A DNA stretch of 64,000 nucleotides from Solibacillus merdavium. Lineage in GTDB: Bacteria > Bacillota > Bacilli > Bacillales_A > Planococcaceae. Positions 1 through 64,000 of this stretch are shown here, piece by piece. How positions within the stretch are numbered: the stretch's first letter is position 1; each line of letters opens with the position of its first letter. Under the pieces are notes generated by a model, which worked only from the letters and a program-made list of their open reading frames with translations, had not been told where the DNA came from and searched no databases. The position numbers were made by a program, and so were the translations under genes. Location: assembly GCF_014836935.1 (NCBI RefSeq), contig NZ_JACSPW010000012.1:62001-126000 (forward strand), given 5' to 3'.

Positions 1-373
1 TAAACGCATTATAGATAGGTTTAATGTTGTAATTTTCTGAAAACGTTTTAAATAGTCGGTACGTCCCACCGTATAAATCTTCCGGTACGATTAATTCATC
101 ATTCGGTTTAAATAATGACATGACAAGCTGAATGGCTGCCATTCCTGAACTGCAGGCAAACCCAGCATCTCCACCTTCAAGTTCTGCAATTCCTTCTTCT
201 AAAATGGAACGTGTCGGATTTTTTGTACGTGTATAATCATAGCCCGTAGATTCACCGATTCCTGTATGCTGGTAGGCTGTTGACATATAGATTGGAGGGT
301 TAATTGCTCCTGTTTTTGCATCACTTAAATTCCCAAGCTGTACTAATTTTGTTTCTATAGAGCGCTGTGACAT
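1..373 (-). CDS. metI: Cystathionine gamma-synthase / O-acetylhomoserine sulfhydrylase, 5' part only
   Basis: PLP-dependent transsulfuration enzyme of methionine synthesis, joining cysteine or sulfide to an activated homoserine. The gene is cut by the left edge; only the first 124 codons are present. The start is the ATG at 371-373, preceded by AAGGAAGTG. Visible family motifs are the N-terminal NPPIYMSTAYQH stretch, YDYTRTKNPTR, the ELEGG..GFACSSGMAA segment and the DLYGGTYRLF block; the PLP lysine lies outside the window. The residues follow B. subtilis MetI closely from the first codon (MSQ..ETKL.Q.GN), so MetI is preferred over MetB or MetC. No SAM riboswitch was found upstream. Confidence 0.85.
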   Translation of the reverse strand, partial: MSQRSIETKLVQLGNLSDAKTGAINPPIYMSTAYQHTGIGESTGYDYTRTKNPTRSILEEGIAELEGGDAGFACSSGMAAIQLVMSLFKPNDELIVPEDLYGGTYRLFKTFSENYNIKPIYNAF

Positions 374-865
374 GAAAACACTTCCTTACACTAAATTTAC
401 GAAACATTTTAAATGAATCGATTATTAAATCAATTTAACATGAACAACTGAAAGGGACAATAGAGGAAAGGGGGAATTAACGAAATGAAGAGTAAAACGT
501 GTAAAAAAGAACAATAACGCAAGTCTGCAACTTATATTCAGCTATTAATATGCTACTGAACTTCAAACGGTATTTATAAATATTTGCAAAAACGAAAGCA
601 TATACTCCCAAAAGGTGTACGACAACAATCGACATTTTTGTTTGGCAATATACGATGGTTCCCGATGATAAGAACCTTTCTTGTTAATTCCTCATCTTTC
701 CGCTTCTTCTTAACCCTGGAGTAATTCCACATTTTATGATTGATATATAGTGAAAATAACACGTAAAACAACAAAATATAGCAATATACTGATAACGGAT
801 ATGCAAGATTGGCAGCATGCCTTCTATATGGATTTCAAAATAAATGAAGAGGAGAAGGTAATTTA
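374..865. other. Intergenic region between metI and the DedA unit
   Basis: About 490 bases without a convincing gene. It must hold the metI promoter (minus) and that of the small ORF plus DedA gene (plus), but neither shows a clear -35/-10 pair. The conserved S-box motifs often found before Bacillus metI were looked for on the minus strand and not seen. The two short minus-strand open frames here lack ribosome sites. Confidence 0.5.
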
Positions 866-1042
866 ATGATATATATATTTCTAATAGATGCATTCGGTCT
901 CATTGAAACAGCCTTTGTTATAAAGTCATACTTTTTAGCTGTTGCAACATGTTTTCTAGTATATTTGAAGATTACTCGGGCTAATTTGCCACACTTAAAA
1001 AAACACGTAACTGAATGGGAACTTCAAAATGGAAGTCCTTAA
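866..1042 (+). CDS. Small membrane protein overlapping the DedA gene start
   Basis: A 58-codon frame starting MIYIFLIDAFGLIE, with one hydrophobic segment (about residues 12-33) and a basic then acidic tail. A strong GAGGAGAAGG site lies 7 bases before the ATG. The stop overlaps the DedA start by 14 bases, and no other obvious ribosome site serves the DedA gene, which suggests translational coupling. I do not recognise the family. It may be a genuine small partner of the DedA protein or a translated upstream frame that delivers ribosomes to it. Confidence 0.5.
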   Translation: MIYIFLIDAFGLIETAFVIKSYFLAVATCFLVYLKITRANLPHLKKHVTEWELQNGSP

Positions 1043-1514
1043 TCAGCTTGTGTCGCAATATGGGTACTTGGCTATTTTCGTAATTCTTTCATTAGGGCTT
1101 TTCGGACTCCCAATTCCTGATGAATTACTCGTTTTATGGATAGGGTATTTTACTAAAATCGGCACGCTGAATTACACCTATTCTCTTGTCGTCTGCATTA
1201 TCGGCACGTTTCTCGGGATGATGTTCAGCTATTATGTCGGAAAAAAAGCGGGGCGTCCTTTAATTGAGCGAATTGGCCGGTGGATTGGATTAACAGATAA
1301 AAGAATAGGAAAGACCGAAAAATGGATTCATAAGTACGGTCCGTCTTCTATTGTCATCAGTTTCTTTATACCAGGCATACGGCATGTTACTGGCTACTTT
1401 TTTGGTGTTTCTCAGATGAGATTAAAAACCTATGCGATCTATGTAGGCATCAGTGCAATTATTTGGTGTTGTTTACTTTTAACTTTAGGAAGAATTGTAG
1501 GTCACTTTGATTAA
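1029..1514 (+). CDS. DedA family membrane protein (VTT domain)
   Basis: 161-residue integral membrane protein of the DedA/VTT family, whose members act as phospholipid (undecaprenyl phosphate or phosphatidylethanolamine) flippases or related transporters. Seen: the re-entrant loop motif GLPIPDE (26-32), the YYVGKKAGRP segment after the second hydrophobic stretch, and FIPGIRHVTGYFFG, which matches the family F.PG.R signature. It is shorter than many DedA proteins, which are near 200 residues. The start lies within the end of the preceding small ORF. A bidirectional terminator follows. The substrate cannot be told from sequence. Confidence 0.85.
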   Translation: MEVLNQLVSQYGYLAIFVILSLGLFGLPIPDELLVLWIGYFTKIGTLNYTYSLVVCIIGTFLGMMFSYYVGKKAGRPLIERIGRWIGLTDKRIGKTEKWIHKYGPSSIVISFFIPGIRHVTGYFFGVSQMRLKTYAIYVGISAIIWCCLLLTLGRIVGHFD

Positions 1515-1559
1515 TAACACGGGGGAGAGTTAAAAGAGCAATGGTTAATATTCATTATG

Positions 1560-1605
1560 AAAGCCACGAAATGTTGAATCAATAACATTTCATGGCTTTT
1601 TTAGT
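1560..1605. terminator. Bidirectional terminator, DedA gene / mscL
   Basis: A 16-bp stem (AAAGCCACGAAATGTT with AACATTTCATGGCTTT, one mismatch) around an 8-base loop, followed by a T-rich tract on the plus strand and, read in reverse, on the minus strand. It lies between two convergent genes. Confidence 0.85.
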
Positions 1606-1624
1606 TTTTCTGATTAAGATTTGA

Positions 1625-2017
1625 TTATTTGGCTTGTTCGTTCTTTAATAAATCACGAATTTCTTTTAATAGTTCTTCCTTCGTATCAAGTTCCGGTGTA
1701 GGCTCTTCTACAATTTCCGATTCCTTTTTCCGATTTAATTTTGTTAATAGTCGTAGAGCCATGAAAATGGCAAACGCAATAATAAGAAAATCAATGATCG
1801 ATTGGACAAATACTCCAAGCGCTATTTGTGCCTCACCTGAACCAAATTTCCACTCATTCTTTAAATCAATTCCACCTGTAAGCATCCCTACAAGGGGCAT
1901 TATTATATTTTCTACTAAGGATGTTACGATTTTTCCAAATGCAGATCCAATTACAACTGCAACAGCTAAATCAATAACATTTCCTTTCATAGCAAATTCC
2001 TTAAAGTCTTTCCACAT
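1625..2017 (-). CDS. mscL: Large-conductance mechanosensitive channel MscL
   Basis: Homopentameric membrane channel that opens under bilayer tension to release solutes on hypo-osmotic shock. Seen: the N-terminal amphipathic helix [28 protein letters not shown], which includes the pore-lining TM1, a periplasmic-type loop, a second TM near residues 70-92 ([20 protein letters not shown]) and an acidic/basic C-terminal helix with [11 protein letters not shown]. Length 130 is typical. The frame can be opened by a TTG at 2024-2026, but the GGGAG site sits 9 bases before the ATG at 2015-2017, so that ATG is chosen. Confidence 0.95.
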
Positions 2018-2161
2018 GTTCAACAACTCCCAATATCAATTATTAATGCAGTATACTATACTAACGATTACCTCTATAATTATCAACTATGAAATAAAGT
2101 TGAAATTTAGTAAAATGAATAGAATAATAGGGTATTAATAAGTTAAAGATTGGTGGAGGCT

Positions 2162-2857
2162 ATGACAAAAAGCAAAAAGAAACAACCTTTATTATCACCC
2201 AAAGTAAAAATCTACATAATCGTACTGCTCATCCCGATATCATTAACGATATACATATTTGCTTTTTTTAGCTGGCAGCAAATTCGTGGATTACCTTTTA
2301 TCGAACGATTTACCGAAAAGTCGGTCTACCAGCAAATTCAGGATCAGTTTGATTTAGAAATCCCAATCGAATACATACCGGTATATGTGGCTGCGGAACA
2401 AAAGTACAATGTACCATGGACACTTCTCGCTGCACATCATCGTGTGGAAACACGCTTTTCTACAATGAGAACACTTATTTCTCCTGTGGGAGCAGAAGGG
2501 CATATGCAATTTATGCCTTGTACATTTGTCGGCTGGAAGCATCCATCATGTAAAGACTTAGGTTTAGGGGAAATCCCAGAAAAGGATAAAACAAATCCAG
2601 CGGTAATTAAAAAATATGGTGGGTATGGGGTAGATGCAAATGGCGATGGTATTGCAGATCCATTTGACATCGAAGACGCGATCTATAGTGCGGCAAAGTT
2701 TTTATCAATTGCCGGTGTAAGGAATGGGGAATTGAAAAAAGCAGTTTTTCAATATAATCACAGCGATGCATATGTAGAAGATGTTTTATATTATTACAAA
2801 CAATACCGTGATTATGGCGATCAGCTTAAGCAAATCGCAATGGGTGATACCAAATAA
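2162..2857 (+). CDS. Membrane-anchored lytic transglycosylase (lysozyme-like domain)
   Basis: Probable peptidoglycan-cleaving enzyme fixed to the outer face of the membrane by an N-terminal anchor (basic MTKSKKK, TM about residues 16-38). The extracellular part has the lysozyme/SLT fold signature: an LLAAHHRVETRF segment with the candidate catalytic Glu, SPVGAEGHMQFMP, a DANGDGIADPFD calcium-like loop, DAIYSAAKFL, and FQYNHSDAYVEDVL near the end. This resembles the lysozyme domain of Bacillus CwlT-type proteins. The start is uncertain: the ATG at 2162 is only 2 bases after GGAGG, but it gives the expected basic N-terminus. A terminator follows at once. Confidence 0.8.
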   Translation: MTKSKKKQPLLSPKVKIYIIVLLIPISLTIYIFAFFSWQQIRGLPFIERFTEKSVYQQIQDQFDLEIPIEYIPVYVAAEQKYNVPWTLLAAHHRVETRFSTMRTLISPVGAEGHMQFMPCTFVGWKHPSCKDLGLGEIPEKDKTNPAVIKKYGGYGVDANGDGIADPFDIEDAIYSAAKFLSIAGVRNGELKKAVFQYNHSDAYVEDVLYYYKQYRDYGDQLKQIAMGDTK

Positions 2858-2887
2858 AAAAGTGTGACGTGAAGTCACACTTTTTAA
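2857..2887. terminator. Bidirectional terminator after the transglycosylase gene
   Basis: Perfect stem AAAAAGTGTGAC / GTCACACTTTTT with a 5-base loop, A-rich on the left and T-rich on the right, so it can serve both convergent genes. Confidence 0.9.
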
Positions 2888-2925
2888 AATCTTAGATGCA
2901 GAAATTAATTTTGATTGAGTGTTAT

Positions 2926-3183
2926 TTACATTGCTTTTCGCATAGATCGTAAAATGAAGCTTACAATGAAAATTAATACAATAGCACCGATTAAAGCTGG
3001 GAATACGTAGAAGTCTGAAACTCTCCAACCCCAGTTTCCTAATAACATACTACCGATCCAAGAACCGACAATACCAGCAATAATGTTACCAATAATGCCT
3101 CCTGGAACGTCCTTACCTAGAATAACTCCTGCTAACCAACCTAAAATACCTCCGATAATTAAAAACCAAATGAAACTCATCAT
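2926..3183 (-). CDS. GlsB/YeaQ/YmgE family stress-associated membrane protein
   Basis: 85-residue hydrophobic protein with three membrane segments and the Gly-rich family pattern GGILGWLAGVILG, followed by GGIIGNIIAGIVGSWIG. The family (transglycosylase-associated protein, GlsB) is commonly stress-induced; its biochemical role is not known. A longer frame reaches position 3225, but AAGGAG lies 10 bases before the ATG at 3181-3183, so this start is used. A possible sigma-B-type promoter is present upstream. Confidence 0.85.
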   Translation of the reverse strand: MMSFIWFLIIGGILGWLAGVILGKDVPGGIIGNIIAGIVGSWIGSMLLGNWGWRVSDFYVFPALIGAIVLIFIVSFILRSMRKAM

Positions 3184-3235
3184 AATTGTCCAACTCCTTC
3201 TGAAAATAGTGAATGATAATTGCATCTAGTTAGTT

Positions 3236-3261
3236 ATTTCCTTTCTTCAGAAGGGTTAAAC
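3236..3261 (-). promoter_or_regulatory. Possible sigma-B-type promoter for the GlsB-like gene
   Basis: Read on the minus strand: GTTTAA, 14 bases, then GGAAAT, compared with the known sigma-B consensus GTTTAA-N12-14-GGGTAT. The -35 is a full match and the -10 a partial one. It lies about 50 bases before the start codon. Weak evidence alone. Confidence 0.35.
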
Positions 3262-3286
3262 ATTTTTATTGTTATGCTATGGATTA

Positions 3287-3832
3287 TTATAGAATGGTAG
3301 CGCCTAGACAGCCTTTAAAATGTTGCAGCGCCCAGGCATGTCCTGCCTCATTGAAACTAGCTACCGCCTTTTCTGGAATTGTGATTTTATAGCCAAGGTT
3401 GTAGCTGTCAACGGCTGTATGCAATACACATATATCTGTACAAACCCCGACAAGAACAACTTCTTCAACACTTCGCTCACGAAGAAGGATATCCAAGTTT
3501 GTCCCTGCAAAAGCACTATAGCGGGTTTTATCGAAAGAAATGACTTGTTCTTTGTATTTTTCATACATATCCTTTACAGATCCGTACAGATCACGGCCTT
3601 TTGTTCCTCGAATATTATGGGGAGGGAACAATTTCGTTTCAGGGTGGTAAGGATCATTTTCCTCATGTAAATCATTTGCGAAAATAACTACTTCATTTTG
3701 TTCAACAAATTGTTCAATTAACGTGCTTATGTTCTGTTCAATAGCCTGGCCAGGTGCTCCACAAGTTAATTTTCCATCCGATGCGACAAAATCATACGTA
3801 TAATCAATTACAATTAACGCTTTTTTCACCAT
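3287..3832 (-). CDS. pncA: Nicotinamidase (isochorismatase-fold)
   Basis: Deamidates nicotinamide to nicotinate in the NAD salvage pathway. The 181-residue protein has the cysteine-hydrolase triad by position: D10 (VIDYTYD), K102 (DKTRYSAFAG) and C135 (CTDICVLHTA), together with the metal-site-type segment DLHEENDPYHPE. PPHNIRGTKGRDLYG and NEAGHAWAL are also typical of Bacillus PncA. A good GGAGGA site precedes the ATG. The gene appears to stand alone. Confidence 0.92.
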   Translation of the reverse strand: MVKKALIVIDYTYDFVASDGKLTCGAPGQAIEQNISTLIEQFVEQNEVVIFANDLHEENDPYHPETKLFPPHNIRGTKGRDLYGSVKDMYEKYKEQVISFDKTRYSAFAGTNLDILLRERSVEEVVLVGVCTDICVLHTAVDSYNLGYKITIPEKAVASFNEAGHAWALQHFKGCLGATIL

Positions 3833-3921
3833 AAATATCCTCCTTAAGTGTTATAAAACTATTATGCCATGGTAAGAGAAATAAAGATAAAATAAAATAT
3901 TAACTAAATATTCAAAATATT

Positions 3922-3950
3922 TTGATTTATTTTGTGCGATACTGTATATT
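3922..3950 (+). promoter_or_regulatory. Sigma-A-type promoter of the 35-codon gene
   Basis: TTGATT (3922-3927), 17 bases, TATATT (3945-3950), about 30 bases before the start codon of the small gene at 3981. Confidence 0.7.
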
Positions 3951-3980
3951 AAGAATATCAAAAAAAATGGGGTGGATAAG

Positions 3981-4088
3981 ATGGATCAGGCATTAATGAG
4001 AAAGTTAAACCGTCAGGCACTTATTTTTGTAGGAATCCACAGCTTTATAATCATGAACTTTGCAATTGAATTACTACTACTCAAATAA
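3981..4088 (+). CDS. Very small membrane protein (35 aa)
   Basis: 35 codons, MDQALMRKLNRQALIFVGIH followed by a hydrophobic stretch to ELLLLK: a basic head and one transmembrane helix. Support comes from context: a clear promoter 30 bases upstream, a GGGGTGG ribosome site 5 bases before the ATG, and an intrinsic terminator 15 bases after the stop, so it is a complete monocistronic unit. I do not recognise the family and do not propose a function. It could belong to the class of small membrane regulators known in Bacillus. Confidence 0.65.
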   Translation: MDQALMRKLNRQALIFVGIHSFIIMNFAIELLLLK

Positions 4089-4102
4089 AATGGGATATTC
4101 TT

Positions 4103-4137
4103 AACCTAGCATCAGTTTGCTAGGTTATTGTTTTTTT
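4103..4137 (+). terminator. Terminator of the 35-codon gene
   Basis: AACCTAGC / GCTAGGTT stem with an 8-base loop, followed by ATTG and seven T. Confidence 0.85.
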
Positions 4138-4242
4138 GTTAATCATTTTAAACTGTTTAACGACAATGCTAACAAGGCATGTAAGCATTTAGGACAAGTA
4201 CGGTGATGAGCTTCAACACAATTTTTAAATAAAAATAAATTA

Positions 4243-4257
4243 AATTTTTAAAAAATT
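4243..4257 (+). promoter_or_regulatory. Candidate CodY box upstream of ilvD
   Basis: AATTTTTAAAAAATT differs at two positions from the known CodY consensus AATTTTCWGAAAATT. It lies about 110 bases before the ilvD -35. CodY represses ilv-leu genes in many Firmicutes when branched-chain amino acids and GTP are high. The AT-rich background makes chance matches likely. Confidence 0.4.
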
Positions 4258-4368
4258 CAAATTTATAAAAATTGAACTGAAAGAGAATAAAAGGCACAGT
4301 AATCACTATGAAAACGGTTCCAAAAAAATCGAACATTTAGAATTGTATAAAAAATTCAAAAAATAGTG

Positions 4369-4398
4369 TTGACGGTAGCACTCATTCCGTACTATGAT
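4369..4398 (+). promoter_or_regulatory. Sigma-A-type promoter of the ilv-leu operon
   Basis: TTGACG (4369-4374), 18 bases, TATGAT (4393-4398). It starts a leader of about 160 bases before ilvD. It is the only clear promoter upstream of ilvD. Confidence 0.75.
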
Positions 4399-4410
4399 AA
4401 CAACAATTTA

Positions 4411-4511
4411 GTACACCACATCATTCAAGCACACAAACATGTTACATGAATGATGTGACCAAATCGATTCCCTGTACAATTAAAAGTTAGAAAATTCTTA
4501 CTTTTAATTGT
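4411..4511 (+). promoter_or_regulatory. Structured 5' leader of ilvD (two hairpins)
   Basis: Two perfect inverted repeats: CACATCATTCA (4417-4427) with TGAATGATGTG (4447-4457), and ACAATTAAAAGT (4476-4487) with ACTTTTAATTGT (4500-4511). GTACA/TGTAC at 4411/4473 may close the first into a larger domain. Neither stem has a U-tract, so they are not terminators. They may stabilise the mRNA or form an unrecognised regulatory RNA. Confidence 0.5.
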
Positions 4512-4568
4512 TGGGAAGCGAAATATATAACAACAAGAGTGAAAGCTTTGCGTTGAGGGGCGTTTAAT

Positions 4569-6239
4569 ATGAGAAGTGATATGATCAAACTTGGAGTTGA
4601 CCGAGCTCCACACCGTAGCCTTTTATATGCTACAGGTAAAGTAAAGGCGAAAGATTTAGAGAAGCCGTTTATCGGTGTTTGTAACTCATATATTGATATT
4701 ATTCCAGGTCATGTGCATTTACGTCAGTTTGCAGACGTTGTAAAGGAAGCCATTATAGAAGCAGGCGGTATTCCATTTGAATTCAATACAATTGGTGTTG
4801 ATGACGGAATAGCAATGGGTCATATCGGCATGCGTTATTCATTGCCATCTCGGGAAATTATTGCAGATTCAGCCGAAACAGTTATTAATGCACACTGGTT
4901 CGATGGCGTGTTTTACATTCCGAACTGTGACAAAATTACACCGGGTATGCTAATGGCGGCTGTCCGAACGAACGTACCATCAGTATTCGTTTCTGGCGGT
5001 CCGATGGAAGCTGGTATTTCATCAACTGGTAAGCAATTATCATTGACGAGTGTATTTGAAGGAGTCGGCGCACATAAGGCAGGAACGATGTCAGCAGAGG
5101 AACTTCTTGATATTGAAAACAATGCATGTCCAACATGCGGATCATGTTCAGGAATGTTCACAGCCAACTCAATGAATTGCCTAATGGAAATGCTAGGTTT
5201 GGCTTTGCCAGGTAACGGAACAATTGTTGCAACTAGTGACAAGCGGAAAGAGTTAATTTATGAAGCAGCCAAACACTTGGTACGCATGATTAAAGAAGAC
5301 GTAAAACCACGCGATATCGTAACAAAAGAAGCTATTGATGATGCATTTGCATTGGATATGGCAATGGGTGGTTCAACAAATACAGTACTTCACACATTGG
5401 CAATCGCGAACGAAGCTGAAATCGAATATAACATTGAAGAGATTAATAAAGTCGCAGAACGCGTTCCTTATATTGCGAAAATTATGCCGGCATCGGATAT
5501 ATCGATGGATGACATTGCAAAAGCAGGCGGCGTACAGGCAATTATAAATGAATTAACGAAAATTCCAGGTGCGATCCATCCAGATCGTCCAACAATCGCA
5601 GGCGTAACGATGCGAGAACTTGTAAAAGATTACGAGATTACGAATGATAAGGTTATTCGTACAAAAGATAACCCATATAGTGCTGTAGGTGGGCTTTCCG
5701 TTCTATTCGGAAATATCGCACCTGAAGGATCTGTTATTAAGGTAGGTGCTGTTGACCCTTCTATTAAAACATTTACAGGTGAGGCAATCGTATTTGAATC
5801 ACAGGAAGAAGCACAAAAAGCAATCGATGAAGGCATTGTACGTGAAGGGCACGTAGTTGTCATTCGCTATGAAGGGCCAAAAGGTGGTCCGGGTATGCCG
5901 GAAATGCTTGCTCCTACATCAGCGATTCAAGGACGCGGATTGGGAACGAAAGTAGCTTTAATTACAGATGGTCGTTTCTCAGGCGCATCACGCGGAATTT
6001 CCATCGGTCATATTTCTCCAGAGGCTGCTGAAGGAGGTCCAATCGCTTTAGTAAACAATGGAGATATTATCGAAATCGATTTACCAGGTCGAACAATTAA
6101 TTTACAAGTTTCTGATGAAGTTCTTGCAGAGCGTCGTCAAAACTTACAACCATTTGAACCAAAAATAAAGCGCGGTTGGCTTGCACGTTACTCAGCTTTA
6201 GTAACGAATGCTTCCCAAGGCGGCGTAATGAAAATATAA
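4569..6239 (+). CDS. ilvD: Dihydroxy-acid dehydratase
   Basis: Fe-S enzyme that dehydrates 2,3-dihydroxy-isovalerate and -methylvalerate to the keto acids used for valine, leucine and isoleucine. 556 residues, full length. Cluster and active-site motifs are visible: [17 protein letters not shown] and [18 protein letters not shown], each with a conserved Cys, and near the C-terminus [26 protein letters not shown] lies 8 bases before the ATG. It is the first gene of the ilv-leu cluster but lies before the T-box, so it is transcribed without passing that attenuator. Confidence 0.96.
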
Positions 6240-6264
6240 AAAGAATAATATAAATCGTTGATGA

Positions 6265-6600
6265 GGTTAAAGAATATAGAGTCTTGTATTTACCAGAGAG
6301 CCGGTGCTGGTGGAAGCCGGTGATACAACTATATTCGACATCCCCTCGGAGTGAGCTATTAAACGCATTCGCCATTAGATAGCTCCGGGCATAATCGAAA
6401 TGCTCGTTATTAATGAATCGCTCTCTTTATTAGTTGCACAAATTTCTTATGGAATTTGGTAATAGAGAGGTCAAGGCGGTTCACGAGGTAGCAAGGTGGA
6501 CATTGGTTCTTTTAAAGGGACCTTTGTTATCTTTGCTATAAATAAGGGTGGTACCATGAAAAGTCTTTTTCATCCCTACGTAAGAGGTTTTCTTTTGCGT
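6265..6600 (+). promoter_or_regulatory. T-box riboswitch before ilvB
   Basis: tRNA-sensing leader that lets transcription continue when its cognate tRNA is uncharged. Stem I is recognised by the distal-loop block AGAGAGCCGGTGCTGGTGGAAGCCGGTGATA (6295-6324), and the antiterminator by the T-box sequence AAGGGTGGTACCATG (6544-6558). CATCCCT at 6571-6577 can pair with the T-box AGGG and ATG segments as the competing terminator; no long T-run follows directly, T-rich tracts appearing at about 6587 and 6617. The specifier is ATC (Ile, 6340-6342) or CTC (Leu, 6345-6347); I cannot decide by eye. It lies inside the operon, between ilvD and ilvB. Confidence 0.9.
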
Positions 6601-6686
6601 GCGGATATAAGAGGCTTTTTCTTTTTATATAAAATTAGTCCATGAGTTAACATATAAAGTTTTTTAAAAGGAAGGAGTATTAAAAA

Positions 6687-8435
6687 ATGAGTACAAATGT
6701 TTCAATCAGTAAAGAAATTGAAATGCCTGAGGAACAGCCACAAGTAATTAAATCTAGAGATGGTGCCGATATTTTAGTGCAGGCATTACATGATCAAGAA
6801 GTAGAAATTATTTTTGGATATCCAGGTGGGGCCGTATTACAGATTTACGATGCACTTTACCGTAACCCGATTCGCCATATTTTAACACGACATGAACAAG
6901 GTGCTATTCACGCAGCTGAAGGGTATGCACGTGTTATGAATAAGCCCGGTGTAGTCATTGCGACATCTGGACCAGGGGCAACAAACCTTGTAACAGGTAT
7001 TGCGGATGCGATGATTGATTCCATTCCACTAGTAATTTTTACAGGTCAGGTAGCGACGTCAGTCATCGGTACGGACGCTTTCCAGGAAGCAGATATTATG
7101 GGGATCACAACACCAATTACAAAGCACAACTATCAGGTACAGGATGTAGCGGATATTCCACGAATCGTTAAAGAAGCATTCCATATTGCGAATACAGGAC
7201 GTAAAGGGCCGGTAGTTATTGATTTCCCAAAAAATATTTCACAATCTGTCTTCCTTGAGGATATAAAAGCACCTGAAGATATTTATTTACCAGGATATCA
7301 ACCAACGACAAAACCGAACTATTTACAAATTCAAAAAGCGATCCAGGCGATTACTTTAGCTAAAAAACCTTTAGTACTTGCAGGTGCAGGTGTATTATTC
7401 GCAGATGCGTGTGAACAATTAACTGAATTTATTGAAAAATACAATTTACCCGTTGTAAACACATTGCTTGGTTTAGGAAGTATACATGGGCAGCATAAAC
7501 AATTTTTCGGAATGGCGGGAATGCATGGTTATGCAACAGCTAATGATGCCATAACAAAATGCGATTTATTAATCAATATCGGGGCACGATTTGACGATCG
7601 CCTGACAGGGAAATTAGCAACATTTGCACCGAATGCAACGATCATTCATATTGATATCGATCCAGCAGAGATTGGGAAAAATGTTCCAACAGACATTCCA
7701 ATTGTAGCGGATGCAAAAGAAGCACTCTATGCATTATTGAAAAAAGATTTCCAAGGACCAGATACAACGGAGTGGATGAGTTATTTAAATGATAGTCGCG
7801 ATAGATACCCACTTTGGTATGAAGATGCTGGTGAGGAAATTTTACCGCAGCAAGCACTGGAAATCATCCATAGGCTAACTGGTGGCGATGCAATTGTCAC
7901 AACAGACGTAGGTCAACATCAAATGTGGGCAGCACAATATTATCATTTAAACAATCCACATGGCTGGGTTACATCAGGTGGATTAGGAACGATGGGCTTC
8001 GGTTTCCCCGCAGCAATCGGTGCACAATTTGCGAAACCTGATAAGAAGGTTATTTCCATCGTAGGTGATGCAGGATTCCAAATGACAAACCAAGAGCTGA
8101 TTCTATTAAAAGAATTCAATTTACCTGTAAAAGTTGTCATTTTGAATAACAGCTGCTTAGGAATGGTACGTCAATGGCAGGAAACTTTCTATGAAGAGCG
8201 CTACTCTCAAAGTCTTATGCCGATTCAGCCGGATTTCGTAAAACTTGCTGAGGCATATGGAGTAAAGGGCTATCGAATTGATAATTTATCGGAGGCAGAA
8301 GCAATTTTTGCCGAAGCAATTAATTCAGATGAACCAGTCGTAATTGACTGTCGAGTTAAACAGCTCGTGAGCGTCTTCCCAATGGTCGCACCAGGAAAAG
8401 GATTACATGAAATGATTGGAGTGGAAAAACCATGA
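6687..8435 (+). CDS. ilvB: Acetolactate synthase large (catalytic) subunit
   Basis: Thiamine-diphosphate enzyme condensing two pyruvates, or pyruvate with 2-ketobutyrate, in the first common step of branched-chain amino acid synthesis. 582 residues. Seen: FGYPGGAV, the catalytic Glu region [15 protein letters not shown] (E70), the central FAD-binding-type domain with [11 protein letters not shown], and the ThDP-Mg motif [12 protein letters not shown] ending in [20 protein letters not shown] precedes the ATG. The gene follows the T-box and overlaps ilvN by four bases (ATGA), giving coupled synthesis of the two subunits. Confidence 0.96.
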
Positions 8436-8947
8436 AACGTGTGCTCACAGTAACAGTAATTAATCAAAGCGGAGTATTAAATCGAGTGACAGGTTTGTTA
8501 ATGAAACGCCAATTCAATATTGAATCAATTACAGTTGGTCACTCAGAACAGCCGAACTTCTCGAAAATGACGTTTATCGTTCATGTGGAAGATGAAAATA
8601 AAATCGAACAGTTAATTAAACAGCTATCGAAGCAAATTGACGTATTAAAAGTAAATGATATTACAGAAAAATCAATCGTTCTTCGTGAGCTGGCACTCAT
8701 TAAAGTAGTATCACCACCGAATATGCGAATGGAAATGAATGCAATTGTTGAGCCGTTCCGACCGCAAGTTGTAGATACCTCAAAAAATGTTGTCACATAT
8801 GAAGTTGTTGGTCATCCGGAAAAAATCGATGCATTTATCGAACTGATTAGACCATACGGCATTAAAGAATTAACACGTACCGGCGCAACTGCATCGATTC
8901 GTGAAGCACAAAAAATCGAAGGTCCACAACTATCAATTTTAAAATAA
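8432..8947 (+). CDS. ilvN: Acetolactate synthase small (regulatory) subunit
   Basis: Regulatory partner of IlvB, giving valine feedback and higher catalytic activity. 171 residues: an N-terminal ACT domain ([19 protein letters not shown], residues 4-80) and a C-terminal ALS_ss domain (85-160) with [13 protein letters not shown] and [13 protein letters not shown]. The start overlaps the ilvB stop as ATGA. Also called ilvH in Bacillus. A hairpin and an ilvC-specific ribosome site follow. Confidence 0.95.
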
Positions 8948-8957
8948 CCGGCATTCC

Positions 8958-8991
8958 ATACGGGGCGGAGGATGTCATCTGATGCCCGTAT
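8958..8991 (+). promoter_or_regulatory. Hairpin in the ilvN-ilvC spacer
   Basis: ATACGGGGC pairs with GCCCGTAT (one bulged G), with a smaller GATG/CATC stem inside. No T-run follows, so it is not a terminator. In B. subtilis the ilv-leu transcript is cut upstream of ilvC and a stem-loop protects the ilvC part; this hairpin sits in the right place for a similar role. That is inference. Confidence 0.45.
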
Positions 8992-9017
8992 ATCAAAAAA
9001 TATATAATTCAACTTAA

Positions 9018-10046
<1,029 letters not shown>

Positions 10047-10047
10047 T

Positions 10048-11592
10048 ATGAGAAAAATTGACATTTTTGATACAACATTGCGCGATGGTGAACAGTCTGC
10101 AGGTATTAATTTAAATACAGCAGAAAAAGTGGAAATCGCAAAACAACTAGAGCGTTTAGGTGTCACAATTATTGAGGCGGGATTTCCTGCCTCATCTCCA
10201 GGTGACTTGGAAGCTGTTTCGTTAATTGCGAAAACAGTGAAAAATTCAATTGTAACAGGCTTAGCGCGTGCCGTGAAAAGTGACATCGACGCAGTTTGGG
10301 AAGCAATTCGCCATGCAGAACAACCACATGTTCATACATTTATTGCAACAAGCCCGATTCATATGGAATACAAATTAAAGAAAAATCCGGATGAAGTAGT
10401 CGAGCAGGCAGTAGCCGCTGTGAAATACGCAAAGGAAAAGTTCTCGCTTGTAGAATTTTCCGCAGAAGATGGCTTCCGTTCCGATAAAGAATTTTTAGTA
10501 CGCATTTGCCAGGAAGTAATTAAAGCAGGTGCAACAACAATTAATATACCGGATACAGTTGGTTACGCATCGCCGGAAGAATATGGCGCATTATTCCGCT
10601 ATTTACGTGAAAACGTCATCGGAGCAGAGAAGGTTAAATTTTCAGCCCATTGCCACGATGATTTAGGAATGGCAGTAGCAAATTCATTAGCAGCCGTTCA
10701 AAATGGTGCGGATCAAGTAGAATGTACGATTAACGGTATCGGTGAACGTGCCGGGAATGCGGCATTAGAGGAAATTGGTGTGGCTCTTCACATTCGTAAA
10801 GATTTTTACGGTGTTGAAACAGGGCTTAACTTAAAAGAAATTAAACGTACATCTCAAATGGTAAGCCGCCTGACGAATGTTGTTATTCAGCCTAACAAAG
10901 CTGTTGTTGGGAAAAATGCATTTGCTCATGAATCGGGTATTCACCAGGACGGTGTATTGAAAAATCCGGAAACATACGAAATTATTTCTCCGGCACTTGT
11001 AGGAGAAGACGATATTCCATTAGTTTTAGGTAAGCATTCCGGACGCGCAGCATTCCGTGATCGTGCTGAAACAATGGGCTTCGAGCTATCGGATGAAAAA
11101 CTGAACAAAGCATTTGCTGAGTTCAAAAAATTGGCCGACCGCAAAAAAGAAGTGACTGAAGACGATTTAACAACGATTTTAACTGAGCAGCAAGTTTCAA
11201 TAGAAGATGTTCCGTTATTTGAATTGAAATCAGTTCAAGTTCAGTACGGTACCGAGAATATTCCGACTGCTACTGCATCGATTGTTACTCCTGAAGGCGA
11301 AACGAAAACACTCGCTTCAACAGGATCAGGTTCAGTAGAAGCAATCTTCAATACTTTGGAATTACTTGTTGGAGGAAAGGTGAACATACTGGATTACCGA
11401 GTACAATCAGTCGGCAAAGGGCGCGATGCACTTGGAGAAGCGGTCGTTAATTTAAAATACAATGGTTATACCTCTACAGGACGCGATTCAGCACAAGATG
11501 TACTAGAAGCAAGTGCAAAAGCGTACTTAAATGCAGTCAATCGCCAACTGATTCAGCAGCAAGTACGCGCTGAAAATGCAATTATGGTGTAA
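10048..11592 (+). CDS. leuA: 2-Isopropylmalate synthase
   Basis: Condenses acetyl-CoA with 2-ketoisovalerate, the first committed leucine step. 514 residues: N-terminal HMGL-like TIM barrel with [13 protein letters not shown] (8-20) and the metal motif [11 protein letters not shown], the central GKHSGRAAF segment, and a C-terminal LeuA allosteric domain (from about 385) for leucine feedback. It starts one base after the ilvC stop with no strong ribosome site of its own, so coupling to ilvC is likely. About 335 bases holding a structured repeat separate it from leuB. Confidence 0.95.
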
Positions 11593-11612
11593 TAGATTAT
11601 ACAAACTAAATT

Positions 11613-11838
11613 GTTGTTTGGAGTGAAGGTGGCGAGTGCAACTGCCGGCTATGCCTTTCGTTGCAGAGCGAAGAGGGAGTCAAAGATGCCAATCAAAGCT
11701 TCCTGGGGAAATAGCACGATGCCTGAGACTAGGAAAGGAACAAAAGCTAAGAACGCCACGTCCTGTGGCAACGCTTTTGTGACCGACATCGTGTCGGCCT
11801 CGTGCCCCCGGAAAGCGTCCGCCGTAACGAAAAACAAC
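11613..11838 (+). repeat. GC-rich structured interspersed repeat, copy 1 (leuA-leuB spacer)
   Basis: Begins GTTGTTTGGAGTGAAGGTGGCGA and ends GGAAAGCGTCCGCCGTAACG then AAAACAAC, the conserved ends shared with copies near 46.2 and 50.2 kb. The core holds hairpins GCCAC/GTGGC and CCGAC/GTCGG. The longest copy here. Open frames read through it (11611-11853 and the reverse) lack ribosome sites and are not genes. Confidence 0.7.
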
Positions 11839-11927
11839 GCTAAAACTTTATGAGCAAAATAGCGTCATCACAGCAGATGGCGCTTCTACATCAAGTAACT
11901 TCACGTAGAAAGAAAGGTGTTTTACAA

Positions 11928-13028
11928 ATGGAAAAGAAAATTACAGTACTACCAGGTGACGGCATTGGTCCAGAGGTTGTTGCAAGTGCAGTAAAAGTAT
12001 TACAAGTAATCGGGAAACGTTTTAATCATACATTTCATTTAAACTACGCGGCAATCGGTGGAGCAGCAATTGATCAGTACAACAATCCATTACCGGATGA
12101 AACAATTGCTATGTGTGAAGCAAGTGATGCCATTTTATTAGGCGCTGTCGGTGGACCGAAATGGGATAATAACGCACCAAGCCTACGTCCGGAAAAAGGT
12201 TTATTAAAAATTCGTAAGCACTTCGATTTATTTGCGAATTTACGTCCTGTGAAAGCATTCCCTAGTTTACTTGCATCTTCTCCATTAAAGCGTGAAGTTG
12301 CGGAAAATGTAGACTTAATGATCGTCCGCGAATTAACAGGAGGGCTTTACTTCGGAGAGCCACGTAAAAAAACAGATGCAGGTGCTATTGATACATGTGT
12401 GTATTCACGTGAAGAAATTGAGCGTATTGTTGAAAATGCTTTCGAATTAGCTCGTTTACGTCGTGGAAAACTTTGCTCAGTAGATAAAGCAAATGTACTT
12501 GATACATCACGTTTATGGCGTGAAATTGTAGAAGAGAAGAAAAAGCAGTACCCAGATGTAGAAACAGAACACAACTTAGTTGACTCAGTGGCGATGAAGC
12601 TTATTACAAATCCTGGTCAATATGATGTCATCGTTACAGAAAACTTATTCGGTGATATTTTAAGTGACGAAGCCTCTGTTATTACAGGTTCACTAGGTGT
12701 ATTGCCTTCAGCGTCAATTCGTGGCGATAACTTCGGTCTTTACGAGCCGGTACATGGTTCAGCACCGGAAATTGCAGGGCAAGGTGTTGCCAACCCGGCA
12801 GCAACAATTCTTTCAGTAGCGATGATGCTCCAATACTCATTTGGTTTAAAAGAGGAAGCAGCAGAAATTGAACGTGCGGTTACAGCAGTATTTAATGATG
12901 GGTATTTCACAGCAGATTTAGCACAGGAACATACACGTTCACTATCTACTGAAGAATGGACTGAACAAGTACTAAACGAAATCGATGCAAGCTTCGTTTC
13001 GGACAGCATTATGATTTCATATAATTAA
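11928..13028 (+). CDS. leuB: 3-Isopropylmalate dehydrogenase
   Basis: NAD-dependent oxidative decarboxylation of 3-isopropylmalate to 2-ketoisocaproate. 366 residues with LPGDGIGPEV at the N-terminus, GAVGGPKWD, RPEKGLLKIRK, the metal/substrate segment NLFGDILSDEASVITGSLG, and the NAD-site YEPVHGSAPEIAGQG..NP. The frame is open 26 codons further up, but the start at 11928 has an AAAGGTG site 8 bases away and matches the family N-terminus. Two small hairpins (AGCGTCATC/GATGGCGCT and TCTAC/GTAGA) lie between the repeat and the ribosome site at 11873-11912. Confidence 0.95.
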   Translation: MEKKITVLPGDGIGPEVVASAVKVLQVIGKRFNHTFHLNYAAIGGAAIDQYNNPLPDETIAMCEASDAILLGAVGGPKWDNNAPSLRPEKGLLKIRKHFDLFANLRPVKAFPSLLASSPLKREVAENVDLMIVRELTGGLYFGEPRKKTDAGAIDTCVYSREEIERIVENAFELARLRRGKLCSVDKANVLDTSRLWREIVEEKKKQYPDVETEHNLVDSVAMKLITNPGQYDVIVTENLFGDILSDEASVITGSLGVLPSASIRGDNFGLYEPVHGSAPEIAGQGVANPAATILSVAMMLQYSFGLKEEAAEIERAVTAVFNDGYFTADLAQEHTRSLSTEEWTEQVLNEIDASFVSDSIMISYN

Positions 13029-13049
13029 TAGATTTGGATTGAGGATACT

Positions 13050-13146
13050 GTTGATTGGAATGTGTGGGGGTCGGCGCTTCTGCTGTGGTCGCAATAAATT
13101 GCCACCATCCTCAGCGTCAAGTGTCCGACCTGGAATGGAAATCAAC
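13050..13146 (+). repeat. GC-rich structured interspersed repeat, copy 2 (leuB-leuC spacer)
   Basis: Starts GTTGATTGGAATG and ends CTGGAATGGAAATCAAC: inverted GTTGATT/AATCAAC tips plus direct GGAATG copies. The core pairs GGTCGG with CCGACC and GTGG with CCAC. It ends 13 bases before the leuC ribosome site. Confidence 0.65.
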
Positions 13147-13176
13147 ACTATATATGGGTAAGGAACGGTGAAAACT

Positions 13177-14586
13177 ATGGGGAAAAATATTATTGAAAAA
13201 GTGTGGGAACAGCATGTCGTACATCGTGAAGAAGGGAAACCTGACCTACTTTATATCGACTTACATTTAATTCACGAAGTGACAAGTCCGCAGGCGTTTG
13301 AGGGTTTACGCTTAGCAGGACGAAAAGTACGCAGAACAGACTTATGTTTTGCAACAATGGATCATAACGTACCTACTAAAAATTTACCGACGATTAACGA
13401 TCCAATCGCCAAAAAGCAAATCATGACACTTGCTGAAAATGCGAAAGAATTTGGCATTGAATTAGCAGATATCGGACACCCGGATCAAGGGATTGTCCAC
13501 GTAATCGGACCAGAACTAGGGTTAACACAACCTGGTAAAACGATTGTTTGCGGAGACTCGCATACAGCTACACACGGTGCTTTCGGTGCAATTGCATTCG
13601 GTATCGGAACATCGGAAGTGGAACATGTTCTATCAACTCAAACATTATGGCAATTAAAGCCACCTACAATGGAAATTCGTGTTAACGGTGAGCTAGGTCT
13701 TGGCGTAACAGCAAAAGACATCATTTTAGCGATTATCGCCAAGTGGGGAATCGGCGTAGGAACTGGCCATATCGTTGAATATACAGGAGAAGCAATTCGC
13801 AAACTTTCTATGGAAGAACGAATGACAATCTGTAATATGTCAATTGAAGCCGGAGCAAAAGCCGGTCTTATTTCTCCAGATGAAATTACAGTCGAATTCC
13901 TTCGTGGTCGCCGCCATGTACCACAGGGCGAACAGTTTGAAGAAGCAGCAAAGTACTGGTTAAGCTTAGCGTCTGATCAGGATGCTACTTATGATGTGGT
14001 ACTTGAAATTGATGCAGACGAAATCGAACCAATCGTAACATGGGGTACGAATCCAGCAATGGGTGTAGGTGTTTCGAAAACGGTACCAACTGCTGCAGAC
14101 TACAATAACGAGGCTGATAGAGCAGCATTAAATAAAGCACTGGAATATATGGATTTACAAGAAGGACAAAATATTACTGATATCGAGATTCAGCACGTAT
14201 TTATCGGTTCTTGTACAAACTCACGCATTAATGACTTACGCGCAGCAGCAGATATCGTTAAAGGTGACAAGATAGCTCCAGGTGTTAAAGGTATTGTTGT
14301 TCCAGGATCTTGGTCAACAAAACGTCAGGCAGAAGAAGAAGGCCTTCACCAAATTTTTCTTGATGCAGGCTTTGAATGGCGCGAATCAGGATGCTCGGCT
14401 TGCCTAGGCATGAACGAAGATGTCATTCCATCCGGTGAACGTTGTGCATCGACGTCAAACCGTAACTTTGAAGGACGTCAAGGCGCGGGTGCACGTACGC
14501 ATCTTGTATCACCGGCAATGGCCGCAGCTGCCGCAATCCATGGGCGCTTTGTTGATGTCCGTAAGCTACAAAAGCAGGAAGCATAA
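13177..14586 (+). CDS. leuC: 3-Isopropylmalate dehydratase large subunit
   Basis: Aconitase-family [4Fe-4S] subunit that isomerises 2- to 3-isopropylmalate with LeuD. 469 residues from the ATG at 13177. Cluster ligands are visible in [13 protein letters not shown] and [12 protein letters not shown]; also [22 protein letters not shown] and the C-terminal [19 protein letters not shown]. The frame is open from a GTG at 13168, but [13 protein letters not shown] matches the usual LeuC N-terminus and GGTGA is well placed for the ATG. leuD follows after 12 bases. Confidence 0.95.
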
Positions 14587-14598
14587 GGAGAGATTAGT

Positions 14599-15189
14599 AT
14601 GGAACCGATTAATATCGTCAACAGCATTTATGCACCACTAGACCGTAAAAATGTCGATACTGACCAAATTATTTCAAAAGAGTTTTTAAAGCGTATTGAG
14701 CGTACAGGGTTCGGACAATACGTATTTTATCACTGGCGTTTTGATAAGGACGGCAAGCCAAATGAGGATTTCGTATTAAACAAGCCTGAATATAATAGTG
14801 CTGAAATTTTAGTCGCACAGGATAACTTCGGCTGCGGTTCTTCACGCGAACATGCACCATGGGCCATTCTTGATTACGGCTTCCGCGTAGTCATAGCACC
14901 GAGCTTTGCAGATATTTTCCATAATAACTGCTTTAAAAACGGTATTTTACCGATTAAATTAACAGAAGCTGAATGTGATGAACTATTGGAAAAAGGCTTA
15001 GAAAAAGCACAGGCCATTGAAGTGAACCTGGAGCAACAAACAGTTACTACAGGTTATGGCAAAACGTATTCATTTACGATTGACCCATATTATAAGCAAA
15101 TGCTGTTAAATGGCTGGGATGAAATTTCGTTGACATTCCAGTATGAAGATCAAATAGCGGCATATGAGAAAAAGCGTATAGCATATTAA
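14599..15189 (+). CDS. leuD: 3-Isopropylmalate dehydratase small subunit
   Basis: Swivelling-domain partner of LeuC. 196 residues with the family motifs DRKNVDTDQIISKEFLK, DNFGCGSSREHAPWAILDYGF and FADIFHNNCFKNGILP. AAGGAGAG lies 6 bases before the ATG. Last gene of the ilv-leu cluster; a strong terminator begins 6 bases after the stop. Confidence 0.95.
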   Translation: MEPINIVNSIYAPLDRKNVDTDQIISKEFLKRIERTGFGQYVFYHWRFDKDGKPNEDFVLNKPEYNSAEILVAQDNFGCGSSREHAPWAILDYGFRVVIAPSFADIFHNNCFKNGILPIKLTEAECDELLEKGLEKAQAIEVNLEQQTVTTGYGKTYSFTIDPYYKQMLLNGWDEISLTFQYEDQIAAYEKKRIAY

Positions 15190-15194
15190 AAAAC

Positions 15195-15246
15195 AAGTCT
15201 GTTACTTAGGGATAAAACCTATGTAGCAGACTTTGTCTTATTTTTC
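15195..15246 (+). terminator. Terminator of the ilv-leu operon
   Basis: Long stem AAGTCTG-TTAC-TAGG / CCTA-GTAG-CAGACTT with small internal mismatches, followed by TGTCTTATTTTT. Confidence 0.8.
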
Positions 15247-15312
15247 CGCTTGTTGCCGAAAAATGATATGTTATAATTTTTATAAAAGGTTTAAATAGGT
15301 GAGGTGTGGCTG

Positions 15313-15891
15313 ATGAATAGTTTTTGGAGCTGGTTCGGCATTATTTTTGCTATATTATTTGTTATTGGTTTTATAATGAGCTACTGGATGTATATTGTTG
15401 GTGCGATTGCGCTGTTTTTCGGAGTTAAAAGGCTTATTGCGTACACTAAAGAAAAACAGCATCAAAAAGTTTTGATAGCTGAATCAAAGCGAATTGAGGA
15501 AAATCAGTCAACGATTGAATATAAAATGGACAGACTATTAACGTTAACGAATAATACTGATCCAAACGGCTATAAGCGACAGCAATATAAAAATAAGCAG
15601 CAATTGGATTTGCGGGATTACTGGTATAAATACTTAGATTTACGTGCGAAGTTAATTTTAAATAACACGTCTACATATCGTGAAGAGGAAGTACTACATA
15701 TCATGTGTGATGAATTGCTTAATCGTATGGACAACCTGGAAATCGAAGTGACAGATGCGGTAAAAAAGGAATTCATTGAGGAAAACTTGACGCCCTTATT
15801 ACGAGATGTAGTTGAAATAATGGAAGGTATTAGTCCAATAAAAACTATTAATATTAATGCATACCAATTATTAAAAGCGACTAGTCAATAA
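15313..15891 (+). CDS. Hypothetical membrane-anchored protein
   Basis: 192 residues. Two adjacent membrane segments (about residues 4-22 and 25-43) are followed by a charged, probably helical, cytoplasmic or extracellular part with a coiled-coil-like stretch (ESKRIEENQSTIEYKMDRL). I do not recognise the family. The ATG at 15313 is 6 bases after GGTGAGGTG; the frame is open from GTG 15304 inside that site. It is a single gene between two terminators. Confidence 0.7.
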   Translation: MNSFWSWFGIIFAILFVIGFIMSYWMYIVGAIALFFGVKRLIAYTKEKQHQKVLIAESKRIEENQSTIEYKMDRLLTLTNNTDPNGYKRQQYKNKQQLDLRDYWYKYLDLRAKLILNNTSTYREEEVLHIMCDELLNRMDNLEIEVTDAVKKEFIEENLTPLLRDVVEIMEGISPIKTININAYQLLKATSQ

Positions 15892-15906
15892 TACAAAGAA
15901 TCCAAA

Positions 15907-15954
15907 GAAAGAGACTCAAACTATATTTTACATATAGTCTGGAGTCTCTTTTTA
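15907..15954. terminator. Bidirectional terminator
   Basis: AAAGAGACTC / GAGTCTCTTT perfect outer stem with an inner ACTATA/TATAGT stem, followed by T-run. It lies between convergent genes. Confidence 0.85.
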
Positions 15955-15963
15955 ATACCATAT

Positions 15964-17700
15964 TTATATCGCAACCCAATGTCCCTTTGATACTTCAACA
16001 AGCTCTGTATTTTCCACATCAAAGCGATTTGCAATAAGCTCCTCTTCAGTCATTACTTTGCGCTTTTTCAGTTTTTCAATCGCAGGATCAGGTATTGGAA
16101 TGGAATCAAGCAGCATTTTCGTATACGGATGCAGAGGATTAGCATAAAGCTCTTCACTTTCTGCTAATTCGACAATTTTCCCGCCATACATAACAGCTAC
16201 TCGATCACTAATATGCTTTACCATAGATAAATCATGAGCGATGAATAAATAGGTTAATCCAAGTCGCTGCTGCAAGTCTTTTAATAAATCCACTACTTGC
16301 TTTTGAATCGAAACATCCAATGCTGAAAGTGGCTCATCGCACACAATAAATTGTGGTTCTACTGCAAGTGCACGGGCAATTCCGATTCGTTGGCGCTGAC
16401 CACCGCTGAATTCATGTGGGTAACGAAGTGCATGCTCTTTATTCAGACCGACAAGTTCTAATAGCTCTTCAACTCGATTACGGCGAGCTTCTTTAGAAGG
16501 GGATAGTTTATGCACATCAAGCGCTTCTCCAATAATATCCAAAACCTTTTTCCGTGGATTTAAGCTTGAATAAGGATCCTGGAAAATCATCTGCATATAA
16601 CGGCGCATGCTTTTCAACTCGTTTTTCGAAAGACGGGTAACAGGTACACCTTTATAAAGTACCTCTCCATCAGTCGGTTCATGTAATTGTAATAATGTCC
16701 GTCCTGTTGTAGATTTACCGGACCCTGATTCACCGACTAGCCCAAGTGTTTCCCCAGGATATATATAGAAGGATAAATCATCCACTGCTTTTAATACATT
16801 GCCTTTAGCTAATTCAAAATGCTTTGAAATGTTTTTCACTTCCACTAAAGGAACATTCACATCCAGATCTGACGATAAATTAGGCATTACTTTTGGTTCT
16901 TTCTTTTCATGGAGCTTTGGCAGTGCATTTAATAATCGCTTAGTATAAGGATGCTTTGGATTGGCGAAAATTTCTTCCGTCTTACCATGCTCAACTACTT
17001 CTCCTTCCTTCATAACAACAACACGATCGCACATACCCGCTACGACACCTAAATCATGCGTAATTAATATAATGGATGTACCAAATCGTTCTTGCATATT
17101 TTTCATTAAAGAAAGAATTTGTGCTTGAATTGTTACATCGAGTGCTGTTGTCGGTTCGTCTGCAATTAAAAGGGAAGGGTTACACGCTAAAGCCATGGCA
17201 ATCATTACCCGTTGACGCATTCCACCACTAAATTCATGTGGGTATTGATTATAGCGCTCTTCACTGTTCTTAATGCCGACAAGCTTCAATAATTCAATTG
17301 TTTTTGCATATGCATCCTTTTTTGAAGCACCTTGATGCTTAATAATTCCTTCTGCAATCTGGTCACCAATACGGATAGTCGGATTGGTTGATGTCATCGG
17401 ATCCTGAAAAATCATACTAATATCTTTTCCGCGGATAGATTCCATTTCTTTTTCAGATTGGGTAACTAGGTTTTTTCCTTGAAATTCGATTATGCCGTCT
17501 TTCAAAAAAGAAGGGGGAGACGGAAGCAGGCGCATAATGGAACGAGCAGTAACACTTTTGCCACTACCGGATTCCCCTACAATACCAACAGTTTCTCCTT
17601 TATTTACATGAAAACTTACGCCTTTTACTGCTTCGAATTCTTGTTCACCAGTAATAAAAGAAACCCGTAAATTTTTTACTTCAAGCAACTTCTCACTCAT
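15964..17700 (-). CDS. Peptide-type ABC transporter, fused double ATPase
   Basis: Drives import of peptides or similar solutes. 578 residues holding two complete OppD/OppF-type nucleotide-binding domains: Walker [12 protein letters not shown] (about 41-51) and [11 protein letters not shown] (about 330), signatures FSGGMRQRV and [11 protein letters not shown], Walker [13 protein letters not shown] and [12 protein letters not shown], plus a C-terminal [12 protein letters not shown] oligopeptide tail. In most systems these are separate DppD and DppF proteins; fused forms such as GsiA are known. It is divergent from the permease-binding-protein operon starting 165 bases away, which is its likely partner. 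AAAGGATG precedes the ATG. Confidence 0.92.
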
Positions 17701-17734
17701 AAATGTTCATCCTTTATAAAATTAAATAATATTG

Positions 17735-17763
17735 TTGACTTATCGATTTTCGTTCTACATAAT
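17735..17763 (+). promoter_or_regulatory. Candidate promoter of the permease operon
   Basis: TTGACT (17735-17740), 17 bases, CATAAT (17758-17763). A CGACTC/GAGTCG hairpin (17808-17831) lies in the resulting leader, shortly before the ribosome site GAAAGGAG. Confidence 0.5.
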
Positions 17764-17865
17764 ACATTACTATACAGGTAGGAATTATACAATATTTAAA
17801 GTTTATACGACTCTCTTCATTTATTGAGTCGAAAGATTATAAGTTAGAAAGGAGCTTTAAGTTCC

Positions 17866-19263
17866 ATGCAGCAATTGTTTTTTGAAAGCTTTCAAAAAAA
17901 TGCTTCTAGGAAAAGCTATTATTTTACCTATGTATTGCTCGGCCTGCTTGTTCACATTATCACCTTTCCAATCTATATGGTGAATCGTTCTAAATCAACG
18001 TATGCTGAAAATGCAATGAATGTGAAACAGCAGATAATAGACAGCGGCAAAGTCATACAATGGCAGCAGCAATATGAAGCAGAAGAAAGAACGAAAGCAC
18101 AGTTTTTCAAACAAAGTATTATAGAGCAGGAAATTGCAGTGAAAGCAAAGCAGTTAGCGCAAATGAAATTAGAGCGGGAAGCAGAAAAAACGCTTACTAC
18201 TACCGGTATACTGAAAAACTCCTATAAAAATTACTTCAGTAATCTTCTAAAACAACCACTATTTTTACTGATTACTATAATTCCAGGTATTTTTATGTAC
18301 GCTCTACTACTTATTACGAGTAATCCTTTTATTCGTTTTATATTTGAACGCTTATTGCAAAGCGTGTTTGTCATTATTGGGGTGGCAACACTTGTATTTA
18401 CAATTTTGTACATTTCACCATTTGACCCGGCGCGGAATTTACTAGGGGTAGAAGCAACACCTGCACAAATCGAAAACTTTAATAAGCTTTACGGGTTGGA
18501 TCAGCCGTATTTAGTACAGCTTTGGCATTCATTATCCGGGCTTTTTACTTTTGATTTAGGAACTTCTTTCGCAGGGAAGGAAGATGTCACACAAAGTATT
18601 TTAAATAAATTCCCCGTTACCTTGGAAATTGCAATGTTTTCACTCTTGATGGCGATTGCCATTGCGATTCCTGTAGGGATTATTTCTGCAGTAAGACCGA
18701 ACTCATTTATTGACTACGTATTCATGTTTGTAGCGTTAATCGGTTTATCTATTCCAAGCTTTTGGCAAGGATTAATATTTATTTTAACGTTCTCATTAGA
18801 ATTAAAATGGTTCCCGGCAACGTACAACCCGAACAATTGGATGTCGATTGTTTTGCCGATTATTGTACTCGGAACATCGATTACCGCATCGATCGCGCGT
18901 ATGACACGTTCAAGCATGTTGGAAGTCATTCATGAGGATTACATTATTACTGCAAAAGCAAAAGGGTTAAGTGAGCGTAAAGTCATTACGAAACATGCGA
19001 TCCGTAATGCAATGATTCCTATTATTACAGTAATCGGATTGTTATTTGGCGGAATGCTTGGCGGTGCTGCAGTAACAGAGAAAGTATTTAATATTAGCGG
19101 GATTGGAAGCTATATTGTCGACAAACAATTCATTCCCGACATTCCGGCAATTTTAGGCGGGGTTGTCTATATTGCAATCACGATTTCTGTGGTCAATATG
19201 TTGATCGATATTTTATACGCATTCTTTGACCCAAGAATCCGTTCAAAAATGAAAAAATCATAG
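17866..19263 (+). CDS. ABC transporter permease, DppB/OppB type with N-terminal extension
   Basis: Inner-membrane subunit. The normal DppB core begins near residue 150 (RFIFERLLQSVFVIIGVATL, then ISPFDPARNLLG) and includes the LYGLDQPYLVQ segment and the EAA-loop DYIITAKAKGLSERKV. The first 148 residues are extra: one membrane segment (about 20-40), a soluble, Gln/Glu/Lys-rich helical stretch (about 45-112) and a second membrane segment (about 125-147). Usual DppB proteins are near 310-340 residues; this one has 465. The next permease begins 13 bases downstream. Confidence 0.88.
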   Translation: MQQLFFESFQKNASRKSYYFTYVLLGLLVHIITFPIYMVNRSKSTYAENAMNVKQQIIDSGKVIQWQQQYEAEERTKAQFFKQSIIEQEIAVKAKQLAQMKLEREAEKTLTTTGILKNSYKNYFSNLLKQPLFLLITIIPGIFMYALLLITSNPFIRFIFERLLQSVFVIIGVATLVFTILYISPFDPARNLLGVEATPAQIENFNKLYGLDQPYLVQLWHSLSGLFTFDLGTSFAGKEDVTQSILNKFPVTLEIAMFSLLMAIAIAIPVGIISAVRPNSFIDYVFMFVALIGLSIPSFWQGLIFILTFSLELKWFPATYNPNNWMSIVLPIIVLGTSITASIARMTRSSMLEVIHEDYIITAKAKGLSERKVITKHAIRNAMIPIITVIGLLFGGMLGGAAVTEKVFNISGIGSYIVDKQFIPDIPAILGGVVYIAITISVVNMLIDILYAFFDPRIRSKMKKS

Positions 19264-19276
19264 GAGAGAGTAACAC

Positions 19277-20773
19277 GTGAAATTTATATCAGATGTAAAA
19301 CTGCTGTTGAAAATAACACAAGAGTATGTAAATGCACAGTTTACCATTGCTTTTTCTGCGATTTTTTCATTGCTGTTTTTACTTTATTGTTTTAACTTTT
19401 CAGAAGGTGTTTGGAGACCGATTGTATTGGTGTTCTTTGCAATCTATGCTGCAACAACCATTTACGTATGGCTCACATCACTAGTTATAAAAAAGGATTT
19501 GGCGAAGCATCGTGAAGTGACTAAACGGAGTCGATTGCTCGGCATTCCGCTTATTTTAACAGTTTTCGCTGGGAATGTTTTTGCAGCGGGCTATGGTTTT
19601 ATGCTTGCTTCAAAAAATAAGACGGCCGAATACACATTTGCCGTCTATGCATTTCTAACGCAAATCTTTATTTTAATGATTTCAGGTTTAAACATATTCA
19701 AGCCATACGTTGTGGACACATTTATACTCGCGATGGGTACATTCATCATTTTAGCGGCGTTGTATTTAGTTACAGCTATTTTAATAGCGAGACATGTAAC
19801 GGTTGATACGGCTCCAAAATGGATGTTGCCTCTAGGGATCGTATTACTTATTCCAACATTAACAGGTAATTTCTTTTCATTACTTCTAGGAATTACGTTA
19901 ATACGGAAAGCACGTAACACGGACCCGTCTGCTGTAGAGAAATGGCAAAAAACGTGGAACAAAATATTGCGTAATACGATGGCAGTGTTCGGTTTATTTT
20001 TCATCGTATTTATGTTCAGTTTATCGGTTGTCAGCTCATGGACATTTGACTATGACTTTGCAGTTGAAAACAACTATGCTGTGTTATTGCAAACACCAAC
20101 CCTTGAATATCCATTAGGTACTGATAATTTTGGCCGAGATTTATTCTCACGTATTGTGTTTGGTGCGCAGATTTCATTAATTGTAGGTTTTTGTGCAACG
20201 ATTATTCCAGCTTTAATCGGTGGGGCACTTGGTGCGATTTCAGGGTATTACGGTAAAAACACAGACAATATTATTATGCGTGCACTTGATGTGCTCTATG
20301 CTATCCCGGGTATTTTACTGGCAATTGCCATTATCGCAGCTTTTGGAGCAAATACGACGAACTTAATTATCGCGTTAAGTGTTGGCGCGATTCCGACTTA
20401 TGCGCGTACGATGCGTGCAAATGTAATGCAAATCTCAAACTACGAATTTGTGGAATCTGCCAGGGCATTAGGGGCAAACGATCGCTCGATTATTTTCAGG
20501 CATATCGTTCCAAATGCTTTAGCACCAATGATTGTAAAGGCGACTTTAACAATTGGGGGGGCGGTAATTTCCACAAGTAGTTTAAGCTTCCTTGGCCTCG
20601 GCATTGAGCCACATATACCGGAATGGGGCAATATTTTAAAAGTAGGAAGCACTTATTTGGAATCACATTCTTATTTAGCGATTTTCCCTGGGCTGTGCAT
20701 CATGCTGCTTGTTTTATCGTTTAACTTCTTTGGCGATGGACTGCGTGACGCACTAGACCCGAAATCAAATTAA
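19277..20773 (+). CDS. ABC transporter permease, DppC/OppC type with N-terminal extension
   Basis: Second permease subunit. The familiar OppC core starts near residue 225 with the NTMAVFGLFFIVFMF segment and the typical PLGTDNFGRDLFSRIVFGAQISL, and has the EAA loop YEFVESARALGANDRS and IPEWGNILK. About 220 extra N-terminal residues carry some six hydrophobic segments. It has 498 residues where about 300 is usual. Start GTG, AGGAGAG 8 bases upstream. The binding-protein gene follows within 20 bases. Confidence 0.88.
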   Translation: MKFISDVKLLLKITQEYVNAQFTIAFSAIFSLLFLLYCFNFSEGVWRPIVLVFFAIYAATTIYVWLTSLVIKKDLAKHREVTKRSRLLGIPLILTVFAGNVFAAGYGFMLASKNKTAEYTFAVYAFLTQIFILMISGLNIFKPYVVDTFILAMGTFIILAALYLVTAILIARHVTVDTAPKWMLPLGIVLLIPTLTGNFFSLLLGITLIRKARNTDPSAVEKWQKTWNKILRNTMAVFGLFFIVFMFSLSVVSSWTFDYDFAVENNYAVLLQTPTLEYPLGTDNFGRDLFSRIVFGAQISLIVGFCATIIPALIGGALGAISGYYGKNTDNIIMRALDVLYAIPGILLAIAIIAAFGANTTNLIIALSVGAIPTYARTMRANVMQISNYEFVESARALGANDRSIIFRHIVPNALAPMIVKATLTIGGAVISTSSLSFLGLGIEPHIPEWGNILKVGSTYLESHSYLAIFPGLCIMLLVLSFNFFGDGLRDALDPKSN

Positions 20774-20792
20774 TTTTTTGGAGGAACTATTC

Positions 20793-22601
20793 ATGAATAA
20801 AAAGTTATTTACATTAGCATCAACAGCAACAGTAGCAGCAGTAGCATTAACAGGTTGTGTAGAAACAAAATCGGATGTAAAAGAAAATGATGGGGCAGAA
20901 AGCACTGGAACGAAACCAGTTATTGAATTATTAGGTATGGGTTCTTCTGAGCAGGATATGAACATCGTACGCGATCAATTAGTGAAAAACGGCTTTGATG
21001 TAAAGCTGAACATTCAACCGGATTACGGTTCATTTACAGCGCAACAAGATGCAGGCAACTTCGACATTGCGATTTCAAGCTGGACGACAGTTACAGGGAA
21101 CCCTGACTATGCAGTGCGCGGTCTATTTAAATCAGGTGGCGACTACAGCCGCACAGCAGACAAAACAGTTGATAAATTAATCGACGAAGCAAGTACTTTA
21201 ACAGGTGATGAAGCGAAAGAAAAATATAAAGAGCTTGAACAAGCACTAGTATTCGATAATGCTTACATTGCACCACTTTACATTTCTCAAAAGTTCCAAG
21301 GAATTTATAAAACAGAAGTTAACCCGGATACAGTGCGTTTACCAAAATCACGTGCCCAGGCTTGGGAAACAATTTCGTTTAATGATGAAGGTAAAAATGC
21401 TTCTGAAACTTTAGTATTGCACCAAGCAATTGCATCATTAACTTCACTTGACCCAGTAAAAGCAAACGACGGATCAATTAACACGTTAAATACGAATATG
21501 TATGTGCGTTTAGTAAATTTATCGGATACAGATGATGTCGTTTCTGAAGGTTCATTATCGTATGACCATGCAATTGCAGAAAACAACGAAGAGTATTATT
21601 TCGTACTGCGTGATGACATTAACTTCGCGAAAGTAGAAGGTGAGAAAGCGGTTGATACGGGTGATTTAGTATCGGCAGAAGATGTTGTATTCTCACTAAA
21701 CCGTGCAAAAGATGAAAATTCTGTACCGGATCACCGCACATATTCAATCCATGAAAATATCGATACAGTCGAAATCGTTTCGGATCTTACTTCATTGGAG
21801 TCAGTTAAAACAGCTGATGGTAAATCGATTTTAGAAGAATTATCGGATGAATTACCAGCAGCTATTTCTGAAGTTGTAACAGATGAAAAAGATGTAGACA
21901 ACGCAGCAGGTAAGTACCAAGTTGTTAAACTAACAACGCCAAATCCTTTCCCGCAAGTATTAAATTACTTAGCTCACCAATCTGGCGGTATCGTATCGGA
22001 AGCTGCAGTAACAGCAGTAAATACATTTGATGTAGCAAGTTATGATCCGAACTCAGATATTGCTTACGGTGATCAATCAACAATTACGGAAGGTGGCAGC
22101 TACGCTAACCATCTAGCTGCATCTGGTCCATATATTTTAGTGAAGAAAAATGACTATGAAGCTACATTCGTGAAAAACCCGGCTTATCAAGCAGGAACTG
22201 AAAACGAACCGAAAATTGAAAACATCAGCGTTCGTTTCATCCAAGATAATGATAGTGCACTTTCTGCATTGCGTAACGGTGAAATTCACGTATTACAATC
22301 AGTACCTGAAACGAAAACAGACGTAGTAGAAGGCGATGAAAACCTACAATTGAAAACTGCAGACAGTAACGCCGTATCTTATTTATTGTTCAATACAAGC
22401 GGCCGTGAAACTGCTAAATCAGCAGACTTACGTAAAGCAGTACTATATTCAATTAATCAATCAGAGTTCATCAGCTACTATCAAGACAAGAAAAAGCCAG
22501 CAGTATCAACAGTTACACCTTTAATTGACACAGGATTAAAACTAGAGGCTGACAGCGCAAAAGTTAAAGAGTTTTTAAACGCTTATAACGAATCAAAATA
22601 A
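20793..22601 (+). CDS. Peptide-type binding lipoprotein, apparently circularly permuted SBP_bac_5
   Basis: Extracellular substrate-binding subunit. 602 residues; signal peptide and lipobox ALTGC give a lipid-anchored Cys22. The order of conserved blocks is unusual. Residues about 45-200 (PVIELLG..., FDIAISSW..GNPDYAVRGLF, KTVDKLIDEA, YKELEQALVFDNAYIAPLY) look like the C-terminal third of a family 5 binding protein. Residues about 205-602 (LVLHQAIASLTSLDP, YYFVLRDDINF, SAEDVVFSLNRA, GPYILVKKNDY, SADLRKAVLYSINQSEFI) look like its N-terminal two-thirds, and the protein ends where the C-terminal part would begin. Start ATG 20793, GGAGG 8 bases upstream. Confidence 0.9.
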   Translation: MNKKLFTLASTATVAAVALTGCVETKSDVKENDGAESTGTKPVIELLGMGSSEQDMNIVRDQLVKNGFDVKLNIQPDYGSFTAQQDAGNFDIAISSWTTVTGNPDYAVRGLFKSGGDYSRTADKTVDKLIDEASTLTGDEAKEKYKELEQALVFDNAYIAPLYISQKFQGIYKTEVNPDTVRLPKSRAQAWETISFNDEGKNASETLVLHQAIASLTSLDPVKANDGSINTLNTNMYVRLVNLSDTDDVVSEGSLSYDHAIAENNEEYYFVLRDDINFAKVEGEKAVDTGDLVSAEDVVFSLNRAKDENSVPDHRTYSIHENIDTVEIVSDLTSLESVKTADGKSILEELSDELPAAISEVVTDEKDVDNAAGKYQVVKLTTPNPFPQVLNYLAHQSGGIVSEAAVTAVNTFDVASYDPNSDIAYGDQSTITEGGSYANHLAASGPYILVKKNDYEATFVKNPAYQAGTENEPKIENISVRFIQDNDSALSALRNGEIHVLQSVPETKTDVVEGDENLQLKTADSNAVSYLLFNTSGRETAKSADLRKAVLYSINQSEFISYYQDKKKPAVSTVTPLIDTGLKLEADSAKVKEFLNAYNESK

Positions 22602-22610
22602 TAGAATTGT

Positions 22611-22647
22611 AACCGGAGTATTCTTAATTGAGTGCTCCGGTTTTTTT
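22611..22647 (+). terminator. Terminator of the ABC transporter operon
   Basis: AACCGGAG / CTCCGGTT stem with a 16-base loop that can extend the stem in part (TATTCTTAATTGAGTG), followed by seven T. Confidence 0.85.
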
Positions 22648-22729
22648 GGTGCACCTGTTAAGTCCTTATTTGGTTCATCACCATAAGTCGGGATGATAAA
22701 ACTGAAAAAATAAGATTTTCTCATTAAAA

Positions 22730-22920
22730 CCGTTCTGCTGCGCTACGGGAAAGGCGTTGAAGCAAGTGTTTTTGAATCTTGGGGCAGGCTTTCCGGGTGG
22801 CGTGGTTCCAACTAACTATTGATGCCTCTGACGGTGGCATCAATAGTGGAATTTCCGCGCACGCTTAATCGCCAAGGAGTCCGCCCTACACTTTGCACAA
22901 CTCTTTTTGTTGAAGCAAGT
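22730..22920 (-). repeat. GC-rich structured interspersed repeat, degenerate copy in minus orientation
   Basis: Read on the minus strand it shows the family blocks GGCGGACTCCTTGGCGATTAAG near one end and ACCCGGAAAGCCTGCCCC near the other, matching the ends of the copy at 46.2 kb. Its core is a perfect 12-bp hairpin, ACTATTGATGCC (22815-22826) with GGCATCAATAGT (22836-22847). The outer limits are uncertain. Confidence 0.5.
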
Positions 22921-22960
22921 ATGTTGGCGGCTTCAGGAAGATTGAATTCCTTATTGAGGT

Positions 22961-23152
22961 AAATAGAGGAAGGAATTTCCGTTATTTCGAAAACAACATA
23001 AAAAATAGTGAAAATAAGGGAAGGAATTTCCGTTATTGACCTAAAAAACATGAAATTTCGGGATTTTATTTAAAATAACGGTAAAACGTTCCCTTATTTA
23101 TCCCAAAATGAGCAACAACATTAAAATAACGGTAAAATCTTCCCTTATTGAA
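22961..23152. repeat. AT-rich interspersed repeat cluster A
   Basis: Four related units of about 25 bases with 20-35-base spacers: AATAGAGGAAGGAATTTCCG (from 22962) and AATAAGGGAAGGAATTTCCG (from 23013), each followed by TTATT, then two inverted copies, AATAACGGTAAAACGTTCCC (from 23074) and AATAACGGTAAAATCTTCCC (from 23126), followed by TTATT. The remaining bases of 22648-23470 hold no convincing gene; the reading frame at 23158-23451 lacks a ribosome site. Confidence 0.65.
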
Positions 23153-23470
23153 AACTGATGGCGAATTATTTTTTTTTTGCAAAAATAAGGCGCTTTCTAT
23201 CTGCTAAGGCGTTGGTCGGACGCTTCAGCACTTTTGTTCCATCATTTTATAACGAGGGAAATGTGCCTCACAAGCAGCAATGCAATGATAAAAACACGTA
23301 TTACCGGTTTTTAGCGCTGTCTTGCCGTAGCCCAACAATCTATCAAGTGAAAGTTTTATTAGAAAATCAACCCCATGTTTTGTTGAACCCCTTATTTAGA
23401 ATATTTAACATCAACTTACTTTTTCATGGTACAATTTACATGCGAGTTTAATTAAGAAAGGTTGATTTTC

Positions 23471-25279
23471 ATGACTAATAAAAAATCAGCAGCACTATTT
23501 TCCATTCTTTCCATTCCTGCTGCAATTGTAATTACGGATGCACCTGCTTATGCAAATAGCAGTAATTCCTATGATTGGCAAGTATATAACGTAGAGAGCT
23601 TAATCGATCAGATTAATTCTGCAAGCAGTACATATGATTACTACTTAAAAGAAGCACGAAATGCCTACAATGCATTAACGTATTACCAGCAGACGCAAGT
23701 AAGGAATGCGGCGACATTATTTTATTATTTAGATACATATGAAAACCATCAAGACATTTTGAATATATTTGTTGGAAAAATGAATGCAATTTCAGCTAGA
23801 AACAGTACATTTATTCGAGATATAGAAGACGCGAATCGTTATTACAATTCATTAACGTATTCACAGAAAAATGCTATACCGAACCATTTATACATACAAC
23901 TTCAAAATTATGTAGAGAACCTGAAAAAAATGGAGGCTGTACAACTCAGCTTCGAACAATTAAATACAAAAGATTGGAACTATCTATCGAACTATCAATC
24001 CGCGATGCAAGCGTACAATTTATTGCCTTATGATTTCCGTACTTTACTGTCACCGATTGCAAATGAAAAAATGCGTGAGTATGAACAGCAACAGTCACCT
24101 GCCTACAATCGTTCAATCGCGCAAAAGGTAATGACAGCCATATCGAAATTGAACACTTCCTCAACACAGCAGCAAGTAGAAGCGGTACGTAAGGAATATA
24201 ATGCCTTAAACACAGTGCAGCAAAGATTAGTAACAAATTTAGAAGATTTATTATATATAGAAGAAGCTCAGCGCAATATCGCGTTTGGTTGGGACCCGTA
24301 CTATTATGAAGATAATCGACAAAAGGAAGATCCAACGTCGATTGAAGTTTCAAAAAAAGAGAATTCGTATTCAGTGTTAATTCCTGTATCGGATATGAAG
24401 TGGAATACACCAACTAAAATAACGGTTTCTGACAGCATTTCGCTTTCCATTCCTCGAAGTGCAATACCTGCTTCTTACAATAATGGAGTAGTTGCGGTGA
24501 GTATTGATGAAGTAAAAGGGGGGTCCATTTTGTTTTCAGCAAGTATGGATAACGAAAATTTACAGTTTTCATCCTATATTGATATTGAAGTAAAAAATAT
24601 CCCTGCATCAGCAACAATACTTCGTTTAGGTAATGACGGTGAATTTGAAGCAACGCCCTATACGAGAGTGGCGAACAAGCATGTGTTAAAGACAAAAAAT
24701 TCAGCAGAATATATCGTTTCCGAGCATAATCCAAAGTTCTTTGATATTCAGGGAGACGGTCACCGCTATCAAATTGAGCAGCTAGCGAAACGTAAAATTG
24801 TATCAGGAGTTGAAAATAACTATTTCAAACCGAGTGCTCATGTTACGTTAGCGCAATATGCTGCAATGATTTCCCGCTCAATGGGTTTAAAGGCTAATGA
24901 AGATTCTACTTATCAAGATGTTCATGGGAAATGGTTTGAGGCATCTATCCAATCACTACTTGAGGTAGGGATATTGGACAATAAAAATTCAAATTATTTT
25001 AATGCTGAACAAGTGGTGACACGTAAACAAGCTGCACTACTATCTATCCGTATGCTGCAGCATGCAGGAGTGACAATTTCTGATCCAAACTTAAGTAAAA
25101 TTCCTTTCACGGATCTTAAACAGCTTTCTTCTTCGGAGCGCTACTATATCGCATTGGCATATGAATATGGCATTTTCGGAGGGAAAGAGAATGGCCAGTT
25201 TGATCCAAATGGAAAATTAACACGATCCCAAATGGCGAAAGTATTACACCGCACTTTACAAATTGCTAAGATGATTTAG
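23471..25279 (+). CDS. S-layer homology (SLH) domain surface protein
   Basis: Secreted cell-wall protein of 602 residues. A signal peptide (MTNKKSAALFSILSIPAAIV, cleavage after AYA) is followed by four helical repeats of about 65 residues, each with a Y(N)xLxxxxQxxV-type core (YNALTYYQQTQV, YYNSLTYSQKNAI, YNLLPYDFRTLL, YNALNTVQQRLV). A beta-rich central region (about 285-430) follows, then three C-terminal SLH motifs from about 427 (FFDIQGDGHRYQIEQLA, YQDVHGKWFEASIQSL, FTDLKQLSSSERYYIALAYEYG) that bind pyruvylated wall polymer. AAAGG is 8 bases before the ATG at 23471; an upstream TTG is less likely. Confidence 0.88.
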   Translation: MTNKKSAALFSILSIPAAIVITDAPAYANSSNSYDWQVYNVESLIDQINSASSTYDYYLKEARNAYNALTYYQQTQVRNAATLFYYLDTYENHQDILNIFVGKMNAISARNSTFIRDIEDANRYYNSLTYSQKNAIPNHLYIQLQNYVENLKKMEAVQLSFEQLNTKDWNYLSNYQSAMQAYNLLPYDFRTLLSPIANEKMREYEQQQSPAYNRSIAQKVMTAISKLNTSSTQQQVEAVRKEYNALNTVQQRLVTNLEDLLYIEEAQRNIAFGWDPYYYEDNRQKEDPTSIEVSKKENSYSVLIPVSDMKWNTPTKITVSDSISLSIPRSAIPASYNNGVVAVSIDEVKGGSILFSASMDNENLQFSSYIDIEVKNIPASATILRLGNDGEFEATPYTRVANKHVLKTKNSAEYIVSEHNPKFFDIQGDGHRYQIEQLAKRKIVSGVENNYFKPSAHVTLAQYAAMISRSMGLKANEDSTYQDVHGKWFEASIQSLLEVGILDNKNSNYFNAEQVVTRKQAALLSIRMLQHAGVTISDPNLSKIPFTDLKQLSSSERYYIALAYEYGIFGGKENGQFDPNGKLTRSQMAKVLHRTLQIAKMI

Positions 25280-25313
25280 TTTGTGTGAAAAATAAGTCTA
25301 TCTGGATACCTCA

Positions 25314-25348
25314 AAAAGAGAGATTGCAAGGAAGCAATCTCTCTTTTG
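25314..25348. terminator. Bidirectional terminator
   Basis: AAGAGAGATTGC / GCAATCTCTCTT perfect 12-bp stem with a short loop, A-run on the left and TTTT on the right, between convergent genes. Confidence 0.9.
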
Positions 25349-25379
25349 TCATGAACTGAAACAATTATGCTGCAGTTAC

Positions 25380-25862
25380 TTATGATTGGGGTTGTTGTGT
25401 ACGATGGTATTCTTTCACCGTGCCATCTGCATACTTAATTTCAATTTCAACTTCCAAGAAGCTGTCAGGCTGATTGAACTTTTCTAAAACTTCATCAATG
25501 ACCGCATCTGAATCTGTGTTCGCATCAAAAGTAAAGCTTTCAAAAATCGGTACTAATGTATTTGTAGCTTCATTTCCTTCAATTTTAGAATTATTTACTT
25601 CATCATGGATGGATGCCTCAGCACGGGATGCCTCATTTTCATAATCCACTTCATAGCTTTTATTATCTGCATATTTAATATCCAAATCAAAGTGAGTAAA
25701 GTTATACGGTGCGTCCGTTGTTTCTGTAACTTTACTTGTCTGATCCATTGTATTTTGTTCTGTTGGAGCATTGTCCGGTAAATTAGTTGCTTCTTCTTTA
25801 TCTCCACAAGCTACTAAGAATGCACTGGTACCTATTGCTAGGAATAAAGCTATTTTTTTCAT
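25380..25862 (-). CDS. YusW-like lipoprotein
   Basis: 160-residue exported lipoprotein: MKKIALFLAIGTSAFLVAC gives a lipobox with Cys19. A Thr/Asn/Gln-rich linker is followed by two similar beta-alpha units, FTHFDLDIKYADNKSYEVDY and FLEVEIEIKYADGTVKEYHR, which match the YusW family pattern; no function is established for that family. The frame opens at a GTG at 25872-25874 inside the ribosome site AAAGGTGG; the ATG at 25860-25862 is correctly spaced and gives a standard signal peptide. Confidence 0.75.
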   Translation of the reverse strand: MKKIALFLAIGTSAFLVACGDKEEATNLPDNAPTEQNTMDQTSKVTETTDAPYNFTHFDLDIKYADNKSYEVDYENEASRAEASIHDEVNNSKIEGNEATNTLVPIFESFTFDANTDSDAVIDEVLEKFNQPDSFLEVEIEIKYADGTVKEYHRTQQPQS

Positions 25863-26215
25863 CTTTTTTACCACCTTTCGATTATCTACAGTTAAATTAC
25901 CCTGAATGTTAAAAAATAATCATCAAAATATTATTTTAAAAGATGTATTTTAATGAAAAAATTATGCGTGTTTAATAGTATCTTATCCAAATCAGCCTTT
26001 TTAATGTGAATCAGATTTTGAAATTAGATCGGACGTATAAAAAATATTCCAAGATTATTTGAATAAATAAATAAATAAATAAATAAATATTATAAAAATT
26101 CCCAACAATTGAAATATTTATAAAAATATATGTTACAATAATTCGGTTAGATATAATTTTATTTTCATATTTTTATTTTGAAAAAGCGATTTTATCGTTT
26201 TAGGAGGATGTTTAC
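25863..26215. other. AT-rich divergent promoter region with a tetranucleotide repeat
   Basis: About 350 very AT-rich bases between two divergent genes for exported proteins. It holds seven AATA units (26062-26089). No gene is visible. A possible promoter for the TraB gene is TTGAAA (26108) with TACAAT (26133), spacing 19, which is long. Confidence 0.5.
26062..26089 (+). repeat. Tetranucleotide microsatellite (AATA)x7
   Basis: Seven uninterrupted AATA units, about 150 bases before the TraB-like gene start, close to where its promoter should lie. Tracts of this kind can change length by slippage. Confidence 0.9.
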
Positions 26216-27568
26216 ATGAGAAAGTTTACAAAAACGGCTATTGCAACAACGTTAGGAACGACTCTAATGCTTACAACAATTATGCCCGTCGTTAAAGCAG
26301 AGCAGGTTATTCCCGATATTAGTAATTGGGCAATCCAAACATTAAATGATGGCGAAAAGTTCGGCATTTTCCCAATTGAATGGTATTATGATGGCTTTCG
26401 ATCTACCATTTCCACTGAACGTTTAAATTCATTAATGACATTAACAGAAAAGAAAATTGCAGGTTTAAATTTAGCGAAAAATGATGCCTTTACCCCATTA
26501 AAAGTCTCTAATGACAAAACACGTGGGGATATCATTAACCAACTTTATAACATTGTCGCACAATACGATTTGAATGTATCAGAAGATGCGGTTAAATATA
26601 TGCAGGAGCGCAAAGTATTGCAAGGTTCTGAAAGTGGATTAATGCTTGATGCTAAAGCAACGACTCAGCATGCTGTAATTTTTGCCGTACGTTTAATTCA
26701 AGATACTTTTGAACAGGCAAATGCAGGTGCAAAAGGTGTTGCATGGGTAGTAGAGGATGAAGATACAAAAGTATACTTATTGGGCTCGATTCATGTAGGT
26801 ACACCAGATTTACATCCAATGCACAAAAAGTTAACAAATGCCTTTAATGATTCGGATGGTTTATTTGTTGAGGTGAACTCATTGGACCCATCTGGTTTAG
26901 AATATTACATGGAAAAGGCGATGTTTACGGATGGTCGTACAATTAAAGATGTCGTAAGTGAAGAAACGTATGCGAAACTGGAAAAGGTAGCGCAACAGTT
27001 GGGAGTGCCAATGGAAGAGTTGGAATTACACAAACCATGGTTTATCTTCAGTAATTTTTCAACACAATCGTTAGATGGAGTCTTTGGCTTAACACCAGAG
27101 GAAATGGCGATGCATGGAGTAGATATCCAATTTTTACTGAGTGCTTATTTACAGCAAAAGCCTATTTATGAGTTGGAAGGGATGAATGCTCAAGTCGATA
27201 TGTTTGATGGCTTGTCTCAGGAATCACAGGAACAATCCTTAATAGAGGCACTTGATAGTATTTTAGAGCCTTCTGAGCAAACAGATGAAGATGTTAAGAT
27301 CATGGCCGATTGGTTTACGAACTGGGTCAATGGCGACATTGAAAAATTTGCAGAAAGCTTAAAAGAAATGAATGAAGATACTTCGGAATTTAACGAAATG
27401 CTATTCGGTAAACGTGACGAACAAATGGCTGCCAAACTTGTAGAAGTATTGGAAAAACAACAAGGTACGTTCTTTGTAGTAGTTGGGGCAGGTCACTTTT
27501 TGGTAGACAAAAATATCCGCTATCATTTAGAGCAAAGCGGATATGAAGTAAAACCGTTTTATCAATAA
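26216..27568 (+). CDS. TraB/GumN family protein, exported
   Basis: 450 residues with a signal peptide (MRKFTKTAIATTLGTTLML, cleavage near VKAEQ). Residues about 30-165 resemble degenerate SLH-like helices (WAIQTLNDGEKFGIFP). From 170 on lies a TraB/GumN (Tiki-like) domain: the GX2H motif LLGSIHVGTPDLHP, FVEVNSLDP with a conserved Glu, a HGVDIQFL segment, and the C-terminal second GX2H, VVVGAGHFLVDKNI. Members are proposed metalloproteases; the His and Glu residues are present, so activity is possible. Start ATG after TTTAGGAGGATG. A terminator follows. Confidence 0.82.
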   Translation: MRKFTKTAIATTLGTTLMLTTIMPVVKAEQVIPDISNWAIQTLNDGEKFGIFPIEWYYDGFRSTISTERLNSLMTLTEKKIAGLNLAKNDAFTPLKVSNDKTRGDIINQLYNIVAQYDLNVSEDAVKYMQERKVLQGSESGLMLDAKATTQHAVIFAVRLIQDTFEQANAGAKGVAWVVEDEDTKVYLLGSIHVGTPDLHPMHKKLTNAFNDSDGLFVEVNSLDPSGLEYYMEKAMFTDGRTIKDVVSEETYAKLEKVAQQLGVPMEELELHKPWFIFSNFSTQSLDGVFGLTPEEMAMHGVDIQFLLSAYLQQKPIYELEGMNAQVDMFDGLSQESQEQSLIEALDSILEPSEQTDEDVKIMADWFTNWVNGDIEKFAESLKEMNEDTSEFNEMLFGKRDEQMAAKLVEVLEKQQGTFFVVVGAGHFLVDKNIRYHLEQSGYEVKPFYQ

Positions 27569-27575
27569 TATAGTC

Positions 27576-27618
27576 AGCACGGAGTCGTTTACGAAAGTAA
27601 ATACTCCGTGTTTTTTTT
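27576..27618 (+). terminator. Terminator of the TraB-like gene
   Basis: CACGGAGT-CG-TTTAC / GTAAA-T-ACTCCGTG stem with a GAAA-type loop, then eight T. Confidence 0.9.
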
Positions 27619-27677
27619 CTTAATTTTCAACTATGCGCTAGTTATAATCGTTATTGTAGTAGAAGGGAGTGAAATGG

Positions 27678-28196
27678 GTGGATGAGCAGCAACTTAATTT
27701 ATTAATGCAACAACATACAGCAAGGCTTTTTCGTATTGCCTACTATTATTCTAAAAACTTACATACCGCCGAAGATATTGTTCAAGATGTTTTCATTAAA
27801 TTTTATGAAAGAAATATTGAACTCGATTCTACTTCAGTAGAACGGTATTTGATTACGATGACAACAAATAAATCAAAAGACTATTTAAAAAGTTGGCACT
27901 ATCGAAAAATCATTATGCAGGAAAAATGGCTTCATACATCTTCTCACAAGCAACGTGATGCATTAGTCATACAGGATGAGGAGCAACTCATTAGTGAGGC
28001 CGTATTAAGCTTACCGTTAAAGCAGCGTGAAGTAGTAGCCTATTATTATTTGGAAGGCTATTCGATAAAAGAGCTTGCAGAAATTTTAAATTTAAATGAA
28101 AACACTGCTAAATCGAGACTTGTAAAGGGCAGGGATTTATTGAAGGATAAATTACAGTCAATCGAATGGGAGGTGCTAAAAAATGACACGTTATAA
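27678..28196 (+). CDS. ECF-type RNA polymerase sigma factor
   Basis: Group IV sigma factor, 172 residues. Sigma-2: LFRIAYYYSKNLHTAEDIVQDVFIKFY (about 15-41). Sigma-4: LPLKQREVVAYYYLEGYS and IKELAEILNLNENTAKSRL (about 112-148), the HTH that reads the -35. AAGGGAG is 8 bases before the GTG at 27678; the frame also opens at GTG 27669, which overlaps the ribosome site. The next gene overlaps by 14 bases and has the form of an anti-sigma factor, so this sigma is probably held inactive at the membrane. Confidence 0.88.
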   Translation: MDEQQLNLLMQQHTARLFRIAYYYSKNLHTAEDIVQDVFIKFYERNIELDSTSVERYLITMTTNKSKDYLKSWHYRKIIMQEKWLHTSSHKQRDALVIQDEEQLISEAVLSLPLKQREVVAYYYLEGYSIKELAEILNLNENTAKSRLVKGRDLLKDKLQSIEWEVLKNDTL

Positions 28197-29430
28197 ACTG
28201 AAAGAGTTGAAAAATACGACACTTCATGAAAAGAAAATTCAACAAGCCGTACAAACGAAAATTCAGCAAAGAAAACCGAAACGATTTGTTCATATCTCTT
28301 TAATTACAGCTCTGATAAGTACAGCCATTATATTATTTGTACTTAATCAATTGAATCCTGAACAAAATCGCCAAAATACAAATGCAACAGAATCATCAAC
28401 ACTTTTAAATATATTCCATGAAATCGATGGGGCTGGTGTTGCTTACAGCGAAAACTTCAAGGAGCGTGATATGCAGCATATCCGAACATTACGCTATTAT
28501 AGGGAAGTTTCATTAACTCATTTTCTGAATAGAAGTGGTGTCACTTTTCCGTATTTACCGAAGCCATTTAATTGGGAAAACGGAACGGTCATTGCAGTAA
28601 ATGATGGCTATTTTACAGAACTGCAGTTTCATTTTAAGTCGGATGATCATTTTTTTAATATTTCAATTGCTCCATCAACGATTAACCCTTTAAATGTAGA
28701 AGAACTTGAGGATAACTTAGTCGATGCAGCCGGAAATCCAATGGAGATAGAACGAATAAACGGATCTACAGCGATAGTAAAACAGAAGATAAATAATGGT
28801 TCCGGACTCGTATATAGGCATTACTTTTATAATAAAAAAAATGATGCTATAAATGTGATGGCTGGTTCAGCAAATGAATACTACAGCTATTATAATGGTC
28901 TAATTTATCATATTGGCTATAGTGAGGCAGCACCGGTTGATGAACAGCAGATGGATGGATTTGTGAAGAATTTCATCGTCAATAATGAAATTCATATGTT
29001 AAATTTAGAGGAAGCAACGATTGAGGACAATTGGTTAAATCGCGGCGGAAAGACGATGCTTATTTGTCTGCTTTTTTCAATTGGTAGCTTCAGTATTTTG
29101 CATTTTTTATTGAAAAATGCCTCCAAAAAAACTACGAAAATTACATGCTCCATTGTTTGGGTATTGCTTCATACACCAATATTAACTTGGCTCGTTACAT
29201 TCGGTTCAGCGGTATTATATGGAGATGGCTTTATTGGGGTAGGCATGCTTGCTATAAGTTTCCCATTACTATTAATTATCGGCTTGTGTATTATATTGCC
29301 GAATAACAGAACATTTAGAAGACAATTAATGCTAATTCATATTCTTGTCTATCTATTTACATTTAGCTGTTCCATCTATAATGAGATAGAAAGAACATCT
29401 GCAATAGAACAAATTGAAGAGACATTATAG
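28183..29430 (+). CDS. Probable membrane anti-sigma factor
   Basis: 415 residues. A basic cytoplasmic N-terminus of about 37 residues (MTRYKLKELKNTTLHEKK) would bind the sigma factor; TM1 lies near 38-57; an extracytoplasmic domain of about 230 residues follows; then three to four membrane segments from about 290 to 400. The 14-base overlap with the sigma gene and membrane layout support the call. No zinc anti-sigma HxxxCxxC motif is present, and the extra C-terminal membrane segments are not typical of RsiW-type proteins. The signal sensed is unknown. Confidence 0.65.
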   Translation: MTRYKLKELKNTTLHEKKIQQAVQTKIQQRKPKRFVHISLITALISTAIILFVLNQLNPEQNRQNTNATESSTLLNIFHEIDGAGVAYSENFKERDMQHIRTLRYYREVSLTHFLNRSGVTFPYLPKPFNWENGTVIAVNDGYFTELQFHFKSDDHFFNISIAPSTINPLNVEELEDNLVDAAGNPMEIERINGSTAIVKQKINNGSGLVYRHYFYNKKNDAINVMAGSANEYYSYYNGLIYHIGYSEAAPVDEQQMDGFVKNFIVNNEIHMLNLEEATIEDNWLNRGGKTMLICLLFSIGSFSILHFLLKNASKKTTKITCSIVWVLLHTPILTWLVTFGSAVLYGDGFIGVGMLAISFPLLLIIGLCIILPNNRTFRRQLMLIHILVYLFTFSCSIYNEIERTSAIEQIEETL

Positions 29431-29432
29431 TC

Positions 29433-29470
29433 AAAAAGCTGCGTAGAGAAAATCTATGCAGCTTTTTTTA
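29433..29470. terminator. Bidirectional terminator
   Basis: AAAAAGCTGCGTAGA / TCTATGCAGCTTTTT stem (one G-T pair) with a 5-base loop, between convergent genes. Confidence 0.88.
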
Positions 29471-29815
29471 TTATGCTTGTATAAATGCTAAAACCGGTTT
29501 GCCAATCAACATAAAAATGACATAGATTGAAAGCGCACTAAGAACAGCTTGGCCAGGTTTCCAGTAACTCGAAAAATAAAACACGAGCGCGGTAAACAAA
29601 ACCATCCCTATAGCTCCAAAAATAGCATTTTGCTGAACAATATGAAATGTCTCAGTTGTCATACTTTTCATTTGTAGCCTCATATTAAATAATGTCAAAA
29701 TCGGCAAAAGTGTTATGACTCCAGATAAAAAATGCAAATTTGAACGACTTAGCCATGATGCCAGCAGCATCACAGTACCGCCTATAATAAATTGAATAAT
29801 ATAAAACACGTCCAC
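29471..29815 (-). CDS. Small hypothetical membrane protein
   Basis: 114 residues with four hydrophobic segments (about 5-20, 27-45, 62-82, 90-110). The layout and the LSGVITLLPILTLFN segment recall small GlpM/DUF3147-type membrane proteins, but I am not certain of the family. Start GTG, with CGGGGTAA close upstream; a second GTG two codons later is equally possible. Single gene. Confidence 0.6.
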   Translation of the reverse strand: MDVFYIIQFIIGGTVMLLASWLSRSNLHFLSGVITLLPILTLFNMRLQMKSMTTETFHIVQQNAIFGAIGMVLFTALVFYFSSYWKPGQAVLSALSIYVIFMLIGKPVLAFIQA

Positions 29816-30026
29816 TTACCCCGATTCCATTAAAATATCATTAATATAAATCATTGTCCTTAAACTATCAATATCAATTTTTGAAAATAGAATCAATTAG
29901 GAAAAGTGAGATTTAATAAGTGTGAATGCAGAATTTTAATTACGAATTTTTCTTTACGAATCGTTAATTATTCTCTATTTTTATAAAATACCTTGTATTG
30001 GCATAGCAATGTAGTGTACCCTATTT

Positions 30027-30045
30027 GAAAATGATTATCATTTGC
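30027..30045 (+). promoter_or_regulatory. Fur box before the AraC regulator gene
   Basis: GAAAATGATTATCATTTGC is close to the Fur consensus GATAATGATTATCATTATC, and centred on ATGATTATCAT. It lies 30 bases before the chosen start, where a bound repressor would block transcription. This fits iron-repressed siderophore uptake. Confidence 0.75.
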
Positions 30046-30074
30046 ATATGAAAGTTTATAAAAAGAAGGATGCG

Positions 30075-30881
30075 ATGACAATTCAAACGAACGAATTAAT
30101 TAAATACTTCGCCAATACTACTATACAATATGTAGATTTATTTGTTACAAGCTTAGGTGCGAATGAACATGATCATAATCGAAATACCGCACCACGTTTA
30201 AATGGACTGGTAGTTACGCTCTCAGGGAGTGCTGATTTTTCATTGAATGGAGAAGTGTACGCGCTACATAAAGGCGTTATATTACACGCCGGACCAACAA
30301 TGGAAATTGATATTTTGGTTACAAGTCAGGAACCGTGGCGTTATACCGTCATTCATTATGAAGCGATGAACGGAACAAATTCAATACATAAAGGCCATTT
30401 TGAAATAGATACAGGTCAACATAATAAAATGGATTATTTAGTCCAACAATTGATTCATTACGAAAAAATTCCGGGTGATATAAATAAGCTGAAATGCAAA
30501 TCGTTATTTTTGCAGCTGTTAGAATTGATCGTCGTTTGCGCTAAAATGCAAACGTCCAACAATGTAGTCGATCAGGCGATTACCTTTATGACTGAACATT
30601 ATACCTCACAGATTTCCATTGCAGAAATCGCAGAAGAAGTGGGGTGTGATCGTCGAAGATTAGCCTATTTATTCGATAAGCAAACCGGTATGTCGCCGAT
30701 TCAGTTTTTAACAGAATTCCGTTTAAAGCATGCTAAAGAGTTATTACGAACAACATCCATACCGATAAAGGACATTGCTGAATTAGTAGGTTATCAAGAT
30801 GCATTTTATTTTTGTCGAGTATTTAAAAAGCAATATGATCAAACACCGACCAATTACCGCAAACAATTTTTTAGTGATTAA
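30075..30881 (+). CDS. AraC-family regulator of siderophore uptake (Btr-like, no binding-protein domain)
   Basis: Transcription activator, 269 residues. An N-terminal cupin-like sensor (about 15-110) is followed by a C-terminal AraC double HTH: QISIAEIAEEVGCDRRRLAYLF and IPIKDIAELVGYQDAFYFCRVFKKQYDQTP. B. subtilis Btr activates feuABC-ybbA when bound by bacillibactin and has a fused binding-protein domain; here that domain is absent, so the ligand site would be the cupin part. The start ATG 30075 has AAGAAGGA upstream; an upstream ATG at 30048 lies next to the Fur box with no ribosome site. Confidence 0.85.
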   Translation: MTIQTNELIKYFANTTIQYVDLFVTSLGANEHDHNRNTAPRLNGLVVTLSGSADFSLNGEVYALHKGVILHAGPTMEIDILVTSQEPWRYTVIHYEAMNGTNSIHKGHFEIDTGQHNKMDYLVQQLIHYEKIPGDINKLKCKSLFLQLLELIVVCAKMQTSNNVVDQAITFMTEHYTSQISIAEIAEEVGCDRRRLAYLFDKQTGMSPIQFLTEFRLKHAKELLRTTSIPIKDIAELVGYQDAFYFCRVFKKQYDQTPTNYRKQFFSD

Positions 30882-30959
30882 GCAAAAGTCCATTTCTATT
30901 GTAAAAAACTCCATTTACGTACATACAGACGTTTGATAACATCAGACTTGTAAATAATC

Positions 30960-30981
30960 GATAATGATAATCGTTATCATT
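30960..30981 (+). promoter_or_regulatory. Fur box before the siderophore-binding lipoprotein gene
   Basis: GATAATGATAATCGTTATCATT is a near-perfect palindromic Fur site, about 20 bases before the start codon. A possible promoter TTGATA (30933-30938) / TAATCG with 16-base spacing lies just upstream. Confidence 0.88.
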
Positions 30982-31001
30982 GATACGAGGAGGAAATGAT
31001 T

Positions 31002-32000
31002 ATGAAAAAATATTGGCCGTTAATAAGTGCTGCAGCAATTACATTAATGCTAGTTGCGTGTAATGCAGACGAAGAGGTGGAATCTTCATCCGCAGCTAAA
31101 TCGGAAGCAACTACAGAACAAGTGTCTAAAGATGAAAAACCTGTTACTGATGAGGCAAATGTACAAAAAGTATCGTATTTAGGAAACGACTACGAAGTGC
31201 CTGCAAAAATTGATTCAATTATTGCAGCAAGTTTAGAGGCAATGGAAGATGCAGCAGTACTTGGTGTTAAACCAGCCGGCGTCATTTCTAATGATGGTAC
31301 GACAATTCCTAAATACTTGGAAGCCGATTTGGTAGGATCGACTGTTGTTGGTTCCAAAAAAGAGCCGAATACTGAGGCGATGCTTTCATTAAGTCCAGAT
31401 GTAATTTTAGGGACAAGTAAATGGGATGAAGCGCAAATGACAAATTATAATAAAATCGCGACAACATTCCCGTATTCTCATATTTCTACAGATTGGAAAG
31501 AAAATTTACTATTGTTTGGGCAATTAGCGGGGAAAGAAGCCGATGCGCAAAAAGCATTGGAGGACTATGATGCAACATTAGCGAATACGCAAGAAAAGAT
31601 TGCTAGTAGCGATTTAAAGGACAAAAAGGTAATAATAATTCGCGTACGTGGTGGCTTGGCGGTTTACCCGGCTGGTGTCTATTTAAATCCTTCAATCTAT
31701 GAGGATTTTGGTTTTACAGTACCAGAAGAATTAAATGCGATTGAAGCACAAACGGTTATTACATATGAAACGCTGGCTGAGTGGAACCCGGACATAATTT
31801 TCCTACAATTTGCGGATGATGAAAACAAAGAAACACCTGAATTGTTACAGGAGATTTTAGACAACCCAATCTTCAACAGTACAACTGCTGCTAAAACGAA
31901 TAATGTCCATGTCAATTTAATTGATGCTATGGCGCAGGGTGGCACAGCTTGGTCAAAAATTAATTTCTTAAAAGCCTTTAATGACACTGTCTTAAAATAA
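31002..32000 (+). CDS. Iron-siderophore binding lipoprotein (FeuA-like)
   Basis: Type III periplasmic-binding-fold lipoprotein, 332 residues. Signal peptide with lipobox LVAC (Cys20), a Ser/Glu/Lys linker, and two lobes joined by a long helix: IAASLEAMEDAAVLGVKPAG, TEAMLSLSPDVILGTSKWD, and in the second lobe VIIIRVRGGLAVYPAGVYLNPSIYEDFGF and WNPDIIFLQFAD. Gene order points to a FeuA-type catecholate siderophore receptor. GAGGAGG is 8 bases before the ATG at 31002; the ATG at 30996 is too close. Confidence 0.87.
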   Translation: MKKYWPLISAAAITLMLVACNADEEVESSSAAKSEATTEQVSKDEKPVTDEANVQKVSYLGNDYEVPAKIDSIIAASLEAMEDAAVLGVKPAGVISNDGTTIPKYLEADLVGSTVVGSKKEPNTEAMLSLSPDVILGTSKWDEAQMTNYNKIATTFPYSHISTDWKENLLLFGQLAGKEADAQKALEDYDATLANTQEKIASSDLKDKKVIIIRVRGGLAVYPAGVYLNPSIYEDFGFTVPEELNAIEAQTVITYETLAEWNPDIIFLQFADDENKETPELLQEILDNPIFNSTTAAKTNNVHVNLIDAMAQGGTAWSKINFLKAFNDTVLK

Positions 32001-32045
32001 TCTTTATTTTTTGATGGTCTCAAAAAACAACGTATCATTGAATAG

Positions 32046-32085
32046 TTGCTGTCCTGAATGATTTTACGGACAGCTTCTTTCTTTT
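32046..32085 (+). terminator. Partial terminator between binding-protein and permease genes
   Basis: GCTGTCC (32048-32054) with GGACAGC (32068-32074), followed by TTCTTTCTTTT. The interrupted T-run suggests partial termination, which would leave more binding-protein mRNA than permease mRNA, as is common in binding-protein transport operons. Confidence 0.6.
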
Positions 32086-32110
32086 ATTCGTTAAAAGGAG
32101 GGCTTTAAAT

Positions 32111-33121
32111 TTGAAACATACTTATAGGAAATTAGTTTTATTCTCAATTTTCATACCTATTTTACTTTTGTTTGTTACCACTATATCGATTTCATTGGGT
32201 ACTAAACCGATTCCAATTGAAACAATTATTGAAGCAATTTTACATTATGATAAAGAAAATATAGATCACCAAATAATTTGGTCAGGCCGCATTCCACGAG
32301 CACTTGCTGTATTATTTGTCGGAGCATTTTTGGCAGCAGCAGGTGCGCTTATGCAGGGGGTTACTCGCAATTTTCTTGCTTCTCCTTCTATTATGGGGGT
32401 AACAGATGGTTCTGCTTTTTTCATAACGATGGCATTCGTATTTTTACCAGGACTTTCAAGCTTTAATTTAGTATTGCTTTCAATGCTTGGTTCCTTGTTT
32501 GGTGGCGCTCTCGTTTTTGGTTTTGCCTCTATGATTAAAAATGGGTTATCGCCGGTACGGTTAGCTATTATCGGCACGGTTATTGGCACGTTTATTAGTA
32601 GTATTGGAACGGCAATCGCCATGTATCATCAAGTCTCGCAAACGGTCACAATGTGGTATAACTCAAAAATACATATGGTTGAAATGGATTTAGTTTTGTT
32701 ATGTGTACCAATTGGATTATTTGGACTTATATTAGCGATATCATTAGCTCGTGCTGTTACAATTACAGCACTTGGGGAAGATGTGGCAGTGAGCTTAGGA
32801 CAAAATACGCGTAGTGTAAAAGTATTAAGTATGCTAGCTGTTGCCATTTTAACTGGTACCGCAGTAGCTCTTGTCGGGAAAATTGCATTTGTTGGGTTAG
32901 TCGTCCCACATATTGTACGGATGTTAATGGGGGTAGATTATCGAATCATCATTCCATGTTCTGCGATGATGGGTGCATTCTTCTTAGCAGCATGTGATTT
33001 ACTAAGCCGTTACATAAATTTTCCTTATGAAACACCGATTGGAGTTATTACTGCAATCATTGGCGTTCCATTCTTTTTATATTTGATTCGTCAAAAAGGC
33101 GGTGAAAAATATGCAGCTTAA
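32111..33121 (+). CDS. FecCD-type siderophore permease (FeuB-like)
   Basis: Membrane subunit, 336 residues, about nine or ten TM segments. Family motifs: SGRIPRALAVLFVGAFLAAAGALMQG, RNFLASPSIMGVTDG and, near the C-terminus, GKIAFVGLVVPHIVRMLMG with the ATPase-contacting helix. The start is TTG at 32111 with AAAGGAGGG 8 bases upstream. It overlaps the next permease gene by 11 bases and pairs with it as a heterodimer. Confidence 0.9.
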   Translation: MKHTYRKLVLFSIFIPILLLFVTTISISLGTKPIPIETIIEAILHYDKENIDHQIIWSGRIPRALAVLFVGAFLAAAGALMQGVTRNFLASPSIMGVTDGSAFFITMAFVFLPGLSSFNLVLLSMLGSLFGGALVFGFASMIKNGLSPVRLAIIGTVIGTFISSIGTAIAMYHQVSQTVTMWYNSKIHMVEMDLVLLCVPIGLFGLILAISLARAVTITALGEDVAVSLGQNTRSVKVLSMLAVAILTGTAVALVGKIAFVGLVVPHIVRMLMGVDYRIIIPCSAMMGAFFLAACDLLSRYINFPYETPIGVITAIIGVPFFLYLIRQKGGEKYAA

Positions 33122-34139
33122 AAAATCAAAATGGTTACTTATGATAGGTGCATTTACGTTCCTCCTTTTTGGGGCTATGTATATTCATTTAATGAGCGGG
33201 GCTTTTGCAATGACAACACCCGAAGTTTTGAAAACGTTGCTGCGTATAGAGTCGACAGAGCAATTTGATTTAGTTATATTTGACTTCCGATTGCCTAGAA
33301 TTATAACGGCAGCTCTCGTTGGAATGGGGCTTGCAATGGCTGGCGTCGTACTACAGGGTATTACGAAAAATGCACTTGCTGATCCTGGAATTATTGGTAT
33401 CAATGCAGGGGCGGGCTGTGCAATTGTTATTTTTATGTTCTTTTTCCAGGTGGAGCTAATAAACGTTGAAATAAATAGTATTCTAAAAATATTGATTGTA
33501 CCGTTATTTGGTTTTGTAGGAGGGGCCATTGCAGCTGCTATCATACTAGCCATTTCGTATAAGCAAGGTCGTATGGATATGCAAAAGCTAATACTGACAG
33601 GTATTGCGATAAATACGGGTTTTAGTGCAATCACGCTTTTATGGTCATTAAAAATGGATGAAGGGGATTATCAGGCGGCTGCCATATGGATGAATGGCTC
33701 GATCTATAATTCCAACTGGTATTTTGTATGTGCGATGCTGCCATGGCTATTAATATTAGGGATCTATATTTATAGAAAGTCCTATTTACTCGATTATTTT
33801 CAACTGGAAGAAGAAACGATTACAAGTTTGGGCATTTCTCTTGAAAAGGAAAAAATCAAATTATTGCTAGCGAGTGTTGGTCTTGTCAGTGCCTGTGTAT
33901 CCGTTTCCGGGAGTATTGGTTTTATTGGATTAATGGCACCACATATCGCTCGTCAGCTCGTTGGAATTCATCACAGATATATGATGCCGGTAAGTCTTTT
34001 TATAGGCGCTATTTTACTCGTGTTTTCAGATTATATTGCGAAAACAGTATTTTCACCTGTAGAGCTTTCAGTTGGAATTGTTGTGTCCCTTGTAGGCATT
34101 CCGTATTTTTTGTATTTACTAGTAAAATCGAAAGGATGA
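33111..34139 (+). CDS. FecCD-type siderophore permease (FeuC-like)
   Basis: Second permease, 342 residues, with DFRLPRIITAALVGMGLAMAGVVLQG, KNALADPGIIGINAGAG and SIGFIGLMAPHIARQLVG. The ATG at 33111 lies inside the end of the preceding gene with GGTGA 5 bases before it; the frame also opens at GTG 33102. The ATPase gene follows after 6 bases. Confidence 0.9.
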   Translation: MQLKKSKWLLMIGAFTFLLFGAMYIHLMSGAFAMTTPEVLKTLLRIESTEQFDLVIFDFRLPRIITAALVGMGLAMAGVVLQGITKNALADPGIIGINAGAGCAIVIFMFFFQVELINVEINSILKILIVPLFGFVGGAIAAAIILAISYKQGRMDMQKLILTGIAINTGFSAITLLWSLKMDEGDYQAAAIWMNGSIYNSNWYFVCAMLPWLLILGIYIYRKSYLLDYFQLEEETITSLGISLEKEKIKLLLASVGLVSACVSVSGSIGFIGLMAPHIARQLVGIHHRYMMPVSLFIGAILLVFSDYIAKTVFSPVELSVGIVVSLVGIPYFLYLLVKSKG

Positions 34140-34145
34140 GGCGTT

Positions 34146-34931
34146 ATGTATGCATTTCAAGTCGAGCGTTTAACAACAGGTTATGAAAATACGCGAATTA
34201 TTGAGAGTTTAAATGTGTCGATTCAAACAGGGAAGATTACGACAATTATCGGACCGAATGGCTGCGGAAAATCTACCTTATTGAAAACAATTGGCCGGAT
34301 TTTAAAACAAGAATGCGGTGAGATTTTCCTTCAGGAGGAAAATATGAATACGATGTCGACAAAGGAAATAGCTAAAAAACTTGCATTATTAGCGCAATCA
34401 CCCGCTGCTCCTGGGCAGTTAAAAGTGCATGAACTGATCGCTTACGGCCGCTATCCCCATCGGAAAAATGTAGGGCGTCTTACGAAAGAAGACATTGAAA
34501 AAATTAATTGGGCTATGGAAGTAACACATACAGAGGAATTTCGTGATAGAGAACTCGCGGCATTATCAGGTGGGCAGCGGCAGCGTGTATGGCTGGCAAT
34601 GGCATTGGCACAAGAGACAGATATATTACTGCTGGACGAGCCGACAACGTATTTGGATATGGCGCATCAACTTGAAGTATTGGAAATTGTGCAGCAGCTC
34701 AATAAAAATTTTGGCTGTACAATCGTTATGGTGCTACATGATTTAAACCATGCGGCGAGGTTTTCGGATGAACTCATTATAATGAAAAAGGGCGCGGTGC
34801 TTCATACCGGCACACCGGAGCAAATGATGACTGCAGAAATTTTAAAAGAAGTGTTTCAAATAGAAGCTAAAATTATACTCGATACGGAGCATCAAGTACC
34901 AGTTTGCTTTTCTTATAATTTAATGAAATAG
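34146..34931 (+). CDS. Siderophore ABC transporter ATPase (FepC/FhuC type)
   Basis: 261-residue nucleotide-binding subunit: Walker A GPNGCGKST (38-46), Q-loop LLAQSP, signature LSGGQRQRVWLAMALAQ, Walker B ILLLDEPTTYLD and the switch His in MVLHDLNHA. The B. subtilis feu operon lacks its own ATPase and uses YusV; here one is encoded in place. GAGG precedes the ATG. The stop is followed directly by the esterase gene. Confidence 0.92.
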   Translation: MYAFQVERLTTGYENTRIIESLNVSIQTGKITTIIGPNGCGKSTLLKTIGRILKQECGEIFLQEENMNTMSTKEIAKKLALLAQSPAAPGQLKVHELIAYGRYPHRKNVGRLTKEDIEKINWAMEVTHTEEFRDRELAALSGGQRQRVWLAMALAQETDILLLDEPTTYLDMAHQLEVLEIVQQLNKNFGCTIVMVLHDLNHAARFSDELIIMKKGAVLHTGTPEQMMTAEILKEVFQIEAKIILDTEHQVPVCFSYNLMK

Positions 34932-34940
34932 GTGAAGAGA

Positions 34941-35675
34941 ATGCGATCAAATTATAATAACTATCCCTATATTGTGGATATTTATGTACCAGATGAGGCA
35001 CCGCCAGCAGATGGCTTTTCTGTCATTATTGTTTTGGATGGTACACGCTATAGTAAATTATTCTATGAAACCTTAACAAACCAACTTCGAAATCGCATAA
35101 AGACTGAAATAGAGCCTGCAATTATTGTAGGGATTGGTCATCAGGAAGAAGATATTCCAAAACAACGATTTTATGATTATACGGCACTTGCAGCAGAATA
35201 TCATTTTCCGGTTCGTCGAGGCAGAGCAATGAAAGAAGTTCCTGCCGGTGGTGCCGAGTTTTTCATGGATTATCTTCTACATCAAATAATGCCGATGCTT
35301 TATGAAAAATATGCGATAGACAAAAAGAAAGTTTCCATTTACGGTCATTCACTAGGAGGATTGTTTGTACTGTGGAGCTACTTAGCTTATCCTAATGTAT
35401 TTTATAAATACACTGCAATAAGTCCATCGATTTGGTGGAATAACCACGAGCTTTTAACCATGTTGCAGCACGTTAAGAATTGTTATAGTACCCCTTTATA
35501 TATAACCGTTGGGGGCAATGAAGGCGATATGGTAGTCGATGCAGAAAATTTTTTTGAGAAAGCAAACCTAAAAGGTATTAAAAGTGAATTATATATAGCT
35601 GAAGGTGAAAATCATGCATCAGTCATTCCAACTACACTAAGCCGTGTCTTACGCTTTCTAAAATCAACTAAATGA
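34941..35675 (+). CDS. Siderophore esterase (YbbA/BesA/Fes-like alpha/beta hydrolase)
   Basis: Likely hydrolyses the imported ferric siderophore (a trilactone such as bacillibactin or enterobactin) to release iron. 244 residues of the esterase D family: VIIVLDGTRY, the nucleophile elbow SIYGHSLGG (Ser near 137), SPSIWWNN, and the catalytic His in EGENHASV. The last gene of the transporter operon, as ybbA is in B. subtilis. ATG 34941 is used, 5 bases after AGGTGA; the GTG at 34932 overlaps that site. Confidence 0.83.
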   Translation: MRSNYNNYPYIVDIYVPDEAPPADGFSVIIVLDGTRYSKLFYETLTNQLRNRIKTEIEPAIIVGIGHQEEDIPKQRFYDYTALAAEYHFPVRRGRAMKEVPAGGAEFFMDYLLHQIMPMLYEKYAIDKKKVSIYGHSLGGLFVLWSYLAYPNVFYKYTAISPSIWWNNHELLTMLQHVKNCYSTPLYITVGGNEGDMVVDAENFFEKANLKGIKSELYIAEGENHASVIPTTLSRVLRFLKSTK

Positions 35676-35678
35676 ATT

Positions 35679-35709
35679 AAAGGCCTTTTATAAGAGGGCT
35701 TTTTTTTTG
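35679..35709 (+). terminator. Terminator of the siderophore operon
   Basis: AAAGGCC with GGGCTTT (one mismatch) across a 10-base loop, followed by nine T. Confidence 0.75.
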
Positions 35710-35845
35710 CTTTTAATAAGAATAACGTTTTAGTTGTTTGAGCTAGTTAGGCAAAATGTTTTTATGTAGATTTTTAAGGGAATAGATAGTTACCAATGTT
35801 CCTAACTTGGTTTAGAAACTTTTATATCAGTAGGAGGAATAAATG

Positions 35846-36298
35846 ATGGAAAATAATGAATTTGATACTAATAAAAAATCATACAACCGATTACCGGATG
35901 AACGTGACGACAGAAAAGTGAAGAAGTTTGATGAGACGAAACATGTAAATGTGCAAAACGAATCGATAAAAGATGACCTATTATTAAAGACGAATAAAGA
36001 ATCTTTTAATCGCTTACCAGATGAACGCGATGATGAAGAGATGGAAAGTTACGATGAACGAAGTCATGTTGAAGGAAATGAGCAAAAAAAAAAAGTAGAA
36101 ACCGTTAAAGAATCGTATAACCGCTTACCGGATGAACGGAATGATGAAGTAATGAAAAATTACAATGAACGAAGCCATGTAGAAGAAGTTCAGCAGGATA
36201 AAGAATTGATAACTGAGAAAGAATCGTATAATCGCCTGCCGGATGAGCCCATTCAGGAAACATCCGTCCATGAACAATATAAAAGCGGTAAGCAATAG
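35846..36298 (+). CDS. Charged repeat protein with four YNRLPDER motifs
   Basis: 150 residues, very hydrophilic, no signal or membrane segment. Four imperfect repeats of about 36-38 residues each begin K(E)S(Y/F)NRLPDE: SYNRLPDERDD (near 12), SFNRLPDERDDEEM, SYNRLPDERNDEVM and a truncated SYNRLPDEP. Repeats 2 and 3 continue with Y(D/N)ERSHVE. I do not recognise the family; disorder is likely, and a binding or spore-type structural role is only a guess. AGGAGG lies 8 bases before this ATG; the ATG one codon earlier (35843) is also possible. Confidence 0.75.
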   Translation: MENNEFDTNKKSYNRLPDERDDRKVKKFDETKHVNVQNESIKDDLLLKTNKESFNRLPDERDDEEMESYDERSHVEGNEQKKKVETVKESYNRLPDERNDEVMKNYNERSHVEEVQQDKELITEKESYNRLPDEPIQETSVHEQYKSGKQ

Positions 36299-36302
36299 AT
36301 AT

Positions 36303-36355
36303 AATATTTAAAGGCATCGGATGAAATAATCTCGATGCCTTTAAATATTGTTATT
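36303..36355. terminator. Strong bidirectional terminator
   Basis: A perfect 17-bp stem, AATATTTAAAGGCATCG (36303-36319) with CGATGCCTTTAAATATT (36333-36349). It sits between convergent genes. Confidence 0.88.
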
Positions 36356-36608
36356 TATTTTTCATATGATACCAACTATATATCATAGCAAGGAAGCTAC
36401 CACCAAATAAAATCCCGCCAATGACTAAAGAAGCGTTAGCATAGCTCGTCTTCATGAACAAATATTCCCCAGTATCCATAATGCCTCCATTTGATTGAAG
36501 CCAAACAGACCCGAAAGCATTTGCAAGATGACCATTAAATATAATGAGCACTATACCAATCATCGCAAAAATCACGCTTAACTTAAGTAAATCATTATTT
36601 TTGTTCAT
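36351..36608 (-). CDS. Small hypothetical membrane protein
   Basis: 85 residues with two membrane helices (about 8-25 and 57-78) and an extracellular-type loop with NGGIMDTGEYL between them. I do not recognise the family. Start ATG at 36606-36608 with GAGGTG about 7 bases upstream on the minus strand. Single gene between a shared terminator and an unmarked spacer. Confidence 0.65.
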   Translation of the reverse strand: MNKNNDLLKLSVIFAMIGIVLIIFNGHLANAFGSVWLQSNGGIMDTGEYLFMKTSYANASLVIGGILFGGSFLAMIYSWYHMKNK

Positions 36609-36697
36609 TTTATGACACCTCGATTCTATTGTAATAGGGTACCATAATTAAAAAGAGAAGTAATATGTTGCTGCAAAATTGAGAAGAATGAACGGTA

Positions 36698-37363
36698 TTA
36701 AAGCTTCATCGTATGCTGACTATCTATAATATGTAAAATATTTAAAAAATGATCTACGACAAAATGTGCATTTCTTATTTCATCAAGTTGTGCAAAATCA
36801 AAGTTTATGGTAATGGAGGTTAAATTGTTATCAATTGCTGCATTGATATCTGAAGCGCGATCGCCAACTACGTAGCCATTGTTTATATGATGTTCTTTCA
36901 TAATGTGCTGAACTAAATGAGATTTGTTATTTGTATCGACACAATCTATACTGTAAACCGCTTTTATCCAGCGGTCTAATCGGTAATGTGCTGCAATGGC
37001 CTGTAAATAAGCCGTTTGTCCGTTACTCGCGATATACAAAGGATAATGTTCACTCAACTTTTGTAAAGTAGGGAGTACATCCGGATATAATGCTCCGTTT
37101 CCTCGCTGGATTTGATCAATAAGCATTAACTGAAAATGTTCATTACTCTGCTCTCGGATTTCATCGGTAAGATCCGGACATAATGTCTCCCATACGACAT
37201 TTAAAGGTACACCCATTATTTGACGGTATTGTTCGATAGGGGTAGCACCTGACCAGTGGCCATTTTGACGTAAATACTCAAATGTTTGCTCGAGTGCTGG
37301 TTCTAAAATAAGATTCGTTTGAAATAATGTTCCGTCCATATCAAAAATGATTGCTGTTTGCAT
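36698..37363 (-). CDS. HAD-superfamily hydrolase (phosphatase-like)
   Basis: 221 residues. Motif I FDMDGTLF (8-15) with the nucleophile Asp; a helical cap (about 17-85); motif II YIASNGQ (Ser/Thr equivalent near 114); motif IV GYVVGDRASDINAA with the metal Asp pair. This is the beta-phosphoglucomutase/PGP-type branch; the substrate is not predictable. The start is 2 bases after the stop of the DUF5412 gene, so the two are co-transcribed and possibly coupled. Confidence 0.82.
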   Translation of the reverse strand: MQTAIIFDMDGTLFQTNLILEPALEQTFEYLRQNGHWSGATPIEQYRQIMGVPLNVVWETLCPDLTDEIREQSNEHFQLMLIDQIQRGNGALYPDVLPTLQKLSEHYPLYIASNGQTAYLQAIAAHYRLDRWIKAVYSIDCVDTNNKSHLVQHIMKEHHINNGYVVGDRASDINAAIDNNLTSITINFDFAQLDEIRNAHFVVDHFLNILHIIDSQHTMKL

Positions 37364-37365
37364 CG

Positions 37366-37917
37366 TTATTTTCCTCTCTCCGGCACTGTATAACCGAAAG
37401 TGTCGCCACTTTTTAAATTTAGTTCATGACCATTAATCATAACTATTTCATCTGTAAGCCACTGAACATTGGCATCTTCTCCATGCCGTTCATAATAGAT
37501 TTGCTTTTTAAAGCCTAAAGGACCATCAAGTTCAGCACGAATACCGAACGTTCCCATTGCACCTGCATCAAATGCATAAAAATCGAGTGTGTAATGTCTG
37601 TTTGGTGAATAGGAAGTGAATAAATGCTCTGCGCCACCAATGGAAAAAATGAGTATTTTTAATGCGAAATAGATTAAAATGAGTCCTGTAAAAATAAAGG
37701 ATATTGTATTAATGATGATAGCAATAATTTTTTTGAGTCGGGTAAGTTGTTTAAATTCTTTCTTTAGAATATAAATGACGAATACAAAAAGAATGAATAA
37801 AACAATAAAGGTGGAATTAGAAACTGTCCATAACGTATACATGATTAAAAAATAGCAAAAAAACAGAAATGCAATGCTTGAACAAAATAATGCAATCGCC
37901 GAATAATAGTTTCGCAA
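37366..37917 (-). CDS. DUF5412-like membrane protein
   Basis: 183 residues: three hydrophobic segments in the first 95, then an extracellular domain with SPNRHYTLDFYAFDAGAMG, IRAELDGPLGFKK and the C-terminal INGHELNLKSGDTFGY, which fits the DUF5412 pattern. No function is known. The start is TTG with GAGGTG 5 bases upstream; no ATG is suitably placed. Confidence 0.7.
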   Translation of the reverse strand: MRNYYSAIALFCSSIAFLFFCYFLIMYTLWTVSNSTFIVLFILFVFVIYILKKEFKQLTRLKKIIAIIINTISFIFTGLILIYFALKILIFSIGGAEHLFTSYSPNRHYTLDFYAFDAGAMGTFGIRAELDGPLGFKKQIYYERHGEDANVQWLTDEIVMINGHELNLKSGDTFGYTVPERGK

Positions 37918-37983
37918 AAAAGCACCTCACAATATGGGAAATAATGTTTGTAATGAGGACGGAAATAGGGGAGGAAGGTTGCA

Positions 37984-38023
37984 TAAAAAAAGCAACCGTC
38001 CAAAAAAGGATCCGGTTGCTTAT
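37984..38023 (-). terminator. Terminator of the YceI gene
   Basis: AAGCAACCG / CGGTTGCTT stem; on the minus strand it is followed by a run of T. It lies directly downstream of the YceI stop. Confidence 0.85.
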
Positions 38024-38026
38024 AAA

Positions 38027-38554
38027 TTATTGTGCAGGGTTTAATTCAAGCTCTAATTTAATTTTAATATCTTTACCTACTAATACGCCACCAGTTTCAA
38101 GAGCGGCATTCCATGTTAAGCCGAATTCTTCACGGTCAATTTTTGCTTTTCCTTCAAAACCGTAAACCTCTACGCCCCATGGATTTGTCCCTTTACCGCC
38201 ATATTCTACATCAAGTACAACCGGTTTCGTTACATCCTTAATTGTCAAATCGCCTGATACTTTATAATCGTCCCCATCTTTTGTAATGCTTGTCGATTTA
38301 AATTTAATTTCATGGAACTGCTCAATGTCAAAGAATTCTGCTGATTTTAAATGATTGTCTCGATCATCATTGTTCGTCGTAATACTTGTTGTATCAATTG
38401 AAATATCAATGTTTGCTGATGTTAAATCAGCTAAATCATCCGCTTCAATATCTGCTGAATAGTTAGTAAACTGTCCTTTAACTTTCGAAACCATCATGTG
38501 CTTTACTTCAAAACCTATTGATGAGTGTGCCTGATCGATTTGCCATTTTGCCAT
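38027..38554 (-). CDS. YceI family protein
   Basis: 175-residue beta-barrel (lipocalin-like) family that binds isoprenoid-type lipids in characterised members. Seen: WQIDQAHSSIGFEVKHMMVSKVKGQF at the N-terminus, DNHLKSAEFFDIEQFHEIKFKS in the middle and LTIKDVTKPVVLDVEY. No signal peptide, so it is probably cytoplasmic, as in other Bacillales copies. The frame extends to 38587, but GGGAGGAA precedes the ATG at 38552-38554, which is chosen. Confidence 0.9.
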   Translation of the reverse strand: MAKWQIDQAHSSIGFEVKHMMVSKVKGQFTNYSADIEADDLADLTSANIDISIDTTSITTNNDDRDNHLKSAEFFDIEQFHEIKFKSTSITKDGDDYKVSGDLTIKDVTKPVVLDVEYGGKGTNPWGVEVYGFEGKAKIDREEFGLTWNAALETGGVLVGKDIKIKLELELNPAQ

Positions 38555-38682
38555 GTTAAATTCCTCCCAACTATTATGAAAATTCAAGTCTATTTATATC
38601 TTGAATTCGAGATAAGTTTACCATATTAGGATAAATGTGTAAAATTATTAACCCGGTTGCCTGTTAAATATTTTAATAGGGA

Positions 38683-39285
38683 TTAATTTTCCATCATTAA
38701 TTTTGCTATCTCAGCATCAAATCCGTTATTTCTCTTTAATAATTCTTCAATAACGAGTCCTTGTCGCTCCTTGGAATGACCTTGGCTTAACTTTGCGACA
38801 GCTTCTATAGAAGTAATGTGAAGTTTAAAAGGCACAATGCCCTTTAATAAGCTGTTCATATAATTCGAATCAACTGCATTGACGTCGTATGTACTATTAG
38901 GAGTTTCGTACTTATCAATTAAATGATGCAATGATAAGCGGATTTCTTCTTCATCTTTTAAAAGCTCAATAGATCCATTTACATGAACCGCTACATAATT
39001 CCACGTAGGTACCGAATCTTTCGTTTCATACCAGGAAGAGGAGATATAACTGTGCGGACCGCTGAAAATTGCAAGCACCTGTTGACCTTCAATGTCTTTC
39101 CATTGTGGGTTTGCACGTGCAAAATGTCCGTATAAGTATTGATGATCTGCACTTAAATAAAGCGGTAAATGCGTTGCAGCAGGCACGCCATCATGCATCG
39201 AAACAAACGATGCAAAACTATACTCTTTAATAAACTGCCGAATTTTTTGGTCATCTTTTAATAAGTACTGCTTCGGAATATACAA
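38683..39285 (-). CDS. paiB: FMN-binding negative transcriptional regulator PaiB
   Basis: 200-residue split-barrel protein: MYIPKQY, a HLPLYL segment, GHFARANPQW, SSSWYETKDSVPTWNYVAVHVNG and GIVPFKLHITSIEAVAKLSQ are typical of the PaiB/FMN-binding-2 family. In B. subtilis the pai operon is linked to repression of sporulation and degradative enzymes. It lies 10 bases downstream of paiA in the same operon. Confidence 0.9.
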   Translation of the reverse strand: MYIPKQYLLKDDQKIRQFIKEYSFASFVSMHDGVPAATHLPLYLSADHQYLYGHFARANPQWKDIEGQQVLAIFSGPHSYISSSWYETKDSVPTWNYVAVHVNGSIELLKDEEEIRLSLHHLIDKYETPNSTYDVNAVDSNYMNSLLKGIVPFKLHITSIEAVAKLSQGHSKERQGLVIEELLKRNNGFDAEIAKLMMEN

Positions 39286-39295
39286 TTTTTTTCCC

Positions 39296-39811
39296 TCACA
39301 ATTGTTTTGTCATAATAAAATCGATTTGTTCCTCTTCACCCATGAAAAAAGAATGGGTGCCCGTTTTTTGAAAGCCAACTTTTTCGTAAAACGCAATGGC
39401 ATTCGAATTTTGTTCCCAGACACCAAGCCAAACTTTAGCTTTCTGCATGTCTAGCGCAATTTTCATTGCCTCTTCCATTAAGACTTTCCCTAGACCTAAT
39501 TTATGAAAACGACTTAAAATATATATCCGCTCAACTTCCAAATAGTCCGGACCTAATTTTTCTGATTGAGCTTCATCAGTATTCACTTTTAAATACCCTG
39601 CAAGTTCCTCATTTACATAAAGTAGCTTAAATAGCGAGTGTGGATTTTGGAGCTCGGCTGTTAGTTTTTCATTTGAAAAAGCTTCATCTAAATAAGTGGC
39701 CATATTTTCCGTATTATTTTGATCATGAAATGTTTCGTAAAACGTATCACGGCCTATCGATTGCAAGTCTGCTAAATTGTCGGTTGTACATTGTATTAGT
39801 TGAATGGTCAT
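39296..39811 (-). CDS. paiA: GNAT polyamine N-acetyltransferase PaiA
   Basis: 171-residue GCN5-family acetyltransferase; in B. subtilis PaiA acetylates spermidine and spermine. Seen: the acetyl-CoA loop region FHKLGLGKVLMEEA (motif A, Q/RxxGxG/A-type), WLGVWEQNSNAIAFYEKVGFQKTG (motif B) and HDQNNTENMATYLDEAF near the N-terminus, characteristic of PaiA. GAGGG lies 10 bases before the ATG. The 57-aa ORF lies 16 bases upstream. Confidence 0.9.
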   Translation of the reverse strand: MTIQLIQCTTDNLADLQSIGRDTFYETFHDQNNTENMATYLDEAFSNEKLTAELQNPHSLFKLLYVNEELAGYLKVNTDEAQSEKLGPDYLEVERIYILSRFHKLGLGKVLMEEAMKIALDMQKAKVWLGVWEQNSNAIAFYEKVGFQKTGTHSFFMGEEEQIDFIMTKQL

Positions 39812-39827
39812 ATGTAGAATCCCTCGC

Positions 39828-40001
39828 TTATGATAGTTTTCTAACAGTGAGTACTGTTAAAAAGAGAACGATAAAAATAATCAGAAGGGAAGTGATAAAA
39901 TTAATTATAGAGGAAGAAAATGAAAACAGTGATTCAATAATCGTAAATAACACGATAAAATACATAACAAAAATTGCGATTGAAAAAATCCATCTCCGCA
40001 T
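39828..40001 (-). CDS. Small two-helix membrane protein upstream of paiA
   Basis: 57 residues, MRRWIFSIAIFVMYFIVLFT then a second hydrophobic helix ending LTVLTVRKLS, with a basic head and tail. A near-ideal AAGGAG site lies 10 bases before the ATG at 39999-40001, and the stop is 16 bases before the paiA start, so it heads the paiA-paiB unit. I do not recognise the family. The plus-strand open frame over the same bases (39640-40056) has no ribosome site. Confidence 0.62.
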   Translation of the reverse strand: MRRWIFSIAIFVMYFIVLFTIIESLFSFSSSIINFITSLLIIFIVLFLTVLTVRKLS

Positions 40002-40120
40002 CGTTAAACTACTCCTTCCGATTTTGTTCTATCTGAATTGTTTCATAATTTTCTAAAACATTCAATTTTTTTGAAACCAAATTACCGAAGTAAAGAGCGT
40101 TCAAGTTTTAAAATTTTATA

Positions 40121-40150
40121 TTGACAGAACTTTCTATAACTTGTTATAGT
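40121..40150 (+). promoter_or_regulatory. Promoter of the rsgA-like leader transcript
   Basis: TTGACA (40121-40126), 18 bases, TATAGT (40145-40150): a strong sigma-A-type promoter 27 bases before the leader peptide start. Confidence 0.85.
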
Positions 40151-40177
40151 TAGGGTAATTATTGAAGGAAGATGGTG

Positions 40178-40258
40178 ATGACAATGACAAAATTACATGA
40201 GATTGAAACGATGCAATTTAGCTTGTCATTTAACATTCGCCACCTTTGTGCCTTCTAA
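40178..40258 (+). CDS. Leader peptide (26 aa) before the rsgA-like gene
   Basis: 26 codons, MTMTKLHEIETMQFSLSFNI then RHLCAF and stop. GAAGGA is 8 bases upstream (alternative ATGs at 40172 and 40184). The stop codon lies inside the small palindrome CTTCTA-ATA-TAGAAG, and a 12-bp attenuator follows 35 bases later, ahead of the structural gene. Promoter, leader frame, hairpin and terminator in this order are the layout of ribosome-controlled attenuation. The sensed condition (a translation inhibitor, a tRNA, or another signal) is unknown. Confidence 0.6.
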   Translation: MTMTKLHEIETMQFSLSFNIRHLCAF

Positions 40259-40292
40259 TATAGAAGTGTCACGCTTCTTCACTGTGCGTATG

Positions 40293-40334
40293 AAACCTTA
40301 TGACGGGCAAAATTGCTGGTCATAAGGTTTTTTG
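40293..40334 (+). terminator. Attenuator in the rsgA-like leader
   Basis: Perfect 12-bp stem AAACCTTATGAC / GTCATAAGGTTT with a 14-base loop, followed by TTTTG. It lies between the leader ORF and the rsgA-like gene with no promoter visible between it and the gene. Confidence 0.85.
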
Positions 40335-40383
40335 TTTGCCTAAAAAACAATACAATAACATACGCCATTAGGAGGCATTTCCA

Positions 40384-41445
40384 TTGAATTTATCACAACT
40401 AGGCTTTACACAATATTTTGAAACACAATTACAAAGTGTACCATTTGACCAGACAACAAGATTAGTGGGACGTATTATTTTAGAGCATAAGCATTCCTAC
40501 CGGGTTTTAACAGAACAAGGTGAATTTTTGGCAACAGTATCCGGAAACTTTGCGTACCATGCATTTTCAAGGAAGGATTATCCGGCAGTAGGAGATTTCG
40601 TTATAATCGAACAAATGCCGGGAGAAGAACGAGCAATTATTCATCATTTATTTGACCGTAAATCGAAATTCACAAGAAAAATGGCAGGCTTAGAAGTCGA
40701 TGAACAAATTGTTGCCACAAATGTGGATTATATTTTACTCGTCATGAGTATGAACGCAGATTTTAACGTCCGTCGCCTAGAACGCTATTTAGTGGCAGCA
40801 TGGGATTCAGGTGCGACACCGCTCATTGTTTTAACAAAAGCAGACCTTTGTGAAGATGAAAACGCACATATAGAAGAAGTGCAGTCCGTCGCATTCGGAG
40901 TAGACGTCTTAACAGTAAGTGCGGTTACAGGAGAAGGAATTACAGCATTAAAGGAATTTTTGACAGAAGGTAAAACAGCCGCTTTACTAGGCTCATCCGG
41001 TGCAGGGAAATCAACTCTTACAAATGCATTATTGAATACTGACCAAATGAAAGTATCCCATATCCGTGAAGATGATGCGAAAGGACGTCATACGACAACA
41101 CATCGTGAGCTCGTAGTTTTACCGTCCGGAGCATGCTTAATCGACACACCAGGTATGCGTGAGCTGCAACTTTGGGATCAGGGGGACAGTTTATCTACTA
41201 GCTTTTCCGATATTGATCAACTGGCGGACAATTGCCGCTTCCGGGACTGCAAACATAAAAATGAACCGGGTTGTGCTGTATTGAAGGCAGTAAAAGTTGG
41301 GGAACTGGAATTGGCTAGACTAACAAGCTTTTTCAAATTGCAACGAGAGCTCGCATATATTGAGAAAAAGGCAAATACCGATGCCCAGCTTGCAGAAAAA
41401 CGTAAATGGAAGCAGGTCTCAAAAAGCATAAAGAAAATGAAATAA
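40384..41445 (+). CDS. rsgA: RsgA-like ribosome small subunit-dependent GTPase
   Basis: 353 residues. N-terminal OB-fold (about 25-100), circularly permuted GTPase with the order G4-G5-G1-G2-G3 seen here as LTKAD (150-154), SA..GEG, GSSGAGKST (203-211), the GRHTTTH switch and DTPGM, then a C-terminal zinc finger with CRFRDCKHKNEPGC. The known role is late 30S subunit maturation. Bacillales often have a main rsgA in the prpC-prkC region; this copy stands alone behind an attenuated leader, so it may be a paralog. Start TTG with AGGAGG 8 bases upstream. Confidence 0.88.
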   Translation: MNLSQLGFTQYFETQLQSVPFDQTTRLVGRIILEHKHSYRVLTEQGEFLATVSGNFAYHAFSRKDYPAVGDFVIIEQMPGEERAIIHHLFDRKSKFTRKMAGLEVDEQIVATNVDYILLVMSMNADFNVRRLERYLVAAWDSGATPLIVLTKADLCEDENAHIEEVQSVAFGVDVLTVSAVTGEGITALKEFLTEGKTAALLGSSGAGKSTLTNALLNTDQMKVSHIREDDAKGRHTTTHRELVVLPSGACLIDTPGMRELQLWDQGDSLSTSFSDIDQLADNCRFRDCKHKNEPGCAVLKAVKVGELELARLTSFFKLQRELAYIEKKANTDAQLAEKRKWKQVSKSIKKMK

Positions 41446-41452
41446 ATCTACG

Positions 41453-41494
41453 GGCAGATGTACATAGAAAGTGTGCATCTGCTTTTTTGATCCA
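41453..41494 (+). terminator. Terminator of the rsgA-like gene
   Basis: GCAGATGTACA / TGTGCATCTGC stem with a 7-base loop, then TTTTTT. Confidence 0.88.
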
Positions 41495-41555
41495 TGGATT
41501 GAATAACATTATTATTACGCTATAATGTATGGAGTGAATAAAGGGAGGTGAAAAA

Positions 41556-42188
41556 ATGATAAATTGGGTTTATGTAGTAATATTAGGCTTAGCAGTAGGT
41601 TTCTTAAGTGCAATGTTTGATTGGCCATTTGTAGTATCTATCTCCATTATTCTAGTTTTTGCCCTTTGTTCAATTGGCTATATGTTTTACATTGCATATG
41701 GTTCTACAAATTTTGCGAAAATCAGAAAATATATTGAAAAGCATAGAAAAGATCCAGTAATGAATTATATACACACGTTGGAAGTCGGCACAAAAGAACA
41801 GGAAATCGAAGCAATGGAAAAAATCATTGCTCACTATAAACAACCGGTTATTAAAAATACATATGAAATGAACCGTGCAATTCGTCTCGACGATTTCGAA
41901 CGTGCTCAATACTACGCAGATCAATTGATGGATAATCAGAATGGTCCATACGGTAAAGCATTAATTGCCGCAGTAGCAGGAAATCGGGAAGAATCTAATA
42001 GTTATTCCTTGAAGTCAGAATGGATGAAGTATGGGATTGAAGCACAATTAGCATTAGCAGAACGAAATTTGGAAGCATTTGACCATTTTGCACGACAGTC
42101 AGTTGAAGCGGCAAAAGGACTTCAACGATACTCATTGTACTATAGCTTTAAAAAAGCGAAGTTGGAGTATGACTTGGAAAGTAAATAG
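41556..42188 (+). CDS. Hypothetical membrane-anchored protein
   Basis: 210 residues: two membrane helices (about 4-22 and 27-48), then a soluble helical part rich in short helix pairs (KEQEIEAMEKIIAHYK, LDDFERAQYYADQLMD, QLALAERNLEAFDHFA), which resembles TPR-like packing. I do not recognise the family. AGGGAGGTG lies 7 bases before the ATG. It is a single gene with its own terminator. Confidence 0.7.
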   Translation: MINWVYVVILGLAVGFLSAMFDWPFVVSISIILVFALCSIGYMFYIAYGSTNFAKIRKYIEKHRKDPVMNYIHTLEVGTKEQEIEAMEKIIAHYKQPVIKNTYEMNRAIRLDDFERAQYYADQLMDNQNGPYGKALIAAVAGNREESNSYSLKSEWMKYGIEAQLALAERNLEAFDHFARQSVEAAKGLQRYSLYYSFKKAKLEYDLESK

Positions 42189-42197
42189 TAATAAAGG

Positions 42198-42230
42198 TAC
42201 CGCTTGCTAATACAGTAAGCGGTATTTTAA
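42198..42230 (+). terminator. Terminator after the hypothetical membrane gene
   Basis: TACCGCTT / AAGCGGTA stem followed by TTTTAATGTT. The T-run is short. Confidence 0.6.
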
Positions 42231-42354
42231 TGTTAGGACGAATAAAAAAATTTTGACTTACATGTCTTGATTTTTAAATTTGAGGGAATAGTTAATTACT
42301 TGAAAAAACTGCAAACATTTTACAAGTATTAAAAAGAGAAATGAGGTGATTTTA

Positions 42355-43803
42355 ATGACGCTTATAGGTTTTTTGATGGTTACAGTGTACCTTTTGAATA
42401 TTTTATTTGCACTCATGCTAATATTTATCAGTCGTAAAAGTGCTTCATCAACATGGGCATGGCTTTTTGTCCTATTTTTCTTACCGGTTATTGGGTTCGT
42501 TTTCTATTTATTATTGGGACGGAATTTACAAAAGAAGCATTTTGTTCGCTGGCATGCTGTTCAACAGGAAGAATCAATAGAGGCTTTCCAGGATCAGCAT
42601 TCCGCCCTTGCAGAAGGAACCTATGAATTTCCAAACGAGATTACAAAAAGGCATCAAGGTTTAATAAAAATGAATGTCGATTACAATCACGCTTTATTAA
42701 GTTCTAAAAATGATGTTGCGATTTTAGCTGAAGGGAAAGAAAAATTCCGCTCTGTCATTGAAGATATTGAAAATGCAAAGTCAACGATTCATATTCAATA
42801 TTATATTTATAAAATGGATGAAGTTGGAAAAAGTATTTTTAATGCGCTTGTTAAAAAAGCAAAAGAGGGGATCGAAGTAAAAATGATTTACGACGATTTA
42901 GGTTCCCGTACTTTACGTAAAAAAGACTTAAAGAAATTGATGGATGCCGGTGGACAAGTAGAAGCTTTCTTTTCCTCGTATTTGAAATTATTCAATCCTC
43001 GAATTAATTTCCGGAATCATCGAAAACTCATTATTATAGACGGTCGGATTGGATATATTGGCGGTTTTAATGTCGGTAAGGAGTATGCCTGTCTTGATGA
43101 CGAAATAGGTTATTGGCGAGATACTCATTTACGTATAGAAGGCAATTCCGTATACAATATGCAGGCACATTTTTTATTTGATTGGCATCAGGCAAGGAAT
43201 GAAGAACTTAAAGAAGTCGAGCAACGATACTTCCCCTCATTTACAGTCGATGCGGACACACCAGTCCAAATTGTATCGAGTGGACCGGATACAGATTTTG
43301 AATCAATTAAAAACAGTTATATTCGCATGATTTTAAGCGCTAAGAAATATGTATATATTCAAACCCCTTATTATGTACCTGATGAGGCATTTTTGCATGC
43401 AATTCAAATTGCTGCCTCTTCAGGTGTAGATGTGCGCATTATGACTCCTGAAAAAACAGACCATCCCTTCGTGTATGGCGCCAATTCAGCCTATGGGGGA
43501 GACTTGCTTGAGTCTGGTGGACGGGTATATCGTTATAAAAAAGGGTTCCTTCATGCTAAAATGCTTGTGATCGATGATGAATTAGCAACAATCGGTACTG
43601 CAAACATTGATGTGCGGAGCTTTAGTCTAAATTTCGAAATCAATGCGATTTTATATGATGAAGGATTGGCGATTAAGTGTAGAGAACTATTTGAAGCAGA
43701 TATAAAAGAGAGTTTCGAATTAACAAAAGAGCTATACGAGAAGCGAAAAACATGGACAAGAATCCGTGAATCAGTGTCACGTCTATTATCTCCAATATTA
43801 TAA
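42355..43803 (+). CDS. cls: Cardiolipin synthase (PLD family)
   Basis: Membrane enzyme that joins two phosphatidylglycerols into cardiolipin. 482 residues: two N-terminal TM helices (about 3-25 and 33-55), then two HKD active-site motifs, FRNHRKLIIIDGRIGYIGGFNVG and FLHAKMLVIDDELATIGTANID, with IQYYIYKMDEVG and RDTHLRIEG between domains. GAGGTG lies 6 bases before the ATG at 42355; the GTG at 42346 overlaps that site. The 130 bases after the stop hold no terminator. Confidence 0.93.
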   Translation: MTLIGFLMVTVYLLNILFALMLIFISRKSASSTWAWLFVLFFLPVIGFVFYLLLGRNLQKKHFVRWHAVQQEESIEAFQDQHSALAEGTYEFPNEITKRHQGLIKMNVDYNHALLSSKNDVAILAEGKEKFRSVIEDIENAKSTIHIQYYIYKMDEVGKSIFNALVKKAKEGIEVKMIYDDLGSRTLRKKDLKKLMDAGGQVEAFFSSYLKLFNPRINFRNHRKLIIIDGRIGYIGGFNVGKEYACLDDEIGYWRDTHLRIEGNSVYNMQAHFLFDWHQARNEELKEVEQRYFPSFTVDADTPVQIVSSGPDTDFESIKNSYIRMILSAKKYVYIQTPYYVPDEAFLHAIQIAASSGVDVRIMTPEKTDHPFVYGANSAYGGDLLESGGRVYRYKKGFLHAKMLVIDDELATIGTANIDVRSFSLNFEINAILYDEGLAIKCRELFEADIKESFELTKELYEKRKTWTRIRESVSRLLSPIL

Positions 43804-43932
43804 ATTTAACTAGATGCTTAGCAGAGACAAGTTGTTCATTCGTCCTATTTCAAGTTGTTCACGTTCATTAATTTGAATTGATTACTAGTCATCGTGGATA
43901 TCGTATCTCACTATATTTAAAGCGATTAATAA

Positions 43933-44110
43933 GTTGATTGGAGTGGAGGGACCGTGACTCCACCGGGAACAGCGAAATTTATTTTGCGACGAGTAACCGC
44001 AGGAGCACTACGTGCGGAAGATCCACTAAATTGTGCCTGCCGTTGTAGGCACAATTTAGTTAGCTGGAGCCGTGCCCGGGGAAAGCATCGGTCCCGGAAC
44101 GGAAATCAAC
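43933..44110 (+). repeat. GC-rich structured interspersed repeat, copy 3
   Basis: GTTGATTGGAGTGGAGG at the left and CCCGGAACGGAAATCAAC at the right (GTTGATT/AATCAAC tips). The core is a perfect 13-bp hairpin, CTAAATTGTGCCT / AGGCACAATTTAG, not shared with other copies. Right-hand module CCGTGCCCGGGGAAAGC. The frame at 43954-44157 is an accident of this element. The rest of 43804-44274 holds only the terminator below. Confidence 0.7.
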
Positions 44111-44154
44111 GGTTCATTTTAACAAACCCTTTTTTAAGAGTTTGTCTACAGTTT

Positions 44155-44188
44155 TAAGCTAGTCTATATAAGGCTAGCTTTTTTTATT
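44155..44188 (+). terminator. Terminator downstream of repeat copy 3
   Basis: AAGCTAG / CTAGCTT stem with an 11-base loop, followed by seven T. It could end the cls transcript after the repeat. Confidence 0.75.
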
Positions 44189-44274
44189 TCATAAACCGAA
44201 ATATTTTCGAGCAATTTTATTTATTTTTTAGTAAAATAAGAATTGAACTACAATTCAGAAAGTGGGGCAATACT

Positions 44275-46071
44275 ATGAAAAACGTAAAATATCCTGAAGT
44301 TTGGGACTTAGATGTATTTTTCGAAGGTGGCAGTGCATCACCACAACTAAAAGAACATATTGAAAATTTAAACCCTAAATTGGACGTATTAAAAGAAATG
44401 GTTGAAAAATTCGATGTTCCTACAAATACAGATGCAGCATTAACGATTCAATCTATATTAGAAAACATTAAAGAAGTAATGATGCACGTATCACAGGCCG
44501 GTGCTATGCTTTCTTGTTTAACAGCGCAGGATACGACAGATCGTGAAGCACTTTTATTACAAGGTCAGCTTTCAGGCATCTCTGCAAACTTCTCACCAAT
44601 TTTAGAGAGCTTTAATCAAAAGCTTGGTAAAATTGACGAAGCAACATTTGCTGCTTTACTAAATACAGCTGAGTTATCGCAATTTGAATTTATTTTAACT
44701 GAGTGGCGCGAAAAATCGAAGGAGTCATTATCTGAGGAAGAAGAAGCACTAATTTCTTCTTTAGGGGTAGATGGCTACAGCTCATGGGGGCAGCTTTATA
44801 ACTTGCTTATTGGTGACATTAAAGTGGAAGTCGAAGTAGACGGCGAGAAAAAATTAATGTCAGTAGGACAAGCAAATAACTTAAGCTCCCATAAAGATCG
44901 TGCTGTTCGTAAAGCAGCGTTTGATGCATTAGAGGAAGTATTTACAGACCGTGAAGAATTTTTCGCAAAAACATTGAACCATTTAGCAGGCTTCCGCTTA
45001 GCAGTATATAAAAAGCGCGGCTGGGACTCAGTTACGAAAGAGCCTTTACAAATTAACCGTATGAAGCAGGAAACAATCGATGCAATGTGGGGCGCAATTA
45101 CGTCACGCAAAGCCAAATTTGCGGATTATTTAACACATAAAGCAACATTATTAGGCAGTGAAAAATTAGATTGGTTTGATTTCGATGCTCCTGTAACGGA
45201 TTCGACAGCTACAATGTCATACCAAGAGGGCGCGGAATTTATTCTAAAACATTTCGGTCGTTTCGGTTCAGAAATGGAAAGCTTTGCACGTACTGCTTTT
45301 GAAGATGGCTGGATTGAGGCGGAAGACCGTGACAATAAACGTCCAGGTGGCTTCTGTACAGGAATGCCATTATCCGAGCAATCACGTATTTTCATGACAT
45401 ATTCAGGTTCAATGTCGAACGTTTCAACATTGGCACATGAACTAGGTCACGCATTCCATTCATATGCACTGCGCCCAGTACACCCATTAAACCGCCGCTA
45501 TGCAATGAATGTTGCCGAAACTGCTTCAACATTTGCGGAAATGATCGTAGCAGATGCAGCGGTTAAAGAAGCATCAAATGAGCAAGAAAAAATCGCGCTT
45601 TTAGAAGATAAAATCCAACGTTCAGTAGCGTTCTTTATGAACATCCATGCACGTTATTTATTCGAAACACGCTTTTATGAAGAGCGCAAAAAAGGTATCG
45701 TATCTTCTAAGCGTTTAAATGAATTAATGGAAGAAGCGCAAATCGAAGCTCATGGCGGTGCATTGGGAGAAACACACCCTCACTTCTGGGCATCAAAAAT
45801 GCACTTCTATATTACAGGCGTACCGTTCTATAACTTCCCGTACACTTTCGGTTATTTATTCTCTTTAAGCATTTACGCAAAAGCAAAAGAAGAGGGCAAA
45901 GGGTTCGAGGAAAAATATATGGCATTACTTCGTGATACAGCGATCATGACAGTAGAAGATTTAGCGATGAAGCATTTAGGTGAAGACATCACGACTGAAG
46001 ATTTCTGGTTAAAAGGAATCGCTCTTTGTGAGAAAGATGTTGAAGAATTTATTGCATTAACATCGAAGTAA
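44275..46071 (+). CDS. pepF: M3 family oligoendopeptidase (PepF-like)
   Basis: Zinc metallopeptidase that degrades oligopeptides in the cytoplasm. 598 residues, no signal peptide. The zinc site is TLAHELGHAFHSYAL (HExxH near 390), with the third ligand in the helix NVAETASTFAEM; later motifs are FETRFYEER and HFYITGVPFYNFPYTFGYLFS, which bind substrate. This is the PepF/M3B branch common in Bacillales. Start ATG after AGAAAGTGGGG. Repeat copy 4 follows the gene. Confidence 0.9.
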   Translation: MKNVKYPEVWDLDVFFEGGSASPQLKEHIENLNPKLDVLKEMVEKFDVPTNTDAALTIQSILENIKEVMMHVSQAGAMLSCLTAQDTTDREALLLQGQLSGISANFSPILESFNQKLGKIDEATFAALLNTAELSQFEFILTEWREKSKESLSEEEEALISSLGVDGYSSWGQLYNLLIGDIKVEVEVDGEKKLMSVGQANNLSSHKDRAVRKAAFDALEEVFTDREEFFAKTLNHLAGFRLAVYKKRGWDSVTKEPLQINRMKQETIDAMWGAITSRKAKFADYLTHKATLLGSEKLDWFDFDAPVTDSTATMSYQEGAEFILKHFGRFGSEMESFARTAFEDGWIEAEDRDNKRPGGFCTGMPLSEQSRIFMTYSGSMSNVSTLAHELGHAFHSYALRPVHPLNRRYAMNVAETASTFAEMIVADAAVKEASNEQEKIALLEDKIQRSVAFFMNIHARYLFETRFYEERKKGIVSSKRLNELMEEAQIEAHGGALGETHPHFWASKMHFYITGVPFYNFPYTFGYLFSLSIYAKAKEEGKGFEEKYMALLRDTAIMTVEDLAMKHLGEDITTEDFWLKGIALCEKDVEEFIALTSK

Positions 46072-46156
46072 TGAAAAAAGTTGCTGGGACATAATTCTTT
46101 GTCTTTTTCATGCTTGAAATTATGCAGAGATTTACTTGATATAGAAGTAAAAATTA

Positions 46157-46260
46157 GTTGTTCGGAGTGAAGGCGGCGACTCCTTGGGGACAAGCACGTG
46201 GGAGAGACTACAGGCTCGAGCCGTGCCCCCAGGAAAGCGTCCGCCGTAACGGAGAACAAC
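46157..46260 (+). repeat. GC-rich structured interspersed repeat, copy 4
   Basis: GTTGTTCGGAGTGAAGGCGGCGACTCC at the left and GGAAAGCGTCCGCCGTAACGGAGAACAAC at the right; tips GTTGTTC/GAACAAC and inner GGCGG/CCGCC pair. The core contains CTACAGGCTCGAGCC. The left flank TTGCTGGGACATAA (46081-46094) resembles the left arm of the split terminator around copy 5. Confidence 0.75.
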
Positions 46261-46277
46261 GGCTACGAAGTAGACAA

Positions 46278-46330
46278 AAAAGCCTTTCAAATTTTACTCA
46301 TTGTAAAATTTGAAAGGCTTTTGATTTTGA
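46278..46330. terminator. Long bidirectional terminator
   Basis: A perfect 20-bp stem, AAAAGCCTTTCAAATTTTAC with GTAAAATTTGAAAGGCTTTT, and a 5-base loop, between the pepF and nucleoid-protein genes, which converge. Confidence 0.9.
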
Positions 46331-46360
46331 GGTGGTTTTTGTTCAAGCCCCGTTTTAATG

Positions 46361-47419
46361 TTATAGCGGTTTTTTATGCAAAGTAAAGTCAATTTTATCT
46401 GCATCACGAATCGTTATTGTATAAGTACCATTCACTTGATCATGATGGACCTCAATATTTTCAAGACGCTTATCATAGCGGAATAATATTTCCCCTTCAG
46501 CCGATTTATAAATTACATTTAAATCATCTCGTTTTACTTCAAAAGTAGGGGTGAAGTTCGGATTACGGTCTGTAAACTCATTGATAAATAATTTTGCCCC
46601 TTGTTCAACAAAATCATTGCGATTTTCGGAGGGAGCAATGGCTTCATATATATTATGTACAGAAGCATCAAGCTCAATATATTTGCCATTTTCAAATTCT
46701 TCATCAATCACTTTTTGAAGGTGGGGTGTTTGTTCCTCGTTTATCGATTCCGCAATTTTCTCATATAATTCCTTCATCAGCATTTTTGTTTTCTTTCTAT
46801 CTGATGCAATTGGTGTAGCCTGTAAAAAAGTCTCCATGAAAAATTTGGCTGGTTCTCCATCTGATTGTCTATCTAGCACATAAACGTTTTCCTCAAGAGG
46901 ATTATAGTTCATACGGATAAGCGCACATTTTTGCACACGGCTAGAGGCATCAGGTAAAATATTTTCGATCGTTTTCAAATTTAACGTTTCCAGATCAATT
47001 TGCACGGCCTCTTTCGGGTCGAGCTTTAAAAATAAAATATAAGGTTCATCAATAATTTCAATATGTGCAACAAAAACAGAGCCATTACTATTGGATACGT
47101 TTTGCATAATTTGATACAACTTATTCGATAAGTCGTTCGCTAAAGATAAAAAATGTGTATCATCCGGGTATTCTACATAGCGATTAATTTTTGTAATAAT
47201 ATCATTATCGCGATCTAAAAATTTACAGGCAACTGACTTAGGGCTGTTTAATGTCGTATCTATATAAGATTCAAAAAAGTTGCTATAAACTTCTGATTGT
47301 ATTGCAGATAAATCCATCGTTTGACTGGCAGAGACGAAACGACTTTGCTCCATATCAAGTAATGTTACAGCAATACGTTTCATTTGGATTGCCAATGTTG
47401 TTTCTACTTCATTCATCAT
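46361..47419 (-). CDS. Nucleoid-associated protein (NdpA/YejK-like)
   Basis: 352 residues, soluble. The pattern of an N-terminal domain with LANDLSNKLYQIMQ, a central HIEIIDEPYILFLKLD, and DRQSDGEPAKFFMETFLQATPIASDRKKTKML fits the 37-kDa nucleoid-associated family (PF04245). These bind DNA or the nucleoid; the role in Firmicutes is little known. AAGGAG lies 7 bases before the ATG at 47417-47419. Single gene. Confidence 0.65.
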   Translation of the reverse strand: MMNEVETTLAIQMKRIAVTLLDMEQSRFVSASQTMDLSAIQSEVYSNFFESYIDTTLNSPKSVACKFLDRDNDIITKINRYVEYPDDTHFLSLANDLSNKLYQIMQNVSNSNGSVFVAHIEIIDEPYILFLKLDPKEAVQIDLETLNLKTIENILPDASSRVQKCALIRMNYNPLEENVYVLDRQSDGEPAKFFMETFLQATPIASDRKKTKMLMKELYEKIAESINEEQTPHLQKVIDEEFENGKYIELDASVHNIYEAIAPSENRNDFVEQGAKLFINEFTDRNPNFTPTFEVKRDDLNVIYKSAEGEILFRYDKRLENIEVHHDQVNGTYTITIRDADKIDFTLHKKPL

Positions 47420-47491
47420 TCACTAACTCCTTTTGATTCCGATTTTTCAAGTATAACGGACATTGGAATCTTTTGCACGGACAATAAGGGT

Positions 47492-47520
47492 TTTACAAAA
47501 GGGAACATATGTGTTATTAT
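47492..47520 (+). promoter_or_regulatory. Promoter of the 6S-like RNA
   Basis: TTTACA (47492-47497), 17 bases, TATTAT (47515-47520). No open frame follows; the transcript would be non-coding. Confidence 0.65.
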
Positions 47521-47526
47521 AGTTAG

Positions 47527-47775
47527 GTGCTATTGTAGATAGTGCTATAAATGAATTGGCATTTCTGCTAGTGTTTTTGAAGATACTTATTCACACTGGC
47601 GCAAGCTTAAGGGCTGCAAGGACATAGTAGCAGGATGGGACTATGTTGCTTAAGTTAGAGAAGATTAGTAGAATTTTACCGCGGTTAAAACTGGAGCTAT
47701 GCTACTCCGAATAAAATAAAATTCCCCGGACGATCGGGTTGAGACTTTCATTTATTTATATTGCTATCTATTAAA
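47527..47775 (+). ncRNA. 6S-like regulatory RNA (candidate)
   Basis: About 245 bases with no ORF, behind a good promoter and before a hairpin terminator. The two ends pair: TAGATAG (47536-47542) with CTATCTA (47764-47770), then TATAAAT..AATGAA with its complement near 47745-47760. A long apical arm is formed by AGCTTAAG..ACATAGT / ACTATGT..CTTAAGTT. An unpaired region with GTGTTTTTGAAGATAC sits opposite ACCGCGGTTAAAACTGG. This rod with a central bubble is the plan of 6S RNA, which binds sigma-A RNA polymerase. It is longer than the B. subtilis versions (about 200), so another structured RNA remains possible. Confidence 0.55.
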
Positions 47776-47782
47776 TACTAAA

Positions 47783-47815
47783 GGGGTTCCCAAGCTATAT
47801 TGGGAGCCCCTTGTC
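47783..47815 (+). terminator. Terminator of the 6S-like RNA
   Basis: GGGGTTCCCAA / TTGGGAGCCCC stem (one G-T pair), 6-base loop; the T-run after it is weak (TTGTCC). Confidence 0.7.
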
Positions 47816-47849
47816 CAATTTAACGGGAAGTTCATGAAGGTGAAGCATA

Positions 47850-48042
47850 AAATAAAGGGAGAAATTCCCCTTATTTGCAAATAATTTAAAAAAACAGGCA
47901 AAATAGGAGAAGAATTTTCCCTTATTTACTTGAAAAACTGAAATTTGAGTGATAATTTCATGAATAAGCGAAATTAGTTCCTTTATTTAACGCTAATTTT
48001 CTTTCATGCGAAATTTAACGGGAAATCTTCCGCTTATTTAGA
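47850..48042. repeat. AT-rich interspersed repeat cluster B
   Basis: At least four related units: AATAAAGGGAGAAATTCCCC (from 47851) followed by TTATTT; AATAGGAGAAGAATTTTCCC followed by TTATTT; GAATAAGCGAAATTAGTTCC; and AACGGGAAATCTTCCGCTTA. They share the (G)GGA(G)AA-TT-CCCTTATT pattern with cluster A at 23 kb. No gene is visible in 47816-48060. Confidence 0.55.
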
Positions 48043-48119
48043 ACTCCAGAAGGCGCAACATAATATTACAAAACAAAAACCACCCAATAATAATTTGGAT
48101 GGCTGCAAAATAAATAGTA

Positions 48120-48191
48120 TTAGTCCGTGAAGCATAAAGAAGTCATATAACCAAGCATTAATAATAAGCCAACACCCATAACAATGTCCAT
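48120..48191 (-). CDS. Very small membrane protein (23 aa)
   Basis: 23 codons, MDIVMGVGLLLMLGYMTSLC then FTD: a single membrane helix. AAGGGAGGT lies 9 bases before the ATG. A terminator-like hairpin (CCATCCAA / TTGGGTGG, T-rich after it) follows on the minus strand at about 48077-48101, and TTTCAT-17-TACAAT is a possible promoter upstream (48238-48266). No family was recognised. It may be a regulator of a membrane complex, of the kind known for other single-helix miniproteins. Confidence 0.58.
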   Translation of the reverse strand: MDIVMGVGLLLMLGYMTSLCFTD

Positions 48192-48337
48192 TTAAAAAAA
48201 ACCTCCCTTAAATAACCTACAATATCTTCCTTTTTATTGTACAATGATTAATAGAAAGATGAAACCTTTTCGTATGTTATTCGTATAGATTTAATAACAG
48301 TGTTAAAAATTATACATAATTTAAGAAGGTGATAAAC

Positions 48338-48931
48338 TTGAAGAAATGGATCTACAAATCTCTCGTTGTTTCCGTCGCTTTATTATCGTTTGGTTTAATT
48401 ACACCAAAGCATGAGATATGGGCAAATTTTGAAGGGGAACGTCATGATCAATCGGCATTGGACCGCCCAAGTGACAACCATATCGCTTCTGCCTATCAAC
48501 TTGATGATATTTTAATTGATGAAAAGCCTTTACCTACAACCGACTATTTTGTTTCAGCAGCTAAAGAGCAATCTTACATAAAATTTGGTACAAGAGTCGG
48601 TCCTGTCATTGAGCAGGAATTTGAAACAAAAATTTTCCCGAAAATTGAAGAAGCGATTGCAACTACTGTCGATCGAGTAGGAGAGGACAAGCTTCGCAAT
48701 TTAACAATTACTGAAAAGCCAAGTGGTGACTATGCTGAGAAAATATTCCATTTAGTGGATGCAAATTCTCAAAAAGATATTATACGTTTTCACGTAAGAA
48801 CAGAGAACCGTCCTTTTGAAGGCTATTATTACAATTTCCATTACCACACATTTGACGACAATTATTCAAAACATTATAACCTTGGCGATATATATTGGTC
48901 GAAAAACACACCACCGAAGTGGTTGTCATAA
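48338..48931 (+). CDS. ypjP: YpjP family protein
   Basis: 197 residues with an N-terminal signal or anchor segment (KKWIYKSLVVSVALLSFGLI). The body matches the YpjP pattern: AKEQSYIKFGTRVGPVIEQEF, IFPKIEEAI and the C-terminal FHVRTENRPFEGYYYNFHYH and LGDIYWSKNTPPKW. Function unknown. In B. subtilis ypjP is near thyB-dfrA, and thyA-dfrA lie 6 kb downstream here. The start is TTG 48338 after AAGAAGGTGAT; a GTG at 48329 overlaps that site. Confidence 0.85.
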   Translation: MKKWIYKSLVVSVALLSFGLITPKHEIWANFEGERHDQSALDRPSDNHIASAYQLDDILIDEKPLPTTDYFVSAAKEQSYIKFGTRVGPVIEQEFETKIFPKIEEAIATTVDRVGEDKLRNLTITEKPSGDYAEKIFHLVDANSQKDIIRFHVRTENRPFEGYYYNFHYHTFDDNYSKHYNLGDIYWSKNTPPKWLS

Positions 48932-48939
48932 CAATATTG

Positions 48940-48970
48940 CACACCTGTACTTGCTGCAGGTGTTTTTTTA
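48940..48970 (+). terminator. Terminator of ypjP
   Basis: ACACCTG / CAGGTGT stem, 9-base loop, seven T. Confidence 0.88.
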
Positions 48971-49016
48971 TGTCTGAAATCTATGTGATAGAGTGTGTAT
49001 AGTGATCGCCAGAGGT

Positions 49017-49478
49017 TTATTTAATAAATTTTTTCAAATTTAATATGTTCTGAAAATGTATTCCTTCATGGAAAATTGTTCTTATTAGTACTTGTTCAAT
49101 CGTATTCATTCCCATGTCGGTTGGCGAGTACACAATTTCTAATTTATCGGCAAATTTGTCTTTAATATCTTCAATTTGATTTTCTAGTAGTGTTTTTAAT
49201 TCTTTATAAGAAGGTGTTTCAGAGCTGAAATCAGCAGGAGATGTACCATATCCAAACCAACTATTAAATTCTGATGGTGCATTTGTTTTTGCTTTTGTTA
49301 GTGTTTCTATCCATAAATATTGATCGAGATAAATATGTCCCATGTTCCAACGAATATTATTGTTAAACCGTTTAGGTATGATTTCCGCCTCTTCTGCACT
49401 AACATCCTCTAATAAACTAAGAGTGTCATTACGGTAACTTTTTAACTGGTTGAATATTATTTCATGTCTTTCCTTCAT
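49017..49478 (-). CDS. DinB family protein
   Basis: 153-residue four-helix-bundle protein of the DinB/YfiT superfamily. The three metal-ligand positions are visible: a His in RWNMGHIYLDQYLWIE, and HEGIHFQ near the C-terminus with two His. Members are often thiol-dependent transferases or damage-inducible; the substrate is unknown. Good GAAAGGAG before the ATG at 49476-49478. Confidence 0.8.
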   Translation of the reverse strand: MKERHEIIFNQLKSYRNDTLSLLEDVSAEEAEIIPKRFNNNIRWNMGHIYLDQYLWIETLTKAKTNAPSEFNSWFGYGTSPADFSSETPSYKELKTLLENQIEDIKDKFADKLEIVYSPTDMGMNTIEQVLIRTIFHEGIHFQNILNLKKFIK

Positions 49479-49641
49479 TAATAAAACTCCTTTCTATATA
49501 GCTAGTAAATTAATTTCGTCAATAGTTAAGGTATTTCCTTTTCAAGTATGCTTTTACTGACTCTATGATAGTAAATTTCATCCAAATGTTGTAGGGCATT
49601 TTCCTTCCTTGCTCTTTAAAATGAAAGTAGGGGGGATGATC

Positions 49642-50052
49642 ATGAATCAATGGACAGAAACATTGCATATTGCACAATTTCGTATCGCACGACCAACAGA
49701 TAAACTAGAACAGGTAGAACGTTTTTATTGCGAAGGTCTTGGTCTTAAAAAACTTGGTGGATTTAAGGGACATCGTGGTTACACTGGCATTATGATTGGC
49801 TTGCCTGATGCATCGTATCATTTGGAATTTACTGAGCATATTGATGGAAGTCCCTGTCCTGCACCGACAGAGGATAATTTGCTCGTTTTTTATATGCCTG
49901 ATTCCGAACAAATTCAAGCTGTACAGTCCCGTCTTGCTAAAATGGGCTATCCTAAAGTTCCACCGGAAAATCCATATTGGGAAGAAAAAGGCGTGACAAT
50001 TGCAGACCCTGATGGCTGGCGCATTGTACTGATGAACACAGAGGGGATTTAA
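49642..50052 (+). CDS. VOC family (glyoxalase/dioxygenase-fold) protein
   Basis: 136 residues with the two beta-alpha-beta-beta-beta units of the vicinal-oxygen-chelate fold: FRIARPTDKLEQVERFYCEGLGL and VTIADPDGWRIVLMN. Possible metal ligands are YHLEFTEH and the late Asp/Glu. The specific activity is unknown. AGGGGGG lies 6 bases before the ATG at 49642; the longer frame from 49609 lacks a ribosome site. Confidence 0.82.
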   Translation: MNQWTETLHIAQFRIARPTDKLEQVERFYCEGLGLKKLGGFKGHRGYTGIMIGLPDASYHLEFTEHIDGSPCPAPTEDNLLVFYMPDSEQIQAVQSRLAKMGYPKVPPENPYWEEKGVTIADPDGWRIVLMNTEGI

Positions 50053-50140
50053 TAGAATCAAAAGTAAAGAGGCTGGGACGGAAGTAGAAATATCTTTGGA
50101 TATGGAAAAGACCCTTATTAAGAAACGGATATTATATAAA

Positions 50141-50240
50141 ATTGATTGGAATGGAGGGCGACTCCAGCGGGAACAGCACGACGCCTGAGACTACAGGCTC
50201 AGGCCGTGCCCGCGGAAAGCGTCCCGGAATGGAAATCAAT
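50141..50240 (+). repeat. GC-rich structured interspersed repeat, copy 5
   Basis: ATTGATTGGAATGGAGGGCGACTCC at the left and GTCCCGGAATGGAAATCAAT at the right: tips ATTGATT/AATCAAT and direct GGAATGGA copies. Core hairpin CCTGAG / CTCAGG. Shortest, cleanest copy. The open frames at 50142-50364 come from it and are not genes. Confidence 0.75.
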
Positions 50241-50254
50241 TTTTACACCAGCAA

Positions 50255-50294
50255 AAAAATGCCATTTTCCTCAGGAAGGAAAATGGCATTTTTG
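50255..50294 (+). terminator. Terminator inside the split hairpin
   Basis: AAATGCCATTTTCCT / AGGAAAATGGCATTT, 15 bp, 4-base loop, then TT. Confidence 0.8.
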
Positions 50295-50413
50295 GCTTAT
50301 GTCCCAGTCGCTTTTTCTATTTATCCAACTATTTACTGTAATCTATAAAAATTACCGGTTCTAAAAAGAGAACATTTGTTCTATAATGTAATAAAAAAGG
50401 ACGGAGTGTAGTT

Positions 50414-50638
50414 ATGAAAGAGCAAATAATGAAAGCAATGCAGTATAACCAAACTCTAGACATTATGTACTTATCCAAAACTCACGCGATCTCAAAACGA
50501 CGTATTAAATTAATTAAAATTGCAGGGAATACCGTGCAGGCTTATTGTTTTACACGTCATGCAAAGCGTACATTTATTATCGATAACATTTTAGCAGCAT
50601 ATCCTGCTATTCAAAGGGTGAGTGTCGTTCATGCATAA
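50414..50638 (+). CDS. WYL-like small protein
   Basis: 74 residues; the beta-rich pattern with LDIMYLSKTHAISKRRIKLIKI and AYCFTRHAKRTFIIDNILAAYP is like a stand-alone WYL domain, a module that senses nucleic-acid or nucleotide ligands in bacterial regulators. There is no HTH. GGACGGAG lies before the ATG. The next gene starts within its last codons, so the two are co-translated. Confidence 0.7.
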   Translation: MKEQIMKAMQYNQTLDIMYLSKTHAISKRRIKLIKIAGNTVQAYCFTRHAKRTFIIDNILAAYPAIQRVSVVHA

Positions 50639-51002
50639 AGAAATTATGAATTTTAGCGATGATATACACCGTTATATTATTTTGGAGATGTTTTTAAAAA
50701 CGCTTGACCGCGACAAAGTGCACGTTTCGCAATTGAAAATGGGCAAAATTTTAGAAGAATGGTATGATCAAAAATCCAATGAGACATTTCAGGATTTAAA
50801 AAAGTTAAGGGATTATTTATATAAACAAGGGTGTAAGATTGAAAAACAACGCTCAGATGAATTTGTAACGGAGTATTTTGTTTTGTTTAGAGGAGTAACA
50901 GAAACAAGAACTTACACGAACATCGCCATCCGTAACTGGGTATCCCACGAAATGAGACGGGTCCTAGGAATGGAATACTTAACACCTCAAGATAGAAAGT
51001 GA
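50631..51002 (+). CDS. Hypothetical protein co-translated with the WYL-like gene
   Basis: 123 residues, soluble, charged, mainly helical, ending VLGMEYLTPQDRK. I do not recognise the family. The ATG at 50631 overlaps the end of the previous gene by 8 bases and follows AAAGGGTGAG by 8 bases, which favours a paired function with the WYL-like protein. Confidence 0.65.
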   Translation: MHKEIMNFSDDIHRYIILEMFLKTLDRDKVHVSQLKMGKILEEWYDQKSNETFQDLKKLRDYLYKQGCKIEKQRSDEFVTEYFVLFRGVTETRTYTNIAIRNWVSHEMRRVLGMEYLTPQDRK

Positions 51003-51029
51003 ACAAAAGGGCATATTAGAAAAAAGCCT

Positions 51030-51057
51030 TCCACCATATACGAGCGGAAGGCCTTAC
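51030..51057. terminator. Terminator between convergent genes
   Basis: GCCTTCC / GGAAGGC stem with an 11-base loop; AAAAAA precedes it (T-run for the minus strand), TTACTTTATT follows. Confidence 0.75.
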
Positions 51058-51058
51058 T

Positions 51059-51868
51059 TTATTCGTCTCTATCTACACCTAAAGACATTTCAAGTGTTGT
51101 TAAAGCTAGGATGGCTAACATCATCTCATTGTCTGCATATGAAACATCTGTTTTCACCTTATCGAATTTTGAAGGACTATAATTTCCTTCATCAAACATT
51201 TTACGTGCTTTTTCGGCTGCTTCACCTCGCCACATAGCGGCATTTTTCATGTTTGTTATAAATTCATTGAATTTCTCTTCATTTTCTTTAGACAAACCAC
51301 TGCCGTCGATTGATCCAATAGTTTTGTATAGACTATCATAGCGCTGCTCAAGCTGTTTCATATTCCCGTAAGCTGTATAGACATCCACAGTTGTACCTAG
51401 ACCTTCAAAAGTGGGTTTCCAAAGCTCATTCCATGCTTTATCATACAAGCTCATCATAGTATCAACTTTCGGTTTTACGTCAGTTAAGTAATATTTTTTT
51501 TCAGCTGCTAATTTATCAGCATCTTTTTTGGCATCAGCGTCGGCTTTTGCTTTTTTATTAGCTTCAACCTTCTCTGCTGATTCAGGTATCGCTTTTTCTT
51601 CCTTTGATTCATCTTTAGAATCTTCTTTACTTGCAGTAGCTTCCACTTTTTCAGGTTCGTTAGCTGCTTCCAAGTCATCGCTTGTTACACCAAAACCTAT
51701 AAATGATGTAATCAAGACTAAAAATGCTATTCCGCTATATTTAAACATTTTGACTGATTTTGATCGATTCCTTTTCACAATGTTAACAAATGCACTAAGA
51801 ATGCACACCAACATAACTAGCAAAGCTATAATTAATATGATTATAAATATTGTATCCAGTTTAAACAC
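51059..51868 (-). CDS. Hypothetical membrane protein with long charged linker
   Basis: About 270 residues: two N-terminal membrane helices (about 8-30 and 43-63), an acidic Glu/Lys/Ala linker (about 68-125) of low complexity, and a helical domain with WNELWKPTFEGLG. No family recognised. The start is unclear: the GTG at 51866-51868 overlaps AAGGAG, while the CTG at 51857-51859 is exactly 8 bases after it. A CTG start would be rare. Confidence 0.65.
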   Translation of the reverse strand: MFKLDTIFIIILIIALLVMLVCILSAFVNIVKRNRSKSVKMFKYSGIAFLVLITSFIGFGVTSDDLEAANEPEKVEATASKEDSKDESKEEKAIPESAEKVEANKKAKADADAKKDADKLAAEKKYYLTDVKPKVDTMMSLYDKAWNELWKPTFEGLGTTVDVYTAYGNMKQLEQRYDSLYKTIGSIDGSGLSKENEEKFNEFITNMKNAAMWRGEAAEKARKMFDEGNYSPSKFDKVKTDVSYADNEMMLAILALTTLEMSLGVDRDE

Positions 51869-51950
51869 TCCTTTTCAATTATTATATTACTATAAAGTAA
51901 TTATTGGTGCACTATAAATATGTAAAGTGTAAAAAGTCAAATAATTCAAA

Positions 51951-51987
51951 TTAAAAAACCCTCCGCAAATTAAATGGGCGAAGGGCG
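51951..51987 (-). terminator. Terminator of the 84-aa ORF
   Basis: CCCTCCGC / GCGAAGGG (one mismatch) with TTTTTTAAT after it on the minus strand. Confidence 0.65.
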
Positions 51988-52015
51988 GTTTGGAGATTTA
52001 CTATAGAAAAGTATT

Positions 52016-52270
52016 TTACATCATTTTCTTTATTTGTCTTAATTCATTTATTAAATAATCCAGCTGTTTCTGCATATCCTTAGACTGAGTCGGTGGGGTG
52101 CCCGAATCCCCGTTTTTAGATTTTTCCAAAGCATCCAGTGCAAGACCGGCAGCAATTGCAGCAATTGCATCTCCTAATGTAGCGATAGATGCACCTATAA
52201 AAGCAAGTCTGGCTATTTGAATATCCTGAGAATCTGAGGATTGTTCTGAATTTTTCTTATTGTTATTCAT
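52016..52270 (-). CDS. Small hypothetical protein (84 aa)
   Basis: An Asn/Ser/Gln-rich head, a hydrophobic Ala/Ile-rich helix (IARLAFIGASIATLGDAIAA), and a C-terminal charged helix (MQKQLDYLINELRQIKKM). Similar short proteins occur in Bacillales without a known role. GAGGAAATAA lies before the ATG at 52268-52270. Confidence 0.6.
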   Translation of the reverse strand: MNNNKKNSEQSSDSQDIQIARLAFIGASIATLGDAIAAIAAGLALDALEKSKNGDSGTPPTQSKDMQKQLDYLINELRQIKKMM

Positions 52271-52365
52271 TTATTTCCTCCTCACCAATAAATAATGATT
52301 GTAATTCATCATATGTAGACGGCTTCCATCTTGATAGATAGGGTATAGCCCAATAAGCCATTAAA

Positions 52366-52401
52366 TACAAAAGACCAGGACTCATAAGTGAGCCTGGTCA
52401 A
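52366..52401 (-). terminator. Terminator of the DUF378 gene
   Basis: GACCAGGACTCA / TGAGCCTGGTC with a TAAG loop (one bulge) and TTTTGTATTT after it on the minus strand. Confidence 0.8.
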
Positions 52402-52407
52402 TGATAG

Positions 52408-52767
52408 TTATGATTTCTTCTTCTGATCGCTGTTACTGCTGTAATGCTTGGCTTTAGTATCATCACTTGTTTTCTTATATTCCGAAAAATCTTCTTCTTT
52501 ACCAGCTTCCATATTATAATTCGGTCTTGTATTCGCACGATTAGATGTATTGTAGGAATTTTCCTCTACATCGTCTAATGGTTTCATAAGAATCGGAATC
52601 GATATAAGTCCTGCAATCCCTACAAGAGCATAAACAATTCTTGATAATACAGATGTTTGTCCACCAAATAATGAAGCCACTAAATCAAACTGGAAAAATC
52701 CAATAAGTCCCCAGTTGATTGCACCAATAATGACTAGAACTAATGCTGTTCTATATAATATTCCCAT
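52408..52767 (-). CDS. DUF378 membrane protein
   Basis: 119 residues. The first 60 form the DUF378 unit with two membrane helices: LVLVIIGAINWGLIGFFQFDLVASLFG and LSRIVYALVGIAGL. A hydrophilic tail of about 55 residues (Asn/Ser/Lys-rich) is an addition to the usual 60-80 residue family. Function unknown. GGAGATG lies before the ATG, and a sigma-B-like promoter is upstream. Confidence 0.82.
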   Translation of the reverse strand: MGILYRTALVLVIIGAINWGLIGFFQFDLVASLFGGQTSVLSRIVYALVGIAGLISIPILMKPLDDVEENSYNTSNRANTRPNYNMEAGKEEDFSEYKKTSDDTKAKHYSSNSDQKKKS

Positions 52768-52799
52768 TTTGTAACATCTCCTTTATTTTTTTGACGCGA

Positions 52800-52823
52800 A
52801 TATCCTGGCGTTTAAAAACAAAC
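52800..52823 (-). promoter_or_regulatory. Possible sigma-B-type promoter of the DUF378 gene
   Basis: On the minus strand GTTT, 14 bases, GGATAT, compared with GTTTAA-N12-14-GGGTAT. It lies about 32 bases before the start codon. The rest of 52824-53144 holds no gene; a TATAAT at 53104 is probably the -10 for the following gene. Confidence 0.4.
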
Positions 52824-53144
52824 AGGACTTCGTTTCTTAATCTTCATATATTTTCTCCGGAAACCGCTGATTTATACTATTTTATATTTGATTAGGAATG
52901 ATCATTAAAAAAAGCCAATTGACATAAAATATCGACTTAAAAAATGACAATTGCACAAACAAAAAACCTTCAAAATGCATATTAAATATTAAGGAGTACT
53001 ACACTATATAGAGGTTACTGCTGCTTCCTGTTAGAAAAAGACGTGATTTTTAATAATTTTATTAAAAATTTAGTTTTTTAAGGTGAATTTTTATGTAACT
53101 CAAGGTATAATATTTGTATACTATAAGAAAAAGGAGGACTGCCG

Positions 53145-53336
53145 ATGATAACCGGTCAGTTAGGGCGAGCATTCCAATTAGCGGAAAAACATAAGCTCGA
53201 CGTAAGTACAGTTTTAGAATTAACGAAAGTGATTGCAAAAGAAGTAAATGGCTCCCAAAAAGTTGAGGAGAAGATCTTGCAGCAGATGATTCAAATTTTA
53301 GAGAACAACAAAACGATTCTTAGGGAGGCAACATAA
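53145..53336 (+). CDS. Small hypothetical protein (63 aa)
   Basis: MITGQLGRAFQLAEKHKLD then helices to LENNKTILREAT: all-helical, soluble, amphipathic. No Spo0E SQELD motif, so I do not assign that family. AAAGGAGGA lies 7 bases before the ATG; TATAAT at 53104 is a likely -10. A terminator lies 50 bases after the stop. Confidence 0.7.
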   Translation: MITGQLGRAFQLAEKHKLDVSTVLELTKVIAKEVNGSQKVEEKILQQMIQILENNKTILREAT

Positions 53337-53343
53337 AAATTGA

Positions 53344-53388
53344 TGCAAACTATTGAGCTCTACGATGATTTAGACACATTTGACTAAA
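53344..53388 (+). CDS. Possible 14-codon acidic ORF
   Basis: MQTIELYDDLDTFD, acidic. AGGGAGG (53323-53329) inside the end of the previous gene is 14 bases upstream of the ATG, or 11 before the TTG at 53341. It ends in the terminator. Could be chance. Confidence 0.25.
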
Positions 53389-53428
53389 GGCGCTACTCAG
53401 CAAATGAAATACGAGTAGCGCCTTTTAT
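53387..53428 (+). terminator. Terminator after the 63-aa gene
   Basis: Perfect 13-bp stem AAAGGCGCTACTC / GAGTAGCGCCTTT and TTT. Confidence 0.9.
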
Positions 53429-53506
53429 GTTGCCTTTTTTTATACATTTCAATACATAATTCTTAACAAAAGCTCCCCAATAGAAATTCTATTGTTATAA
53501 GAACCA

Positions 53507-54181
53507 CTATTTTTTAAATAAAAGTTTTGAAATAGATTTTGTGAATTCTTCATAGGAAAAAGAATTTTCTCTTCGCTGGTTATACCACTTTTGAATTGTA
53601 GCTACTAGCCAAAACGGCACAGAATTGCCTTCTATTAAATGATAGTACTGGTCATATCCTTTTTTTAAATGTTCCCAACGAAAATCATTGCCTGATTGTG
53701 TATATTCAGAGACATCAATAATTTTTGCTTTGCCATTTTGAAGCAAAATGTTTTTCAAATGGATATCACGTGGGTTCAATCCTTTACTCCGTACGTATTC
53801 TCTTGCATCCTCCACTTCATTTACAACCTGTTGTGGGATATGGATACCTTGCAGAATGCAGTCAAATAGCGTTTTTCCTTCTTCGTAACTTAAAACGAGG
53901 TACTCGTCGGAGGAAGCGTAACACGTTGGAAAGTAGGGTGAATCTCCTAAGTGTTGATAAACCTTTGCTTCCATTTTTACTTTTTCTACTTTATCTTGCG
54001 CATATAACTTAAACGCATAAGCGGGAACGGAATGAGACTGAAAAACTGCTGCATCTGTACCGACACCTATACACTTTAAATTATCCGCGTCGCCAATTAT
54101 AGTTACCGGCTGGTTATTTGGATTTGAATAAACTTTAATTTTTGAAAGAGAACTTATATCTTTTTCCCATTCTTTCATCAT
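53507..54181 (-). CDS. Small protein kinase-like protein (YbdM/YrzF type)
   Basis: 224 residues, compact protein-kinase fold: a glycine-loop-like GVGTDAAVF, the ATP-binding Lys in YAFKLY, the helix C Glu in VKMEAKVYQHL, hinge YLVLSYEEGKTL, catalytic loop NPRDIHLKNILL (Asp present, HRD replaced by PRD) and IIDVSEY in place of DFG. Such compact kinases occur in Bacillus and are poorly characterised. The ATG is at 54179-54181 or one codon later; GGAGAG lies upstream. Confidence 0.75.
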   Translation of the reverse strand: MMKEWEKDISSLSKIKVYSNPNNQPVTIIGDADNLKCIGVGTDAAVFQSHSVPAYAFKLYAQDKVEKVKMEAKVYQHLGDSPYFPTCYASSDEYLVLSYEEGKTLFDCILQGIHIPQQVVNEVEDAREYVRSKGLNPRDIHLKNILLQNGKAKIIDVSEYTQSGNDFRWEHLKKGYDQYYHLIEGNSVPFWLVATIQKWYNQRRENSFSYEEFTKSISKLLFKK

Positions 54182-54206
54182 ATAATCTCTCCGTTCATTT
54201 TCTGAA

Positions 54207-54761
54207 TTAACGGGTCCACTTTTGTTTTATTTTTCTTCCGAGCAAGAATAAAGCGATTAAGTATAGTGCAATGATCAATACTACATCCCAGTTGCCAGAA
54301 GCAATTTGATGTCCTGCTAGTGAAAAGGCTAAGATATTAGGTAACTTCCCAAGAATGGTTGCTGCAATAAAGGCAATTACGTGGACATTAGAAATACCTG
54401 CAATTAAATTTACACCTGCGGAAGGTAGGATAGGAATAAGGCGTCCAAGAAGGACTGCTAAAAAGCCGTTTGTTTGAATGAGCTCAACATATTTCGCCAA
54501 GTATTGATGTTTTGTTAAATATTTTAGTGCAACGCTTCGAAATAAATTCTTACTTAGTAAAAATAATAAAATGGATCCCGTAGTGGTACCGAGCAGGTTA
54601 ATCATTAAACCCGGTATAAAATCATGATTACTGGCGATGAAGGCGGCCAGAACGGGAATAGGCGCAAATGGAATCATAGAAACAAGTAGCATTATTAAAA
54701 ACTGATAAAGCCATGCATAGGGGTTTTCATTCTGTACGAGGTCTAAAATTAGTTGTTCCAT
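54207..54761 (-). CDS. TVP38/TMEM64 (VTT domain) membrane protein
   Basis: 184 residues with about five membrane segments. VTT features: SMIPFAPIPVLAAFIAS re-entrant segment, NLLGTTTGSILLFLLSKN, and the conserved LLGRLIPILPSAGVNLIAGISN. Related to DedA proteins; the role is probably in membrane lipid transport. It lies 25 bases upstream of the kinase-like gene and is probably co-transcribed with it. Confidence 0.8.
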   Translation of the reverse strand: MEQLILDLVQNENPYAWLYQFLIMLLVSMIPFAPIPVLAAFIASNHDFIPGLMINLLGTTTGSILLFLLSKNLFRSVALKYLTKHQYLAKYVELIQTNGFLAVLLGRLIPILPSAGVNLIAGISNVHVIAFIAATILGKLPNILAFSLAGHQIASGNWDVVLIIALYLIALFLLGRKIKQKWTR

Positions 54762-54962
54762 ATTATATCCTTTTAATAGTTATGTTAATATATTATCCGT
54801 TCTTTAATAAGACGCACCTGGTGATAAAAAGGTGCATGCACCCCATTAAAAATACACATTAAAGGTTTTTAAAAATAAAAATTGCTTTATGTTTGTTACA
54901 GTTACAAAAATTAATTTTTATAGACTATAATAGATAGGAAATGAATTTGGAGGGTGTTTATC

Positions 54963-55943
54963 TTGTCGAATGAATTAGAAAAAACATATTTAGATTTTAT
55001 GAAATACATTTTAGATAACGGCGTAAAAAAAGAAGATCGTACAGGGACTGGTACAATTAGCGTTTTTGGTTATCAAATGCGTTTCGACTTATCAAAAGGT
55101 TTCCCATTATTCACAACTAAAAGAACATCATTTAAACTAATTGCAAGTGAATTATTATGGTTTATTAAAGGTGATACAAATATTCGTTATCTTTTACAAC
55201 ATAATAACCATATATGGGATGAGTGGGCATTTAAGAAATGGGTTGAATCTGATGAATACGAAGGTCCAGATATGACTGATTTTGGCCTACGTTGTTTAGA
55301 AGACGAGGAATTTAATTTATTGTACAAAAAAGAAATGAAAGATTTCTGTGATCGAGTATTAACAGATGATGAATTTGCTGAGAAATACGGCGATTTAGGA
55401 AATGTATATGGTAAGCAATGGAGACGTTGGACAGACTCTGAAGGAAATGAAATTGATCAATTAAAGGATGTCATTGACCAAATTAAAACGAATCCTGATT
55501 CACGCCGATTAATTGTAAATGCATGGAACCCAGAAGACGTAATAAATGCCGGAGCAAAAGGAAGTAAAGCTGCATTACCACCGTGTCATGTAATGTTCCA
55601 ATTTTATGTAGCTAATAATAAATTGAGCTGTCAATTATACCAACGCAGCGGAGACACTTTTTTAGGAATTAATTACAACATTACTTCTTATGCTTTGCTT
55701 CTTTATTTGATGGCTAAAGAGTGTAATCTAGAAGTTGGAGAATTCGTTCATACAATTGGCGATGCACATATTTATCTAAATCATGTTGAGCAAGTGCAAG
55801 AACAATTGTCACGTGAGCTAAGAGACTTACCAACATTAACGATTAATGCAGATAAGCAATCGATTTTTGATATTGAATTGGAAGATTTAACGATTGAAGG
55901 CTACAATCCACATCCATCGATTAAAGCACCGATAGCGGTATAA
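54963..55943 (+). CDS. thyA: Thymidylate synthase
   Basis: Methylates dUMP to dTMP using methylene-tetrahydrofolate. 326 residues from the TTG at 54963. Seen: [20 protein letters not shown], the catalytic Cys208 in [27 protein letters not shown] and [14 protein letters not shown]. An insert of about 50 residues (about 92-145, [11 protein letters not shown] to [10 protein letters not shown]) makes it the longer ThyA form known from lactobacilli and staphylococci. GGAGG is 9 bases before the TTG; the GTG at 54954 abuts it. dfrA follows after 12 bases. Confidence 0.95.
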
Positions 55944-55955
55944 AGGGGAATAACG

Positions 55956-56426
55956 ATGATTTCACTAATTGTTGCACATGATGAAAATAGGGTTATTGGT
56001 TATAAAAATGAACTTCCTTGGCACTTGCCTGGTGACTTGAAATATTTTAAAGAGATGACAATGGGTAAGCCAATTGTCATGGGCCGTAAAACATTTGAAT
56101 CGATTGGACGCCCATTACCAGGTCGCCGTAATATTGTCATAACGCGAAATGCAGATTATAAAGCAGATGGAATAGAAGTTGTAGGAAGCCTCCAGGATGC
56201 GTTGACGCTCGTTCAGGATGTCGAGGAAATTATGATTATTGGTGGAGCTCAAATTTTCGAACAAGTGATGCCGATAGCTGATAAATTGTATATAACTTTA
56301 ATTAACCATAAGTTTAAGGGGGATACTTACTTCCCAACATACGAAGATTGGAAAAAAGTATCCTGTCAACAGCCAGTAAAGTCGGATGAAGGCTTTACAT
56401 TCCAATACTGTATCTTCGAAAAATAA
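55956..56426 (+). CDS. dfrA: Dihydrofolate reductase
   Basis: NADPH-dependent reduction of dihydrofolate, which ThyA produces. 156 residues: SLIVAHDENRVIGYKNELPWHLPGDLKYFK with the active-site Asp26, GRKTFESIGRPLPGRRNIVITRN, and the MIIGGAQIFE nucleotide segment. Start ATG after AAAGGGG. Operon with thyA; a strong terminator follows. Confidence 0.95.
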   Translation: MISLIVAHDENRVIGYKNELPWHLPGDLKYFKEMTMGKPIVMGRKTFESIGRPLPGRRNIVITRNADYKADGIEVVGSLQDALTLVQDVEEIMIIGGAQIFEQVMPIADKLYITLINHKFKGDTYFPTYEDWKKVSCQQPVKSDEGFTFQYCIFEK

Positions 56427-56472
56427 AAGACGTGCTGAATTGTGAAAAACAAATTCAGCACGTCGCTTTTTT
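56427..56472. terminator. Bidirectional terminator, thyA-dfrA / hemolysin III family gene
   Basis: GACGTGCTGAATT / AATTCAGCACGTC perfect 13-bp stem with a 9-base loop and flanking A and T runs. Confidence 0.9.
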
Positions 56473-57115
56473 AAATTAAGTATAAATATACGCAGGCAAC
56501 CATGCAGCTACAACCTGCAATAACAAATAAATGCCAAATTGCATGGTTATAAGGTAACCGAGTCCAAGCGTAGAAAATGGCACCGAAAGTAAAAAATAAT
56601 CCGCCATATAAAAGTAGCATAAACCCATCAAAAGTTAAAAAACTGTAGAGGGGGCGGATTGCGATAATGATTAGCCATCCCATTGCTATATATAATACTA
56701 AAGACAGCTTTTCAAATCGATGGATGAACAAACATTTGAATAGAACTCCTAAAATCGCAATGGACCATATAATGCATAGCATGACAATGCCAAATGTTCC
56801 TCCGATTGCTATTAGTAAAAATGGGGTATAGGTACCTGCAATTAATATATAGATGGATGAGTGGTCTAAAATTGCGAATATACGTTTATATTTTTCCGGG
56901 ACACTATGTAATAGCGTTGACATTAAAAACAGCAAAATTAATGAAGCTCCAAAAATAGCGTATGAAGTAACATGCAAGGCAGAACCATTTATTGCCGAAT
57001 AGATAATAAGCAATATACAGACGGGAATACTAATTACTAGGCCTATGCCATGTGTAATCGCGTTCCACAACTCTTCCTTCCAGTTCTTATAATCAAATGT
57101 ATCTATTTTTTGCAT
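56471..57115 (-). CDS. Hemolysin III / TrhA family membrane protein (YplQ-like)
   Basis: 214 residues, seven membrane segments, PAQR-related family. Conserved residues: NAITHGIGLVISI (TM1 His), LLHSVPEKYKRIFAILDHSSIYILIAGTYTPF (the Ser/His/Asp metal-site region) and NHAIWHLFVIAG (C-terminal His). Members affect membrane fluidity or energetics; haemolysis is not general. The position before the DegV and ypmRS genes matches yplQ in B. subtilis. Confidence 0.9.
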   Translation of the reverse strand: MQKIDTFDYKNWKEELWNAITHGIGLVISIPVCILLIIYSAINGSALHVTSYAIFGASLILLFLMSTLLHSVPEKYKRIFAILDHSSIYILIAGTYTPFLLIAIGGTFGIVMLCIIWSIAILGVLFKCLFIHRFEKLSLVLYIAMGWLIIIAIRPLYSFLTFDGFMLLLYGGLFFTFGAIFYAWTRLPYNHAIWHLFVIAGCSCMVACVYLYLI

Positions 57116-57314
57116 CGTACATCACACTCCTCTTTATATTAGTATAGTTTATATAGTAAATTATTGTGATAGTTGATTGTCATGATGTTATACTGCTATA
57201 TGTCATAAGAGAATGATGATAAAGTGGGGCATTTTACAATGACAAATGTCATATTGGTAAACAAAATTGATTTCTTTATAATAGTAAGGAAGATAGAAAA
57301 AGGATGTGTTCTCT

Positions 57315-58160
57315 TTGAGTCAAATTCATATTGTAACTGATTCTACATGTGATTTAACAGATGCAGAAATTAAACAGCACGGAATCCATGTAGTGCCACT
57401 AACAGTTCAAATTGACGATAAAACGTATACAGATCGCGTGAACCTGCAACCGGATACATTTATCGAATTATTAAAAACAGCAAAAGAATTACCAAAAAGC
57501 TCCCAGCCTGCTCCAGGTGTATTTAAAGAATTGTATGAGGAGCTAGGTAAGGATGGGTCGCAAGTTGTTTCGATTCATATGACAGGTAGTATGAGTGGAA
57601 CATACCAATCTGCAAACCAAGCAGCCGAAATGAGTAATGCCGATGTTACAGTAATTGATTCACGCTATATCGCATTCGGCCTTGCTTTCCAACTTCGCGA
57701 AGCAATCCGTTTACGTGACGCTGGAGCGACTGTGGAAGAAATTTTGGCAGGCGTTAACAAAGTGCGTGAAAACACACGTCTTTTCGTTGCACTGGATACA
57801 TTGGAAAACATGGTTAAGGGCGGAAGGATTGGAAAAGGTAAAGCGGTTGTCAGCTCATTGCTTAATATTAAACCTATTGGGCACCTGGATATTGGCGAGG
57901 TTACAATTTGTGCCAAACCACGAAGCTATAAGCAAATCGTGAAATTTTTAATGAGTGAATTTGAAAAAGATACAAAGGGCAAAAAAGTAATGGCTGTAGG
58001 AATCTCTCATGCGAATTCGATGGACACATTAGTTAATCCATTAATAGAGCAAGTAAAAGCGACAGGCTTTACAGGAGAAGTAGAAGTAGCATTTACATCA
58101 CCAGTAATCAGTACACATACTGGTGAAGGTGCAATCGGCTTTATGTATTATACCGAATAA
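57315..58160 (+). CDS. DegV family fatty-acid-binding protein
   Basis: 281 residues, two-domain DegV fold: IVTDSTCDLTDAEI at the N-terminus, SSQPAPGVFKELYEEL, SMSGTYQSANQAA and VIDSRYIAFGL in the ligand cleft, and GGRIGKGKAVVSSLLNIKPIG. FakB proteins of this family present fatty acids to the FakA kinase. The specific role here is not known. The start is TTG 57315, 10 bases after AAAGGA; GTG at 57306 is adjacent to that site. Confidence 0.88.
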   Translation: MSQIHIVTDSTCDLTDAEIKQHGIHVVPLTVQIDDKTYTDRVNLQPDTFIELLKTAKELPKSSQPAPGVFKELYEELGKDGSQVVSIHMTGSMSGTYQSANQAAEMSNADVTVIDSRYIAFGLAFQLREAIRLRDAGATVEEILAGVNKVRENTRLFVALDTLENMVKGGRIGKGKAVVSSLLNIKPIGHLDIGEVTICAKPRSYKQIVKFLMSEFEKDTKGKKVMAVGISHANSMDTLVNPLIEQVKATGFTGEVEVAFTSPVISTHTGEGAIGFMYYTE

Positions 58161-58165
58161 AAATA

Positions 58166-58208
58166 GGGTAATTCTAAAGGTCTGAACCTCTAGAATTACC
58201 TTTTTTAT
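58166..58208 (+). terminator. Terminator of the DegV gene
   Basis: GGTAATTCTA / TAGAATTACC perfect outer stem with an inner AGGT/ACCT pairing, followed by TTTTTT. Confidence 0.88.
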
Positions 58209-58356
58209 TTCGATGCTTGAGATTCTTTAAGCAGATACTTACATAACATAAAATAATGGTAATTTTCCATAAATCCAGTTGTTTCTAGGCAAATCATTCC
58301 TCAATATGCAGAAAATATTTTATAATAAAATAATATAATAAAAAGGGGGAAATTGT

Positions 58357-59259
58357 ATGTGGCGGTTATTACTCACATCATTGGCTGTCATTTTTTTATC
58401 CGCATGCTCCATTACAGTTGACCCAAGTCTAGTAGAAGAACAATTAAAAGACAATTCGAGCACCGAAAATAATGAGCAGTCTATTTCGGAAGATGAATCT
58501 GAACAAAAAACTACGGGCTTCTTCGAGATAATAAATGATGTATTTCAACTAGATTGGTCCAATCGTAAAGAAGATAATGCTCAACCAATACAGTATTTAG
58601 CTTTAGGAGATTCATTGACACGCGGAGTGGGGGATGAAACTCAGGATTACGGCTATACAGTACGGCTACAGGATGAGCTTGAAAAATGGCCGATGATTGA
58701 ATCGGTAGAACTTGATAACCGGGGGAAAAACGGGAGACGTAGTAATCAGCTTTTAGATTTATTGCAGCGTGGACATTATGATGAGGAGCTGGCAGAAGCC
58801 GATCTTATCTCGATATCAATTGGTGGTAATGATGTCATGAAAATAGTAAAAAATAATTTATTTACAATGACTAAATCAATGTTTGACAAAGAATTACCTC
58901 GTTTTAATGAACGCTATGAACAGGTTATTGCAGAGATACGTGAAATTAATACCGATGCACCAATTATTCTAGTCGGTTTTTATAATCCATTTTCGATTGT
59001 AGTAGATGAAATAACACCTTTTGATCCAATTATTAATGAATGGAATTCTTCAATCGAGCAATTGGCAGTAAAGGACGGAAAAGCATGTTTTGTATCAGTA
59101 GAGGATTTATTTGTGTCAAATGAGGATATGGTATATCATGTAGACTTCTTTCATCCGAATAGCACGGGGTATGACCGTATGGCAAAACGCATTATTGAAA
59201 CAATGCAAAAATGTAATATTGAAGAGATGTCAGACGGTTTAATAGGATTTGGGGAGTGA
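58357..59259 (+). CDS. ypmR: SGNH-hydrolase lipoprotein (YpmR-like lipase/esterase)
   Basis: 300 residues, exported lipoprotein (lipobox LSAC, Cys17) with an acidic linker. SGNH blocks: GDSLTRGVG (Ser86), the Gly in NRGKNGRRSN, ISIGGNDV with Asn, and HVDFFHPNSTGYDRMA with the Asp-x-x-His pair near the end. Likely a lipid or wall-linked esterase outside the membrane. AAAAAGGGGG lies upstream of the ATG. Its stop overlaps the ribosome site of ypmS. Confidence 0.87.
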   Translation: MWRLLLTSLAVIFLSACSITVDPSLVEEQLKDNSSTENNEQSISEDESEQKTTGFFEIINDVFQLDWSNRKEDNAQPIQYLALGDSLTRGVGDETQDYGYTVRLQDELEKWPMIESVELDNRGKNGRRSNQLLDLLQRGHYDEELAEADLISISIGGNDVMKIVKNNLFTMTKSMFDKELPRFNERYEQVIAEIREINTDAPIILVGFYNPFSIVVDEITPFDPIINEWNSSIEQLAVKDGKACFVSVEDLFVSNEDMVYHVDFFHPNSTGYDRMAKRIIETMQKCNIEEMSDGLIGFGE

Positions 59260-59263
59260 GTAT

Positions 59264-59830
59264 ATGAACAAATGGAAAGTAGCATTTTTATTATTAGCGG
59301 GTTCGGTAATGATTACCCTTGTTTCGGTTGTCTATCTATTAACTGCAGATGGAAAACAAGTCACCGAACAACCACCACTCCCGATAGAGGGCAATATATT
59401 AAAAGTAGAAACTACAGCAAAGGAATTTGAAGCGATTGCCAAACAATATTTAACAGCAGCGATGAAACAATCCCCAGTTCCTGTAGAAATCGTTATTGAT
59501 GAGAAAATTTATTTATACAGTACATTAACCATTTTTAATATTGAGTTGCCGATTCAGATGGATTTCAACCCGGTTGTGAAGGACGGAAATATCGTATTGA
59601 ATCAAGAGGCAGTTCATGTCGGGAAAGCAAATATACCTCCGGAATTTGTATTGAAAATGATTGATGATGCGGTTGATTTCCCAAATTGGATCACCGTAAA
59701 GCCAGATGACGAGGAAATTTATGTAGATTTATCCCGTATTAATATTGCGAGCGGTTCAAGAGTCCGAGCAAAGGAAATCGACCTTCCTAATGATAAAATA
59801 GAATTAGAAGTAGTTATTCCAAATGAATAG
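59264..59830 (+). CDS. ypmS: YpmS family protein
   Basis: 188 residues: one N-terminal membrane helix (about 6-27) then an extracellular domain of DUF2140/YpmS type, with [10 protein letters not shown]-like start and [17 protein letters not shown] and [16 protein letters not shown]. Function unknown, but it follows ypmR here and in B. subtilis. GGGGAGTGAG precedes the ATG at 59264; the frame opens at 59249 within ypmR. Confidence 0.85.
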
Positions 59831-59847
59831 AACTAGGAGGCAAATTT

Positions 59848-60375
59848 ATGGCATATGAAAAAGCGACATTTGCAGGGGGATGCTTCTGGTGTATGGTAAA
59901 GCCATTTGATACACAACCCGGTATTATAGAGGTTGTGTCAGGCTATACGGGGGGGCATGTTGAAAACCCAACATACGAACAGGTATGCAGTGAGACAACC
60001 GGCCATTTAGAAGCTGTGCAAATTACATTTGATCCAGCTATTTATCCATATGAAAAATTAGTTGAGCTTTATTGGACATTAATTGATCCAACTGATGCTG
60101 GTGGTCAATTTTATGACCGCGGTGAATCCTATTCAACGGCAATTTTTTACCATAACGATGTTCAAAAGCAAATTGCCGAACTATCTAAAGCTAAATTAGA
60201 AGCAAGCGGGAAATTCAAAGCACCAATTGCTGTAAAGATTTTAGAAGCTAAGCCATTCTATGTAGCGGAAGAATATCATCAACATTACTATAAAAAGAAT
60301 CCCGCCCATTACGAACGCTATTCAATTGGTTCTGGCCGGGCTGGATTTATTGAAAAACATTGGGGGTCCAAGTAA
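59848..60375 (+). CDS. msrA: Peptide methionine-S-sulfoxide reductase A
   Basis: Reduces the S epimer of methionine sulfoxide. 175 residues with the active-site GGCFWC (Cys12) near the N-terminus, [24 protein letters not shown] and [16 protein letters not shown] lies upstream of the ATG. msrB begins immediately after its stop. Confidence 0.95.
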
Positions 60376-60804
60376 ATGAATAAAGAAGAACGCTTAAAGC
60401 AATTAACAGAGATGCAGTACCATGTTACGCAAAATCAAGGAACTGAACCACCATATAGAAATGAATATAACGATGTTTTTGAAGAGGGAATCTATGTTGA
60501 TATTGTATCCGGGAAGCCATTATTTAGCTCAAAGGATAAATATGATGCCGGTTGTGGTTGGCCTTCGTTTTCAAAACCAATCGAACATCTGGAAGTAACG
60601 GAGCACTTTGATACTTCTCATGGAATGCGTCGTGTAGAAGTTCGAAGCAAAACTGCAGATTCACATTTAGGACATGTCTTTCCTGATGGACCACAAGAAT
60701 TAGGCGGCTTACGTTACTGTATCAATTCTGCAGCCTTACGCTTTATTCCAGTAAGTGATTTGGAAAAGGAAGGCTATTCTCAATATTTATCAATGTTCAA
60801 ATAA
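60376..60804 (+). CDS. msrB: Peptide methionine-R-sulfoxide reductase B
   Basis: Reduces the R epimer of methionine sulfoxide. 142 residues: CGWPSF (60-65), [24 protein letters not shown] and the catalytic Cys115 in [11 protein letters not shown]. The paired zinc CxxC motifs of some MsrB are absent, as in the B. subtilis enzyme. It abuts msrA without a spacer and ends the operon. Confidence 0.95.
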
Positions 60805-60847
60805 AAACAACTCGCTTGTGGTATCCCATAAGCGAGTTGTTTTTTTG
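60805..60847. terminator. Bidirectional terminator, msrB / chemoreceptor
   Basis: ACAACTCGCTT / AAGCGAGTTGT perfect stem, 12-base loop, then seven T. Confidence 0.9.
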
Positions 60848-60866
60848 AATGGAGCAGGGTATAGGG

Positions 60867-62645
60867 TTAAATTTTAAATTCACCTACAACACTTCGTAAA
60901 TTATCTGCCTGTGCTGCCAATTCAACAGCCGACGCATTAATTTCTTCCATTGAAGCTGAACCTTGTGAAGCGGCAGCTGCACTGCGTTCTGTATTAGCAG
61001 CTGTATTATCCGCAACGGCCGCAACATGAATAAAGGAAGAGTTCACATCATGACTGTTGTGCAATGTTTGCTCAATTTGACCAACCATATGTGTTAAAAT
61101 ATCTGATGTTTTTTCTGTCTGTAACAAAATATTTTGCAAAGAATCAGTTGTTTCATTTGTCACTTCAACACCGCGAATTACCTTTTGTACACCTGTTTGG
61201 TTTTGAGCAATGATGGATTTCACTTCAGATTGAATGGATCCAACAATTGCTGCAACTTCACTTGCAGCCTGCTGTGACTGCTCCGCAAGCTTTCGTACTT
61301 CATCTGCAACAACTGCAAATCCACGGCCATGTTCTCCAGCCCGTGCTGCTTCGATAGCAGCATTTAAAGCCAACAAGTTTGTTTGTTCAGCAATTGCTGT
61401 AATGGTACTAATAATGGATGTAATATTTTCGGATTTGCGGCCTAAATTTTCTACTGTTGACGATGTAGTTGCCATCGTTTCTTCAATTTCAAGCATTACA
61501 TTTGAAGATTGTGTAACAGAATTACTACCGATTTGTGCAGCATCCTTCATCTGCATAGCTGCATGTTGAACTTCCAATGCCTTTTCGTTTAGATCATGCA
61601 TTGATTGCTCTAGCTTCTGCATTTCGTTTGCTGCATTTCCGATACTAGTTAAAATTTCGGTACTATCATTGGCAATATCAATTGTTGAGTTTGCGATAAA
61701 ATCAATTGTACGTGCATTTTCATCTGCTAATGCCATTAATTCCTGTGAACTGCCGGATACATTATCTGCGAGATTGGAAACACGCTTTATTAATACAGAA
61801 ATGGACTCGATTAGTATATTTGTAGAGTTTGCAATTTCAGAAAACTCATCTTTAGTCTTAACCTTTACACGACGAGTTAGATCGCCTCCAGCTTGTGCAA
61901 TATCCAAAATAGACTCATTAATTGCTTTTGTATTTTTGCGGATTGATTTAAATAGGATATAGCCCAATGTAATGGTCAAAACAATCGCAACAAAAGCTAA
62001 GACAAAAAAGGAAATTTTAGAGGCTAACGCAAATTGTTCTAATTCACTTATGGACTCTTCATTTCGTTGTTCCAATATTGTGATAAGTTTGGACGTATTA
62101 TCATCAATATATGATTTGAAATTTTGGCTTCCACTATTGGAGAAGAGTTTAGCTGCATTTTCATATCCATATTTTTGACGTACTTCAATTGTAGATTTAG
62201 AATAGGATAAATAATTCGTATAAAATTGCTGAATTTGTCCAACTATCTTCGACTCTTCATCCTGATTTTCAAAGGATTTCTGAACAGATGTCAGGTTGTT
62301 ATGTATTACCTCTTTCGTTTCTTCAAACAATTGGAGATACTTTTCATCCCCTGTAATTAAAAAGGTTTGTTCATGGCTTGATAGTTTTGCGATATCAGAA
62401 GCCAGGTTGTTGATTTGAAATTGTTGTTTAAGATTTTCATCTGCAAAGTTACGCAAACTTGTTTGTAAGTTTGTTATATTAATATACGATAAAATTTGCA
62501 TAGCAAGGATTATTGCCATTAAAATTGTAAACGCAATTAAAATTTTACCTCGAATGAGATGAAAGAAACGAAATGTTTTTTTTGCAGGTTTCACTTTTTT
62601 ATTATTTTTTTCGGATTTAGTACTTAATTTCTTTTTCTTTTGCAT
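60867..62645 (-). CDS. Methyl-accepting chemotaxis protein
   Basis: 592 residues. A Lys-rich cytoplasmic head, TM1 (about 33-53), an extracellular helical sensor (about 54-206), TM2 (about 208-231), a HAMP domain (about 232-285), and the signalling coiled coil whose tip is [20 protein letters not shown] followed by [18 protein letters not shown], the CheA/CheW contact. There is no C-terminal CheR pentapeptide. The ligand is unknown. It interrupts the conserved msrAB-yozE neighbourhood. Confidence 0.92.
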
Positions 62646-62749
62646 AAATTCACCATCTTTTCTGAAAAATCAATTTTTTATTATTCTACTACACTAATGG
62701 GGAATTTTCACTATAATAATGTAAAAAAATATAAGTAGGAGGGAAACTA

Positions 62750-62962
62750 TTGAAAAAATCATTTTATCACTATGTATTAACCTATAGAGGGGGAGAATGG
62801 TCTGATGAAAAAGTTCGATTTGCTGAAAGTATGTTTGTGGATCATTCGTTTCCTAAGCAATCCGATAATTTTGAAGAACTTTCGACCTATATTGAATTAC
62901 AATCAGATGAATATCTAACAATAGAGGCATTTGACTCACTTTGGGATCTATATGATGTTTAA
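62750..62962 (+). CDS. yozE: YozE family protein (UPF0346)
   Basis: 70 residues: [33 protein letters not shown], and [11 protein letters not shown] fit the small helical YozE family, of unknown function. The start is TTG at 62750 with AGGAGGG 7 bases upstream. Confidence 0.88.
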
Positions 62963-63094
62963 ATTCAATTGATTTTTGCAACTCATGTAATTTTTAGGTA
63001 TAGTTTAACTAAATTCCGAAGATGTAAAATTGAGAACATTTGACAAAATATTGTATGTTTAACCAAAATATTTATAAAGCAAGACGTCTAACGA

Positions 63095-63123
63095 TTGAAT
63101 ATTTATACGAAAACGTTTACAAT
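63095..63123 (+). promoter_or_regulatory. deoD promoter with cre-like CcpA site
   Basis: TTGAAT (63095-63100), 17 bases, TACAAT (63118-63123). Over the spacer and -10 lies ACGAAAACGTTTACAA (63107-63122), close to the known cre consensus WTGAAARCGYTTTCW. CcpA bound there would block the promoter, giving carbon catabolite repression of purine nucleoside breakdown. Confidence 0.6.
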
Positions 63124-63156
63124 TTAAAAGAATTATGATGAAAAGAGGTTTTATAA

Positions 63157-63864
63157 ATGAGCGTTCACATTAATGCCAAAAAAGGCGATATTGCAGAAAT
63201 CGTATTATTACCAGGAGATCCGTTACGTGCAAAATATATTGCAGAAACATTTTTAGAAGATGTGGTTCAGTATAATGAAGTGCGTAATATTTTAGGCTAT
63301 ACAGGTACGTATAAAGGTAAACGTATTTCTGTACAAGGTACAGGCATGGGTGTCCCTTCTATCTCCATTTACGCAACAGAATTAATGCAGGAATACGGAG
63401 TTCAAAAGCTAATCCGTGTAGGTACTTGTGGAGCGATCCAAAAAGATGTTAAAGTTCGCGATGTAATCATTGCTCAATCTTCATCTACGGATTCAAGTTT
63501 AAACCGTGTTATTTTCGGCGGTACAATTGATTTTGCTCCAACGGCTGATTTTGATTTATTATTAAAAGCTTATAATGCTGCAAAAGAAGCAGACTTAAAC
63601 GTACGTGTAGGGAACATTTTCACAGCTGATATGTTCTATTCAGATGAAGCACAAAACGAAAAATTAGCACAATACGGTGTGTTGGCAGTAGAGATGGAAA
63701 CATCTGCACTTTACACATTAGCTGCTAAATTCGGTCGTCAAGCTCTTACAGTATTAACTGTATCTGACCACATCTTAACAGGTGAAGTAACAACTTCAGA
63801 AGAGCGTCAAACAACGTTTAATGACATGATGGTTATTGCGTTAGAAGCTGCGATTCAAGAGTAA
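63157..63864 (+). CDS. deoD: Purine nucleoside phosphorylase, hexameric DeoD type
   Basis: Cleaves purine nucleosides with phosphate to base and ribose-1-phosphate. 235 residues: [17 protein letters not shown] (phosphate-site Gly/Arg), [20 protein letters not shown] (ribose/base Glu-Met-Glu), and [11 protein letters not shown] with the base-contacting Asp. AAGAGG lies before the ATG. B. subtilis has yozE and deoD in the same general region. Confidence 0.96.
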
Positions 63865-63939
63865 GTTTACCAAGGGTTTGTGAGTTGGCATAATTTAACA
63901 GGGGACTAAAAAGGGACTAGGACCTTTAGAACGTCCATT

Positions 63940-63982
63940 GGAAGCCTACTAGACAAGAAATTGTTTAGTGGGTTTTTTTAGT
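63940..63982 (+). terminator. Terminator of deoD
   Basis: CCTACTAGACAA with TTGTTTAGTGGG (two G-T pairs), loop GAAA, followed by seven T. Confidence 0.8.
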
Positions 63983-64000
63983 GGAGTGAATAGATGTTGA

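Follow-up and report, generated by a model that had tools for sequence, protein, structure and literature searches.

Results

Organisation of the transporter locus

The window, a 64,000-nucleotide stretch of the Solibacillus merdavium genome within which all positions below are counted, contains a transporter locus in which two permease genes precede the gene of a substrate-binding lipoprotein and a fused double ATPase is encoded divergently. The features of the locus are as follows.

15964 to 17700, minus strand: fused double ATPase of the GisA type, divergent; Pfam ABC_tran matches twice, and the gene is found at this position in all 20 long loci
17735 to 17794, plus strand: promoter-like site with the conserved motif TACAGGTAGGAATTATACAATA, in the intergenic region from which the ATPase and permease genes diverge
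17866 to 19263, plus strand: permease of the OppB/GisB type with a conserved N-terminal extension of about 155 residues; the Pfam match begins at residue 156
19277 to 20773, plus strand: permease of the OppC/GisC type with a conserved N-terminal extension of about 220 residues; the Pfam OppC_N match begins at residue 223
20793 to 22601, plus strand: permuted family 5 (cluster C) substrate-binding lipoprotein of the GisD type; 602 residues in one open frame, lipobox LTGC
20793 to 20858, plus strand: lipoprotein signal peptide and lipidation cysteine (residues 1–22), predicted from the sequence
20913 to 21341, plus strand: relocated block (residues ~41–183); PF00496 positions 300–366 at 20943–21143, hhalign 39–156 to template 416–537
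21342 to 21428, plus strand: conserved segment bridging the old C-terminus and the old N-terminus (residues ~184–212)
21429 to 22598, plus strand: ordinarily N-terminal portion, continuing into the C-terminal lobe and including its first part (residues ~213–602); PF00496 positions 12–274 at 21573–22580, hhalign 186–579 to template 72–392

The ATG at 20793 gives the binding protein a compact lipoprotein signal, and the in-frame TTG at 20778 is a second possible start; the lipidation cysteine was aligned in 20 of 20 members in the family alignment. The sole Pfam match of the protein is SBP_bac_5 (PF00496), which scored 135.7 bits against a curated cut-off of 32.4 and fell into two stretches. The two permeases matched the nickel, oligopeptide and glutathione models, every one of them below its cut-off. 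From hydropathy, two additional membrane segments were predicted for the first permease and six for the second, as opposed to three for the second permease of the staphylococcal locus L198.

Between the divergent genes, a promoter-like TTGACT site precedes the conserved motif, and this promoter-plus-motif pattern, which was drawn up post hoc and counted without a shuffled control, recurs in 74 of the 117 distinct upstream regions taken from relatives. A link of the motif to the CymR (sulfur) regulon was considered and is not supported: the strict pattern (at most two mismatches) occurs once in the genome, and a loose pattern occurs 17 times, as opposed to 6 in a backward control, with frames downstream that do not look like sulfur genes by eye. 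No Rfam families were found in 15000–24000. Behind the binding-protein gene, four diverged 26-nt repeats in two orientations occupy 22954–23149, and the downstream frames 23462–25279 and 26216–27568 resemble, by eye, a surface-layer-domain protein and a TraB/GumN-type protein, respectively.

Permuted block order of the binding protein

The preliminary description of this DNA had held that blocks which ordinarily close a family 5 binding protein here precede those which ordinarily open it, and all nine peptides that it quoted were recovered from the translation of the open reading frame in the order given. The PF00496 model (368 positions) matched out of order within this one frame, positions 300–366 (20943–21143) coming before positions 12–274 (21573–22580), and the protein thus departs from the normal linear block order of SBP_bac_5 as a permuted variant, a non-standard member of the family. 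The same exchange was seen with the closest solved relative, 5u4o, of which residues 380–489 matched residues 57–162 and residues 189–314 matched residues 432–560 of the window protein. Profile–profile comparison of 20 family members with 8 normal-order proteins likewise gave, in native order, two swapped matches (mature columns 186–579 to template 72–392 and 39–156 to 416–537), and rotation at residue 197 produced a single continuous match of 17–562 to template 79–537 of 572 (probability 99.9%, E 1.1e-37). Truncation and tandem duplication are ruled out because every block is present once; together with the joining of the two swapped matches on rotation, this bears out the earlier claim that the protein is permuted, neither duplicated nor truncated.

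Rotations of the mature protein were also scored against a profile of six of the nine other PF00496 proteins of the same genome (two minus-strand proteins and one more were left out). The best single alignment gained 39–51 bits in 15 of 15 family members (from 78 to 126 bits for the window protein) and spanned nearly the whole profile after rotation in 14 of the 15, that of L057 starting only at position 164; five of five further permuted relatives gained 30–48 bits. The control set consisted of six normal-order paralogues, for each of which the profile was built from the remaining five; their gains were just 0–2.3 bits in all six cases. The score summed over all pieces changed little on rotation (from 117 to 131 bits for the window protein, and falling from 99 to 94 bits for L057), as is expected if identical pieces are merely re-ordered. 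An alignment that allows for circular permutation thus improved all 20 members and gave one continuous profile match, with weaker support from the search of solved structures, in which 12 of the 20 PDB sequences matched gave alignments that span the cut of the rotated window protein, and the best E-value was barely better than that of the native order (3e-12 vs 1e-11).

Position of the cut and the join

In the profile–profile alignment the cut falls at template 392–416, equivalent to about residues 338–353 of chains of the DppA/OppA type (judged from profile 471–598 matching 1dpp 207–338 and profile 35–166 matching 3tcf 353–487), which we take to lie inside the C-terminal lobe as OppA is usually described. 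The preliminary description had let the protein end where the C-terminal lobe begins, and this point has to be amended: the match reaches profile position 274 of 368, so the protein extends into the lobe and the cut is inside it, not at its start. The relocated block consists of the ordinarily final part of the C-terminal lobe together with the C-terminal strand. By analogy of secondary structure, a helix would precede the new C-terminus and a strand would follow the new N-terminus. At the join, K185, S186, R187, A188, W191, E192, F196 and D198 show no variation among 15 aligned sequences; this points to a segment that is folded and not to a loose linker. Since the C-terminal lobe is now what follows the lipidated N-terminus, the protein would be tethered by the lobe opposite to that of a normal Opp/Dpp protein; the earlier expectation that the anchor comes to stand beside the other lobe thus follows from the anatomy of the permuted protein.

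Conservation of the permuted protein and of the extended permeases

Orthologues with the same order, to which the preliminary description had looked for support, were found in the genus, the family and the order as well as among named records. At full length they are present in 16 of 16 Solibacillus genomes, 62 of 151 genomes of the family, 107 of 261 genomes of the order (two of them with one internal TAA) and four of 398 genomes sampled across the phylum, the genome of the window among them (E up to 1e-40). The lone in-frame TAA, found in the orthologues of G200 and G209, may reflect decay or sequencing errors, as may the shortened ATPase and first-permease frames of locus L053. Named records yielded 300 relatives among 336 pattern matches, and the best 80 of these 300, which cover at least residues 21–595, include loci from Solibacillus, Lysinibacillus, Ureibacillus, Sporosarcina, Psychrobacillus, Cytobacillus, Lederbergia, Paenibacillus, Bacillus and others. 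An orthologue of 66% identity lies in a record labelled Arthrobacter beigongshangensis (L106), which may be misnamed or contain a misassigned contig. None of 13 pattern matches on viral contigs was confirmed as a relative. The operon is also borne by a 362-kb plasmid of Metabacillus dongyingensis (L236, NZ_OK052578.1), so that plasmid carriage is possible. Orthologues were found in 12 of 108 genomes of a family that we call Staphylococcus-like, a label based on gene layout and on 97–98% identity at the DNA level to a single named record. A tree of 34 sequences placed the 20 permuted proteins on one side of a branch with support of 100/99, to be read with a long-branch warning that includes the permuted group's own branch.

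All 20 long loci, which come from 11 genera, have the two permease genes before the binding-protein gene and the fused double ATPase divergent. This arrangement could also be read in 110 of 158 loci, a set in which some genomes are counted twice and most of the remaining loci are short or were recruited by their permeases alone. The extension of the second permease was matched in full in 25 of 299 genomes of the class and in part in two more, and all other matches to this permease (E up to 1e-90) start at position 208 or later. The binding protein was permuted in 23 of 23 genomes checked among these 27 (G766, G786, G856 and G879 were left out). Similarly, 10 of the 398 genomes of the phylum sample matched the second permease, six from position 205 on and four in full, and the latter are the four that bear the permuted orthologue. 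At nine loci with the nearest unextended permeases, 11 of 11 family 5 proteins had the normal order, and none scored above 114 bits against the rotated family profile. No normal-order version of the extended-permease transporter was thus found among the 23 checked genomes of the 27 with the extension or at the nine loci with unextended permeases; as far as checked, the permuted protein and the extended permeases go together.

Relation to GisABCD and the predicted ligand

The layout gisA / gisBCD-ggt has been published as the glutathione import system of Staphylococcus aureus, for which the report gives nine predicted membrane regions each in GisB and GisC and full GisABCD homologues only in relatives of S. 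aureus (PMC10355420). Exactly this layout, with ggt directly after the binding-protein gene, was found at 11 of 11 loci of the Staphylococcus-like genus, and the window protein is 38–41% identical to the binding proteins of these loci, with which it is collinear (that is, equally permuted) over nearly its full length. An intermediate locus without ggt (L234) encodes a binding protein 49% identical to that of the window. Beyond this genus, no match to ggt was found beside the operon at any of the loci compared, and in the twelfth orthologue locus of the Staphylococcus-like family, which belongs to another genus, ggt was not found within 18 kb. The only Ggt-family match in the genome of the window lies on a separate contig (G000 contig C6, 32847–34328; L212) and is 28% identical to the staphylococcal Ggt; its N-terminus has no evident signal peptide by eye, and a cytoplasmic partner for imported glutathione is therefore conceivable.

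A named S. aureus record (L235) is 98.3% identical to locus L227 and 97.2% identical to locus L228. Two of its genes, for the ATPase and the first permease, are annotated; a DNA match located the gene of the second permease as well as the beginning of that of the binding protein, whose frame opens with the ordinarily C-terminal part (profile 297–367). As L235 is a mirrored partial copy, the full gene was read from L227 instead. The record itself (NZ_CP077929.1, 17731–27351), designated a plasmid, holds two mirrored partial copies of the transporter locus and looks like an inverted-duplication assembly artefact. From the match of the operon to GisABCD and the presence of ggt in 11 of 11 loci, we infer that GisD-type proteins are natural circular permutants. 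By analogy with GisABCD, the most likely substrate of the copy in the window is glutathione or a related sulfur peptide.

By profile, the nearest solved relatives of the window protein (51–63 bits) are 5u4o, GsiB (YliB, 1uqw), GbpA/HbpA (3m8u, 3tpa) and DppA (1dpp), all of which differ from it in having the normal block order and are of low identity. Binding of glutathione is reported for GsiB (PMC6236770) and for GbpA (PMC3295651). The profile comparison gave about equal scores to members of family 5 that bind other ligands. Alignment with 3tpa suggests that Ser430 and Asp432 of GbpA, described as contacts to the gamma-glutamyl end (PMC3295651), are replaced by Thr98 and Val100, and the window protein thus does not have these GbpA-type contacts. 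The staphylococcal L198 protein has the same two residues at these positions, so the contacts do not decide the question of the ligand. No GisD-like chain was found among solved structures, the best matches being distant and partial.

Discussion

In family 5 importers the ligand is held between the two lobes of a binding protein that docks on the permeases, and import is driven by the ATPase. We propose, at a probability of about 0.78, that the window protein is a circularly permuted cluster C lipoprotein that retains two lobes and acts as the GisD component of a GisABCD-type importer, with glutathione, its disulfide or a related sulfur-containing peptide as the most likely ligand. The permuted order, the single-copy blocks, their conservation and the operon layout are the observations from which we start. 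The conserved segment would connect the old C-terminus to the old N-terminus, and the present ends of the chain would lie in the C-terminal lobe, where a helix is parted from a strand. The complete fold is predicted from sequence comparison: the permuted protein would still adopt the usual two lobes, which would close on the ligand. According to the predicted binding and docking, it would then hand the ligand to the two extended permeases, and the fused ATPase would power import.

That the order arose as an artefact of assembly or reading frame carries a negligible probability and is ruled out because numerous independent assemblies, single-contig genomes among them, show this order in an open frame. 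A fusion of two fragments from different family 5 genes, which would mimic a permutation and might form two partial domains, would look identical in sequence as an end product, yet it is improbable because the parts complement each other almost exactly, each block is single-copy, the cut falls between helix and strand, the join is conserved, and the order has been kept at 38–49% identity to the window protein, which requires a working fold. The protein may be permuted as described and yet have another ligand than glutathione, be it a different peptide, an opine or a metal chelate, in Solibacillus and most Bacillaceae and Paenibacillaceae, with the use of glutathione belonging to the ggt-bearing branch; the lack of a ggt-like frame in the other loci compared, the just 40% identity to the staphylococcal binding protein, the changed GbpA contacts and the sub-threshold scores of the permeases in all three models speak for this. 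However, the layout, the extended permeases and the permuted protein are common to the window and the staphylococcal-type loci, the ggt-less L234 stands between them at 49% identity to the window protein, and the genome does hold one Ggt-family gene elsewhere, albeit 28% identical to the staphylococcal one. We therefore regard another ligand as a serious minority possibility.

Whether the permutation has consequences for transport is a separate matter. The permutation may be real and yet have no bearing on how the protein is tethered, how it docks or what it binds, having come about accidentally through duplication and loss, and we consider the chances of this neutral reading evenly balanced. 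The permuted MglB-2 of Treponema, which reportedly brings no obvious advantage (PMC4990184), is consistent with neutrality, but the joint presence of the permuted protein and the extended permeases in 23 of 23 checked genomes (of 27) hints at an adjustment of one to the other, although it may also reflect shared descent. More speculatively, and in our estimation rather doubtfully, the permutation could be functional and have co-evolved with the permeases, in which case the tether on the C-terminal lobe and the extra permease helices would form a distinct architecture ('Cluster Cc') with tethering and docking other than in Opp/Dpp systems. This architecture would have a single origin that predates the divergence of staphylococci, Planococcaceae, Bacillaceae and Paenibacillaceae, or would have been passed from one group to another.

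Under the proposed reading of the locus as a GisABCD-type importer with a permuted GisD, a large and much-studied class of binding proteins would gain a natural circular permutant that is conserved in many Bacilli, up to the glutathione importer of staphylococci. A linear alignment of GisD with GsiB or DppA would fail to match, or would misplace, roughly a quarter of the protein, so that homologues may have been overlooked and ligand sites wrongly compared. The system also offers a natural experiment on whether the choice of the membrane-tethered lobe matters, a question otherwise addressed by engineering only.

OpuA-type proteins are also permuted. The word stem 'permut' is absent from an OpuA-type paper, and likewise from the main text of PMC10355420 and of the other GisD paper. 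In the open-access literature, searched by title and start of abstract, we found no paper on a permuted family 5 binding protein, and the literature on OpuAC and GisD likewise showed none among the matches listed (the first 20 of 106 and 10 of 185); subscription papers, supplements and surveys of predicted structures lay outside this search. Compared with the S. aureus GisABCD system, the window shares the divergent fused ATPase, the two permeases and the lipoprotein, whereas it has no adjacent ggt, its next frames are unrelated and its GisC extension is longer. A natural, tethered and circularly permuted ABC binding protein has been described in Treponema pallidum, namely Tp0684 (MglB-2), designated 'Type Ic / Cluster Bc', and that paper reports the kind from Gram-positives too and sees no obvious advantage in the permutation (PMC4990184). 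MglB-2 has a Type I / cluster B sugar-binding fold, is cut at a different place and belongs to a family unrelated to the window protein, which, with SBP_bac_5 as its sole Pfam match, is not a cluster B homologue. Natural permuted binding proteins are accordingly already known from another class, and a permutant of family 5, for which our search returned no paper, appears to be new.
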